Shown here piece after piece: positions 1-55,011 of a DNA stretch of 55,011 bases. The notes under the pieces were generated by a model that saw only the letters and a program-made list of their open reading frames with translations, had not been told where the DNA came from and ran no database searches. Within the stretch, counting starts at the first letter, position 1. Each line of letters begins with the position of its first letter. The DNA comes from Planctomycetota bacterium. GTDB lineage: Bacteria; Planctomycetota; GCA-002687715; DRQF01. The stretch is from contig DRQF01000056.1 in NCBI GenBank assembly GCA_011369445.1, forward strand, positions 1-55,011, given 5' to 3'. The translations under genes were made by a program, and so were the position numbers.

Positions 1-730
1 CGTCCCAACCGTCCCCGTCCACGTCGCCGGCCACCGCAATCGATCGCGCAAAGCCACTGAACGCGATGCCGCTCGGCGAAGACACCTGCCAGACGACCTG
101 CCCGGTGGCCGTGGAGACGACCTGGATCTCGTTGAAGGCACACAAGGGTGGCGGGCAGTACCCGCGCAGCACGTCGCCCTTCCCGTCGCCGTCATAGTCC
201 GCAACACCGGCAACCGCCGACCCAAAGACGTTTCCGTTGAAGACCTGAATCACCGCGCCTGTCGCCCCGCTACGAATCTCCGTTGTTGCACTCAGGGGCG
301 GCGTGCTAGTGCTAAAGGGGATAGGATAGGAAACTCTAAAGATGAGGATTTCCGAAATCCCATCGGCGTCTTGATCGGGGATCCCGCAAAGTGGCTCTCC
401 CAGAGTATAGAAGACATTGGGACTCGGGTTCGGTGGAATCGCAAACCATTGGTGAATGACTGTACCCGCGCTTCCGGAGATGACCCGCAGCTCAGCGCCG
501 GAAACGGAAGTCAGACCCGAGCCCAGTAGTGGAGGACCGGACGTCGCCAAAACGTCCTTCACGCCGTCGCCGTCCAAATCGCCGAGGATGCTCAAGAATT
601 GCCCCATTAAGATATTCCCTGGAACGGGGTCCGCTTGCCAGATCATCGGCGCCAGGACTTGAGCCTGGGACGTGGACGGCGACCAGCAGACAAGCAAGAG
701 GCCGAGGAGAGCGATGAGCCGAAATGTCAC
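1..730 (-). CDS. FG-GAP/VCBS-repeat exported protein, 3' end outside window
   Basis: Leftward reading frame that stays open to the window edge, so the C-terminus is missing. I start it at a GTG (728-730) preceded by AGGGGGAAGG seven bases upstream. The first ~24 residues form a signal peptide (MTFRLIALLGLLLVCWS, then an STSQAQ cleavage region). The mature part has repeated calcium-binding-type Asp loops (DLDGDGVKD, DQDADGISE, DYDGDGKGD, DVDGDGWD) spaced as in FG-GAP/VCBS beta-propeller repeats, alternating with short beta-rich segments. Such proteins are secreted or surface-exposed and usually act in adhesion or matrix binding; the specific ligand cannot be told. The FG-GAP protein at 41035-42849 is a same-family relative. 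Family call is firm, function is not. Confidence 0.85.
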   Translation of the reverse strand, partial: MTFRLIALLGLLLVCWSPSTSQAQVLAPMIWQADPVPGNILMGQFLSILGDLDGDGVKDVLATSGPPLLGSGLTSVSGAELRVISGSAGTVIHQWFAIPPNPSPNVFYTLGEPLCGIPDQDADGISEILIFRVSYPIPFSTSTPPLSATTEIRSGATGAVIQVFNGNVFGSAVAGVADYDGDGKGDVLRGYCPPPLCAFNEIQVVSTATGQVVWQVSSPSGIAFSGFARSIAVAGDVDGDGWD

Positions 731-820
731 GAAAGAGCCTTCCCCCTCGATCAAGTCGAGAACTGCTTTTTTCTGTCTTTCGACCTGGCAGGGAAGATCG
801 ACAGACGCCTTAATCGATGG

Positions 821-848
821 CTTACACCCGTATGGGGCGTCATGTCAA
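821..848 (-). promoter_or_regulatory. candidate promoter of the FG-GAP gene
   Basis: On the minus strand a perfect TTGACA (843-848) is followed after 16 bases by TGTAAG (821-826). It lies about 90 bases upstream of the GTG start at 730. The -10 box is a poor match, so this is a candidate only. The rest of 731-950 shows no gene. Confidence 0.35.
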
Positions 849-950
849 CAAGAAAAGTCGGGCAATCTGAAAAAACATGATGAGGGAGGTGGCCCGCGCG
901 TGCCGTGGTGAAGGGAGGGCCCGTGGAATGGGCCGCGGACGGTTGGCGCG

Positions 951-1937
951 TCAGAGCTGGCGGTGGAGGACGAAGCCAGCCAGTTCCTCGACGACCGTGA
1001 AGGACGACGCGGGGAGGAGACCGCGGAGGCGGCCGAGGGAGGTCTCGATGAACTCGCCCGCCCGCTTGGTGGCGTGCTCGATCGACCCGTGGGCGACCAG
1101 AAGATCACGGATGAACTCGACGTCCTGGGGACCCGCGCGGCGATCTTCGATGATGGCGCGAATACGTTCCCGGTCCTCCCCGCCCACGCGAGCCAAAAGG
1201 TGAATGAGGGGAAGGGTCATCTTCCCGTTGGTGATGTCACTTCCCAGGGACTTGCCCACCACGTCTTCGTCGCCCGAAAGGTCGAGGCAATCATCGATGA
1301 TCTGGAAGGCCATCCCAAGACTCTCTCCGAAGTCATGGAAGGCTCCCACGACGTCCTCGGCCGCTCCTGCCAAGAGCGCCCCCAATTCGCAGGAGGCGGC
1401 ATACAGGGAAGCGGTCTTTTGACGAATGATCTTGAAGTAGGTCTCCTCGCTCACGTCCGCGTGGCCCGAAAGCTGATTCTGGTGAATCTCGCCTTCGCAG
1501 ATGATGGCGACCGCTTCGGTGAGCCGCTCGAGAGCGCGGCGATTCCCCACGTCGACGAGAAGACGGATGGCCCGGGCGAACATGATGTCGCCCAGCAAGA
1601 TGGCATCCTTGTTGTTCCAGCGGATATTCACCGCGTCCGCGTTGCGGCGGATTTTCGCCTGGTCCAGCACGTCATCGTGGACGAGCGTGGCCATGTGAAT
1701 GAGTTCGACGACGGCCCCCAACTGAACGAGTTCGTCCTGAAGCGAGCCGCAGAGATCCGCCACGACGAAAATCAGCGCGGGACGCAGTCGCTTGCCCGAG
1801 TAATGCCCCGCATAACGAAGCATCTCGTCGACGCACGGAGTGTCCGCCGCCAACAGCTCGGACATCAACCGGTCGAGAGCCTCCATCTGGGGCTTGACCA
1901 TGTGGTATGCGAAATCGAGTCCGCCAGCTGCGGGCAT
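951..1937 (-). CDS. trans-polyprenyl diphosphate synthase (octaprenyl/heptaprenyl type)
   Basis: Condenses isopentenyl diphosphate onto an allylic primer to make the long prenyl chain of quinones or a related lipid. The 328-residue product has the family hallmarks: GKRLRP near residues 48-53, the first Asp-rich motif DDVLD at 88-92 followed by RR at 97-98, and the second motif DDCLD at 215-219. Length is normal for IspB-type enzymes. The frame stays open further upstream to 2438, but that extension is Arg-rich, overlaps the mobA-like gene and has no family similarity. I therefore start at the ATG at 1937, preceded by GAAGGAT. Chain length cannot be decided from sequence; no quinone genes are adjacent. 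It ends a leftward run of housekeeping genes. Confidence 0.88.
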   Translation of the reverse strand: MPAAGGLDFAYHMVKPQMEALDRLMSELLAADTPCVDEMLRYAGHYSGKRLRPALIFVVADLCGSLQDELVQLGAVVELIHMATLVHDDVLDQAKIRRNADAVNIRWNNKDAILLGDIMFARAIRLLVDVGNRRALERLTEAVAIICEGEIHQNQLSGHADVSEETYFKIIRQKTASLYAASCELGALLAGAAEDVVGAFHDFGESLGMAFQIIDDCLDLSGDEDVVGKSLGSDITNGKMTLPLIHLLARVGGEDRERIRAIIEDRRAGPQDVEFIRDLLVAHGSIEHATKRAGEFIETSLGRLRGLLPASSFTVVEELAGFVLHRQL

Positions 1938-2047
1938 GCACCTAAATCCTTCGATTTGAACGTCTTCCGCACCGTGAAGCGGTTGAAGAGGCGGCCCAGG
2001 ATAACCGTCTGTCCGAAGAGGGTCAACGCAGAGGACGACGAAGGACT

Positions 2048-2644
2048 CTACGTCACAAAGTCGTCGAGCGCGCGCCGATAATCCTCGGGTGTGTTGAGGT
2101 TTTGGAACACGTCTCGCGGCTGATGAGAATGATGCTCGACGGGTAGCGTTGTCAAGGCCTCGAGGACGGCCATCACCTTGTTGCACTGAGCATCCAAGGA
2201 GTCTTTCAAGGAAGGAAGGGCCCGACGATGGATCAACAGGGGCATGGGCTCTGGCCGCCCGCCCCTTCGAAAATACAAGGCGTCGAGACCCGCGCGTCGC
2301 GCGTCCAGAAGCGGCCGCACCTCCGATCCGTCCATCCAGGGCATGTCGCAGGGAATCGCCAACAGCCACGGCGTCGACATGGCTTCGAGCAAAGACTCGA
2401 TGCCGGCAAGCGGACCTTGCCCCGGATGTCGGTCGCACACCGCGGTCAAGGACAAGTCGGGCGCGACGGATCGTCCCACGGATAAGAGGACGGCGTCGCT
2501 TTGGGCGCCGAGATTCGCAATCACGTGTTGAAGCAAGGTGCCTGAACCGAAAGGCAAGGCGTGTTTGGGGCGCCCCATGCGTCGGCTCATGCCGCCCAAA
2601 AGAACCCCGAGAGTCCAGGGTGCGCTGGCTTCAGGCGCCTCCAT
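2048..2644 (-). CDS. mobA: MobA-like nucleotidyltransferase (molybdenum cofactor guanylyltransferase)
   Basis: 198-residue Rossmann-type nucleotidyltransferase. The N-terminus carries the nucleotide-binding signature LLGGMSRRMGRPKHAL, a close match to LAGGxSxRMGxxK with Gly in place of the usual Ala. CDRHPGQGPLAGIESLL and the metal-binding IPCDMPWMD match the MobA middle motifs, and NLNTPEDYRRA matches the C-terminal NxNTPEDL of the family. It would attach GMP to molybdopterin. No other molybdenum-cofactor genes are in the window, so a MocA-type or other NTP-transferase role remains possible. Its start overlaps the preceding small gene by 14 bases, implying translational coupling. Confidence 0.8.
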   Translation of the reverse strand: MEAPEASAPWTLGVLLGGMSRRMGRPKHALPFGSGTLLQHVIANLGAQSDAVLLSVGRSVAPDLSLTAVCDRHPGQGPLAGIESLLEAMSTPWLLAIPCDMPWMDGSEVRPLLDARRAGLDALYFRRGGRPEPMPLLIHRRALPSLKDSLDAQCNKVMAVLEALTTLPVEHHSHQPRDVFQNLNTPEDYRRALDDFVT

Positions 2645-2837
2645 CCGGAGCCTTCACGTCGGCGGGACGAATGTGAAGCTCGACCTCCTCCGCGTCCTCG
2701 CAATCCTTCAGAGCTCGGACGAGCCCCAGGACTGCGCCACCGAAGGCTTCATGGATGAAGTTACGAAGCGGCCTCTCCTCACCATCCACGGTGAGTACGA
2801 CGTGGTACCGAGGCCACGGGCGGTCGGGACGACTCAA
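2631..2837 (-). CDS. small protein of unknown function between tatA and mobA
   Basis: 68-residue acidic/amphipathic protein with no signal peptide or membrane segment. The TTG start (2835-2837) overlaps the tatA stop codon as TTGA, with GGAG about nine bases upstream, and its end overlaps mobA. The sequence has no low-complexity bias and reads as a compact alpha/beta domain (YHVVLTVDGEERPLRNFIHE, then EEVELHIRP). I do not recognise the family. Position inside a tightly packed run supports its being real. A shorter version starting at an internal GTG is possible. Confidence 0.6.
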   Translation of the reverse strand: MSRPDRPWPRYHVVLTVDGEERPLRNFIHEAFGGAVLGLVRALKDCEDAEEVELHIRPADVKAPDGGA

Positions 2838-3079
2838 GAGTCGCCATCTCCATTGGGAAGGGCCTTCTTCTCGTCGCCGGGCGGAAGGGCGGGGTCGCCG
2901 TCCTCCTCCCCTTTCACGCCCTTCTTGAACTCGACGATGGACTGACCGAGGCTCCGGGCGAGCTGCGGCAGTTTGGCCCCGCCGAACATGAGCAGAAGGA
3001 TGGCCCCGATCATGATCATCTCACCGGTGCCGGGCATGCCGATGGCGAACGGAAGTTGCAGGATTGACGAAGGAATCAC
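2834..3079 (-). CDS. tatA: twin-arginine translocase subunit TatA/TatE
   Basis: About 81 residues with the TatA/E plan: a short N-terminal segment (MPGTGEMIMIGAILLLMFG) forming one transmembrane helix, the conserved Phe-Gly hinge, then the amphipathic helix KLPQLARSLGQSIVEFKKGV and a charged, Pro/Gly/Asp-rich tail. TatA multimers form the pore that exports folded proteins bearing twin-arginine signals. The frame is open to 3202. I prefer the GTG at 3079, which has AGGAC seven to eight bases upstream, over an ATG at 3118 that has GGGG directly against it. It follows murA on the same strand. No tatC is present here. Confidence 0.82.
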   Translation of the reverse strand: MIPSSILQLPFAIGMPGTGEMIMIGAILLLMFGGAKLPQLARSLGQSIVEFKKGVKGEEDGDPALPPGDEKKALPNGDGDS

Positions 3080-3211
3080 CAGTAGGGTCCTCGCTGAGGC
3101 CTGGGATGGCCTATCCATCCCCTGAAAGTTTGCGCGCTCTCGCGGCCGGGCGCAAGGCGAAGACATGGGAGAGCCCCCGATGCCGCCGGAAGGCCGGCCC
3201 ATCGAAGCGAC

Positions 3212-4510
3212 TCAGACCCGCTGAATCGAGGCCCCCAAGGCTCTCAGTCGCCGATCGATGTGAACGTAGCCCCGGTCGATTTGGCGAATGTTCTGGATGG
3301 TGCTGGGCCCCTCCGCCGCCAGAGCGGCGATGAGCAAAGCCATGCCGGCCCGAATATCCGGGCTGGCGATCGTGGCCCCGTGGAGCTTCGCCGGGCCAAC
3401 GACCACCGCCCGGTGGGGATCGCAGAGCACGATCTTGGCCCCCATGAACACCAGACGGTCGACGAAGAACATCCGGCTTTCGAAAAGCTTCTCATGGACC
3501 AAGACGACTCCTTCCGACTGAGTCGCCACGACGAGGGCGATGGAGACGAGGTCGGCTGGGAAGCCCGGCCACGGCGCGTCATCCACCTTGGGAATGGCGT
3601 CGTGCAGGTCGGTGTGAATCACCAAGTCCTGGCCGCCGGGAACGAGAAGACGATCTTCCTGGATCTCCGTGTGCACGCCGAGACGCTTGAAGACCATGCA
3701 AATCATGCGCAGATCGGCGGGATTCACGCCTTCAACGATCAGTTCTCCCCCGGTGACCGCGGCCAACCCGATGAAACTCCCGATCTCGATGTGGTCGGGC
3801 CCGATGCGGTGGTGGCCCCCGCGAAGGGTCTCGACGCCCTCCACATCGAGGACGTTCGTGCCCACTCCGCTGATTCGAGCGCCCAACCCGTTGAGCATGC
3901 GGCAAAGCCCTTGGACATGGGGCTCGCTCGCCGCGTTGGCGATGCGTGTCCGTCCATCCGCCAACACGGCGGCCATCACTGCGTTCTCCGTCGCCATGAC
4001 ACTGGCTTCGTCGAGAAAGACGTCCGTGCCACGAAAACGCCCCTTCAGAGTCATGCGATAGCAGTCGTCTTCGATCACGACGTCGGCGCCCAAGGCCCGG
4101 AGGGCCAACAGATGGGTGTCGATACGCCTCCGCCCGATCTTGTCGCCTCCCGGCCTGGGAAGCACGGCCTCGCCGCGGCGAGCCAGCAGGGGAGCCGTGA
4201 AGAGAAAGGAACCTCGAATGGTCTCCGAGAGTTCAGGGTGGGGGGTACTCGAACAAAGGCCGCGGGGATCGAGCGTCAGATCTCCGTCACCGTCGAAGGC
4301 GACGCCCACCCCCAAGCGGGCCGCGATGTCGACCATGTGACGAAAATCGAGAATGTCCGGATGGTTGGAGATGCGAACCGGTTCATCCGCGAGAAGCGCC
4401 GCCGCCACCACCGGCAAGGCCTCGTTCTTGTTTCCGGATGGGCGATACACGCCGCCGATCGGGCGGCCCCCTTCGACGCGGAAGACTTGAGGTTCCTTGC
4501 CCGCTGCCAT
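3212..4510 (-). CDS. murA: UDP-N-acetylglucosamine 1-carboxyvinyltransferase (Asp-type MurA)
   Basis: First committed enzyme of peptidoglycan synthesis, transferring enolpyruvate from PEP to UDP-GlcNAc. The 432-residue protein shows the N-terminal signature [17 protein letters not shown], including the catalytic Lys-Asn pair, and the [14 protein letters not shown] loop near residue 123. In Escherichia coli that loop is PGGCxIGxRP, with the Cys that fosfomycin alkylates. Here it is Asp, as in mycobacterial and chlamydial MurA, which are intrinsically fosfomycin resistant. I start at the ATG at 4510; an in-frame GTG lies three codons earlier. It follows sucD by about 76 bases on the same strand. 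A second MurA-like paralogue elsewhere in the genome cannot be excluded. Confidence 0.88.
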
Positions 4511-4586
4511 GGTTCTCACTCGTTGAACTCGTCGTCGCTCAGTCTACGAGGAGCAACGGACACAGCGAGGCGAAGAGCCCGAGGCG

Positions 4587-5459
4587 TCACCCCTTCATGT
4601 GCTCGACCAGGGTGCGCCCCATGTCCGCGGGGCTCTTCGCGACGGGGACACCCGCCCGCTCAAGAGCAGCGATCTTGTCCGCGGCCTTGCCGGAACCTCC
4701 CGAGATGATGGCGCCCGCATGTCCCATGCGTTTCCCCGGAGGCGCCGTCTGGCCGGCGATGAATGCGGCGACCGGCTTTTTCATGTTGGATTGGATCCAC
4801 TCGGCGGCCTCTTCCTCCGCCGTGCCCCCGATTTCTCCGATCATGACGACGCCTTCGGTCTCGGGATCCTCGTTGAAGAGTTCCAGAACGTCGATGAAGT
4901 TGGTGCCGTTGATGGGATCGCCGCCAATGCCCACGCAGGTGCTCTGCCCGTGTCCGAGCGCGCTCACCTGCCAGACGGCTTCGTAGGTCAACGTCCCCGA
5001 GCGAGAGAGAACGCCCACCTTGCCCTTGCGGTGGATATAGCCCGGCATGATGCCGATCTTGCATTCGTCGGGCGTGATGACGCCGGGGCAGTTGGGACCG
5101 ACGAGACGCATCGATGACCCTCGCATGGCATCCCGCACCTTCGCCATGTCCATGACGGGAATGCCTTCGGTGATCGCCACGCAAAGACGGATTCCAGCTT
5201 CCATGGCCTCGATGATGGCCTCGGCGGCAAAGGGCGGCGGCACGTAGACCACCGACGCGTCGGCGCCTGTTTCCTCGACGGCCTCACGCACCGTGTCGAA
5301 GACGGGGCGGTCGAGACAGGAGGAGCCCCCCTTACCCGGAGTGACGCCTCCCACGATTTGGGTGCCGTAGCCAATCATCTGTTCCGCGTGAAACTTGCCC
5401 GCCGAACCGGTGATTCCCTGGACGAGGACCTTTGTGTTCTTGTCGATCAGAATGCTCAT
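4587..5459 (-). CDS. sucD: succinyl-CoA synthetase alpha subunit
   Basis: 290 residues, normal length. The N-terminal CoA-binding Rossmann domain has [20 protein letters not shown], and [15 protein letters not shown] follows as in SucD. The C-terminal ligase domain carries GHAGAI with the phosphorylated active-site His at residue 247. With SucC it interconverts succinyl-CoA and succinate while making ATP or GTP in the TCA cycle. It lies 15 bases downstream of sucC in the same orientation, with a GAGGAAAG ribosome-binding site, so the two are almost certainly cotranscribed. Confidence 0.96.
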
Positions 5460-5474
5460 GGCGTCTCGCTTTCC

Positions 5475-6635
5475 TCAGGAGACCAGTCGGACGATCTTGT
5501 TGGCCGCGTCGGTCATGTCGGTGGCGGTGGTGATGGGCAACCCGGAGTTCTCCAGGATCTTTCGCCCCTCTTCCACCTCGGTCCCCTCGAGACGAACCAC
5601 CAAGGGCACGTTCAAGCTGACCTCCTTGACCGCCTGACAGATCCCCTTGGCCAGGGTCGTGCAGCGGAGAATGCCGCCGAAGATGTTGACGAGAATCCCC
5701 TTCACCTTGTCGTCGCGCAGAATGATCTGGAACGCATGCGCAACCTGCTCGGGGGTGGCTCCGCCGCCCACGTCGAGAAAGTTGGCCGGCTCGCCGCCGT
5801 GCAGTTTGATGATGTCCATCGTCGCCATGGCCAACCCAGCGCCATTCACGAGGCAACCGATGTTACCGTCCAGATTGATGTACGAGAGACCGGCATCGCC
5901 CGCCTCCACCTCGGCCGGGTCCTCCTCGGCCAGATCCCGCATCTCCACGATGTCCGGGTGACGGTAGAGCCCGTTGTCGTCGAAGTTCATCTTGGCGTCG
6001 AGTGCCAAGACATCCCCCTGCTTCGTGAGAACCAAGGGGTTGATCTCGGCGAGCGAGGCATCCGTGTCGAGAAACGCCTGGGCGAGTGAACGCAGAAACT
6101 TGATCGCCGTCTTGATCTGTCCGTCGGGGATTCCGATGGCTTTGGCGAGGTAGCGCGCATGATAGGCGCGAAGCCCAGCCTGCGGATCGATGGGGGCCTT
6201 GATGATCTTCTCGGGGGTGGTCGCCGCCACCTCCTCGATGTCCATCCCACCCTCGGAGGACGCCATCATCACGGGACGGGCCGAGTCCCGGTCCATGGCG
6301 ATGCCGACGTAGAGTTCTCGGTCGATGTCGCTGCCCTTCTCGACGAGCAGCGTCTTGACCGGCTGGCCTTCCGGACCCGTCTGATGGGTCACGAGGGGCT
6401 TCGCCATGATGGCCTCGGCCGCGGCGCGAGCCTCCTCGGCGGACTTGACGAGCTTGACACCGCCACCCTTCCCGCGACCGCCGGCGTGGATCTGAGCCTT
6501 GACGACGGAGAGAGGCGCCCCCAGCTTCTGGAAGGCCTCGGCCGCTTCATCGGGAGAGTGACAGACGATGCCTTCGGGCACGGCGACGTCGTAGCGTCGC
6601 AGGATGTCCTTGGCCTGGTATTCGTGGATCTTCAT
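5475..6635 (-). CDS. sucC: succinyl-CoA synthetase beta subunit (ADP-forming type)
   Basis: 386 residues with an N-terminal ATP-grasp fold. It starts [20 protein letters not shown] as in SucC, and [18 protein letters not shown] is the nucleotide-binding stretch. [20 protein letters not shown] supplies metal-binding Glu/Asn, and the C-terminal CoA-ligase domain contains [16 protein letters not shown]. It pairs with sucD just downstream. The start at 6635 is the canonical SucC N-terminus. No frameshift or unusual residues seen. Confidence 0.96.
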
Positions 6636-6725
6636 GGAATAGATCTTCCGGTTCGTGATCGGGAAGAGTGGTGGAGTCTACGGACGCCCCCCCGTCCGCT
6701 TCAAGCGGCCTCTCTCGGCAAGGAG

Positions 6726-8228
6726 TCAGATCCCGAGCTGAGCGTACAGATCGCGGAAGCGAGCGGCCTGGTCCGGATCGTCGGTCATGTCGACGGTCCC
6801 GACCCGATGGACCTTGATGGAGTTCGTCCCCCCACCGCCACCGATGTTCGAACCGGTCACGATGACGGTGAGGTCACCGGGCTTCAGCGCCCCCGATCGG
6901 AGAACGTGCTCCTCACCCATGTAGTACAGCTCCCCCACGCTCTCAGCCTTCTCCAAAAGAACGGGCTCGACCCCCCAGCAAAGAGCCAACCGCTGAAAGC
7001 TCTCACGGGTGAAGGTACATCCGATGATGCGCGTCAGCGGGCGAGAGAAACTGATCTTGAAGCAGGTCCGGCCGGAGCTCGAAAACGCCATGAGCGCCTT
7101 CGCGTGCAGCTCGCGCGCCGCGGACGCCGCGGCATGGACGGTCGCGTCGGCCACGTCCTCGCCGCGGTCGAGTTCCATGCGCCCCATGATTTCGGAGTAA
7201 AGACGGCTCCCTTCCGTATGGCGGGCGATCCGGGCCATGGTCGAGACGGCGAGGAGTGGATGCTTGCCCGCGGCACTCTCTCCCGAGAGCATGACCGCAT
7301 CCGTCCCGTCCAAGATCGCGTTCGCCACGTCGGAGGCCTCGGCGCGGGTGGGCCTGGGGTTCTCGATCATGCTCTCCAGCATCTGGGTCGCCGTGATCAC
7401 GACTCGCCCCCGCTGACGGGCGGCAGCGATGATCTCCTTTTGGAGGATGGGCAGGCGCTCCGCCGCGACTTCGACGCCTAAGTCTCCGCGCGCCACCATG
7501 ATCCCCTCGGCGACCTCCACGATATTCGCGAGATCGTCCAGGGCCTCCGGCTTCTCGATCTTGGCGATGATGGCGACGGAGTAGCCGAGCCCCTTGATCA
7601 GGGCTCGAAGATCGCGGATATCGTCCGCCTTGCGGACGAACGAGAGCGCCACATAGTCGACGCCCATTTCCAACCCGAAGCGGAGGTCCTTCTCATCCTT
7701 CTCCGTCATCGAAGGCGTCGAAACATTCACGCCGGGCAGGTTGATGCCCTTGTTGGCGCGAAGGATGCCGCCGCAGACCACCTGGCAAACCACCTCGCGA
7801 TCGAGCTTCTGAACGCAGCGCAACTCCAGCAACCCATCATCGAGCAGGATGCTGTCGCCGACCTCGACGTCGTCGGCGAGCCTCTCATACGTCGTGGCGA
7901 TGACGCCATCACCCGTTTCCGTCGCTTCGGACGTGACGCGAATCGCCTCACCCACGTGGAGGAGCAGGGGCTCGTCGTTCTTCAACGGCCCGGTGCGAAT
8001 CTTGGGACCCTGGAGGTCCTGGAGAAGTGCCACGGACTCGCCCATGCGTTCGGCGATCTCGCGCACCATGCGAATGACGCGCGCGTGATCCTCGTGCCGA
8101 CCGTGGGAGAAGTTGAGACGGAAAGTGGAGGCGCCGGCACGGATCATCGACTCGATCATCTCCTCCGAAGAGGAGGCCGGCCCGAGAGTGGCGACGATAC
8201 GGGTTCTGGGGCGGATGGATTCACTCAT
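6726..8228 (-). CDS. pyk: pyruvate kinase
   Basis: 500 residues. The N-terminus RTRIVATLGPASSS and RLNFSHGRHEDH are the classic first strand and the PEP/K+ site. LLQDLQGPKIRTG precedes the B domain, and IIAKIEKPEALDDLANIVEV is the active-site signature with the catalytic Lys and metal-binding Glu. MVARGDLGVE and ITATQMLESMI follow, and a C-terminal regulatory domain ends with GTNSIKVHRV. It makes ATP and pyruvate from PEP at the end of glycolysis. It sits upstream of sucCD on the same strand with about 90 bases between, so separate or shared transcription is possible. Confidence 0.96.
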   Translation of the reverse strand: MSESIRPRTRIVATLGPASSSEEMIESMIRAGASTFRLNFSHGRHEDHARVIRMVREIAERMGESVALLQDLQGPKIRTGPLKNDEPLLLHVGEAIRVTSEATETGDGVIATTYERLADDVEVGDSILLDDGLLELRCVQKLDREVVCQVVCGGILRANKGINLPGVNVSTPSMTEKDEKDLRFGLEMGVDYVALSFVRKADDIRDLRALIKGLGYSVAIIAKIEKPEALDDLANIVEVAEGIMVARGDLGVEVAAERLPILQKEIIAAARQRGRVVITATQMLESMIENPRPTRAEASDVANAILDGTDAVMLSGESAAGKHPLLAVSTMARIARHTEGSRLYSEIMGRMELDRGEDVADATVHAAASAARELHAKALMAFSSSGRTCFKISFSRPLTRIIGCTFTRESFQRLALCWGVEPVLLEKAESVGELYYMGEEHVLRSGALKPGDLTVIVTGSNIGGGGGTNSIKVHRVGTVDMTDDPDQAARFRDLYAQLGI

Positions 8229-8267
8229 GCCCGCCAGTCTACGCTCGCCTGGGGGCAGAGAAACTCT

Positions 8268-9374
8268 TCAAGAACCCAGGATTCTCCCCTTGTTGTTCTT
8301 CCACCACGACTCCATCTCGCGAATCTTGGCCTGAATCTTCGAGGAGGGATCGCTGGCGTCGAGCTTGAGGGGCTGCCCCGTGAGGGTCTCCAACGATGAG
8401 ATCGCCGTCTCGCGAACGAAGATATTCTCGTCCTTCAACTTCGGGATGATCCGCGGAATCGCCCATTTCGCGGAGAGATCCGCCAGGTTCTGCAGAGCTG
8501 CGATCCTCACGTAGTCGGCCTTGTCGTCGAGAGCCTTGGCCAGGGCCTCCTCCGAGCGACGTCCCGGGATGGAGGCAAGATCCACGACCGCGTTGAAACG
8601 CGTCGCCGGGTCGGCAGACTCGAGCTGGGAGAGGATTTTTTGGAATCGGCTCTCCGTCTCGGGGTCGAGAACGGTGGAACCTGAGTCCGCCTCCTTCGCC
8701 ACGGGGACGCCGACCGTCCCGGACCGCTCGAGAGCTCGGAGGCGAGATTCCAAAGCGTCGCGCACCTGCTCCAGGTCTTCGATGCGAGCGCGGAAGTCGT
8801 CCAGATCCTCGGCCACGCGCTGGTCGTCAAGCCTCTGCTCGAGGAGATCGATCCGCTCCTCGATCGACTTGGCAAAAGCCGCACGGGCCTTCTCCTGGTT
8901 GGCGAGCTGCGTTCGTAGATCGTCGGCGAGCCCGTCCAGCCTGCGGCGCAAATCCTGGAGGGCCTCGGCGTTGGCTCGAACCCCTCCGATCACACGAGCC
9001 AATCGCCCCACGGACCCGTCGGCGGCAGGTGTCTCCTCCATGTTCGTCTCGACGGTGCGAAGGCGGGTCTCCGTCTCAACGCGCAGCTCCCCGATCGCCC
9101 TCTCCAATTTACCCAGCCGATCCTTGGTGCTGCCGGGGCCCTGATTCCCCATGATCTCGTCACCCCAGACCGCCATCACCCCCGCTCCGACTCCCGCCCC
9201 CAACAGCAGCATCAGCAAAAGGGTGCTCCAGCCGGAGAAGGTTCTTCGATGCCCTGTCGGCCTGGGTGCGCATTTCTCGCAGTAGATCCGACCCGAATCG
9301 ATGGATATGCGATTCGACTCGATATCCTTCAGCGGGATGCTCTGATTACATTTGTCGCAGAAGTAGATCTTCAT
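8268..9374 (-). CDS. zinc-ribbon, membrane-anchored coiled-coil HEAT-repeat protein
   Basis: 368 residues in four parts. A small zinc ribbon at residues ~1-30 has two CxxC pairs (CDKC and CEKC). One transmembrane helix (WSTLLLMLLLGAGVGAGVMA) lies near residues 45-65. A long charged coiled coil spans about 80-215, and a C-terminal HEAT/PBS-lyase-like region has paired-helix repeats (FNAVVDLASI, RIAALQNLADL, RETAISSLETLTG). The start ATG at 9374 has AAGAGG seven bases upstream, and a TATACT box (9414-9419) lies at promoter distance. Topology suggests a cytoplasmic zinc ribbon with the coiled coil and HEAT part across the membrane. Likely a scaffold; the exact role is unknown. HEAT assignment is from pattern only. 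Confidence 0.75.
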   Translation of the reverse strand: MKIYFCDKCNQSIPLKDIESNRISIDSGRIYCEKCAPRPTGHRRTFSGWSTLLLMLLLGAGVGAGVMAVWGDEIMGNQGPGSTKDRLGKLERAIGELRVETETRLRTVETNMEETPAADGSVGRLARVIGGVRANAEALQDLRRRLDGLADDLRTQLANQEKARAAFAKSIEERIDLLEQRLDDQRVAEDLDDFRARIEDLEQVRDALESRLRALERSGTVGVPVAKEADSGSTVLDPETESRFQKILSQLESADPATRFNAVVDLASIPGRRSEEALAKALDDKADYVRIAALQNLADLSAKWAIPRIIPKLKDENIFVRETAISSLETLTGQPLKLDASDPSSKIQAKIREMESWWKNNKGRILGS

Positions 9375-9413
9375 GGTCTTGCCTCTTCGAGCCTCACTCC
9401 TCCGTCCCGAATG

Positions 9414-9419
9414 AGTATA
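9414..9419 (-). promoter_or_regulatory. -10 box (TATACT) upstream of the zinc-ribbon HEAT gene
   Basis: TATACT on the minus strand, about 40 bases before the ATG at 9374, which would leave a leader of roughly 33 bases with the AAGAGG ribosome site. No convincing -35 box is visible. Confidence 0.4.
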
Positions 9420-9574
9420 AGCCTGGATACGATCGGAAACGGCACGACGGCTGGAAAATGGCGGGAAGGAGGAACGGGCGAGAAGAGGGCCGGTGCCGAG
9501 GGGGGCACCGCGCATCGGGCTCAAAGCACCTGTCTGTATTGACTTACGACAGAAACGCGAAAACTATCGTCCCA

Positions 9575-9679
9575 TCAGGACGTCTGCTCGCCCTTGTTGC
9601 GGGTGCTCTCCCAGAACAGGTACGCCACGATCGCGAGAGACACTCCCCAAATGACGAGAACCCAATCCCAGAAACTCAT
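9575..9679 (-). CDS. 34-residue single-pass membrane peptide
   Basis: Short gene with a textbook ribosome-binding site, AAGGAG followed by five bases, then ATG at 9679. The product begins MSFWDWVLVIWGVSLAIVAY and continues LFWESTRNKGEQTS before TGA. It has one transmembrane helix rich in Trp with a short positively charged C-terminal tail, so it is predicted to sit N-out/C-in. I do not recognise the family; the layout resembles small accessory subunits such as CcmD- or CydX-like proteins, but no partner genes are nearby. The bases from here to 9865 show no other supported gene. Confidence 0.6.
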   Translation of the reverse strand: MSFWDWVLVIWGVSLAIVAYLFWESTRNKGEQTS

Positions 9680-9865
9680 GACCTCTCCTTGCGCGATCGG
9701 TGGGACCGCGGAATCGCCATGACGGCTCGACGTGATTCAGCCGATGTGGTCATCGCTCCGCAGACTCGAAAATGCATGTGAGGGATCCTTCCCCGACGGG
9801 GAAGGGATCACCTTGGCAAGAGGGCGCGGCGCTCATCATGCCGAATGCCCCCCTGATTCCGAAGA

Positions 9866-10522
9866 TCATTTCTGGTTCTTTCGGGCTTGGCTCGCGGGAC
9901 GGAACATCAACCGCTTCTTCTCCGCGCCCCACCATTTTTTCCACTGGACGACCGAAGCATTGCGGAGTTCCTCGGGCGCGGAAAAGCTGTACCCGAAATC
10001 CCTCCCCGTACTCTCGCGCAGGACCTGGATCGCCTTGTATCGGAACCGTCGGTCATCGCTCTCGAGAAAGGCGAGCATGGTCGGAACCGCGGCCAAATCC
10101 CCCTGCTGGAGAAGCCCCGCCGCAGCCTCGAAGCGCACGGCAGGGTCTCGGTGCGCCAGATTGTCGCGAAGAGTCTCGAGGGCATCGGGACTCCGCAGGA
10201 ACCCGAGCACGTAGAGGAGGTTGGCTCGCGTCCGATCGTCGACATTCGGCAGCGCGTCGAGGATCGGTTTTTCGGCGAGCTCCTTTTGGGCAACGAGCCA
10301 CTGAAGATCCCGCAACAGGGCGCTGCCCCGGTCGAGAGCGACGGACTTGATGACCGCCGCGATCTTCTTGTCGTGGATGTCCACGGTCGACGGGTTTTCG
10401 CCCTCCTTCACCGAATTCACGTACGCCTCCGACACTTCCTTGCCGTCCTGCCGGTAGGTGGTCGTGCAGGCGGACGCGAGAACGAAGACGCAACCGAGCG
10501 AGAAAGCCGTGAAACCGCGCAT
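9866..10522 (-). CDS. HEAT-repeat lipoprotein
   Basis: 218 residues. It starts MRGFTAFSLGCVFVLASACT, a lipoprotein-type signal with Cys following LASA. This is a slightly non-standard lipobox, Ala rather than Leu at -3. The mature protein contains about four helical HEAT-like repeats (YVLGFLRSPDALETLRDNL, VRFEAAAGLLQQGDLAAVP, FRYKAIQVLRESTG) and ends WKKWWGAEKKR followed by a basic tail, similar to the WWKNNKGR end of the HEAT protein at 8268-9374. I start at 10522, where GGAGG lies eight bases upstream; the open frame extends to 10711 without family character. Probably an envelope scaffold; function unknown. Confidence 0.72.
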   Translation of the reverse strand: MRGFTAFSLGCVFVLASACTTTYRQDGKEVSEAYVNSVKEGENPSTVDIHDKKIAAVIKSVALDRGSALLRDLQWLVAQKELAEKPILDALPNVDDRTRANLLYVLGFLRSPDALETLRDNLAHRDPAVRFEAAAGLLQQGDLAAVPTMLAFLESDDRRFRYKAIQVLRESTGRDFGYSFSAPEELRNASVVQWKKWWGAEKKRLMFRPASQARKNQK

Positions 10523-10682
10523 GAGTGGAGCCTCCATTGGAACTTCGTTGGAGAGGCGAAGCCCCTCATGCCTCCTTTTCGGCGCAGCACTGCATAAACT
10601 TGAGGTCCGGACCGATTCCGAGGGCTGATTCCCGCATATTCTCCCACCTTCTCCAACCCGCCGGGTCAACGACCGTTGCCGG

Positions 10683-13073
10683 TCAGCGGCCGAGCGCTCG
10701 GAGAACCACATGCAACAAGAACCCGGCGAAGGTCCACAACCCGAGCAGAAGGGATGTGCCTCCCCGGGGCGGAGAGGATTCCAGGGGGCTCAGAGCCTCG
10801 GCCCAGCGGGAAGCAGCGTCGACGGCGGCGGGACGACGATCTCTCCCGTCGGGCCCGCTCCAGACGATCCGGTGCTGAATCGACCCCGAAGGAGCCTCCA
10901 CGAGGCCGAACCCGGCGGGGGGCAGGGGCTCGGGGGCGGGTGCCCCGTAGCGCTTTGGTCCCTTCGCATACAGGGGGAACGATGCATCTGCGAGCTGGAG
11001 CAGAAGACGCCCTCGATCCACGGGCAGGTCCTCGACACTCCAGAGGAGGCCGTCGTCACCCAGATGAAGAGAGAGTTCCCGGATTCCGGTCTCGCGGGAG
11101 GGCATCAGAGCCAAGAGCCGGGACGCCACGCCAGCGCTTCCGCCGAGGAGGGTCGCCAACGCTCCCACATCCACGGGCGCGGCGGCAACCCGTCCCGCTC
11201 CGCGCCTCACCTCGGCCCAAGCAGGGACACCGTCCGGCCCATGGGCCCCGACCCGCGCCTGGGGCTTTGCGCGGGTTCGTAGAAGCCTGGGAACCTGGAG
11301 GACCCGTCCATCCTCCCAGGTCACCCTCGCGGGGGCTATGACCAGATCTTTCTGCGTCGCCTCCAAGAAAGGTTGCAGGAGTACGCCGAAGTCGTCCACC
11401 TGGATCAGGCGATCGGCGCGGTTCCCGACCAGATCGAGCAGGGGCGCGCGCCACCGATCCGCGCGGTCGAACCAGAAGACGAAAAGCTCATGATGCCTCT
11501 CGTTCAGCAGGCGGCGCCAACGCTCTCGGTTCTCGTCCGTCCAAGCCGCCGGGTCCTCCGCATCGGTCAAAAGAAAGACCAGGGACTCCGCGCCCTCCGG
11601 GGGCCGGGCCTGGAGCGCCGCGGTCAGCGCCGGGCTGAGTCGCGTGCCGCCGGAAGGGCGAACGGCCCTCAGGAACTCACCCAGCGCTGCCTCCTCCCCC
11701 GGCCGAAAAGTCGCTTCCTCCAGGTCAGGGCCGAAAAGCAGAATTCGCAGACGGTCCTCCCCTTCCAGGTGGCTGAAAAGTCCTCGGACCGCTCCCGCCG
11801 CCGCCTCGAAGCGCCCGTCCGCCATGCTTCCCGAGCGGTCCAGAAGAATCTGGATCCACCGAGGGGACCGAGGCGGACGAGAGGTGACGGGACTCAAGGC
11901 ATCGAAGGGGCCGCCCTCCCAGCCCCCCAAGGCAAATCCTCGGCGTGCCCCCGCGAGAAGCAGGCCACCGCCCGCACCCACCCAGGATCTCAAGACCCGT
12001 GCGAAGTCTCGCGCCTCGGGGGAGGGCGCCCGGCCAGGCAGATGCCAGGGGAGATCCTCGATGACCACCAAGTCGGCGGTAGCGAGCCGCCGTGCGGCTT
12101 CATCCGGCGGATAGATCTCGCCCTGGCCGTCGGCGAAGTCGAGCGGCCCCGCGCCCCACGACACCAACGACTCTCCTACGCGGAGCACGCGAGGTCGACC
12201 CCCCTCGACGAGGAGCGGTACGGATCGACGATCGTCAGCCGGCTCGGCGTCGAAACCGGTCGTGCCCTCGAGGGTCGCCTCGATCCATGACGAGGCGGAC
12301 GGTGCGTGATCCAGTTCCAGGACGATGCGGAGGGCCTGCTGTCCCGGCCGAAACGTAAACGAAGTCTCTGGGCCATCGCCCCAGCGAGCCGCGACGGATC
12401 GCGGAGTCGCCACGCGCCCGCGGACCTCCATTTCGACGGCCACGCGGGCGCCGGGACGCGCCCGCGGAGCGGGACCGACACGAAAAAGGGCGAGATTCTC
12501 CTCCCGGGAGGGAGGTGCCGCGACATAGCGAGCGCTCTCGAGTCGAAGGGGAAGACGCGAAGCCACCAGGGCAAGGCGCTCGAAATCGGCGCCGCCGTCG
12601 CTGACCAGAGTCATGCGCACGCGGCTTCCGGCGTCCAAACGATCAGCGACCTGCGCCAAGGCCCGATCGAGCCGCGCGTCGTCGCGGAAGTCCTCGGGGA
12701 TGAGGGGCTGGGCCTCCCGTTGGAAGCGCCAGGCGTCGAAGTCACCCGCCGGCCCGTCGTAGATCAGCCGCGACCTCATCCCGACGGCGAGGACGAGTAA
12801 ACGGCGGTTCGCCTCGTCGTCCGGGACGTCGAAGTCCAGAAGACGCTGGGGGTCGGTGCCCAGACTGCGCGAGACGTCCAGCAGGACCACCTCGACCGGC
12901 CCCCTCTCCCCACCGACCCCGCCCCGGGGCCCCCACCCCAAGACGAAAGCGATTCCACCCAAGAAAACGACGCCCCAGTGCCAAAGTCGCGCTCTTGGGG
13001 CCCTGCGCCATCGGAGCCACCCCAAAAGCCCCCAAAGCCCCACGCCGATCGTCCACGCGGCCACGACGTTCAC
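10683..13073 (-). CDS. membrane protein with two von Willebrand A domains and a GATase-like domain
   Basis: 796 residues. Two N-terminal transmembrane helices (residues ~1-20 and ~31-48) are followed by a first vWA-like domain opening EVVLLDVSRSLG, a partial metal-site motif. A beta-rich segment follows, then a class-I glutamine-amidotransferase-like fold (DLVVIEDLPWHLPG, GAGGGLLLAG) lacking an obvious catalytic Cys. A second vWA domain with a full MIDAS (ILLDRSGSM) ends near residue 560, and a single C-terminal helix closes the protein. This plan is seen in BatA-like proteins associated with MoxR ATPases, but no MoxR gene is adjacent. It starts at a GTG overlapping the mnmA stop (GTGA), so it is translationally coupled to mnmA. 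Role: probably metal-dependent protein interaction at the membrane. Confidence 0.78.
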   Translation of the reverse strand: MNVVAAWTIGVGLWGLLGWLRWRRAPRARLWHWGVVFLGGIAFVLGWGPRGGVGGERGPVEVVLLDVSRSLGTDPQRLLDFDVPDDEANRRLLVLAVGMRSRLIYDGPAGDFDAWRFQREAQPLIPEDFRDDARLDRALAQVADRLDAGSRVRMTLVSDGGADFERLALVASRLPLRLESARYVAAPPSREENLALFRVGPAPRARPGARVAVEMEVRGRVATPRSVAARWGDGPETSFTFRPGQQALRIVLELDHAPSASSWIEATLEGTTGFDAEPADDRRSVPLLVEGGRPRVLRVGESLVSWGAGPLDFADGQGEIYPPDEAARRLATADLVVIEDLPWHLPGRAPSPEARDFARVLRSWVGAGGGLLLAGARRGFALGGWEGGPFDALSPVTSRPPRSPRWIQILLDRSGSMADGRFEAAAGAVRGLFSHLEGEDRLRILLFGPDLEEATFRPGEEAALGEFLRAVRPSGGTRLSPALTAALQARPPEGAESLVFLLTDAEDPAAWTDENRERWRRLLNERHHELFVFWFDRADRWRAPLLDLVGNRADRLIQVDDFGVLLQPFLEATQKDLVIAPARVTWEDGRVLQVPRLLRTRAKPQARVGAHGPDGVPAWAEVRRGAGRVAAAPVDVGALATLLGGSAGVASRLLALMPSRETGIRELSLHLGDDGLLWSVEDLPVDRGRLLLQLADASFPLYAKGPKRYGAPAPEPLPPAGFGLVEAPSGSIQHRIVWSGPDGRDRRPAAVDAASRWAEALSPLESSPPRGGTSLLLGLWTFAGFLLHVVLRALGR

Positions 13074-14179
13074 GGCTGGACGGCGTCCCTGCCCAAGACG
13101 GCGTCGATGTAGCCGCCGAACGCAACCACATCCCCACGGTAGAACACGGCGGCTTGACCGGGAGTGACAGCCCGCACAGGGGCCAGGAACCGCACATCGA
13201 CACCTCCGTCTTCCCGCCCGATGGCGCGCGCCGGTGACGGATCATGCCGGTATCGGACCTTCACCGTCCCCTCGAGTGCCTCCCCGGCACGCAATCCGGC
13301 GAGCCCTTGGAACACCGGAGCGTTGAGGGTCAAGCCCCCTGAAGTGAGCGCCTCGAAGTCGCCCACCGTGACGCGATGAGAATGGGGGTCGATGTCCAAG
13401 ACATACACGGGGCGACCGAAACTCTTCCCGAAGCCCCTTCGCTGGCCGATCGTGAAGAGCTGGTATCCCTCATGTCGTCCGAGAACCTTGCCCTGTTCGT
13501 CAACGATTTCCCCGGCGCCGAGGTTCTCCGGCCGCCTCTCTCGAATGAGGGCGCGGTAGTCCCCTCCTGGGACAAAGCAGATCTCCTGGCTGTCCGGCTT
13601 GTCGAACACGCGGAGCCCCATGTCGCGGGCGAGCTCCCTCACGCTATCCTTGGTCATCTCACCCAAGGGGAAACGGCAGCGGGCAAGGGCGTTCTGCTCC
13701 AGGGGAAAGAGCACGTAGGACTGGTCCTTCGTGAGGTCGGCCGCGCGGGAGATCGCGAACCGGCCTTGGTCGCGCCGGACCCGCGCGTAGTGACCCGTGG
13801 CCACCGACGAAGCGCCCAGCGAGTCCGCATAATCCAAAAGACGCCCGAACTTCAGATGCCGATTGCACTGGATACACGGATTCGGCGTGCGACCGCGGTC
13901 GTACTCATCCAAGAAGCCCTCGATGATGGAGCCGAACTCCTGGGCGAGATTGAGGACGTAGAAGGGGATTCCCAATGTATCGGCGACACGGCGCGCGTCC
14001 ATGGAATCCTCGAGAGAGCAGCAGCCCTGCTTGCCCCGGCGGGCCGCATCGCCGGCTTCGATGCCGTTGCGCATGTAGAGCCCCACGACGTCAAACCCTT
14101 GCCGGACAAGGAGCGCCGCCGCAACGCTTGAATCCACGCCGCCGCTCATCGCACAAACGATCCGCTCCTTGGGAACCAT
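13070..14179 (-). CDS. mnmA: tRNA-specific 2-thiouridylase MnmA
   Basis: Thiolates U34 of tRNA-Lys, -Glu and -Gln. The 369-residue protein begins with the ATP-pyrophosphatase loop AMSGGVDSSVAA near residue 10. NPCIQCNRHLKF holds the first catalytic Cys, ATGHYARV and KDQSYVLF follow, and DSQEICFVPGGDY holds the second Cys of the sulfur-transfer pair. The C-terminal MnmA domain includes RYRHDP and TPGQAAVFY. The ATG at 14179 has GGAGG four bases upstream; the frame is open to 14260 without similarity. Divergent from yajC with about 95 bases between. Confidence 0.95.
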   Translation of the reverse strand: MVPKERIVCAMSGGVDSSVAAALLVRQGFDVVGLYMRNGIEAGDAARRGKQGCCSLEDSMDARRVADTLGIPFYVLNLAQEFGSIIEGFLDEYDRGRTPNPCIQCNRHLKFGRLLDYADSLGASSVATGHYARVRRDQGRFAISRAADLTKDQSYVLFPLEQNALARCRFPLGEMTKDSVRELARDMGLRVFDKPDSQEICFVPGGDYRALIRERRPENLGAGEIVDEQGKVLGRHEGYQLFTIGQRRGFGKSFGRPVYVLDIDPHSHRVTVGDFEALTSGGLTLNAPVFQGLAGLRAGEALEGTVKVRYRHDPSPARAIGREDGGVDVRFLAPVRAVTPGQAAVFYRGDVVAFGGYIDAVLGRDAVQP

Positions 14180-14274
14180 GGGACCTCCGTCCTCCGCCCC
14201 TGCTTGCCGCCCCTCATCACCGCCCATAGGATGCGTCGCTGACCGTCGTCGGCGCAACAAGGGAGATGCAAGCC

Positions 14275-14607
14275 ATGTTCGAGGGTCTGATCCTAACCCT
14301 GCTCGCCGAGGAGCAGAAATCCCAGGGGGGGCTCTTTCAGAACCCTCTGACGCTTTTCTTGATGATCGGGGTCGTCTGGGTCTTCCTGGTCATCCTCCCC
14401 GGCCGCAAGGAGAAAAAGCGCAAAGCGGAGATGCTCGACAACCTCAAGAAAGGCGACAAGGTTCTGACCCAGGCGGGGATCATCGGCAAAGTCCATTCCT
14501 CCGACGCGGAAAAAGTCGTCTTGGACTTTGGAGGCACCAAGATCCCGGTCCTCAAATCCACCGTGATTCAGGTTCTCGGAAAAAAAGAGGGCAACGGGAA
14601 CTCCTGA
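14275..14607 (+). CDS. yajC: preprotein translocase accessory subunit YajC
   Basis: 110 residues with the YajC layout. A short Gln-rich lead precedes one transmembrane helix (LTLFLMIGVVWVFLVILPGR), then comes the charged segment KEKKRKAEMLDNLKKGDKVL and the conserved TQAGIIGKV beta domain. YajC associates with SecDF in protein export; secD and secF are not downstream here as they often are. I use the ATG at 14275, which has AGGGAG nine bases upstream, rather than the one three codons earlier that lies inside the ribosome site. Confidence 0.9.
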   Translation: MFEGLILTLLAEEQKSQGGLFQNPLTLFLMIGVVWVFLVILPGRKEKKRKAEMLDNLKKGDKVLTQAGIIGKVHSSDAEKVVLDFGGTKIPVLKSTVIQVLGKKEGNGNS

Positions 14608-14635
14608 GATTCCGTCCCACCATGGGAGGCTCCCC

Positions 14636-14995
14636 ATGGTATCGAATCCCTTCAGCATGTGGCGGCGAGCCGAACGGCGAGCCGCTCGCTTTTTGAGAAC
14701 CCGTGGTTTTCGCATCGCGGAGCGCAACGCTCGTATCGGCCGCGACGAAATCGACATTGTGGCCGTCCAGGGCGGCGTTCTCGTCTGCGTCGAGGTCCGA
14801 TTCCGGCGGCGGGATCTGGCGGAAGCCATCGAGTCCATCGACGGCCCGAAGGCGCGGGCGCTGCGGCGGGCGGCCCGCGCGTATGCCCGCCGAGAAGGGC
14901 TGGCGACAGAGCCTCTGCGCGTCGACCTCGTAGCGGTGACCTTAGACCACAGACGCTGGAGGCTCGTTCATCTTCCCGCCATCGTGCCCGTCTGA
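14636..14995 (+). CDS. YraN/UPF0102 family endonuclease-like protein
   Basis: 119 residues. The core GFRIAERNARIGRDEIDIVA followed by LVCVEVRFRR matches the UPF0102 pattern (GxxxxxRNxRxxxGEIDLIA...FVEVKxR), a restriction-endonuclease-like fold with Glu/Asp and a Glu-x-Lys-type metal site. Two family positions are substituted: Gly-Glu becomes Asp-Glu, and the Lys of EVK becomes Arg. Cellular role of the family is poorly defined; DNA-processing functions are suspected. It starts 28 bases after yajC, and its stop lies four bases from the end of the converging glycosyltransferase gene, with no terminator between. Confidence 0.82.
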   Translation: MVSNPFSMWRRAERRAARFLRTRGFRIAERNARIGRDEIDIVAVQGGVLVCVEVRFRRRDLAEAIESIDGPKARALRRAARAYARREGLATEPLRVDLVAVTLDHRRWRLVHLPAIVPV

Positions 14996-14999
14996 GCCT

Positions 15000-17306
15000 T
15001 CAGACGTCCTCGGCAGCCTTCGGTGAGCCCTCGGCTCCCGCGGGGTCGGGAGTCGGCTCCGCGGTCTCAGCCGCGGTCTCAGCCTCAGTCTCAGTCTCAG
15101 TCCCGGACTCCGCTTCGGTCTCAGTCTCAGCGTCGGGCTCGGACTCGGTCTGGGACCGTGCCCGCAAGAGAAGGACCTCGGATTCGGCGGCCTCGAGAGA
15201 GCGCCTCAACTGAGCCACATGGGTCAAGGCCTCGCGAGCGAGATCGAGATTCACCCGTCGGGCCTCCCCCAAAGTCCCCAAAACCGGAACGTCGACGTCC
15301 CGCACGGCCTCTTCCGCGCCCTCGATCTCGTCGAACCTCTCCTCGCTCCCGAGGATGGCGGTGAACGCCCGACGCATCTCCTCCACCATCTCGGCCAGGC
15401 GAACGACGACCCGATCCTTCTCCGCCAGGTGATCCGTGAGGAAGCGGCGCCCCTCCCGCAAGCCGCGCAGCGTCTTCAAGAACCCGCGGCTCAACGCCTC
15501 GTCCATGGAACGAACCTCTTCCATGGGGCCGAGTCCCGGGACGTGGACCGACGTTTCCGGAATCGGCGCATGAACCGGGGGCAAACGGGGCTCGTCGTCT
15601 TCGATGAGCAACAGCACTTCTCTCAACCATTCCACTTCGAGGCCCAAGGTCTCCAGCAGGCGTTCGCGTTCCTCGATCCTCGACTCCCTGGCCTTCAATT
15701 CCCGGTCCATGGACTTCAAATCCCGATCCATGGACTTCAATTCCTTGTCCATGGTTTTCAGCGCATCATCCATCGTCTTCAGCTCGGCGGATCGGGACCG
15801 AACCTCCTCACGCAGCGTCCGCAGTTGCGCCTCGAGGTCTCGCGCCTTGTCTTCCGCCCGGGCCTTCTCGGCGCCCATGCGGATCTCCTTGGCAATCATT
15901 TCCTTGACCACGCCTTCGTAGTGGTCTCCCCGCCCCTGCTCCCGCTTGATGTGCCCCAGATACCCGAACATCAAGGCCTCGCTCTCTCGCTGGCGTCGTG
16001 CGAGGTGTCCGAGTCTCCGCTCGAGAAGTTCGTTCCCAGGCCCTTCCAGGGGTGCGCCTTCGCGCACGACCTTCTCGTAGATTCGCCCCATTTCCCTGGC
16101 GTGCCAGTCCATGCCGACGAGCTCTGGAATCGCCTCCCGCCACGCGGCAATTTGGTCCGGTCGGCGGATGAGGTCGATGAGTACGGCGGAGAGGCTCTTC
16201 GACGACTCCGCCTCGAACACAGCCCCCGCATTGCCGATCCTCTCGGCCAGCGCACCCCGATCGGAGACGATCGCGGGCAGCCCCAGCGCGAAGGCCTCGT
16301 CGAGAACGAAGGAGAAGGACTCGGCGCACAGACTCGGGATGACCGCCACGTCGAGCGGCGTCTTCGCCAAATCCGGCGGCTGATACGCACCGTGCCAATG
16401 GACGTTCAACCCCTGCGACAACTCCTCGAGCCGTTCTTTGTAAGCGGGTTCGATGACCTCGCCCCAGATGTGGATCTCGAAGCGATCCTTCCGGCGGATC
16501 TCCCCCATCGCCTCGAGAAGGAGATGGGCGCCCTTCATATGGAAAAGGTGTCCCCACATCCCGAGACGGATGGGACGACGGCGGTCGTTCTCCCGGGGAG
16601 CCTTCTTTGCAGACGCCAACGGCGGGCGGCTTTCGCTTCCCAAGCCCGTGATCGTCCCGTGCGGCAAGACATGGATACGGGCCTCGTCGACAGGAAGCAC
16701 CGACCGCACGAGTTCGCCATGGGCTTCGCTCGGAACGATGATGCGGCGGGCGAGCGCCAATTCCTGGACGAAGTCGTCTCGGAACAAATCGATCTCCCGG
16801 GCCGTCATGGGATCGTCCATCCACGGGAACCGAGGGACACAGCTCAGGCAGTTTTCACTGCCGAGAGGCCGCTCGCAGAAGCTTTCATCTCGAATCCGGA
16901 AAATCCGGGGGCATGACGTCCACAGGTCGTGCAGGGTGCACACAACGGGAACATCCAGGCGTGTCGCCTGCTCGGCCAGGTCGCGAGAAAGGCGATACCA
17001 GTGCTGGATATGAACGATATCCGGCCGCACCGATTTCACCACGTCTCGAAACAGCGCCGACGCGTCCGGGCAAAGGGACCGAGTCCAGTGTTCGAGATAG
17101 CTCCCCGACAGCACGATCTTGTGGACCGGGAAGCCGTCGTGAATGAATCGGTCGATCTTGGGCTCATCCGCAACGTGCGTGGTTCCGGTGACGATCTCGA
17201 CGTCGTGGCCGAGCCGTCTCAGTTCGCGCACGAGCCCCAGGAGGTAGAGCTCCGTGCCGCCGCGGAACTGAGGCAAGAAGCCATGTACGACCTGGAGAAT
17301 CTTCAT
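15000..17306 (-). CDS. GT4-type glycosyltransferase with long coiled-coil tail
   Basis: 768 residues. Residues 1 to ~385 form a GT-B glycosyltransferase: QVVHGFLPQFRGGTELYLLG is the N-terminal Gly-rich donor/acceptor loop, RLGMWGHLFHMKGAHLLLEA opens the second Rossmann domain, and EAFALGLPAIVSDRGALAE is the E-x7-E donor-binding motif. From ~400 to ~720 the chain is coiled coil, including near-repeats of KSMDRDL/KTMDKEL type and a region rich in EEVR/EEMR. The C-terminus is a Glu-Thr dipeptide tract encoded by a hexanucleotide repeat. I start at 17306, whose MKILQVVHG is the family N-terminus. Likely makes surface polysaccharide, with the tail tethering or oligomerising it. Divergent from the sulfatase-fold gene. 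Confidence 0.82.
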   Translation of the reverse strand: MKILQVVHGFLPQFRGGTELYLLGLVRELRRLGHDVEIVTGTTHVADEPKIDRFIHDGFPVHKIVLSGSYLEHWTRSLCPDASALFRDVVKSVRPDIVHIQHWYRLSRDLAEQATRLDVPVVCTLHDLWTSCPRIFRIRDESFCERPLGSENCLSCVPRFPWMDDPMTAREIDLFRDDFVQELALARRIIVPSEAHGELVRSVLPVDEARIHVLPHGTITGLGSESRPPLASAKKAPRENDRRRPIRLGMWGHLFHMKGAHLLLEAMGEIRRKDRFEIHIWGEVIEPAYKERLEELSQGLNVHWHGAYQPPDLAKTPLDVAVIPSLCAESFSFVLDEAFALGLPAIVSDRGALAERIGNAGAVFEAESSKSLSAVLIDLIRRPDQIAAWREAIPELVGMDWHAREMGRIYEKVVREGAPLEGPGNELLERRLGHLARRQRESEALMFGYLGHIKREQGRGDHYEGVVKEMIAKEIRMGAEKARAEDKARDLEAQLRTLREEVRSRSAELKTMDDALKTMDKELKSMDRDLKSMDRELKARESRIEERERLLETLGLEVEWLREVLLLIEDDEPRLPPVHAPIPETSVHVPGLGPMEEVRSMDEALSRGFLKTLRGLREGRRFLTDHLAEKDRVVVRLAEMVEEMRRAFTAILGSEERFDEIEGAEEAVRDVDVPVLGTLGEARRVNLDLAREALTHVAQLRRSLEAAESEVLLLRARSQTESEPDAETETEAESGTETETEAETAAETAEPTPDPAGAEGSPKAAEDV
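15065..15155 (-). repeat. hexanucleotide tract encoding a Glu-Thr tail
   Basis: Degenerate repeats of GAGACT/GAGACC on the minus strand (seen as TCTCAG-type units on the plus strand) encode the Glu-Thr-Glu-Ala low-complexity tail of the glycosyltransferase. Because the unit is six bases, copy changes keep the frame. Confidence 0.7.
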
Positions 17307-17581
17307 TGTGAGCTCTTTCTCCACCGACCCGGGATTGGGAAGGCTCCCGGGTGGTATATCGGAAGATTCCCTGTTTAGCGAGACCCGAGCTTTCCGGATG
17401 AGAGCCAGAAAGGCCATGTGGAAAGTCGATAGAGGTCTGTGAGAAAGGCAAGACGGGTATGCGCCCGCACTCTCCGCGGCTTCTCGCCGACTCGGGAAAA
17501 CAGTAGAACACCGACGGCCTCTCCGCCCCTCGGTGCCCAGGGCCACGATGGACCTCGAGCAGAAAGAGTCCGGATGACGCA

Positions 17582-20500
17582 ATGAGCCAGATGAAGAAGG
17601 ATCTCTACGGGCGACACCAGATGGCGCCTCCGGCCACGGTCGAGTCCGGAGACCTCGACGCCGTTCCGGCGGCCCGCGTGACCTTCTTCACTCCCGCCAC
17701 GGCAGGACTCGTGGTGCTCTTGGCCGGCCTCACGTTGGGGCTTGCGGAATGGGGGTTCGGTCGCGCCGTGGCCGCGGGTCGCAACGAGCCAAACGGTCTT
17801 TTTCGATTCATCATGACGACGCTCCTCCTTCCCTCCGGAGTTCTGGGCTTCGGACTCTGGGGGACAGTGGCAATCCTGCGCCGCCTCTCGACGCGCGCTG
17901 CACGCTCATGCGGCGCGGCCCTGACCTTCGTTGTGGTCGCCGCCGCCGCGACTTGGTTCAACTGGAGGTTGTTTGACGGGAACTGGGCCAGAACCTGGAA
18001 CCACATCGAGTGGATTCGGTGGTCCGCGCGCCTGCTTTGTGTGTTGCTGGCCGCAGCGTGGGTGGCATGGTTCTTTCAGTTCGCATTCCGCGAGGCGCCT
18101 CGTCGATCGGTCGCATCGCGCATCGCCTGGCCCCTCGTCCTCGCATCCTGCGCTCTCGGAGCTCATTGGATCAATCTGCACTACTACGCCGAGGGATACG
18201 CCGATCAGCACGCACTGTTGTCCCTCGTCGAGTTCGCCATCCACATCCTTTTCTGGATCGAAATCCTTGGCCTCCTCCAGGACCGGGCTCCACGGTCCGC
18301 CGTTCTCGTGGGCTTGGTCCTCGCGGCGGGCGTCGCGGGCGGCCTCCTGTGGCAGGTGCGATTGCGTCGAACCGTTGCCGTCCACGCCCTCAGGTCTCGG
18401 GCGGCCGAGGGGCGCTTCCCCGTCACGCGTCGCGTCGCGCCCCTCGTCGAACGCCTCCTCCTCGAGCGACTGGCCCGCCTCCGCCCGCTTCCCGTGGGCG
18501 ACGTCGCGGACCTCATGCGTCGTGCATTCCCAAAGGGCGCACCGGCTGCCGATCTGGACGCTCTTCTTTCCCCGGAACGCCGCAAGTTCAACGTCGTCAT
18601 CATCGCCGCGGACACTTTGCGCGCGGACGTGGTGGGTCCTGACGAGACCGGTCGCACCATCACTCCGAACATCGACCGACTCGCGGAATCGAGCGTCACG
18701 TTTCGAAGGTCCTACACCCCCTACCCCACGAGCAAGTACGCCTATTCGAGCATGTTGACGGGCTACTACCCCAGGTGGACACCGGCGCGTGCCGCAACCC
18801 TCGACGGAGCGTTCAAGCTCCCCGCGGATCTCTCCTTGGCCGAGGTCCTCAGGGAAGAGGGATGGGCCACCTGGGCGGTCACCGCGTTCAATCGGGCAGG
18901 GATCGCCAATCGCGTCACCTTCGGTCACACGACCGACGGATTCGAGGTCTTCAATCCGGCACGCAACGAGACAGGGCTGCAGGCGCCGGCCGTCACCTCA
19001 TGGGCCATGAAACTCATCGACGAGCGCCCCACCGAGCGTCCGTTCTTCCTATGGGTCCACTATCTCGACCCTCACGATGCCTATCGCCCCCATCCGGAAT
19101 TCGACTTCGGAAACTCGCCGTGGGATCTCTACCGCGGAGAGGTGGCGTACATGGACCACCACATGCAGCCGCTCATCGATCGGCTCGTCGAGGGGGACCT
19201 GAGTCGCAACACCATCGTCGTTTTTCTGGCGGACCACGGAGAGTCCTTCAGCGAGCATTTCGCCACGTTCCACAACAACAACCTCTTCGAGGAGGAGATT
19301 CGCGTTCCTCTCTACGTGAAGGCCCCGGGGCTTGCCCATCGAAACGTCGAAGCCATGGCGAACATCGTCGACGTCTGCCCCACCCTCCTCTCGCTGCTCG
19401 GAGTCAAGGATCACCACCCGCGCATGGGCCGTGACCTCACAGGCCTACTTGCGGGGCAGACTCGGGAGACGGACTGGGTTGACTTCAGCTACTCGGAGCT
19501 CTTTCCCCGGAGCCGACTTTCCGGCAAGGAGATGCAGCGCTGCCTCGTTTTCGACGGCCTCAAGCTCATCCGCTATGCGGGAGACCCCTCCGCGCAGGTC
19601 TATGACCTGCTGTCTGATCCTTTGGAACTCCAGGACGTCTTCGACCCGGAGCAGCCGGCTCAGCAACGCGCGCTCGGTTTCATGCAGGCTTTGGACCGGC
19701 GCATCGATGGTTTCTTGAACGCGGTGGACGATCGGAAGGACGTCGAAGCCCACAGGGTCGCGCAGATGGACGCAGTCATCACGGCTCTGGAGAACGACGA
19801 CCCGACCGACGACGATCGGGCCGTGGCCGACTTTCTCCGGCTCACCTTCGGGAAGGACCGCCGTTACGACGCCGCCGCCGCCGCGCTCTTCGGCTCGGCG
19901 CGATTAGCGCGTGTCCGGCGGGCTCTGAGCCGGCTCAGCCTCGACCCCCGGCGCAGCGAGATCTTCCGCGCCAACACCTTCGCCATCTTGACGGCCATTC
20001 CGGACAAGGACCTGACAGAGTACATGCGCCGCTGCGTGGCGGCTCCCTACCCACCGATTTCATGGGGCGCCAGCCGGTGGTTGGCCATGCACAAAGATCC
20101 GACCGGGCGCACCAAGCTTCTGGAGGGGTTCAGAAAAGGCCCCCCCGACTGGCGCTTCTATGCCGCCCCCGCCCTCGCACACATCGGCGAGGTCTCCGCC
20201 ACGCCGTATCTGTTGACGGCGCTGGATCTCATCGATTCCGTCGCGGTCACGGAAGCCATCGAAGCGCTCGATGCCCTGCGCTACGGGGAATTCTCACTGG
20301 AGGTCCTGGACCGTATCGACGCCTTCAGCGTGGCACTGCGACAACCCGGCCCCGAGTTGGCCGCGGCCCAGGTCGCGGCAGCTCGCAGTTCCGAAGCATC
20401 CACCCTCCTTCTGCTGCGCCTTGCGCGCTCCCAGGAGGCCGTCGTCCAGCGCAAGGCCCGGACGAGCCTCTTGCGGCGAATGACTGAGAAGCGGATGAAA

Positions 20501-21193
20501 GCCGGGCTGGCGATGACGGATCTGGAGATCCTGGCGGACACGGCAGCGCGAGACCAACACTTTGACGAGGCCGTGCGCTTCTACCGCGAGACTGTGAAGG
20601 CCGCTTACGACCTTCGATTCGAACACCCCCTTTTGAAGATTCATTTCGCGCGGCTCCTCGCGGTCACGGGTGACACCGCGGGGGCTCGAACCACGTTGGC
20701 GCCCTTGCTCGGCCCCGAACCTTCCGCTTGGGTCAGGCGATACGCCCGAGGGCTCGATCGAGTTCTCGAAGCGCGGGCACCGGTGATCGTCGAACCCTCC
20801 ACGGCGAAACTGGAAGCCCGCGTCCTCGACCGTATCGAGAACATGGAATGGATCGGCCGTCCCGTCGTTGCGAGAGTCCAGGTGCGCAACACGGGCAAGA
20901 CCCCGATTCCGGGGGGACCTTGGTTTCACGGGTTGCGGATGGGAATCGTTTTTCGCGATCTCGCGACCGGCAACCTCCTCGTCCCGCCGGGGGATCAATA
21001 CATGCTGCACCGATTCCTTCCGCGAGGAGGCATCCCCGCGGGCGAATCGGTCGAGATCATCGTGCCGGGCATAGGCCCCGGGCAGGTCGGGGAATTCGCA
21101 CCGGTCCTTTTCCTCAGCCGGCGGCCGTGGTTCTCCGAGGACCTGGTCGAACTCCAGGTGTTACCGACGATCCGAGTGGGAAAGATCAAATGA
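17582..21193 (+). CDS. membrane sulfatase-fold hydrolase/transferase with HEAT/TPR C-terminus
   Basis: 1203 residues. About six transmembrane helices fill residues 25-270, followed by an alkaline-phosphatase/sulfatase domain from ~335 to ~690. VVIIAADTLRAD is the first metal site and DPHDAYRPH and FLADHGESF are later metal or substrate sites. The nucleophile region reads YPTSKYAYSSMLTG. It keeps the MLTG but not the Cys/Ser-x-Pro-x-Arg sulfatase motif, so formylglycine formation is unlikely and a Ser or Thr nucleophile more plausible. The C-terminal half has helical HEAT-like and TPR-like repeats (~760-1060) and a final beta domain. I read it as an envelope phospho- or sulfo-group enzyme. Its stop overlaps the downstream phosphatase start (ATGA). 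Confidence 0.75.
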   Translation: MSQMKKDLYGRHQMAPPATVESGDLDAVPAARVTFFTPATAGLVVLLAGLTLGLAEWGFGRAVAAGRNEPNGLFRFIMTTLLLPSGVLGFGLWGTVAILRRLSTRAARSCGAALTFVVVAAAATWFNWRLFDGNWARTWNHIEWIRWSARLLCVLLAAAWVAWFFQFAFREAPRRSVASRIAWPLVLASCALGAHWINLHYYAEGYADQHALLSLVEFAIHILFWIEILGLLQDRAPRSAVLVGLVLAAGVAGGLLWQVRLRRTVAVHALRSRAAEGRFPVTRRVAPLVERLLLERLARLRPLPVGDVADLMRRAFPKGAPAADLDALLSPERRKFNVVIIAADTLRADVVGPDETGRTITPNIDRLAESSVTFRRSYTPYPTSKYAYSSMLTGYYPRWTPARAATLDGAFKLPADLSLAEVLREEGWATWAVTAFNRAGIANRVTFGHTTDGFEVFNPARNETGLQAPAVTSWAMKLIDERPTERPFFLWVHYLDPHDAYRPHPEFDFGNSPWDLYRGEVAYMDHHMQPLIDRLVEGDLSRNTIVVFLADHGESFSEHFATFHNNNLFEEEIRVPLYVKAPGLAHRNVEAMANIVDVCPTLLSLLGVKDHHPRMGRDLTGLLAGQTRETDWVDFSYSELFPRSRLSGKEMQRCLVFDGLKLIRYAGDPSAQVYDLLSDPLELQDVFDPEQPAQQRALGFMQALDRRIDGFLNAVDDRKDVEAHRVAQMDAVITALENDDPTDDDRAVADFLRLTFGKDRRYDAAAAALFGSARLARVRRALSRLSLDPRRSEIFRANTFAILTAIPDKDLTEYMRRCVAAPYPPISWGASRWLAMHKDPTGRTKLLEGFRKGPPDWRFYAAPALAHIGEVSATPYLLTALDLIDSVAVTEAIEALDALRYGEFSLEVLDRIDAFSVALRQPGPELAAAQVAAARSSEASTLLLLRLARSQEAVVQRKARTSLLRRMTEKRMKAGLAMTDLEILADTAARDQHFDEAVRFYRETVKAAYDLRFEHPLLKIHFARLLAVTGDTAGARTTLAPLLGPEPSAWVRRYARGLDRVLEARAPVIVEPSTAKLEARVLDRIENMEWIGRPVVARVQVRNTGKTPIPGGPWFHGLRMGIVFRDLATGNLLVPPGDQYMLHRFLPRGGIPAGESVEIIVPGIGPGQVGEFAPVLFLSRRPWFSEDLVELQVLPTIRVGKIK

Positions 21194-21669
21194 CCGCGAA
21201 GCTCAACGTTCTCTTCGTATGCACCGGCAACATCTGCCGCTCCCCGACGGCCGAATACGTTCTGCGGGCCAAAGCTCTCGCGCGGGGATGGAGCGACGAG
21301 GACCTCAACATCGCATCGGCCGGAACGAACCCGTGGAGTCGAGGTCGTGGGGCGGATTCCCGCTCCGCTGCCGCCGCGCGGTCACGCGGATACGATCTCT
21401 CGGGACACGTCGCGCGTCCCGTCGAGCCGGAGGACTTCCAGCTCTTTGATTTCATCCTCTGCATGGACGGCTCGAACATCGAGATCATGGAGAGCATCCG
21501 ACCGCGGAGCTTCTCTGGGACCCTCGAGCTTTTCCTCGAATACGGTTCCGGCGACGGGCCGCGAGAGGTCCCGGACCCGTACGTCGGCGAAGCCGGCTTC
21601 GAACGGGTCCTGGACCTGATCGAGGATGCGAGCGAAGGATTCCTGGACACGCTCGAATCCCGCGGGTGA
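21190..21669 (+). CDS. low-molecular-weight protein tyrosine phosphatase
   Basis: 159 residues. The N-terminal P-loop VLFVCTGNICRSPTAE contains the CX5R catalytic signature, and VPDPYV supplies the general-acid Asp-Pro. Length and order match the family. Bacterial members often sit in exopolysaccharide clusters and dephosphorylate tyrosine kinases, and here the neighbours are a glycosyltransferase and a sulfatase-fold envelope enzyme. The ATG at 21190 overlaps the stop of the preceding gene as ATGA. The frame is open much further upstream, but that part is a shadow of the sulfatase gene. Confidence 0.93.
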   Translation: MTAKLNVLFVCTGNICRSPTAEYVLRAKALARGWSDEDLNIASAGTNPWSRGRGADSRSAAAARSRGYDLSGHVARPVEPEDFQLFDFILCMDGSNIEIMESIRPRSFSGTLELFLEYGSGDGPREVPDPYVGEAGFERVLDLIEDASEGFLDTLESRG

Positions 21670-21688
21670 GGTCTCTCCTCGGACAACC

Positions 21689-23881
21689 TCAGCGGGCGGT
21701 GAGTTCCTCCACGACCCACTGGGCGTTCATGAGCTTGTCGGTCACCCAAAGGACATAGCGAATATCGACACCGATGGACCGAGAATAGTCTTCGCTCCAC
21801 TGGTAGTCGTTGATGGTGGCCTCGAAACAGCGATCGAAGTTGACCCCCACCAGTCTCCCCTTGCCGTCCATCACGGGCGACCCCGAATTGCCTCCGGTCG
21901 TGTCCGTGTCGTAGAGAATCCCCACCGGGACATCCCCGAGTTCAGGTGAGGCGTAGTCCCCGAAATCCTTGGATTCCCAAAGCTTCACGAGACGTTCCGG
22001 AGCGTTGAACGGTTCCTCTCCCCGATTCTTCTCGACCACCCCCCGGAGCGTCGTGATCGGCTTCGACCAAACGGCGTCGCGAGGTGAGTACCCGCGGATG
22101 TGGCCCGTCGTCATGCGAAGCGTGCTGTTGGCGTCGGGACAGAAATTCTCCTGTCGGAAGAGCTGGCGCGCCGCGATGTAGCGCGCCATCACGGGATCGA
22201 GTTTGCCTCGCCTCACCCCGGCACTGCGACGGAAATTCTGCACGGGGTCCTGAATGATGAACGAGAGTTCCACGAAGGGATCCCCACCGCGAAGGACTTC
22301 CTCCGGTCGTTTCTGAATCATCTCTTCCATCGTCGCCGGATCGAAAAGGTGGGACTTCGCATAGACCGCCCGAGCGACAGCCAGGGCGTCTCGCCCCTTC
22401 CCCTCGGGGCCATGTCGTTCCATCCACGACAGAACCTCGGCCAGCCAATCCGTGTCCTCCTGGGCATCGGCGACGGCCACGATCCGCCGCAAGATGGCGG
22501 CCAGGATGCGTGCATCCACGTCCTCGTAATGGGTGGCCAGCATGCTCTCCCACCGTGCCCTGCGCTTGTCCTCCGCGCCGTCCCTCCAGATGGCCGGCCG
22601 TCGCCCGTTCGCCCTCATCCGGAGCGCAGCGCCCGACATCACATCCTGCGCCAAGACCATCCCCTTACAGTCCCGGGTCAAGCGCCCCAGGAGATGGGGT
22701 TCCACGCCCTCGGCGAGGACCTCCCGATAGATGGCCTCGAGGTCTCCCAGCACGTCGCCGATCTGTTTTCCGCGCGCCGGATCGGCTTCGATGTAGTCCA
22801 TCATCTCCAGCTCTTCGGTGCGGCGCTTTTGAACAAGGCCGAGACGTTTCATCCCGAGAAGCTTGCCGCGGAAGTTCTTCTCGACGTTGGCCTTCCCCTT
22901 GATCTCCGGGGAAAGAGCGAGAGCGACCGCCGGATCCTTCGCGGACGCTTCCTCCATGATGTCGATCTCCTCGGCGAAGAGGCCCGAGTAGAAGGGAAGA
23001 CGGATGCGCTCCTCCACCTCGAGAAACCAGGAACTCTGGTGACGATAGGTTCGCCCCGGATAGCCGAGGAGAAAGACGGCGTCGCCCTCGGAGACCCCCT
23101 TCGGGTTCACCCGCAACCAGCGCTTGGGGTGGAAGGGAACGTTGTCCGGACTGTAGACGGCTGGAGTCCCGTCGGGGGCGACATAGGCGCGCAGAAACGC
23201 GAAATCACCCGTGTGCCTGGGCCAGACCCAGTTGTCTTCCTCCCCCCCGTACTCGCCCACGGCACGGGGAGGGACGCAGACGAGGCGCACGTCGCGGATC
23301 ACCTGATAGAGGAACAGGACGTAGCTCGAGCCCTGAAACATCTCGGAGACCTCGGCCGTGAGACCTTTGTTCTCCTTTTCCGCTTCCTTGGAGATCCGCG
23401 CCATCGCCTCACGAACGGCGCGACTGCGGCCCGCGGGATCCTCGACTTTCTCGGCGGCCTCGAGAACCTGGGCCGAAACGTCCCTGTACCCCACGGTGAT
23501 GCGACAGGTGTATCCGCGGGCGGATCGCTCATCCTTCCTGTCCTTAGCCGCGAATCCATCCCGTAGATAGTTCTTCTCCGGGGTGCTGATGGACTGCACG
23601 CCGCGGAAGGCAACGTGGTGATTGGTGAGGATCAATCCGTCAGAGGACACGAAGGAACCCGTGGCGCCGCCGACGCGACACACGGCATCGACGAGGCTCG
23701 CCCGCGACGAGTTCCAGATCTCGGAGGCGGGGATCTCGATGCCCTTCGCTTTCAGATCGAGACTTGCGATGCGACTGAGGGGCCACTGTCCCTCTTCGCC
23801 CCGTCCCGGACGGAAACCCAAAGTGACGAGAAGAACGAGACCGACCAGAAAAGCGCAGCGGCGAAACGATGAGGTGGACAT
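21689..23881 (-). CDS. family S46 dipeptidyl peptidase (DPP7/DPP11-like)
   Basis: 730 residues with a signal peptide (residues 1-28). The chymotrypsin-type double barrel carries the S46 triad: His in TNHHVAF (residue 89), Asp in DNWVWPRHTGDF, and Ser in GGNSGSPV (residue 666). The residue 18 positions after the Ser is Arg (NFDR). In Porphyromonas enzymes this position is Arg in DPP11, which prefers Asp/Glu at P1, and Gly in DPP7. The two Cys that flank the His in those enzymes are absent here. Periplasmic release of N-terminal dipeptides is the expected activity. The start at 23881 has GGAG eight bases upstream. Confidence 0.92.
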   Translation of the reverse strand: MSTSSFRRCAFLVGLVLLVTLGFRPGRGEEGQWPLSRIASLDLKAKGIEIPASEIWNSSRASLVDAVCRVGGATGSFVSSDGLILTNHHVAFRGVQSISTPEKNYLRDGFAAKDRKDERSARGYTCRITVGYRDVSAQVLEAAEKVEDPAGRSRAVREAMARISKEAEKENKGLTAEVSEMFQGSSYVLFLYQVIRDVRLVCVPPRAVGEYGGEEDNWVWPRHTGDFAFLRAYVAPDGTPAVYSPDNVPFHPKRWLRVNPKGVSEGDAVFLLGYPGRTYRHQSSWFLEVEERIRLPFYSGLFAEEIDIMEEASAKDPAVALALSPEIKGKANVEKNFRGKLLGMKRLGLVQKRRTEELEMMDYIEADPARGKQIGDVLGDLEAIYREVLAEGVEPHLLGRLTRDCKGMVLAQDVMSGAALRMRANGRRPAIWRDGAEDKRRARWESMLATHYEDVDARILAAILRRIVAVADAQEDTDWLAEVLSWMERHGPEGKGRDALAVARAVYAKSHLFDPATMEEMIQKRPEEVLRGGDPFVELSFIIQDPVQNFRRSAGVRRGKLDPVMARYIAARQLFRQENFCPDANSTLRMTTGHIRGYSPRDAVWSKPITTLRGVVEKNRGEEPFNAPERLVKLWESKDFGDYASPELGDVPVGILYDTDTTGGNSGSPVMDGKGRLVGVNFDRCFEATINDYQWSEDYSRSIGVDIRYVLWVTDKLMNAQWVVEELTAR

Positions 23882-23955
23882 GGATTCTTTCTCCGACGAG
23901 TAGGTCGAAAGCGTAACCCAAAGTGGGACATCGAGCCACGAGAGCCCCGACGCCG

Positions 23956-26208
23956 TCAATCCAAAGCGGACGCCACGTCGCGAATCTCATCTTCGCTCAG
24001 CCGATGCAACTGATGGAGAAGCGTCCGGTCCTTCCGCAGCGAGGGAAACTCATCCAAGCGCCGGTCCAATTCCGCGAGGAACCGCTCCAAGAGTCGACGG
24101 TAGCCACGGCTGTGGGGACCGACCTCGGCGGTCCGCGGGAGTGCCGCGACCATCTCAGCCAAGACGAGGTGAGGGGATACGCCGTGAACGAGGGCATGCG
24201 CCTCCGCGGACTCCTCGAGGTAGGACATGATCCCCTCGGCGGTGAAACCTCCCTGAAGCGCCAGCAGGAGGTTGGAAAGGATGTGATCGCCGAGGGGGAG
24301 AAACTCCAGGGCATCGAAGAGGTGTCCCACTTCATGGGCGTGAACGTTCTCGACGACGGGGAGCCGTCCGTGGAGCTGGAAAGCTCTCCAACGCAGGGCC
24401 ATGGCCGCATCCAGCGGGAGAGCGACGCTCTGGCGCTCGCGCCCCCCGTGAGCCTCCAGGCCCTGAGTCGCCTCGAGCCGCTGCCTCTGCCGCGCCGTGA
24501 GGGCTTGGACATCCCTGGACAACCGACCGGCCCAGGGTCGCAACACGTCGAGGTCGAGATAGTAGCTGCGAAGCAGCGCACGCCCCGCGGACTCGCCGAA
24601 CAGGTCCTCCTTGGGGCGGATGCGAACGGCCTCACCGACCCAGCCTCGGATTCCACGCTCGTCGGGCCATCCCTCGGGTCTCTCTTCGAGGGGCCCCTTG
24701 ACGACGTTCATCAGGAGAGCCTGGCTCATGCCTCCGGCCAGACGCCCGGCGAACATCACCTGACCGTGGCGGCCGAGATAGGCATTGAGGCTGCCCGCGG
24801 GACGCCGCGAGCTGTCGAGGATCTCCCCCACGAAAGGGAAACTTCGCAGAGGCTCGTCGTTTCCCAGTTTCTCACCGGTCTCCTTCGCCACAATTCGCCC
24901 CATCGCCCTCATGAAGATGCCGAGGTCGGAGCCAGCGCCCGGGTGCAATCCCGCCTCGACCTCATCCGCGAACAGCTCGAGTTTGGAGAGAGCTCTGAGG
25001 TGTGACCGCAGGGCTCGGACCACCTCGTGCGCCGCGTCGTCGACGGCCGATTGAGGGAGTGCGCGAACGAGGTCCAAGGCCTCCTCCTGCCATCCAGCCC
25101 GATCGAGGAACTGCAGCCACAAAGCCAGCGGAACGGCTTCGGCCTCAGCGGGCGACGCGAGGCAGCGGACAATCCGCGCGGGCCCGGGCGCCAGCTCCGT
25201 CGCCGGGACGCCCAACGCCCGCACCCACAGCGAGCACGCACCGGGCTCCCTTTCGGCGACGAGACCTCGAAGCTGCCTGGAGATATCGGGGGTCACGACG
25301 CCCTTCTCCACGACGGCCCTCAGCCGCGCGAGCTCCTCGCGACGATCGCGAACGACCCGGCTCAATCGAGCCCGTACCCGAGGGGCCGGCCCGACGTCGG
25401 GCCACTCCTCGACGTAGCGCTCGAGACGATCTCTCGCCAGCAGGCGCATGGCCCTGGAGTCCGAATCCGCCAGCCAATCCAGGAGTCGCTCGACGACTCC
25501 TTCGTCCTCCGGGGCCACATCGAGAGCCTGGGAGAGGGCCTCGAATTCACTCAGACGTTCTCCGCGTGCCTCGGAGATTCCGGCCAGCGCCACCCAGGCC
25601 TGGGCCGAGGAGAGTCGATCGAGCCTCGCCGCGTAGCGCAGTTCGACCTCGGCGAGATCGAAGTCCTGGAGAGCCGCCAGGGCTCTCCCTTTGAGCTGAT
25701 GCGCCAGCGCGTGACGGGGGTCCAACTCCAACGCGGCGTCGATGTAGGGAAGCGCCCTTGCGGGGCGTCCCTCGGCCAGTTCGGTCCACGCCATGCCGTA
25801 GACGCCCCAAACCCAATCCGGCGCCAGATCGCGGGCGCGCTTGAACTCCACCCTTTGGTCCTCCACGCGGTGCAAGAGGCGCCCGTAGAGGTAGTGCCAG
25901 AGCGGGTCGCGGGGCGCGGCGGCGCAAAGACCCCGATACTCCCTCGCCAAGTCCTCTCTCTCGTGGCCCGCCATCCGGAGGTTTTGGAGGGCGCGATGAA
26001 CGGCGACGCTGCGGGGGGCCCGAGCAAGCAGAGATTCGAGGAGTGCGCGGGCCGCTTCCACCTGTCCTCGCCGTACGAGGTCGCGGGCCTCATCGACTTG
26101 TTGAACGAGAGACGGTGGGTCGGGATCGGGCACGCGCGTCGAGGGAGACACGCACCCCCAGAACGCGACCAACAACACCACCGCCCCATGTCGAAGGCCG
26201 AACCGCAT
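23956..26208 (-). CDS. TPR lipoprotein with HEVGH metallopeptidase-like domain
   Basis: 750 residues. The N-terminus MRFGLRHGAVVLLVAFWGC is a lipoprotein signal with Cys 19. TPR-type helical repeats cover about 35-250 (RALLESLLARAPRSVAVHRA, ALPYIDAALELDPRHALAHQ), then a helical middle. The C-terminal ~200 residues contain VHAHEVGHLFDAL, an HExxH zinc motif, and a downstream acidic helix SYLEESAEAHAL that could supply a third Glu ligand as in gluzincins. I do not recognise a named peptidase family. The ATG at 26208 has GGAGG eight bases upstream and a perfect TATAAT just before. Likely an outer-membrane-anchored periplasmic protease or a scaffold derived from one. Confidence 0.72.
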   Translation of the reverse strand: MRFGLRHGAVVLLVAFWGCVSPSTRVPDPDPPSLVQQVDEARDLVRRGQVEAARALLESLLARAPRSVAVHRALQNLRMAGHEREDLAREYRGLCAAAPRDPLWHYLYGRLLHRVEDQRVEFKRARDLAPDWVWGVYGMAWTELAEGRPARALPYIDAALELDPRHALAHQLKGRALAALQDFDLAEVELRYAARLDRLSSAQAWVALAGISEARGERLSEFEALSQALDVAPEDEGVVERLLDWLADSDSRAMRLLARDRLERYVEEWPDVGPAPRVRARLSRVVRDRREELARLRAVVEKGVVTPDISRQLRGLVAEREPGACSLWVRALGVPATELAPGPARIVRCLASPAEAEAVPLALWLQFLDRAGWQEEALDLVRALPQSAVDDAAHEVVRALRSHLRALSKLELFADEVEAGLHPGAGSDLGIFMRAMGRIVAKETGEKLGNDEPLRSFPFVGEILDSSRRPAGSLNAYLGRHGQVMFAGRLAGGMSQALLMNVVKGPLEERPEGWPDERGIRGWVGEAVRIRPKEDLFGESAGRALLRSYYLDLDVLRPWAGRLSRDVQALTARQRQRLEATQGLEAHGGRERQSVALPLDAAMALRWRAFQLHGRLPVVENVHAHEVGHLFDALEFLPLGDHILSNLLLALQGGFTAEGIMSYLEESAEAHALVHGVSPHLVLAEMVAALPRTAEVGPHSRGYRRLLERFLAELDRRLDEFPSLRKDRTLLHQLHRLSEDEIRDVASALD

Positions 26209-26231
26209 GACGAGTCCTCCCCAGGCCGCGC

Positions 26232-26237
26232 ATTATA
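26232..26237 (-). promoter_or_regulatory. perfect -10 box (TATAAT) of the TPR lipoprotein gene
   Basis: TATAAT on the minus strand ends 23 bases before the ATG at 26208, so transcription would start roughly 17 bases before the ATG, leaving just enough for the GGGGAGG ribosome site. No good -35 box is seen. The remainder of 26238-26467 shows no gene. Confidence 0.5.
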
Positions 26238-26467
26238 GGGGCAAACGAGGGCCGCGTCGGATTTGGATTTCTCGTCTCCTTTGGCCTTTAAGAACCGTCT
26301 TGGTGGGTGGCAACAGGCGTAGGCGAGTTCGGCGGACGGGATCTTTGTTGGTCCACTTTCAAGCCGGGCCTTCGGGAACGAGTCGAGATCCGTCAGTGCC
26401 CCAGTAGAGGGCGCCCCGTCCGATCCGGACCGCCCACCCTGTTTGTCACCATCGCCCCGGTGGCGAT

Positions 26468-27577
26468 TCAGTAGCAGGACTTCTCGAGGACTCCGCAGAC
26501 AAGAAGATCGGGACCGACGGACTCCCAAACCACGTCATGAAGGACCAGAGCCTCGTCCATCGATGCCACGGGCCGAACGGCATCGAGGGTGCGACCTTTC
26601 CGATCGAGGAGCAGCTTGGGCGCCATGTGCACTTCGACGCGGTCGGCGAGGCGCTGGCCGAGCAGGCGGCCGAGGAGCCGGGGACCGCCCTCCACCATCA
26701 ACCGGCCGATCCCCGCGGCACGGATCCCGGCGAGCACCTCGGCCAGATCCAATTCGTCGCGAGGGGGCAACTCCATGAGCCACGCACCGCGCGCAGCCAG
26801 GGCCTTGCGGCGAGAGGCCTTCAAATCCTCTCGCACGATCACGGTCACGCCACCGGTGGCGGGATCGAAAACGCGAGCATCCAGCGGAATCTTTCCGTGA
26901 GGGTCGAGGACGAAGCGCCGCGGGCTCCGCCCTTCCACGAGACGCGTCGTGAGCGATGGGTCGTCGGCGAGAACCGTGCCGATCCCCACAAGAATGCCGT
27001 CGGCCCGAGCACGTTCCTCGTGGGCACGGGTGCGCGCCACATCCGATGTGATCCATTGAGAGTGTCCGGAGTGGGTCGCCAGACGGCCGTCGAGAGTCTG
27101 CGCCCATTTCGCGACCACGAACGGAAGCCTGCCCGTGATGTATTTTCGAAAGGGTTCGATCAGCTGGCGAGCACGCTGCGCACCGGGGCCCTCCAGCTCC
27201 TCCACGACGACCCCCGCCTCTCGCAGACGCTTCAACCCCAACCCTCCGTGCCTGGGATTCGGATCGATCGCCGCGACGACGACGCGGGCGATCCCCGCCT
27301 CCACGATGGCTTGCGTGCAGGCCGGGGTGCGTCCCTCGGTGCAGCAGGGCTCCAAGCTCACCAACATCGTGGCCCCCCGAGCGGCCTCGCCGGCATCCTC
27401 AAGCGCCGCGATCTCGGCGTGAGCCCCTCCGAGTCGACGGTGCCATCCGCGTCCGCAAACCTCTCCATCGCGCACCACGAGGGCTCCCACCATGGGATTG
27501 GGCTCGACGCGGCCCCGGCCCCGTTCCGCCAAAGCGAGGCACTCGTCCATGAGGGGCTGCCAGTTGACGTCCCTCAT
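26468..27577 (-). CDS. ribD: bifunctional riboflavin biosynthesis deaminase/reductase RibD
   Basis: 369 residues. The N-terminal cytidine-deaminase-like domain has NPMVGALVV, GGAHAEIAAL (zinc His and catalytic Glu) and LEPCCTEGRTPACT (two zinc Cys). The C-terminal reductase domain has KWAQTLDGRLAT, ITSDVARTRAHEERARAD and VEGGPRLLGRLL. It deaminates and reduces the pyrimidine intermediate of riboflavin synthesis. Its ATG at 27577 shares one base with the miaB stop (TGATG), indicating coupling. Other rib genes are not in the window. Confidence 0.95.
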   Translation of the reverse strand: MRDVNWQPLMDECLALAERGRGRVEPNPMVGALVVRDGEVCGRGWHRRLGGAHAEIAALEDAGEAARGATMLVSLEPCCTEGRTPACTQAIVEAGIARVVVAAIDPNPRHGGLGLKRLREAGVVVEELEGPGAQRARQLIEPFRKYITGRLPFVVAKWAQTLDGRLATHSGHSQWITSDVARTRAHEERARADGILVGIGTVLADDPSLTTRLVEGRSPRRFVLDPHGKIPLDARVFDPATGGVTVIVREDLKASRRKALAARGAWLMELPPRDELDLAEVLAGIRAAGIGRLMVEGGPRLLGRLLGQRLADRVEVHMAPKLLLDRKGRTLDAVRPVASMDEALVLHDVVWESVGPDLLVCGVLEKSCY

Positions 27578-28929
27578 CACACGAGTTCGGCAAAAAGGGT
27601 GAGCGCGGTCGCATCGGTCACCCGCACCCGCACGAACTGGCCCGTGAAATCCCGCTCGGCGGAGAAGACGACGATCCAGTTTTGGCTCGTCCGCCCGAAC
27701 CACTTGGACGCGTCGCGCTTCGACCGCCCTTCCACGAGGATGGTGTGCTCGGTGCCGACGCGCCCCCGGTGGAGCTCCTCCGAAATCGCGCGCTGCTGGG
27801 CCAGGAGGATCTGGTTGCGCTCTTCCTTCACGGCCTGGGGCACGTCGTCCGGCATCGATCGGCTGGCCTTCGTCCCGCTGCGATCGCTGTACTTGAAGAC
27901 GAAGGATGTCTGGAACCCGACGTCCTTCTGCAACCGGACGGAGGCCTGAAAATCTTCGTCGGTCTCACCAGGGAAACCCACGATCCAGTCTGTCGCCAGC
28001 GACATGTCGGGCACGATCCGCCGCACCATGTCCATCGTGCGCCGATAGCTCTCCACGTCGTGACCGCGATTCATGATGCGGAGCATCCGATCCGAACCGC
28101 TCTGCACCGGAAGGTGCAGATAGCGGCTGTGGACGGGATGGTCCCGGATGACGCGCATCAAAGTCTCGTCGATGTGGGTCGGATGCGAGGTGATGAATTG
28201 GAGGCGTCCGAGACCTGGGATGGATTCGAGGCGCTGCAGCAACGTTGCCAGTGTTTCGCCCCGATTGAGATCCAGTCCGTAGGTGTTCACCCGCTGGCCG
28301 AGAAGCGTCACTTGCTGCACGCCGTCGTCCACGAGGGCGCGCACTTCCTTCTCGATCTCCTCCGGCGTGCGACTGCGTTCCCTCCCCTGGGTGAAGGGCA
28401 CGATGCAGAACGTACAGAACTTGTCGCAGCCCCTCATCACGGTGACGTAAGCCTGGTGACGGACGGGTCTCGCATGGATGTCGCGTTCGTAGGCCACTTC
28501 GCCCTGATCGAGAGCGACGACCCTGTCCTGGTACTCGATGTCCGCCAGGAAATCCGCAATCTCTTCGAAACGGGAGGTCCCGACCACGAGATCCACATGA
28601 GGTGCGCGTTCGAAAATTCGCTCCTTTTGATTCTGCGCCATGCACCCCATGACGCCGATCACCAAATCGGGCCGCTCCTTCTTCAGCCGCTTGAGATGCC
28701 CCAACCGCCCGTAGATCCGCTCCTCCGCGTGCTCGCGGACGGCGCAGGTGTAATAGAGCACGACGTCGGCCTCTTCGGGGCGCTCCGCCCGCGACCAACC
28801 GGCGCGGCCGAGCCGGCCCACGACCAGTTCCGCGTCGTTCTTGTTCATCTGGCAGCCGAAGTCCTCCATGAAGACCCGCTTCCCCTGAAGGTGGCGCAGG
28901 CGGCTGGCATTGGTCTTGGTCACGGTCAT
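27577..28929 (-). CDS. miaB: tRNA-2-methylthio-N6-dimethylallyladenosine synthase MiaB
   Basis: 450 residues in the methylthiotransferase order. The N-terminal UPF0004 domain has three cluster Cys (FGCQMNKNDAE, YTCAVREHAEE, GCMAQ). The radical SAM core is MRGCDKFCTFCIVPFTQG with CxxxCxxC, and a C-terminal TRAM domain follows. Motifs favour MiaB over RimO or MtaB. It adds a methylthio group to A37 of tRNAs reading UNN codons. AAGGAG precedes the ATG at 28929, and a good promoter lies directly upstream. Likely cotranscribed with ribD. Confidence 0.95.
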   Translation of the reverse strand: MTVTKTNASRLRHLQGKRVFMEDFGCQMNKNDAELVVGRLGRAGWSRAERPEEADVVLYYTCAVREHAEERIYGRLGHLKRLKKERPDLVIGVMGCMAQNQKERIFERAPHVDLVVGTSRFEEIADFLADIEYQDRVVALDQGEVAYERDIHARPVRHQAYVTVMRGCDKFCTFCIVPFTQGRERSRTPEEIEKEVRALVDDGVQQVTLLGQRVNTYGLDLNRGETLATLLQRLESIPGLGRLQFITSHPTHIDETLMRVIRDHPVHSRYLHLPVQSGSDRMLRIMNRGHDVESYRRTMDMVRRIVPDMSLATDWIVGFPGETDEDFQASVRLQKDVGFQTSFVFKYSDRSGTKASRSMPDDVPQAVKEERNQILLAQQRAISEELHRGRVGTEHTILVEGRSKRDASKWFGRTSQNWIVVFSAERDFTGQFVRVRVTDATALTLFAELV

Positions 28930-28951
28930 GGAGTCTCCTTTGCGAAGCCCG

Positions 28952-28980
28952 ATTGTAGACCGCCCCCCAGCGCCCACCAA
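28952..28980 (-). promoter_or_regulatory. promoter of miaB-ribD
   Basis: Minus-strand TTGGTG (28975-28980), a 17-base spacer and TACAAT (28952-28957), about 23 bases from the miaB ATG. Spacing and -10 box are good; the -35 is moderate. Confidence 0.55.
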
Positions 28981-28982
28981 CC

Positions 28983-29014
28983 CGCGCCCCCGTGCGCTCG
29001 GTCGCGGGGGCGCG
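28983..29014. repeat. perfect 10-bp GC inverted repeat
   Basis: CGCGCCCCCG (28983-28992) pairs with CGGGGGCGCG (29005-29014) around a 12-base loop, directly behind the miaB promoter. No T-run follows on either strand, so it is not a plain intrinsic terminator. Function unknown. Confidence 0.55.
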
Positions 29015-29099
29015 TAAAACGTCGCTTACGTTTCTCGCTCCCCGGCGGGGGAAGAGTGGCGATGCCCAGTGTCACAAGCTGTTGGGATCGCGCACCTTG

Positions 29100-29253
29100 A
29101 GAGAACTCCGAAAAAAAATCGGAATGGTACGGGCGTTGCAGAAGGGACTGACGTGTCCCGACCTTGGGGTCGGAACACTTGGCTTATAGCAAGCCGGAGC
29201 AAGTGTTGGGTGATACGGAAGAGAGTGTTCTTCGGAACGCTCTCTTCCTTTTT
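29100..29253 (+). ncRNA. candidate structured RNA ending in an intrinsic terminator
   Basis: No reading frame is convincing here, but five hairpins follow one another on the plus strand. TCCGA/TCGGA encloses an all-A loop (29107-29123). GGGAC/GTCCC is at 29144-29159. CGACC/GGTCG is at 29159-29172, abutting the previous one. AACACTTG/CAAGTGTT with an inner GCTT/AAGC stem is at 29174-29207. The last is a 10-bp terminator stem with a C(UUCG)G loop and U-rich tail (29221-29253). I see no match to tmRNA, SRP RNA, RNase P RNA or a riboswitch I can name. It may be a free small RNA or a leader of the methyltransferase gene at 29397. The 5' end is undefined and no promoter is clear. Confidence 0.45.
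29221..29253 (+). terminator. intrinsic terminator with UUCG tetraloop
   Basis: GAGAGTGTTC (29221-29230), loop TTCG, GAACGCTCTC (29235-29244): ten pairs including one G-T, closed by C-G around UUCG, followed by TTCCTTTTT. Oriented for plus-strand transcripts, and no annotated gene ends just upstream. Confidence 0.8.
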
Positions 29254-29396
29254 CCTCCTCGCTCTCTGCCGGATCACCGCAGCCGGGCCGCCATCCCCCC
29301 CCACCGCGGCCCCTTCCTCCTCCCTCTGCCCTATATTGAGCTCGAAGCGCCCAAGGGGCGCCGGAACCCGCTGACGCCGCCAGGGAGACAACACCC

Positions 29397-30167
29397 ATGA
29401 CCGACATGCCGGAAGAGACCTCCCGTATTCACGATGCGGGGCGATCCACGTCCAACGAGATCAACTACCGCCAAGGCGTGGCCGCCTACTTCGAGTCCAG
29501 CGAGGGTGCGACGATCGAGAAGCTGGAGAACTTCGCCAAGTACGTTCCACGTCAGGTTCTCACCCGTTTCATCACGCGGTTCGAACTCGTCCGCGAAGTG
29601 CTCGAGGTCCAGGGTTCCATCGTGGAATGCGGTGTCTATCTGGGAGGCGGCCTGATGAGCCTCGCCCAAGCCAGCGCCATCCTGGAACCCCTCAACTACC
29701 AGAGGAAAGTGATCGGCTTCGATACCTTCGAGGGATTCCCTTCCGTCTCAGACGAAGACGGGACGGCGACCTCACCCCATGCGAAAGAGGGAGGCTTGGC
29801 CAGTCATGCCGAGGACGACATTCGCGAGGCGATCCGGCTGTTCGACCAGAATCGGTTTCTCAGCCACATCCCCAAGGTGGACCTCGTGCGGGGAGACGCG
29901 GTGGAGACGATTCCTCGTTTCCTGGAAGAGGCGCCCCACACCGTGGTGAGCCTGCTCTACCTGGACATGGATCTCTACGAGCCCACCCGGGCCGCCTTGG
30001 AAGCGTTTCTTCCCCGAATGCCCCGGGGCGCCGTCCTCGCCTTCGATGAGCTGAATCTGGAGAACTGGCCCGGAGAAACACTGGCCGTGATGGACGCCAT
30101 CGGCCTCCATGAGCTGGAAATCCGGCGGTTCCCCTTCGATCCAACCCTTTCCTACGCCGTACTCTGA
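29397..30167 (+). CDS. TylF/MycF-family SAM-dependent O-methyltransferase
   Basis: 256 residues. The class I methyltransferase core shows VECGVYLGGGLMSLAQ (SAM loop), VIGFDTFEGFPSVSDEDG, YLDMDLYEPTRAALE with the metal-binding Asp pair, and AVLAFDELN. This arrangement is that of macrocin O-methyltransferase (TylF), a Mg-dependent sugar methylase. The ~60 N-terminal residues contain the family EKLENFAKYVPRQ segment. In bacteria outside antibiotic clusters such genes usually modify surface sugars, which is my inference here. The ATG at 29397 follows GGGAGAC. It converges with the pseudopilin gene; no terminator is seen between. Confidence 0.85.
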   Translation: MTDMPEETSRIHDAGRSTSNEINYRQGVAAYFESSEGATIEKLENFAKYVPRQVLTRFITRFELVREVLEVQGSIVECGVYLGGGLMSLAQASAILEPLNYQRKVIGFDTFEGFPSVSDEDGTATSPHAKEGGLASHAEDDIREAIRLFDQNRFLSHIPKVDLVRGDAVETIPRFLEEAPHTVVSLLYLDMDLYEPTRAALEAFLPRMPRGAVLAFDELNLENWPGETLAVMDAIGLHELEIRRFPFDPTLSYAVL

Positions 30168-30198
30168 AGAGGATCGCGCCTGCGCTGCCCCGTTCGGC

Positions 30199-30828
30199 TC
30201 AGAGTTCTTCCCAGGCGATTCCCCTCACGGCCTCCACCGGAGAGTCGGGCCCCACCACCAGAAGATCCGGGTCCTCCCCCCACAGGTTGGCCTCGAGATG
30301 GCCGGTGACGCCGTTCAGATACACGACGGCCAAGTACTGCCCGTGGTGGGGAATCTCACCGTTCACGATGGGCTTGTTGCAAGCGATGATGATCTTGCTG
30401 GCTCCGGCCTGGGTGGTCCGACCGACGCGGAATTCCTTGTCCGCCTGATTCCGGCCGGTGTAGCTGATGTTCTCCGCGTTCACCCACTCCTCCAGAACTT
30501 CTTCATCGTCGGTGAGGGGGGGCGCCGAAAGCGACGGGCAGAAGAAGATCTGGGCGTTGTTCTTCGTCTTCTCGAGGAAAGGCTTGCCCCAGATCGCGAG
30601 GAGGAAGTCCGGCCCGGACTGGGAGGGCAACCGCCGCTTCTTCTCTTCATAACGTTTCAGATGAAAGTAGATCTGACTGAGGTTGTCTTCCGACTTCGCC
30701 AGCTCGGCGTCGCGCTGGGCGGCAATGAAACGGGTCACGCCCCAGCTCGCCAAGAGCAGAATGATGGTGATGACGACCAACAGCTCGATGAGAGTGAAGC
30801 CGCCGGAAGAACGTGGAGTCTTGATCAT
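30199..30828 (-). CDS. type II secretion/type IV pilus-like pseudopilin
   Basis: 209 residues. The N-terminus MIKTPRSSGGFTLIELLVVI has a prepilin peptidase site (G followed by FTLIE with Glu at +5) and a hydrophobic helix (LLVVITIILLLASWGVTRF). The globular part has one pair of Cys (FFCPS, IIACN) and DSPVEAVRG near the end. It resembles the GspG/H-type pseudopilins common in Planctomycetota, but no secretion ATPase or secretin is nearby. Its upstream region and first seven codons are almost identical to the leader of the next gene upstream (see repeats). The start is fixed by the cleavage site. Confidence 0.85.
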   Translation of the reverse strand: MIKTPRSSGGFTLIELLVVITIILLLASWGVTRFIAAQRDAELAKSEDNLSQIYFHLKRYEEKKRRLPSQSGPDFLLAIWGKPFLEKTKNNAQIFFCPSLSAPPLTDDEEVLEEWVNAENISYTGRNQADKEFRVGRTTQAGASKIIIACNKPIVNGEIPHHGQYLAVVYLNGVTGHLEANLWGEDPDLLVVGPDSPVEAVRGIAWEEL

Positions 30829-30919
30829 GAATCGTCTCGCAGAGAGGCCTGGACTCGCGGGGCCATAGCATAACGCGCGAGGCGGCGAGACGGAAAGGTT
30901 TCGATTTGATGGGGTGCCC
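30806..30919 (-). repeat. 114-bp duplicated leader, copy 1
   Basis: Covers the upstream region and first codons (MIKTPRS) of the pseudopilin gene. It matches 32450-32563 over 114 bases with only about seven differences. It contains TATGCT, a possible -10 box, upstream of the ATG. Bases 30920-31090 beyond it show no supported gene. Confidence 0.9.
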
Positions 30920-31090
30920 TCGATTCTCATGGCGACGGAAGCCGCCGCTTCCACCAGAAGGGCATCTCACGGAGACACAAGGGCACGGAGATTCGTGGGT
31001 CGTCGGGAGCCGAACGCCCCTCGAACGCCTCCCCGAGCCCCCGCACCTCCCCGCGGAGCCAGAGGTCATAGAGTCGCCGTTGAGCGCGAG

Positions 31091-32434
31091 TCAGTTTGAC
31101 TTGTGGCAGACGTTGATGGTCTGTCGCGAGACAACGCCTGGAAAACGCGAATCGGTCGCCTCGACGAGCAAGGAAGCGGAACTCGTCCCGCCCGCAAGCA
31201 CAGGCGTCTCGATCACGACCGAGTTCTGACTGATCTTGACGTCGAGCGCCACAAGGACGTTGCCCAGCTTGCCCGTCACGACCGTGGTCGAGGGTGAAAC
31301 GTCAAACGCCGGAAAGCTCACGGGCACCGACTCCCACACCGTCCCCTCCTCGGACTCCATGAGGAAATGGCGACGAGGCGCAACGGTCTCGAGATAGGAA
31401 ACGAGGGCTCCGTCATCCGCATCGCGCAATTGAATCACCTCCCCCTGGCGCAACGGCCGGGTCAACCCGACGTCCACCCACTGATGGAGGTTGTCACTCA
31501 CGACGGTGGCATGGCTGATCAGCTGCATCTGTGAAACCGAAACTCCCGCATAGACGACAACCTTCTTGCCATAGTCGTGATGGGCGCGAATCTTGTTCTG
31601 GCCGTCGCAGACACCTTCCGCATCGAAACGGGGAGGACGCGGAATACGTTTCCAGGAGGCCTTCAACACCCCTTGATCAGCCGCGACCCTCCAGTACCCC
31701 CAACGATGCTTCGACGACCCCCAGTGGAACGCATCGTCAGTGGTTCCGGCGGGACGGTAGAACCCCAGAACAGGTTCTCGGATCAACGCCCCCGCCGGCT
31801 TCGTCGCAAGACTCAAAGGGGCCACTGTGTCCGGTGTATCGGGAAGACCGTCCGCGTCGCTATCGACATACCGGTACACGTTTTCGCCGGCGGCATCGAA
31901 GACATAGAGCCGGTTCTCCACGATGTCTCCCACGAGGTAGACTCGGCCGGCGGGCGCCTCGGGAATGAGTTCCGTCAAGGCGAGATTCGTCGGAGGTGGG
32001 TTCACCCCCGACCACGGACAGTAGAAGACGGACGACTTGCCGTTCGATTTGAGGCCCGTGACATAGAACCCAACGACTTGGGAGACCCCGTTGGCGTCCG
32101 GCTGCTCGAAGCTGCGCAACCCAAGAACGTACTGGAGTCCCGTGCTCAACGTCCCGACATCGGAGGTGAGACCGGACGATTCGAGCTTCCGCACACCTAA
32201 GTCACCGTGGCGCGGGTGGAAAAGGATGATGTGGCTGTTGACCGTGATCTGGCCAACCTGATTGAGCACGCCATCGAGCCAAACGGCGTCGATCCCAGAC
32301 AAGGCCGGATGCCCCACATCTCCACCGAGAGCGAAGGGGGTGTCATCCACCCAGCTGGGCATTCCGGGATTGATCTGTGCAAAGCCGTTTGCAGACAACC
32401 CCAGCAGAAGAATCATCGCGTAGAATAGCCTCAT
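31091..32434 (-). CDS. exported protein of unknown function
   Basis: 447 residues starting MRLFYAMILLLGLSANGFAQ, a clear signal peptide cut after FAQ. The mature protein is beta-rich with few Cys. It contains one Asp-rich loop (YVDSDADGLPDTPDT, thrombospondin-3/calcium-loop type) and ends with an Ig-like stretch (TVVTGKLGNVLVALDVKISQ). I do not recognise the family. The ATG at 32434 has GGAGG six bases upstream and overlaps as ATGA the end of a 13-codon leader frame that starts inside the duplicated leader. Probably periplasmic or surface exposed. Confidence 0.72.
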   Translation of the reverse strand: MRLFYAMILLLGLSANGFAQINPGMPSWVDDTPFALGGDVGHPALSGIDAVWLDGVLNQVGQITVNSHIILFHPRHGDLGVRKLESSGLTSDVGTLSTGLQYVLGLRSFEQPDANGVSQVVGFYVTGLKSNGKSSVFYCPWSGVNPPPTNLALTELIPEAPAGRVYLVGDIVENRLYVFDAAGENVYRYVDSDADGLPDTPDTVAPLSLATKPAGALIREPVLGFYRPAGTTDDAFHWGSSKHRWGYWRVAADQGVLKASWKRIPRPPRFDAEGVCDGQNKIRAHHDYGKKVVVYAGVSVSQMQLISHATVVSDNLHQWVDVGLTRPLRQGEVIQLRDADDGALVSYLETVAPRRHFLMESEEGTVWESVPVSFPAFDVSPSTTVVTGKLGNVLVALDVKISQNSVVIETPVLAGGTSSASLLVEATDSRFPGVVSRQTINVCHKSN

Positions 32435-32475
32435 TCTGCAACCTCCGTTGAAGAACGTGGAGTCTTGATCATGAA
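32434..32475 (-). CDS. possible 13-codon leader peptide MIKTPRSSTEVAE
   Basis: The duplicated copy of the pseudopilin start region supplies an ATG and MIKTPRSS, then diverges and stops at a TGA that overlaps the ATG of the exported-protein gene (ATGA). It contains the GGAGG of the downstream gene, so translation of the leader could couple to it. Whether it is translated is unknown. Confidence 0.35.
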
Positions 32476-32563
32476 TGGTCTCGCAGAGAGGCCTGGACTC
32501 GCCGGACCATAGCACAACGCCCAAGGCGGCGAGACGGAAAGGTTTCGATTTGATGGGGCGCCC
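32450..32563 (-). repeat. 114-bp duplicated leader, copy 2
   Basis: Second copy of 30806-30919, here in front of the exported-protein gene at 31091-32434. It keeps the ATG ATC AAG ACT start of the pseudopilin but not the rest of that gene. Confidence 0.9.
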
Positions 32564-32582
32564 CGGCGACGAAACCTGGACT

Positions 32583-32802
32583 GGAGGCTCTATCCTTCAC
32601 GTGACGCCACGTGACAGGGATTGCCCCGCCCGGCGTTCGCGGGACGAGGACGTCCCGACTCCAACGCCGGTCCACAATACGACGCCCTCTCCCCTTCTCT
32701 ACGCGGCCACGAACTGGGGAGAGGAGGCTTCAGCCGTCACTTGACGCCACCTGCAAGGATCACGACCCCCGCCGTTCGCGGGGCGGGGGCGCCCCGGCTT
32801 CA
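32583..32802. repeat. pair of ~80-bp imperfect direct repeats with conserved hairpin
   Basis: Segment 32583-32662 and segment 32723-32802 align along their length (both start GGAGGCT, share TGACGCCAC and GTTCGCGGG). Each ends with a hairpin of six pairs and a four-base loop: GGGACG/CGTCCC in the first, GGGGCG/CGCCCC in the second. One A-T pair is thus replaced by G-C. They fill most of the 400-base gap between metK (3' side) and the exported-protein gene; nothing else is seen there. Confidence 0.6.
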
Positions 32803-32834
32803 AGAGAAAGGATGCGTGATGGCCGAGCCGGCGG

Positions 32835-34013
32835 TCAGAGGCCGGCGTCGGCCCGGAGGGCTTCGGCGCGATCCGTGCGCTCCCAGGTGAAGCCCGGCTC
32901 GTTTCGCCCGAAATGCCCGTGGTAGGACGTCTGGCGATAGCGGGGCTTCAGAAGATCGAGATCCCGAATGATGGCCGCAGGGCGCAGGTCGAAGTGTTTG
33001 CGCACGAGCTCTTCGATGCGATCCTCGCCGACGCGGTTCGTCCCGTAGGTCATGACCCGGATCGAGAGAGGCTCGGCCACGCCGATGGCATAGGAGAGCT
33101 GCAACTCGCAGCGTCCGGCCAGACCCGCCGCCACGATGTTCTTGGCCACCCAACGGGCGGCGTACGCCGCGGAGCGGTCCACCTTGCTGGGGTCCTTGCC
33201 GCTGAAGGCGCCGCCACCGTGCCGGCCCATCCCGCCATAGGTGTCGACGATGATCTTTCGACCTGTGAGGCCGCAGTCGCCCATGGGGCCGCCGACGACG
33301 AAACGTCCGGTGGGATTCACGTGGTAGGTCGTCTTGTCGTCCAACAGTTCCGCGGGGATCGTCTTCTTGATCAACTCCTCGACGACCCACTCACGAATCT
33401 GCGACTGTTCCACGTCGGGCGAATGCTGGGTCGAGACCAAGACCGTGTCCACGCGCACGGGACGCTCGCCGTCGTATTGGACCGTCACCTGGGATTTGGA
33501 ATCGGGACGCAGCCAATCGACCACGCCCTTCTGCCTGCTCTCTGCCAGAGCCGCCACCAGATGGTGCGAGAGCATGATGGGCATGGGCATGAGTTCCGGC
33601 GTCTCCTCGCAGGCGTAGCCGAACATGATGCCCTGATCGCCCGCACCTTGGGCCGCAACCTCGTCGTCGACGGGCTTGCCCTCCGTGTCGACGCCCATCG
33701 CGATGTCGGGGGACTGCTTGTCCAGGGTCACGACGACGCCGCAAGTCTCCGAGCAAAAACCAATGTCGGAACTCGTGTAGCCGATCTCACGGATGACCTC
33801 GCGGACGAGGCCCGGGATGTCGACGTACGTGGAACTCGTCACTTCGCCGGCCACGACGACGAGACCTGTCGTCACCATGGTCTCACAGGCCACCCGACTA
33901 TTCGGATCGTCCATCAGCATGGCGTCGAGAATGGCATCCGAAATCTGATCCGACACCTTGTCGGGGTGCCCCATGGACACGGACTCGGACGTAAACACCC
34001 TGGGTTCAGACAT
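32835..34013 (-). CDS. metK: S-adenosylmethionine synthetase
   Basis: 392 residues. [20 protein letters not shown] is the canonical N-terminus with the ATP-phosphate His. [12 protein letters not shown] and [21 protein letters not shown] are the two signature motifs with catalytic Lys and Asp, and [18 protein letters not shown] is intact. It makes SAM from ATP and methionine, which the radical-SAM and methyltransferase genes of this window would use. Its start overlaps the waaA stop by eight bases, so it is expressed from an upstream promoter or by coupling. No SAM riboswitch is visible upstream. Confidence 0.97.
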
Positions 34014-35301
34014 GCGTTGCTCCTTGCGGCTCCGGCAGGATGTCCTGCAGAAGCTCCATCGTTTTTCTCGTTGCGCCCCGGCGGCGGTTCACCACTTCCC
34101 GGGCCGCCGTTTCGGCGTGGGCCCTGAGCCCAGGGTCGGAAAAGAGGTCCGAGGCGGTTCGAATGATATCCACGGAACCCGTCACGCTCCATCCCGCTTT
34201 TTCGTCGATCAGCTCCTGCGCCACGTCCGCCATCGACTCCACGTGGGGGCCGAAAAGAACCGGCCGCCCCTGGGAAGCGGGCTCCAGCAGGTTATGCCCC
34301 CCCACGGGGACCAGGCTCCCACCCAGGAAAACCACGTCCGCGACGGCGAAAAAGTCCATCAACTCCCCCATGGTATCGACCACGAGGACCGTTTCGCTTG
34401 CGTCCTCCGGGCCTTCGCGAGAGCGAAGTCGGGCGGTCACACCCTCTTTCTCGACGAGAGTCCGGATTTCTTCGGCCCGATCCACGTGGCGGGGGGCAAG
34501 GATGAGGCGTAGATGGGGAAACCGCTCTCGAAGGCCCTTCCAGGCCCGCAGAACGATCTCCTCTTCCTTCGGGTGGGTGCTGCCGGCCAAGAAAACGGGA
34601 GAATCCCCAAGAGCCAGTTCCTCCCGCAAGCCTTCCGCGGCGGCTCGCGACGGCGCGACCGGGAGATTATCCACCTTGAGATTCCCGGTGACGACCACCC
34701 TCTCGGAGCCGACTCCCAGCTCCCTCAATCTTGCGGCGTGCACCTCGCTCTGGGCCCCGAAGGCGGCGACGGCCTCCAGCATCCCCGGAGCCCAAGCGGC
34801 CAGCTTCCGATAGCGGGCGACCGACGTCGCAGACATCTTTGCGGACGCGACCACGACGGGAACCTCGGCGGCAGCGGCCATCCGCAGCCAGTTCGGCCAA
34901 AGTTCGAGCTCGAGGAGGATGAGGGCGCGAGGCCGCAGCGCCCTGAAGAAGCGACGCAACGTCCAAGTGAAATCGAAGGGTGCAAAGATCACCCGACACT
35001 CCGGATACCGAGCGCGCGCCATGTCGAATCCGGCCCGGGTGCCGACACTGAGGACGATTTCGTGGAGGGGGTTCGCCTTCTCGAGTTCCTCCACGAGGCG
35101 GCGCGCGGCCAGGATCTCACCCACGGAAACGCCGTGAATCCAGAGGCTCCGATGGGGTGTGGAGAGCGGCTCCGGCCCGCGCAGACGTGCCCTCACCGGC
35201 GCCAAGGGGCGACGGAGCACCAGCGCGCGCCAGATCCAATAGATGGGGCCCGCCGTGACGAAGGCGAACAGATAGAGAGCATCCCAGACACGCGGGCCCA
35301 T
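34006..35301 (-). CDS. waaA: 3-deoxy-D-manno-octulosonic acid transferase
   Basis: 431 residues. An N-terminal membrane helix ([16 protein letters not shown]) anchors it. [20 protein letters not shown] holds the catalytic Glu region of Kdt[11 protein letters not shown] the acceptor-side acidic pair, and [15 protein letters not shown] and [20 protein letters not shown] the donor site. It adds KDO to lipid A precursors, so the organism makes lipopolysaccharide or a KDO-lipid. It lies between secA and metK on the same strand. Confidence 0.93.
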
Positions 35302-35327
35302 CTACGTCTCGCCCGCGAGACAAGGAC

Positions 35328-37937
35328 TCACACCATGCTGCCGTGGCATTTTTTGTACTTGCGGCCGCTCCCGCAGGGGCAGGGATCGTTGCGGCCCACC
35401 TTCGGCTGCTCATGCTTGAACGGCTTCTTGGGCGCCCCGGACTGATCCTTGGCGATGGCGGCCTCGTTCTGTTTGCGGCTCGACTCGTACTGCCCGAACT
35501 CCTGATGCGAGGCCTTCTGTTCGCCCCAGACGTCGGGAGTGGCTTCCGTCTCCTCGGGGCGCAACTGCACGCGGAAGATGAGGTTCGTCACCTCATCTTG
35601 GATGGCGCGAATCATGTCGTCGAACATGGCGTAGGCTTCGCGCTTGTACTCGATCTTGGGATCGATCTGCGCCCAGCCTCTGAGGCCGATACCGGCCTTC
35701 AAGGCGTCCATGTTCGCGAGGTGTTCCTTCCATTTGACGTCAAAGGCGTTGAGCAACAGGTAGCGCTCGAGCATCTCCATGCCCTCGCGGCCGTATTCCT
35801 CCTCGCGGCGGCGGTAGAGATCCATGAAGAGCGACTCGACGGCCTCCACCACGTCGTCCGTGTCGGTCAGGCTTCGGTCGAGATGCAGATCCTCACCGGT
35901 CTTGCGCTTGTACCAGACCTCGACGCCCTCCCAGTCCCATTCCGTCGTGGGCAGATCGGCCGGGCAGGACTGTTCCACCGTACGGACGGTGATTTCGCGG
36001 AGCATGGTCTTCACCATGTCGTCCAGATCCTTGCCCTCGAGGACCTGGCGGCGGCTGTCATAGACGAGCGTACGCTGCTCGTTCATGACGTTGTCGTACT
36101 CGAGGAGATTCTTGCGAATCTCGAAGTTTCGATTCTCGACCTTCTTCTGGGCCTTCTCGACGGAACGGGTGACCCACTTGTGCTCGATGGCCTGACCGTC
36201 CTTCAGTCCCAGCTTCTCGAGGAGACTCGTGACGTTGTCGGAGGCGAACCTCCGCATGAGCGTATCGTCGAGAGCCAGGAAGAACCGGGAGGCGCCGGGG
36301 TCGCCCTGGCGGGCGCAGCGCCCCCGCAACTGGTTGTCGATACGCCGCGCCTCGTGACGCTCGGTGCCGAGGACGAAAAGCCCTCCCAACTCCGCAACTC
36401 CTTCGCCCAGCTTGATGTCCGTTCCACGGCCCGCCATGTTCGTGGCGATCGTCACGGCGCCCTTCGTGCCCGCGTTGGCGATGATCTCCGCTTCGCGTTC
36501 GTGGTGCTTCGCGTTGAGCACCTCGTGCTTGATCCCGCTGCGGTCCAGCATGATCGAAAGCTTTTCCGAGTTCTCGATCGACGTGGTGCCCACCAGAATG
36601 GGGCGACCTTCCGCGCCGATTTCCTTGATCGCCTCGACGATGGCGTTGTATTTGTCTCGCTGATCCCTGTAGATGCGATCCTGGAGGTCGTCGCGAATAC
36701 ACGGGCGATTCGTGGGGATGGCCGCCACGTCCAGACCGTAGATCTTCAGGAATTCGCCGGCCTCCGTGAGAGCCGTGCCCGTCATCCCAGAGAGCTTGTC
36801 ATAGAGTTTGAAGAAGTTTTGGAAGGTGATCGTCGCCAAAGTCTGCGACTCGGCCCGGATCGGAATCCCCTCCTTCGCCTCGACGGCCTGATGCAAACCG
36901 TCGGACCAGCGGCGGCCGGGCATGAGTCGACCCGTGAACTCGTCAACGATGACGATTTCCTGCTTGCCGTCCTCGCCCCGCTGAACGACGTAATCCACGT
37001 CCTTTTGGAAGAGGTGGTGGGCGCGAAGGGCCTGCTCGAGAAGGTGGGGCCACTCCATGTTCTTACCGGTGTAGAACGAGTCGACGCCCACGAGTTTCTG
37101 GGCGTTGACGATCCCCTCCTCGGTGAGAAGGACCTGATTCTCCTTCTCCTTCACCTCGAAGTCGCGGTCCTTGACGAGACGCCTGGCCACCTTGTCGGCG
37201 TCGTAGTACTTGCGCGTATCGCCCTCTCCGGGACCCGAGATGATGAGAGGGGTGCGCGCCTCGTCGATCAGGATGTTGTCGACCTCGTCCAGGATGGCGA
37301 AGTGCCGCCGCTGAACTTGGTCCTCCAGTCGCGACTTCATGTTGTCGCGCAGGTAGTCGAATCCGAACTCGTTGTTCGTTCCGTACGTGATGTCGCAGGA
37401 GTAGGCCTCACGGCGCTCGGCATTTCCCATGTCGCTCTGAATGCAGCCGACGGTCAGCCCGAGCTTCTCGTAGACCGGCGCCATCCACTCTTTGTCGCGC
37501 CGCGCCAGATAGTCGTTGACGGTGATGACGTGGACGCCCTTGCCGGTGAGACCGTTCAGGTAGGCGGGCAGCGTCGCGACGAGGGTCTTGCCCTCCCCCG
37601 TCGCCATCTCCGCGATCCCGCCCTCGTGGAGGACCATGCCGCCGATGAGCTGCACGTCGTAGTGGCGGAGCCCCCGAGTGGAGTCCGGCGGAGGGGTGCG
37701 CTTGCTCACCTCTCGGACGACCGCAAACGCCTCGTGGAGAATGTCATCGAGGGTTTCACCCTTGCTCAGCCGCGCCCGGAATTCGTCCGTCTTCGCCCTG
37801 AGCTCAGCATCCGTGAGTTTCTCGAATTCGGGCTCCAGGCTGTTGATGACCGCAACGCGACGCCCCAATTGCTTGAGTCGGCGTTCGTTATGGGAGCCGA
37901 AGACCTTGATTAAGCCTCGAAACAGGCCCTCGATCAT
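35328..37937 (-). CDS. secA: preprotein translocase ATPase SecA
   Basis: 869 residues. Walker A in [19 protein letters not shown], Walker B in [20 protein letters not shown], helicase motif in [16 protein letters not shown], and [19 protein letters not shown] are all intact. The C-terminus has the zinc-binding SEC-C motif [18 protein letters not shown] that contacts SecB or the ribosome. It powers protein export through SecYEG. AAAGGAAG precedes the ATG at 37937. The gene ends 26 bases before waaA. Confidence 0.97.
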
Positions 37938-38032
37938 CTGATTCTTCCTTTCAAACCGCGGTGGATGCCCGAGGAGAGTCTAACTTGACGACGCTCCGCC
38001 ATCGAACCCGCGAACGAGCGCCCCCCTTCGAG

Positions 38033-38887
38033 TCAGGTTCTTTCCCCCTCGGTGCGTTTGGCCCTGTTTTCGAGTTGCTTGCGAACGAACGTGACGAGCA
38101 CTTCGATCTCGTAGGGCTTCACGAGGAAGGCGTCGATGAGATTCAGACGACTGAGATCCACGCCCGCGGCCGTTGCCAGAATAAACGGGATGTCCTTCAA
38201 CTCGGGGTCGGCTCGCAGGGTCTCGCAGAATTCGAGTCCGGTCATGCCGCTTCCCATCTCGAGATCGGAGATGATCAAATCGGGCGGCTGCTTCTTGATC
38301 TTCTCCAACGCCTCCTCGGCGGATTGCGAGACCTCCACGCGATAGTTGCGGCGCGTCAGAATCGTTCGAACCCCCTCCGCGATCGCACGCTCGTCGTCGA
38401 CGACGTGCACGAGTGGGGGCGAAGAATCCTGGCAGATTTCCTCCGGGGGAACCTCTTGCCGCTCCACCTCTTCGAGGACGTCCTCGAGGATGGGGATGTG
38501 CTCTTGATGCCATCGCTCCTCCACCGCTTTTTTGATCTGGGCGTTGTAGTTGCGGATGGCCAGCCACTCCTGAAAATCCGGAGTCGTCTCGCTGATATCC
38601 AGTTCGTCGTGGGTGTCCACGTAAAAGAAAAAGGAGTCGCGAAACAGCAACTCCTGAAAGACCATCTTCATGAATGGGTAGCGACGATTCCCGAGCCTGA
38701 GGCTGTATTTCCTCATGCAGCCCCGTTTGCGCTCGTCGACGAAACTCTTGATGACCTCGTCCCTGTCCTCGACGTCGATGGGAAGCTTGCGAGGCCAGTG
38801 GGACTCGGCGAGGTCACCCCAAGCCTGTTCCAGAAAACTCTGGACGGCTTTCCTGATGAGCTGGGCATCGATGGCCTCGAGACGCAT
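38033..38887 (-). CDS. response regulator with unrecognised N-terminal domain
   Basis: 284 residues. The C-terminal ~125 residues are a complete receiver domain: VHVVDDERAIAEG (acidic pair), IISDLEMGSGMTGLE (phospho-acceptor Asp), FILATAAG (switch Thr) and FLVKPYE (Lys-Pro). The N-terminal ~155 residues form a charged, aromatic-rich alpha/beta domain (RYPFMKMVFQELLFRDSFFFY) that I cannot assign. It is unusual for the effector to precede the receiver. No kinase gene is adjacent. The start is uncertain: ATG 38887 or a GTG six codons earlier, neither with a strong ribosome site. It ends 95 bases before secA. Confidence 0.8.
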   Translation of the reverse strand: MRLEAIDAQLIRKAVQSFLEQAWGDLAESHWPRKLPIDVEDRDEVIKSFVDERKRGCMRKYSLRLGNRRYPFMKMVFQELLFRDSFFFYVDTHDELDISETTPDFQEWLAIRNYNAQIKKAVEERWHQEHIPILEDVLEEVERQEVPPEEICQDSSPPLVHVVDDERAIAEGVRTILTRRNYRVEVSQSAEEALEKIKKQPPDLIISDLEMGSGMTGLEFCETLRADPELKDIPFILATAAGVDLSRLNLIDAFLVKPYEIEVLVTFVRKQLENRAKRTEGERT

Positions 38888-38917
38888 CGGCGCTGAAGTC
38901 CTCACCGAGGGCCGAGA

Positions 38918-39454
38918 TCACGCCGCGGGCGGTTTCGCCGTCGCCGCATGCTCGGCCTTCCTCCGATCATGGTTCCACAACACGCACAACAATAGCGGGG
39001 CGCCCACGCAAATGCACGCATCCGCCACATTGAACGTAGGGAATTCGAACCAATAAAAATGCAGAAAGTCTCTCACCTCCCCCGCGTGGCGCCCTGCCGC
39101 GTCCACGAAGAACAGGTTGTCGTAGATGTTGCCCATGGCTCCCGCGGCGACGAATCCGAAGGCGACTTCGGCCAACCAGCTCCTGGGCTGCATGGTCAAA
39201 TAGAGCCAGAACAGGGCGATGAGAACACCCCCGCGAATCGCCACCCAGACGAATCGAGGAACATCCTGAGCCATGCCCCACATCATCCCGGGGTTGTAGA
39301 CGAGGCGAAAGCTGAACACGCCTTCCCAAACTTGGTACTCAGCTCCCTCGTGCCCCAACCGAGCGACGGCCTCGTGCTTGGTCCAAAGATCGAGGGCCAA
39401 GAGACTGAGGGCGACGACCGCGAAAAGCCAGACGCCCTTCTTTCCCGACGTCAT
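38918..39454 (-). CDS. lspA: lipoprotein signal peptidase (signal peptidase II)
   Basis: 178 residues with four transmembrane helices. The catalytic aspartates lie in GAMGNIYDNL and FNVADACICVG, and FRLVYNPGMMWGM replaces the usual LVHNxGAAFG. It cleaves the signal from prolipoproteins after lipid attachment, fitting the lipoproteins encoded in this window. Its ATG at 39454 overlaps the dksA/traR stop as ATGA, so the two are coupled. Confidence 0.92.
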   Translation of the reverse strand: MTSGKKGVWLFAVVALSLLALDLWTKHEAVARLGHEGAEYQVWEGVFSFRLVYNPGMMWGMAQDVPRFVWVAIRGGVLIALFWLYLTMQPRSWLAEVAFGFVAAGAMGNIYDNLFFVDAAGRHAGEVRDFLHFYWFEFPTFNVADACICVGAPLLLCVLWNHDRRKAEHAATAKPPAA

Positions 39455-39816
39455 CCGAGGACGCCGAATCGTTCCAGCTTGGATTGGCATTCCACGCAAT
39501 AACGTGCGGACGGGACGGCCTCCAGCCGCGGCTTGGGAATCTTCGCTTGGCAACCCTCGCAAATCCCGTAGGTCTTGTCCTCGATCCGCTTGAGAGCCTC
39601 ATCGATACGGGCCACCTCCTGCTGCCCCGCCTCCATCAGGCCCAAGGTCAACTGCTGCTCGAACTGGTCGCTGCCCTGGTCCGCGATCTCGTCCACATCC
39701 TGGCCGCCGCCATTGGGTTTGAGGGCTTCTTCCGCCATGCGGCCCATGGATCCGGTGAGCTTGGCTCTCTGCTCGAGGAGGAGTTTCTTGAATTTCTTCA
39801 GCTCCGTCGCACGCAT
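39451..39816 (-). CDS. DksA/TraR-type zinc-finger regulator
   Basis: 121 residues. An N-terminal coiled-coil helix (MRATELKKFKKLLLEQRAKL) precedes a middle with DEIADQGSDQFEQQ, close to the DksA coiled-coil tip region. The C-terminal four-Cys zinc finger is CEGC with a second CVEC 18 residues on. Such proteins bind the RNA polymerase secondary channel. I start at the ATG at 39816, which has GGAGG nine bases upstream, rather than at 39852 or 39885. It leads an operon with lspA. Confidence 0.85.
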   Translation of the reverse strand: MRATELKKFKKLLLEQRAKLTGSMGRMAEEALKPNGGGQDVDEIADQGSDQFEQQLTLGLMEAGQQEVARIDEALKRIEDKTYGICEGCQAKIPKPRLEAVPSARYCVECQSKLERFGVLG

Positions 39817-39902
39817 CAAAAACACCTCCGCCGAACGTAATTCGTTTACCATGAATAACTTATGCGCGATCCCCCCAAAAAACATCCAGGGGAGTGGCGC
39901 GG

Positions 39903-39932
39903 AGTATAGGATCTAATGGATCTCTCGGTCAA
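39903..39932 (-). promoter_or_regulatory. promoter of the dksA/traR-lspA operon
   Basis: Minus-strand TTGACC (39927-39932), 18-base spacer and TATACT (39903-39908), giving a leader of about 80 bases before the ATG at 39816. One of the best sigma-70-like promoters in the window. Nothing else is seen in 39817-40051. Confidence 0.65.
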
Positions 39933-40051
39933 ACTCATTTCGAGAAATCCCTCCGAACCCACTCGCCCCACCGGGGGCGCCGCCGGAGCGCAAGACGTGA
40001 AAAACGGGCCATCCCCGCCTCGAATCCCGGAGTCCCTCGACCCCGAAACCC

Positions 40052-40975
40052 TTGGAGTCCAAAGACTTGCGTGATCATGGCGAGATCTCGGTTTTTCTCG
40101 ATCTGGGTGTCGCCGAGGAGGGGTGGTCGCCCCACACCCGCGACGCTTACCGACGTGATCTGGAACTCTACTCGGCATTTCTAGCCGATTTGGGTAAGTC
40201 GGGAGTGCAACAAAGCACCGCCTCGACGATCCTGGCGTTCCTCGCCCATCGCCGGCTCAAGGGAGATGGCGAGAGCACCTTGAACCGACGCCTGGCGGCG
40301 ATCCGCTCCTTTCATCGCCACCTCCTGCGAGAGGGAGTTCTGAAGGAGGACACCCTGAGCCTGCTCCCGTCCCGACGGCGGGCCAAGCGTCTTCCGAAGT
40401 CGCTGTCCCGAGCCCAGGTCGAGAGCCTTCTCGAGGCGCCTCGGGGCAGCGCGCCCCTGGCCCGCAGGGATCGGGCCCTCTTGGAGATCCTCTACGCCAC
40501 GGGGATCCGTGTGTCGGAAGCCTGCGGCCTCGACCTCGGCGACCTCCACCCCCCGAAGGAGACCGCCGACCTCCCTCACCTCAAAGTGAAGGGGAAAGGG
40601 GGCAAGGAGCGTTTCGTCCCCCTTCACGGCAAGGCGGCCGCCGCCCTTTCCGGTTGGCTCACCGAGGGCCGCCCCCGCCTCGTCCGCGGCGATTCGCCTC
40701 CCGCCGTTTTTCTCTCCCGGACAGGACGCAGGCTTCGTCGCGACGGGGTCTATCGGCGGGTCCGTGACTGGGGGTTGAAGGCGGGCGTGTCGGTCCGCGT
40801 GACACCCCACTTACTGCGACACAGCTTCGCCACCCATCTCGTCCACGAAGGCGCCGGCCTGAGGGAGGTCCAGGAGATGCTGGGGCACGCAAAGCTGGAA
40901 ACAACCACCCTCTACACCTCCGTCGACGGTGGGCGATTGAAGGCCCTCCACGAGCGCTGCCACCCCCGAGGATGA
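40052..40975 (+). CDS. tyrosine recombinase XerC/XerD
   Basis: 307 residues. The N-terminal SAM-like DNA-binding domain includes SPHTRDAYRRDLELYSAFL. The catalytic domain carries Arg in ATGIRVSEACGL, Lys in KGKGGKERFVP, HLLRHSFATHL (His and Arg), GHAKLETT (His) and the nucleophilic Tyr in TLYTSV. It resolves chromosome dimers, or acts as an integrase; length and motifs favour the housekeeping Xer type. The start is a TTG without a clear ribosome site, so the N-terminus is uncertain. No dif-like site was recognised. Confidence 0.88.
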   Translation: MESKDLRDHGEISVFLDLGVAEEGWSPHTRDAYRRDLELYSAFLADLGKSGVQQSTASTILAFLAHRRLKGDGESTLNRRLAAIRSFHRHLLREGVLKEDTLSLLPSRRRAKRLPKSLSRAQVESLLEAPRGSAPLARRDRALLEILYATGIRVSEACGLDLGDLHPPKETADLPHLKVKGKGGKERFVPLHGKAAAALSGWLTEGRPRLVRGDSPPAVFLSRTGRRLRRDGVYRRVRDWGLKAGVSVRVTPHLLRHSFATHLVHEGAGLREVQEMLGHAKLETTTLYTSVDGGRLKALHERCHPRG

Positions 40976-41034
40976 ACGCGCGGGACCGGCGGATCCCGTC
41001 CCACGGGCCGAACCGGGGGTAGACTTCCCCTGTC

Positions 41035-42849
41035 ATGCGTTGCCTACACAAGTCTTCGAATGCCCTCCTCCTTCTGGCGATCTTCGCTCTTCCCGCGACG
41101 TCGCAAATCGCCTTCGGTCCCGTTCAGAGCAGCCCCATGGGAGCGCCTCATCCCCTCGAAGCCTTCGCCGATCTCGACCAGGACGGCGACATCGACGGCG
41201 TCGGTCTGGACCCGGCCGGATTCGTGGCCCTCTATCGAAACGTCTTCCCCAGCGACCTGCAGGTGGCCGGGTTCGTTCCGGTGGTCCCGCAACCTTTGGG
41301 CGTGGCCATGGGAGACCTGGACGAAGATGGCGACGTCGATCTCGTGACGACATCGGCAACGCCCAAGGTGGTGACGTTGCTCTTCGTTGCGGGAAGTTCC
41401 TTCACGCGGGTGGACTTCGCGGTCCAGACCGTCGGACCGCCGACGGTCCTCGACGGGAACGGCGACGGTCACCTCGATATCATTCTCGGGCGAGAATCCC
41501 TCCTCGCGGGAGACGGCCAAGGAGGCTTCGCCCCGCCGCAGCCCTTCGTGAGCCCCGACCCGATTCCCTCGGACGCCCTGCCGGCGGACGTCAACGGCGA
41601 CGGCCACGTCGACTTCGTGTACCACGTCCTTTCCCCCGCTCCGCTCCTTCGCATGGCCGTCAACGACGGTTCCTGCTCCTTCACCTACTCCGACGTCCCA
41701 AGCGGAGCCGGGCCGAACCCAAAAGTCGGCGTGGGTGACTTCGACGGAGACGGTGACGACGACATCGTCCTCGTGGACGAGACGTCGAACCTGGCCCAAC
41801 CTGAGTCCTACACCCTGAAGGTCTTCCGACAGGACGTGAGTGGGTTCGCCGCTCCGACGACGGTGACGACGTCGCTCCAACCGTTCGGCAACTTCGGCCT
41901 CGGAGCGGTCTTCCCGTTCAGCGTCCATACCGTCGATGTGGACAGCGACGGGTTCGACGACCTCGTGCTGAGAATGATCGGCTTCGCCTTTCCCAGCCAG
42001 GAGAATCACCTTGTGGTCTTCCGCGGAGACGTCGCCTTGAGTCTCCCCCAGGCGCTGGACGCACAGGCCCCCTTCGGCACATCGTCCATGAAGATCGCGG
42101 ACATGACGAACGACGGGTTCCCGGATCTCGTCCGCGTGGGGCCCGACCCCACCGACCCCCTCACGGGGATTCACGAGATCGCCGTCAATCTCACGAACCC
42201 CAACCCGTCGTTTCTCTATCACATCACATCCCTTTCCCCGATGGGCCACGCGGGCTACGTGCAGCAGGGCTTCATCCACCCCATCCTCTGGAAGCTGGAG
42301 GATGCGGGAGGGCAAGGGGTTCCCGGCATCGACGTCACCTTCACCACGCCGAACGGGCCCGTCGTCGTCACGACGGACGCCAACGGTATCGCGCGGCAGT
42401 TCGAAGCCCCATCCACATCGTCGGGGATGGTGGTCGCCCAGGCGGGAGCCACGAACGCAGCTCCCGGCATGTTGGACGTCTTCTTGCGGGAGACCAACGC
42501 CCAGATCACGAACCTCGCGTCCGTCCAGCGCACTCTCGAGGTCACGTATCTCCACGAGCGCCCCGCCATCCCGCTGTGGGTCGCCGTCGATCTGCCCCGC
42601 ACACCGAACGTCACCTACGCCGGCACACTCCACACGAGCCTCCTCATGCCCGAGCCGGAACTGGGACTCCTTCCCGTCCTCGGTGGGACCCAGCCCTTCA
42701 TGGGCGGATTCCTCACCACCGTCCAAGCCATGTATGACGCCTTCGTGTTCGGAGGCTTGAGCGTGGTCGTGCAGGTCTACGGATATGACGCCGCCCTGGG
42801 ATTCCCTCAGAACCTGATCGTTTCCGACCCCGTCTTCCTGACGCTTTGA
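41035..42849 (+). CDS. FG-GAP/VCBS-repeat exported protein with C-terminal beta domain
   Basis: 604 residues. Signal peptide MRCLHKSSNALLLLAIFALP is cut near TSQ. Six or more Asp-rich repeats follow (DLDQDGDIDG, DLDEDGDVDL, DGNGDGHLDI, DVNGDGHVDF, DFDGDGDDDI, DVDSDGFDDL), forming a probable beta-propeller that binds calcium. From ~425 an Ig/carboxypeptidase-regulatory-like domain (EDAGGQGVPGIDVTFTTPNG, TTDANGIARQF) resembles a Big_1-type fold. The C-terminal ~110 residues are unassigned. Same family as the truncated gene at 1-730. Surface or secreted role inferred. Confidence 0.85.
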   Translation: MRCLHKSSNALLLLAIFALPATSQIAFGPVQSSPMGAPHPLEAFADLDQDGDIDGVGLDPAGFVALYRNVFPSDLQVAGFVPVVPQPLGVAMGDLDEDGDVDLVTTSATPKVVTLLFVAGSSFTRVDFAVQTVGPPTVLDGNGDGHLDIILGRESLLAGDGQGGFAPPQPFVSPDPIPSDALPADVNGDGHVDFVYHVLSPAPLLRMAVNDGSCSFTYSDVPSGAGPNPKVGVGDFDGDGDDDIVLVDETSNLAQPESYTLKVFRQDVSGFAAPTTVTTSLQPFGNFGLGAVFPFSVHTVDVDSDGFDDLVLRMIGFAFPSQENHLVVFRGDVALSLPQALDAQAPFGTSSMKIADMTNDGFPDLVRVGPDPTDPLTGIHEIAVNLTNPNPSFLYHITSLSPMGHAGYVQQGFIHPILWKLEDAGGQGVPGIDVTFTTPNGPVVVTTDANGIARQFEAPSTSSGMVVAQAGATNAAPGMLDVFLRETNAQITNLASVQRTLEVTYLHERPAIPLWVAVDLPRTPNVTYAGTLHTSLLMPEPELGLLPVLGGTQPFMGGFLTTVQAMYDAFVFGGLSVVVQVYGYDAALGFPQNLIVSDPVFLTL

Positions 42850-42906
42850 CGGCCCGGGTCAGGTGCGCTCCGTGGTAGAATCGCCCCCGAACGAAGGGGC
42901 ACCACC

Positions 42907-43317
42907 ATGTTCAGCCTGCATCCTCAACTCGAAGCGGATACCCATGAGCTGGGGAGGCTTCGTCTCAGCCGGGTCCTCCTCCACAAGAACTCGACCGTCC
43001 CCTGGTTCATTCTCGTCCCCGAAGTGGAGGCCACCGAGTTGTTCGAACTCGAAGGGGAGGAACGATCGCGCCTCGCCGCGGAGATGGACGCTCTCGCTGC
43101 CCACGTGAAGCGGGCGTTCCACTGCGACAAGATCAACGTCGCCGCCATCGGAAACTTGGTGCCCCAGCTTCACGTCCACGTGATCGGACGCAGGCGCGAC
43201 GACCCCGCCTGGCCCGGAGTCGTCTGGGGCGCCCCCATCGGCGACGAGACCTATGACGAAGCAGCGCTGGCGCTCATCAGCCGCCGATTGCACGAGGATC
43301 TCGATGAGCTGGCCTGA
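42907..43317 (+). CDS. HIT-family hydrolase, Gln variant
   Basis: 136 residues. The HIT motif reads VPQLHVHVIGR, so the first His of the usual HxHxHxx is Gln while the other two His remain. NVAAIGNLVPQ precedes it and DDPAWPGVVWG follows. Related sequences are annotated as HIT-domain or diadenosine-tetraphosphate hydrolases, and nucleotidyl phosphoramidate or Ap4A cleavage is the expected chemistry. A TAGAAT box lies about 30 bases before the ATG. Its end overlaps the carboxypeptidase start by 14 bases. Confidence 0.85.
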   Translation: MFSLHPQLEADTHELGRLRLSRVLLHKNSTVPWFILVPEVEATELFELEGEERSRLAAEMDALAAHVKRAFHCDKINVAAIGNLVPQLHVHVIGRRRDDPAWPGVVWGAPIGDETYDEAALALISRRLHEDLDELA

Positions 43318-44347
43318 AACCGGCGTCCGCGAGCGAGGAGTCGCCCCGCGGGATCGCATCCTGTTCGCCGTACTGGCGGCCCTCTTGCCACTCGCGATCC
43401 TTCTTCGCCGCGACGCGCCCGAGGCTCCCGGCTATGTCGTCCCCCTTCCCGCCGCGTCCGCGGAGATTCCCGACATCGAAGCTCTTCATGCCGATCTGGA
43501 GGACCTGGCGCGTCTTCGCCCCGGCCTCTGTCGCCTGGTGACCATCGGCCACAGCGTCGAGGGCCGCCCTCTCGAAGTCCTGGTGCTCGCACGCGCCGGC
43601 GGCCGGCCTCATAGACGGGCCTGGATTCAGGGCGGCATACATGCCCGCGAATGGATGAGCCCCCACGTCGTCTCGCGGCTCGCCCACGACCTCCTCGAAA
43701 AGGACGAGGGGCTCCTTGATCGGCTGGAAATCCACTTGCTCTGCCTGCTCAACCCTGACGGCTTCGCCCTATCGAAAGGTCGGGCGAAGCGAGCGTTTTG
43801 GCGAAAAAACCGGGCGCGAGGCCCGCGCCCAGGCGGCGTGCAAGGAGTCATCGGCGTCGATCTCAACCGGAACTTCGACTGCGAGTGGGAGCAACTCGGA
43901 AGCGAGAACCCCCGTCGCGAGACTTATCGGGGCCCCGGCCCGGCCTCGGAGCCGGAAGTGCGCGCAATCCAGGCCTACCTCGGACGCATCCGCTTCGACT
44001 TTGCCCTCGACGTCCACACGGGAGCACCGTATCAAGTTCATGCGCCCGCGGCCGTCAAGCGGGACGCAAGAAGCCGCGCGCGGCACCGTCGCACGGCGGC
44101 GATCATGTTGGCAGTCCTGAACAAGAGCCGGGCGCCCGCGATCTTCGACGGCGGCAGTGCGGGACGATTCCTGAGAACCGCCAGCGCGGGAGGGCAGGCC
44201 GTCAACTACTTCTTCGAGAAGGCAGCCATCCCGACGGCTTTCACGGTCGAGATGGGAAGTTTTTTTCTCGACCCGGGCGACGCCCAGAGAGAAGCCCTCG
44301 TCCAGGCTTGGATGAAGGCGTTTCGGGCGGCGCTCGCCTCCTTCTGA
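43304..44347 (+). CDS. M14 zinc carboxypeptidase, membrane anchored
   Basis: 347 residues. A transmembrane segment (ILFAVLAALLPLAILL) near residues 19-34 anchors it. The catalytic domain has QGGIHAREWMSPH (zinc His and Glu of HxxE), LLNPDGFALS, RKNR (substrate Arg), GVDLNRNFDCEW, ALDVHTGAP (third zinc ligand) and FTVEMGSF (catalytic Glu). All active residues are present. Expected to trim C-terminal residues from peptides in the periplasm. GAGG precedes the ATG at 43304, which lies inside the end of the HIT gene. Confidence 0.9.
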   Translation: MSWPETGVRERGVAPRDRILFAVLAALLPLAILLRRDAPEAPGYVVPLPAASAEIPDIEALHADLEDLARLRPGLCRLVTIGHSVEGRPLEVLVLARAGGRPHRRAWIQGGIHAREWMSPHVVSRLAHDLLEKDEGLLDRLEIHLLCLLNPDGFALSKGRAKRAFWRKNRARGPRPGGVQGVIGVDLNRNFDCEWEQLGSENPRRETYRGPGPASEPEVRAIQAYLGRIRFDFALDVHTGAPYQVHAPAAVKRDARSRARHRRTAAIMLAVLNKSRAPAIFDGGSAGRFLRTASAGGQAVNYFFEKAAIPTAFTVEMGSFFLDPGDAQREALVQAWMKAFRAALASF

Positions 44348-44358
44348 AGACGACGCCA

Positions 44359-44381
44359 AAAGGAGGGGCAGCCCCCCCTTT
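44359..44381 (+). terminator. hairpin after the carboxypeptidase gene
   Basis: AAAGGAGGGG (44359-44368) faces CCCCCCCTTT (44372-44381) with one A-C mismatch and a CAG loop, 11 bases after the stop. No separate U-run follows the stem, so terminator function is likely but unproven. Confidence 0.45.
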
Positions 44382-44444
44382 CCCACCGCACCCCCCAAGG
44401 CGTAGCATTTCAGCCGCCGCAGCAGGGAGACGAGCGATACATCC

Positions 44445-48678
<4,234 letters not shown>

Positions 48679-48692
48679 AAGGGCCAAATGAA

Positions 48693-48728
48693 ACAGCCGT
48701 CGACGGCCCCATAACCCTCGACGGCTGT
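48693..48728. terminator. bidirectional terminator between topoisomerase B and the Sec-thioredoxin gene
   Basis: ACAGCCGTCGA (48693-48703) pairs perfectly with TCGACGGCTGT (48718-48728), an 11-bp stem between two converging genes. U-runs are short on both sides. Confidence 0.7.
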
Positions 48729-48748
48729 CTTGATGCGGCGATGAGAAC

Positions 48749-49732
48749 TCAGCGGCGCTGGAGCGCCTTCATCTTCTTTTCCAGCCGGGCGACCAGAGCC
48801 TGCCCCTGCTTCTCGGCATGGGTGTCGGCGAGCTTCTCGGTCAGCTTCTGCACCTTGTGAATGACGGCTTTGAGCTTCCTGGCGCTGCGGAGCTTCTGCG
48901 CGTCCGCCTCGATCTTACGCAACGCCTTTTGCGCCTTGATGACCTTCTTGGCCATCGGGTCCTTCTTGACTTCCGCCAGAATCGCGGCGGCCTCTTCACC
49001 TTCCGGGTAGCCCTTCAAGGCTTTGGCGAGGGCCTTGCCGCGAGTCACGACAGCCAGGTAGTCGCCTTGGTCCTTGAGGCTCTTCAACGCCGCCACTTTG
49101 CCGCGCACCATATCGCGGACGACACCTGCGATCTGCTGGAGGAGTTCGTCGTCGCTTTGGGAAAGGGCGTCAGCTTCATCGATCGCCTTGCCGAACGCGC
49201 CCTTCTTCAGAGCGGTGCGCAATTTCTTGGTGGACGCGGGCCATTCCCAAACGGGCTTCTTCAACGCGCCGTCCAGATGCTTTTCAATGATGTCCGGAGT
49301 CAGGTTGCCGGGATGACCGCGCCACACGATCGTCCCACCGGGGTCGACGAGGAACGCATGAGGGATGCCGGTTACACCGAGTGCTCGTGAGAGCTTTTTC
49401 CCTTTGTCATAGGCATAGGCGTACTTGGCGCCCTTCGCCTTGACCCAGGGTTCCGTCTTCGAAGGAGATTCACCGGTCACGCCGATGATGCTCAGGCCGG
49501 CCTCGCTGAACTTGTCGTTGAGTTCATTGAGATGCGGCACCGAAGCGGCACAAGGGCCTCACCAGTAGGCGAAGAACTCGATGAGGACCAAGCGGCCCAT
49601 GAAGTCATCGAAGGATTTGGCTGGCGTCTGGCTGAGCCCCTCCAACTGGACCGGCGGGAGGGGGGACCCCACCTGCGCTCCGAGGGAGGAAGCGAGCGCC
49701 AGAGCGGCCACGAGCAGCAAGCATCGTCTCAT
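48749..49732 (-). CDS. selenocysteine-containing TlpA/thioredoxin-fold exported protein
   Basis: 327 residues if the in-frame TGA at 49559-49561 is read as selenocysteine (residue 58). The ATG at 49732 opens a signal peptide (MRRCLLLVAALALASSLGAQ). A TlpA-like lead follows (QLEGLSQTPAKSFDDFMGR), then LIEFFAYWUGPCAASVPHL, where UGPC replaces the CxxC redox motif. The thioredoxin fold continues after the TGA in the same frame: GLSIIGVTGES, GIPHAFLVDPGGTIVWRG with the cis-Pro. The C-terminal ~170 residues are a Lys/Ala/Glu-rich helical region. Conventional gene finding would start at 49540 and lose the active site. Expected role: periplasmic or secreted thiol oxidoreductase. Sec machinery genes are outside the window. 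A nonsense mutation or base-call error is the alternative. Confidence 0.78.
49507..49561 (-). promoter_or_regulatory. candidate bacterial SECIS hairpins at the UGA
   Basis: On the minus strand TGAG (including the TGA) pairs with CTCA at 49528-49531. Inside it, TGTGCCGC (49545-49552) faces GTGCCGCA (49533-49540) around a TTCG loop with one C-C mismatch. A second, perfect six-pair hairpin TGAACT/AGTTCA with an eight-base loop lies at 49507-49526. Bacterial SECIS stems lie directly after the UGA, so either could bind SelB; the first has its loop 14 bases past the UGA, slightly close. Confidence 0.45.
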
Positions 49733-49784
49733 GGTTTCTCTCCGTATGGCGTAACGTCGTTCATTCTACGCCCCGCAATCCGCA

Positions 49785-50000
49785 TCATGCCGAATTTTTC
49801 TCTGGCGCGGTTTCCGAGGGTTCTGGGGCGTTCTCCGCGGCGGGATGCAGCAGCTCTTCGATGTAGAGCTCCGCGGCATCCCGAATGGGGAACTCGGCCA
49901 GCGTCTTCAATTCACCGTCCTGAAACACACGCACCTGGAACGGGCCGTTCTGAAAGGGCTGGTCGATGAAATAGGGGTTTTCAGGCGTGGATGACGGCAT
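49785..50000 (-). CDS. 71-residue protein of unknown function
   Basis: Short soluble protein starting MPSSTPENPYFIDQPFQNGP and containing FQVRVFQDGELKTLAEFPIR, a compact beta-rich core, then an acidic Pro/Glu/Ala tail. No signal or membrane segment. I do not recognise the family. GGAGA lies about nine bases before the ATG at 50000, and the gene sits 22 bases after the 118-residue gene, in line with hpnH. The frame is open to 50204 but that part is a shadow. Confidence 0.6.
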   Translation of the reverse strand: MPSSTPENPYFIDQPFQNGPFQVRVFQDGELKTLAEFPIRDAAELYIEELLHPAAENAPEPSETAPEKNSA

Positions 50001-50022
50001 TGCGCGGGTCTCCGAAAAGTCT

Positions 50023-50379
50023 TCAAAATCGTTTGGTCCCGTGTTCCTTTTCCCACTTGGCCACCCAGGCCTCCCAGGAACGGCCGTCGGCCATGTCGCG
50101 GCCTGTAAACGCGACGGCGGCGACATCATCCCAGGGGATCCGGCGCGGCGGCGCCGCACCCTCGTCATCGGCGGCAAACACCTCGATGAACGGGGGCTTG
50201 GCATCGGGCCTCAGATTGCTCACAAAGCCGTCGAGGATGGCGCCGTTTTTCAGCGTGAGAGTCACGTCTCCCCGATAGTCGAAAGCCAAACGCAGGACGT
50301 CGTCGCGTGCACCGGGGGAGTCGATGTGAGGCCTCCAGCTTTCGAGCGATCCTTCGGGAACATCCTCGATCATCGTCAA
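50023..50379 (-). CDS. 118-residue protein of unknown function, hpnH-linked
   Basis: Soluble protein of mixed alpha/beta character. The core VTLTLKNGAILDGFVSNLRP resembles an Sm-like beta turn, and RRIPWDDVAAVAFTGRDMAD followed by SWEAWVAKWEKEHG looks conserved. The start (MTMIEDVPEGS) lies six bases after hpnH, so it is almost certainly cotranscribed. I cannot name the family. Its place suggests a link with hopanoid or membrane lipid metabolism, by context only. Confidence 0.68.
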   Translation of the reverse strand: MTMIEDVPEGSLESWRPHIDSPGARDDVLRLAFDYRGDVTLTLKNGAILDGFVSNLRPDAKPPFIEVFAADDEGAAPPRRIPWDDVAAVAFTGRDMADGRSWEAWVAKWEKEHGTKRF

Positions 50380-50385
50380 TCTCGA

Positions 50386-51399
50386 TCAGAGTGAAAACGT
50401 GGACTTGACGGTGCGCCATAGCCCGGCCGGCCCGGAAAAGGTGTCGTCCACGGCCGTGGCCTCATACCCCGAATGAACCATGCAGTCGCGGCACTTCTCA
50501 TTCTTGGTGTGACCATAGCGGTCCCAATCCGTGGACTCCATCAGTTGCTGAAACGACTCCGCATATCCCTCTTGAAGGAGGTAGCAGGGTTTCTGCCAAC
50601 CGAAGATGTTGTAGGTCGGATTCCCCCAAGGGCTGCAGTGGTATTCGATCTCACCCTGGAGAAACCTCAAGAAGAGCGGCGAGTGGTTGAAACGCCACCG
50701 CTTCTTGGGTTGGGTGAGGATTCTGGAGAAAAGTTCCTGCGTGCGTTGTCGTCCGAGGAATCCACTTTGGTCCGGCGCTTTGTCATAACTGTAGCCCGGC
50801 GAAAGCATCATCCCTTCCACGTCGAGATCCATCATCTCGTCGAAGAAGCCCCGCACTTTGTCCGGATCCGCCCCCTCGAAAAGCGTGGTGTTCGTGGTGA
50901 CGCGGAATCCCTTTTTTACGGCGAGACGGATGGCCTCCACCGCCTGCTCGAACGTCCCTTCACGACACACGGCGAAGTCATGCTCGTCCTTGGGGCCGTC
51001 CATGTGGACACTGAAACTGAGATATTTCGAGGGCGTGTAATCGCCCTTTTCAATTTTCTCCTTCAACAGCAGCGCATTCGTGCAGAGGTAGATGTACTTG
51101 CGTCGCTCGATGAGCCCACGAACGATGGCCGGCATCTCCGGGTGCATCAGGGGCTCTCCGCCAGGGATGGACACGATCGGCGCGCCGCACTCCTCGACGG
51201 CGTTGAAACATTGCTCCGCCGTGAGCTGTCGCCGGAGGATATGTCCTGGATACTGGATCTTGCCGCAGCCCGCGCACGAGAGGTTGCACCTGAAAAGCGG
51301 CTCCAGCATCAGCACGAGCGGGTAGCGTTTCCGCCGTCGAAGCTTCTGCTTCACAACGTAGCTCGCCACTGTCCAGATCTGCGATAACGGTACCGGCAT
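50386..51399 (-). CDS. hpnH: adenosylhopane synthase HpnH (radical SAM)
   Basis: 337 residues. MPVPLSQIWTVASYVVKQKL is the typical HpnH N-terminus. The radical SAM cluster motif is CNLSCAGCGK (CX3CX2C), with PIVSIPGGEPLMHPEM, LSFSVHMDGPKDEHD and LSPGYSYDKAPDQ following. A C-terminal Cys cluster (KCRDCMVHSGYEA) is present as in the family. It joins a 5'-deoxyadenosyl group to diploptene, the first step to extended hopanoids. GAGGGG precedes the ATG at 51399; the frame is open to 51441 without similarity. Squalene-hopene cyclase is not in the window. Confidence 0.95.
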   Translation of the reverse strand: MPVPLSQIWTVASYVVKQKLRRRKRYPLVLMLEPLFRCNLSCAGCGKIQYPGHILRRQLTAEQCFNAVEECGAPIVSIPGGEPLMHPEMPAIVRGLIERRKYIYLCTNALLLKEKIEKGDYTPSKYLSFSVHMDGPKDEHDFAVCREGTFEQAVEAIRLAVKKGFRVTTNTTLFEGADPDKVRGFFDEMMDLDVEGMMLSPGYSYDKAPDQSGFLGRQRTQELFSRILTQPKKRWRFNHSPLFLRFLQGEIEYHCSPWGNPTYNIFGWQKPCYLLQEGYAESFQQLMESTDWDRYGHTKNEKCRDCMVHSGYEATAVDDTFSGPAGLWRTVKSTFSL

Positions 51400-51431
51400 T
51401 CCAATCCCCTCGATCGTCCCGCCATGGTACG

Positions 51432-51483
51432 CCCCCCCCAATTCGGGACAAGCACGCCCCCCGCGTCGCCCAATGGGGGGGGG
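51432..51483. repeat. C8 and G9 homopolymer tracts facing each other
   Basis: Eight C (51432-51439) and nine G (51475-51483) lie 35 bases apart in the divergent gap between hpnH and the LuxR-type regulator and could pair. Such runs are prone to slippage. Confidence 0.5.
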
Positions 51484-51515
51484 TGAATACCGCCGTCAGA
51501 AAAACTGACATTCTC

Positions 51516-51545
51516 TTTACCCTGGGGCACCGAGTCGGTTATGCT
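51516..51545 (+). promoter_or_regulatory. candidate promoter of the LuxR-type regulator
   Basis: TTTACC (51516-51521), an 18-base spacer and TATGCT (51540-51545), ending 17 bases before the proposed TTG start. Confidence 0.45.
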
Positions 51546-51562
51546 CGGCAAGAAGATCAAGA

Positions 51563-52258
51563 TTGAATAGAAGGACCGGGAAATCCTTGACGAGACCGCA
51601 CCCCCCGACACATCAAGCCTCTCGCCGCTCCTCAACACTGATCGCCGATGGCGACTGCATCTTCCGCGCGGGACTGGCGGTGGAATTGGGACGCAGAGAG
51701 GGATTCGGAGAGGTTTACGAAACCGGGAGCGGAAAGGAGATACGCAAACTCACGAAGATCTGGAAGCCCACCCGTCTTCTCATCGACGTCGCTCTGCGAG
51801 GGCTCGATTTTCGTGGATTCGTGCGGTCGATGATGTCCGACTGCCCGGATCTGAGACTGGTGGCTCTTTTCCCCCCCGACGAGGACGCTCGCCGCCTCGC
51901 CCAGGAAGCTATCCAGCTGGGGGCGCGGGGTATCGTGGACAAGAGCCTGCGTTCGGACGATCTTCTGCGCGCACTGGATCGTCTCGTCCTCGGCGCGTCG
52001 GCACCGCGCCGCCTCGAGGCGGCCGCTGGACCGTCCCCGATCTCCGACGGGGAACGGCTGAGCCGACTCTCCCGACGAGAGCGACAGATCTTCGAACTCG
52101 TGGCGGATGGCTGGACCACCCGCGCCATCGCGGAATCCCTGGGCATCACGCCCCGGACGGTGGAAGTCCATCGCCACAACGTGGTGGCCAAGCTCGAGGT
52201 GCCCAACACGGCGTCCCTCATCAAGCTCGCCATCCGCACCGGCGTCACACGCATCTGA
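51563..52258 (+). CDS. NarL/LuxR-type response regulator
   Basis: 231 residues. The receiver domain (~25-145) has TLIADGDCIFRAGL in place of the acidic pair, RLLIDVALRGLDFRGF with the phospho-acceptor Asp, and GIVDKSLRSDDLL with the conserved Lys. The C-terminal LuxR helix-turn-helix is intact: LSRRERQIFELVADGWTTRA, IAESLGITPRTVEVHRHNV. One of the two usual acidic residues is not an Asp pair (ADGD), so phosphorylation may be weakened. The start is a TTG with AGAAG eight bases upstream; another TTG nine codons on is possible. No kinase is adjacent; divergent from hpnH. Confidence 0.83.
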   Translation: MNRRTGKSLTRPHPPTHQASRRSSTLIADGDCIFRAGLAVELGRREGFGEVYETGSGKEIRKLTKIWKPTRLLIDVALRGLDFRGFVRSMMSDCPDLRLVALFPPDEDARRLAQEAIQLGARGIVDKSLRSDDLLRALDRLVLGASAPRRLEAAAGPSPISDGERLSRLSRRERQIFELVADGWTTRAIAESLGITPRTVEVHRHNVVAKLEVPNTASLIKLAIRTGVTRI

Positions 52259-52441
52259 CTCCAACCAAGACCCATTGCCCCCCAACGGAGCCCAGATTGA
52301 ATTCGACGCTCCTCACAAGTGTTCCGAATCGAGGAGGGCCTCGCACGGTCCTTGCGCGCACGATGGGGCCGCCGAGAGGCTGTTCCTCAGGGTGCGTCCG
52401 GAATTTGGTGTATGAGTCGGTAGCCAAGAAAGGAGACCGAC

Positions 52442-53491
52442 ATGAAGAAGAGGGGTAAGAATCGAGGAGGTTCGAAGCGAATTCCGAACGGGTCTCGAAT
52501 TTCGCCACGCGTTCTTGACGAGCTGATGGCCGATTATCAGGGTCCCGCGGATCTCATCGGCCCCAATGGTCTTCTTCGGGAGCTGATGGCAGCGTTGATC
52601 AATCGGGCGATGGGTGCGGAGCTCGACCACCACCTGGGCTACGGCTCGGGTGAGACGCCGCCAGAGGAGGAAGGCAACCGGCGCAACGGGAAGCGGTCGA
52701 AGAAGCTGCGGACGAAGCAGGGGGAGCTCCAGATCGATGTTCCACGTGACCGGGACGGCTCGTTTGAGCCCCAGATCGTTCCGAAGCACCAGCGCCATTT
52801 CGACGGATTCGATGAGCAGATCATCGCGATGTACGCACGAGGCATGAGTGTCCGGGACATCCGTTCCCACCTTGAGGAGATCTATGGGGTTGATGTCAGT
52901 GCGTCGTTGATCAGCGAGGTGACGGACGCGGTGATGGATGAGTTGCGGATGTGGCAGTGCCGTCCCCTCGACAGCGTCTACCCCATCGTCTACCTCGACG
53001 CGCTGGTGACGAAGATCCGCGACAAGGGGGTGGTGGCGAACAAGTCGATCAACCTGGCATTGGGAGTGACCACCGAGGGAGAAAAGCGCGTGCTCGGGAT
53101 GTGGGTCCAAGAAACGGAAGGAGCGCGCTTTTGGACTGCCATCATGACCGAGCTGCGTCACCGGGGCGTCGAGGACATCCTGGTGATGTGCGCAGATGGC
53201 CTGAAAGGGATGCCAGAGTCGGTTGAGGCGGTTCTCCCGCAGACGATCTTCCAGACATGCATCATCCATCTGATCCTATCATCGATGCGATTTGTTCCAT
53301 GGAAGGACCGCCGAGCGGTGTGTGCGAATCTCCGATAAATCTACACGACGAACGCCATCGAGTCCTTCAACCGCCAGGTGCGCAAAGCCCTCAAGACGCG
53401 CGGTCATCTGCCGACCGACGACGCGGCGATGAAGCTCATCTTCCTGGTGATTCGCCAGGCAGGACGAGCAAGACGAGCAGGGCGAGGATGA
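52442..53491 (+). pseudogene. IS256-family transposase, internally deleted
   Basis: The first part (ATG 52442, AGGAG upstream) reads as a good Mutator/IS256 transposase: ELMAALINRAMGAELDHHLG, the first catalytic Asp in YPIVYLDALVTKIRDKG, the second in ILVMCADGLKG. It then breaks at VCANLR followed by TAA (53336-53338). The same frame resumes at once with [20 protein letters not shown], which holds the catalytic Glu region, then ends early at 53489-53491. About 70 codons normally between these motifs, and the C-terminal ~30, are missing, so it is inactive. The upstream 52330-52441 may hold the left end (GGGTGCGTCCGGAATTTGG); no right inverted repeat was recognised. Confidence 0.85.
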
Positions 53492-53661
53492 GAGGAAGTC
53501 GGGCGTGGGGAATGGGCCGGAACGTCATCGTGGGGGCTCAAAGGTCGGATTGAGTGTCTCACCGCAATCTCAAGGCGCGGGTTCGCCGATCCATGACCGG
53601 AAATCGGGAAAACATCTTCCCATCGCCCCCGAGGACCGTTGCCGCGATCACCGGCCACGCA

Positions 53662-55011
53662 TCACACGGCCAAGGAGCCGTAGTAGACCCGGGGCGCGCG
53701 AGTGCGGAAGCCCCGAGAGATCCGGGGTCCGCCCTCGGCCACCCGTTCCGCAAACCCTGCGATCACGAGCCCCCTTGGCGTGGCGTGAACGAGGCCCAGC
53801 CGCAGCAGGAGTGGCTCCACGACGTCCACGAACAGCCGCACCGACATCCCCAGCAGACCCGCCAGACGGCGGCGCCCAACGGGCCGACCGTGCAGCCTGA
53901 GAAGATCGAGGGTCCGCCGGTGCCCAGGCTCCAGACTCCGCTCGTCGATGCCCCGGGCACATAGCGCCTCCCGCACCGTGGCGACGTCGATCTTCTGGCG
54001 CGACCGCGCCACCGCCACGTCCCGGGCGCAGCGCACGAAAGCGATCAATCGGCGCGGTGTGCCGTGGGCCACCCGCGCCAGAAGCCGGGCGGCACCTTCC
54101 GTCAGCGGCCGGCCCAGCCTGTCCGCCGTTCTTTCCGCGAGGAGGGCGAGGTCGTCTTCGCCGTAGACATCCAAGACATCCTGGTGGGTGAAGCGGTCCC
54201 GCAGCGGGCGAGGCATCCTGTCCGGATCGGTGGTGGCGGCCACGGTGACGAAGTCGGCGAGCCTCAAGGTGCTCGTCGTCATCCGTGAGCCCTAGGCGAT
54301 GGGAAGAGTGAGGGTCTTCTCTTGCAGGGCCTCGTAGAGCATCTCCGCCACCCTCCTGGGGCAGAGCATGGATCTCGTCGATGAAGAGCACTTCCCCTTC
54401 GTCCAGTCCGGCGACCAGCGTCATCAGGGCCGCCGGGTGCTCCACCACGGGGGCGGAGACATCGACGGCGCGCCGGTTCAGCTCGGAGGCGATGGCGCGG
54501 GCCAGCGTCGTCTTCCCGCCGCCCGCAGGCCCGGTCAGAAGGATGGGGTGGACCTGAAGGCTCGCCCCCTTGGTGGAGCAGGCGCGGCAACGGTGCCCGT
54601 CCCGGGCGAGGATTCTCCGGCGCAGCGCAGGGGAAGCTGGGGGCGCCATCTCAGAGGTCTTTTCCCCCTCCTTGGGTGGCGCGGCCGCGCCACCAGTCGG
54701 CACCTCCGCGCCGGACCGTTTCCCTTCGCAAACCAGGGTCCCGCCCAGGTTTGGGGGAATGGGCACGGGGCCATCCAGGGTACGCACCCGGCTCTCCCGG
54801 CAGCTCGGGCAGTGGTCCATGTGGACGCGGAAAAGGGAATCTCCCGCCACCTCGGTCCGCGCCTTCACGTCTCCTTCCGGCTGTTCCTTGAGATAGCGCT
54901 CCCCCAGCAGAAGAACGACATCGCGGGTGGAGATCTCCTCCCCCGTCTCGGCAGCCGCCGTCAGCCGCACCTGTTCCAGAAGCTCGTGCTCCATCACATT
55001 CCATCGTAGCC
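53662..55011 (-). pseudogene. HNH endonuclease-RuvB-like AAA fusion, decayed, 5' end outside window
   Basis: The leftward frame is open to the window edge. It has an N-terminal helical part, a CPSC metal knuckle (HMDHCPSCRES), an HNH start (RRRILARDGHRCRAC, LQVH) that jumps straight into a RuvB-like Walker A (LLTGPAGGGKTTLARAIA) and Walker B (VLFIDEIHALPQ). Just after LPQ, near 54350, the frame shifts. The new frame (RVAEMLYEALQEKTL) meets a TAG, then resumes MTTSTLRLADFVTVAATTDP, PLRDRF (sensor/arginine finger) and a RuvB-type winged helix (TPRGLVIAGF) to 53662. The HNH His-rich half and the linker to the ATPase are missing. So there are three lesions: deletion, frameshift, amber. Confidence 0.78.

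Follow-up and report, generated by a model that had tools for sequence, protein, structure and literature searches.

Thiol:disulfide oxidoreductases of the Prx-like type, with selenocysteine (Sec) in a UxxC or UxxU active site, are already catalogued as a predicted selenoprotein family within PF00578 (excerpts of PMC9312934 and PMC13188914). TlpA/ResA-like domains with Sec also occur in the WAxxUGC_long ResA-like selenoproteins (NF041054) and in UGC-containing TlpA proteins (part of PMC13188914). Selenoproteins have been reported earlier from planctomycetes (PMC4807772). In the searched passages of two recent selenoprotein reviews there is no planctomycete example and the word itself is absent from both, while the selenoprotein-rich groups named there in one of them are anaerobic Thermodesulfobacteriota, Synergistota and Clostridia. 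The window analyzed here, a stretch of 55,011 nucleotides, is contig 56 of a Planctomycetota genome (4.5 Mb, 299 contigs, about 90% complete), and its minus strand contains a gene for a TlpA/ResA-like protein with an in-frame TGA at the active site (Table 1).

Relation to described families

Both the PF00578 domain and the UxxC active site are found in the product of this gene, which places it among the PF00578 UxxC selenoproteins. It shares with them the AhpC-TSA-type domain, Sec as the first residue of UxxC and the status of a predicted redox selenoprotein (excerpts of PMC9312934 and PMC13188914). It differs in its distribution throughout Planctomycetota, in its predicted export and, probably, in its conserved eight-helix tail. 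The best match by both sequence and fold is ResA. The ResA/TlpA/CcmG (DsbE) proteins have the same fold, the same position of the active site within it, a cis-Pro loop and probable export, but in the window protein Sec replaces the first Cys and a helical tail is added. Its scores lie below the NCBIfam cut-offs for ResA (69.9 against 170 bits), DsbE (55.9 against 123.15) and TlpA (44.4 against 230), and none of the seven neighboring genes scanned is for cytochrome c biogenesis. Compared with NF041054, the motif is UGPC rather than UGC, and the protein scores 46 bits where the cut-off is 300.

No NCBIfam model names the tailed Planctomycetota subfamily above its cut-off, and a literature search found no description of it. 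An earlier note on this DNA had called the protein an uncommon Sec architecture. That part does not hold for the active-site domain, as TlpA-like selenoproteins with WUGPC are known (excerpts of PMC9312934 and PMC13188914), but it stands for the tailed, phylum-wide subfamily. The protein is a member of an unnamed, tailed, Planctomycetota-wide and, by prediction, exported subfamily of an already known kind of redox selenoprotein.

Reading frame and domain structure

When TGA is read as U, the frame 48752-49732 (minus strand) encodes 327 residues and contains a single internal TGA, U58, in the context ...LVLIEFFAYWUGPCAASVPHLNELN.... Translation thus bears out what the earlier note had described, namely a continuous frame broken only at this codon, which falls where the first Cys of WCGPC belongs, with the second Cys (Cys61) and the cis-Pro retained (residue 124, in the motif GIPH at residues 122-125). 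The frame is not a product of chance, because Pfam matches to AhpC-TSA (71.4 bits, cut-off 26), Redoxin and Thioredoxin_8 run continuously across the TGA and the alignment of homologues from 112 genomes continues through it. If the TGA is not read through, the longest ORF has 263 residues and a GTG start (48749-49540), the truncated protein lacking the active site that had been predicted as the outcome of standard annotation. The hydrophobic N-terminus, MRRCLLLVAALALASSLGAQ, is a candidate signal peptide, as judged by eye only.

Table 1. Features of the selenoprotein gene in the window.
Feature	Position	Strand	Description	Basis
Selenoprotein gene, TlpA/ResA-like thioredoxin-fold protein, putatively exported	48749..49732	-	327 residues, one Sec	
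Probable signal peptide	49676..49732	-	residues 1-19	sequence by eye; low pLDDT over residues 1-16
TlpA/ResA-type thioredoxin-fold domain	49253..49675	-	residues 20 to ~155-160	Pfam, sequence relatives, predicted structure, Foldseek
In-frame TGA	49559..49561	-	Sec58, first residue of UxxC (WUGPC)	translation; TGA in 97/127 homologues
Cys61	49550..49552	-	resolving residue of UxxC	invariant in close-orthologue alignment
Candidate bSECIS hairpin	49532..49551	-	positions 11-30 from the T of TGA; loop UUCGGU	-6.5 kcal/mol
GTG start expected from standard annotation	49538..49540	-	product of 263 residues without active site	ORF list
C-terminal alpha-helical domain	48752..49252	-	eight helices, residues 161-327	predicted structure
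Terminal stop TGA	48749-48751	-		

In an AlphaFold2 model built with ten orthologues (mean pLDDT 87), a ResA/TlpA-type thioredoxin fold is followed by eight helices. Foldseek matches for the thioredoxin part are ResA, DsbE and CcmG, and the solved relatives nearest by sequence include ResA, CcmG/DsbE and TlpA. By analogy with these proteins, the likely role of the window protein is that of a periplasmic thiol-disulfide reductase. An alternative is that the protein is indeed a selenoprotein but acts as a peroxidase or as an oxidant of the DsbA type. AhpC-TSA and Redoxin give the best Pfam scores and Sec is known in peroxiredoxins (part of PMC13188914), so this reading retains some weight; however, the WUGPC active site and its cis-Pro loop, the closeness to ResA, CcmG and DsbE structures in both sequence and fold, and the presence in the same genome of separate Sec peroxiredoxin candidates (TPTU and TPGU types) make it unlikely.

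The tail, modeled alone with 23 orthologues, reaches a pLDDT of 96.9 in AlphaFold2. Its 167-168 residues are confidently predicted as helical, in agreement with the helical tail of about 170 residues noticed earlier. Compared with folds in the PDB, it has no match at E 0.001, the best being weak matches to BamD, TPR and designed-repeat proteins (E 0.2 or worse). The helical-hairpin pattern had pointed to a TPR domain, but this assignment was rejected: no TPR Pfam model was found in ten members at E 0.1, and the fold matches are weak. A weak match of the tail to NF041382 (VPGUxxT; 24 bits, one of ten members) was likewise set aside. As modeled, the tail is a conserved all-helical domain without a significant PDB fold match.

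Upstream of the selenoprotein gene lies a radical SAM/DUF3463 gene (50386-51441, minus strand), the product of which we take to resemble the HpnH type of hopanoid biosynthesis. On the other side, gyrA- and gyrB-type genes are found on the opposite strand. When the window was compared with the ortholog loci for a conserved neighborhood, the selenoprotein gene itself was all that they shared.

Decoding and conservation of the in-frame TGA

The earlier note had proposed looking for selA, selB, selD and tRNA-Sec in the genome, and all four are present above curated cut-offs: selA with 521 bits, selB with 364.5 bits, selD with 370.6 bits and a tRNA-Sec with anticodon tca (67.1 bits). They are located on contigs other than that of the window; selA, selD and tRNA-Sec lie together on contig 111 and selB on contig 26. 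The host selD has an in-frame TGA of its own (CASGGGUAAK), placing Sec at the UxxK site, which is the Sec position listed for SelD (part of PMC9312934).

At the level of the order, 12 of 12 genomes have a match, and nine orthologues share the tail, all of them with a single TGA at this codon. The closest related loci come nearly all from Planctomycetota and include the complete chromosome of Planctomycetes bacterium Pla86, which carries the TGA form. Across a phylum sample of 392 Planctomycetota genomes (family membership at E <= 1e-40), the tailed family is present in 112. The active-site codon was read directly in 127 homologues (the "stops inside" flags of genome searches may count the terminal TGA): 97 have TGA, 18 TGC, 4 TGT and 8 another codon. 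The position is thus occupied by Sec or by Cys (22 homologues), as the proposed check of homologues had anticipated. Eight degenerate homologues lack the catalytic residues, the first or both of the active-site Cys/Sec being gone (e.g., TTGDQQC, WSERC; D, E, N, S or R at the position); these are possible non-catalytic paralogues.

SelB was detected in 234 of the 392 genomes and is enriched among those with the TGA form: it occurs in 85 of the 92 TGA-form genomes vs. 149 of the remaining 300 (Fisher p = 5e-15). The seven TGA-form genomes in which no SelB match was found at the cut used are all represented by fragmented assemblies whose completeness does not exceed 90%. SelB is kept in 13 of the 16 genomes with only the Cys form, and Cys forms are therefore not a simple marker of machinery loss. 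In a quick maximum-likelihood tree from which the active-site position was left out, there are at least 10 Sec/Cys interchanges, which looks like the expected picture of repeated replacement of Sec and Cys within one family.

Because the host has a complete Sec machinery and TGA stands at the same active-site codon in 97 of 127 related genes, the in-frame TGA of the window gene is almost certainly read as Sec. The claim that the organism decodes UGA as Sec is supported in the same way, by the machinery and by the Sec/Cys homologues. It is very improbable that UGA is a true stop here and that the product is the 263-residue protein, a helical scaffold that has lost its active site. A GTG start is available for it at 49540, and the homologues without active-site residues show that non-catalytic forms exist in the family, but homologues conserve the sequence that precedes the TGA, Cys61 is invariant in close orthologues and the 22 homologues with Cys have no stop at the position. 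Even less probable is that an ordinary Cys-type TlpA gene has been misread in sequencing or assembly or has acquired a nonsense mutation. The draft genome is fragmented, and TGC or TGT is one base away from TGA; however, the 97 homologues with TGA at this codon come from 92 genomes, with the complete Pla86 chromosome carrying it too, and this answers the question raised earlier of whether 49559-49561 might in truth read TGC or TGT, practically excluding an error. Reassignment of UGA to Trp, Cys or Gly, under which the frame would also be open, can be dismissed, as the internal TGA is found at the catalytic position only, the full Sec machinery is present and TGA still serves as an ordinary stop for the window gene, for the neighboring peptidase M14, radical SAM/DUF3463 and response-regulator genes and for the majority of the long window ORFs that were examined.

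The hairpin just downstream of the TGA has about 7.6 expected pairs vs. 1.7 in synonymous shuffles, of which 7% reach as many. In the published bSECIS model (part of PMC13188914) the loop lies 16-37 nt after the UGA and has a G in its first two positions, whereas the loop in the window starts 14 nt after the codon and has no G there; both spacing and loop fall outside the strict model. When segments of 60-62 nt around and after the TGA were folded as single sequences (MFE), no unusual stability was seen, and an Rfam scan of the window gave no match. Across the Sec genes (n=97), a hairpin centered about 22 nt from the codon has 4.0 expected pairs vs. 2.7 in synonymous-codon shuffles (mean z 0.51, s.e. 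0.16), whereas the Cys genes (n=22) show no excess (3.0 vs. 3.1, mean z 0.03, s.e. 0.22), the standard errors being too small because the tested sequences are related.

Further Sec candidates and a proposed mechanism

The host genome contains 12 AhpC-TSA matches, six of which are flagged with a TGA, and in each of these the TGA falls on a catalytic Cys. They comprise the window gene, three WUGPC sites (contigs 49 and 42), TPTUSRE and TPGUTLEC. The contig 49 protein (from position 2957) has two thioredoxin-type sites, WUGPC and WUGWC, both with in-frame TGA, and is a candidate double-Sec protein; two relatives have WUGPC/WUGYC and WUPPC/WUGYC. On contig 42 (649-2091), two TlpA-type domains follow each other closely, both with WUGPC. 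The peroxiredoxin-like genes have their TGA at the peroxidatic position (TPTUSRE, contig 90, 19922-20302; TPGUTLEC, contig 299, 8169-8540). The sole DsbD_TM match is a long frame on contig 116 with one in-frame TGA, located in the C-terminal thioredoxin-like domain (UPNC, in VDFTGFTUPNCRDIE). A WAxxUGC-type gene (KLLIVNWASWUGC) is located no more than about 2 kb away on this contig, both at approximately 31759-34397. Counting the AhpC-TSA sites, the second contig 49 site, SelD, DsbD and WAxxUGC, there are at least nine candidate Sec sites outside the window gene.

In the mechanism proposed here, UGA codon 58 would be decoded by the host SelA, SelB, SelD and tRNA-Sec, with help from the short stem-loop just downstream, and the protein would be exported to the periplasm. 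By analogy with ResA/TlpA, Sec58 would be the attacking nucleophile and Cys61 the resolving thiol, so that a selenenylsulfide would be formed and released while disulfides, or a related oxidized thiol, are reduced in the periplasm. A DsbD-type membrane reductase probably recharges the protein, DsbD possibly supplying the reducing power, and the eight-helix tail is probably a scaffold for binding partners or substrates. We hold this joint explanation, a genuine selenoprotein made by the host Sec system and acting as an exported Sec58/Cys61 thiol-disulfide reductase with DsbD-type recharging and a tail scaffold, with high confidence. The frame, the Sec machinery, the conserved UGA, the Sec/Cys exchange and, as predictions, the folds were established here, while Sec insertion itself, export, the redox direction, the recharging partner and the function of the tail are inferred.

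A wider reading, more doubtful than probable, is that Planctomycetota have an unrecognized exported selenoprotein family, joining a WUGPC domain to a novel helical domain, that takes part in a relay in this genome. A DsbD carrying Sec in the thioredoxin domain at its C-terminus would then pass electrons to Sec-containing TlpA proteins. If this is true, the host would have a Sec-rich periplasmic reducing pathway running from selenium to selenium.

With this subfamily, the use of Sec in Planctomycetota grows beyond the few genes reported so far to include a TGA form found in 92 of 392 sampled genomes, about a quarter. Wherever annotation treats TGA as a stop, the genes of this subfamily will be cut in two at the active site. 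With natural pairs of Sec and Cys forms in a single family, it is well suited to the question of why Sec is retained.
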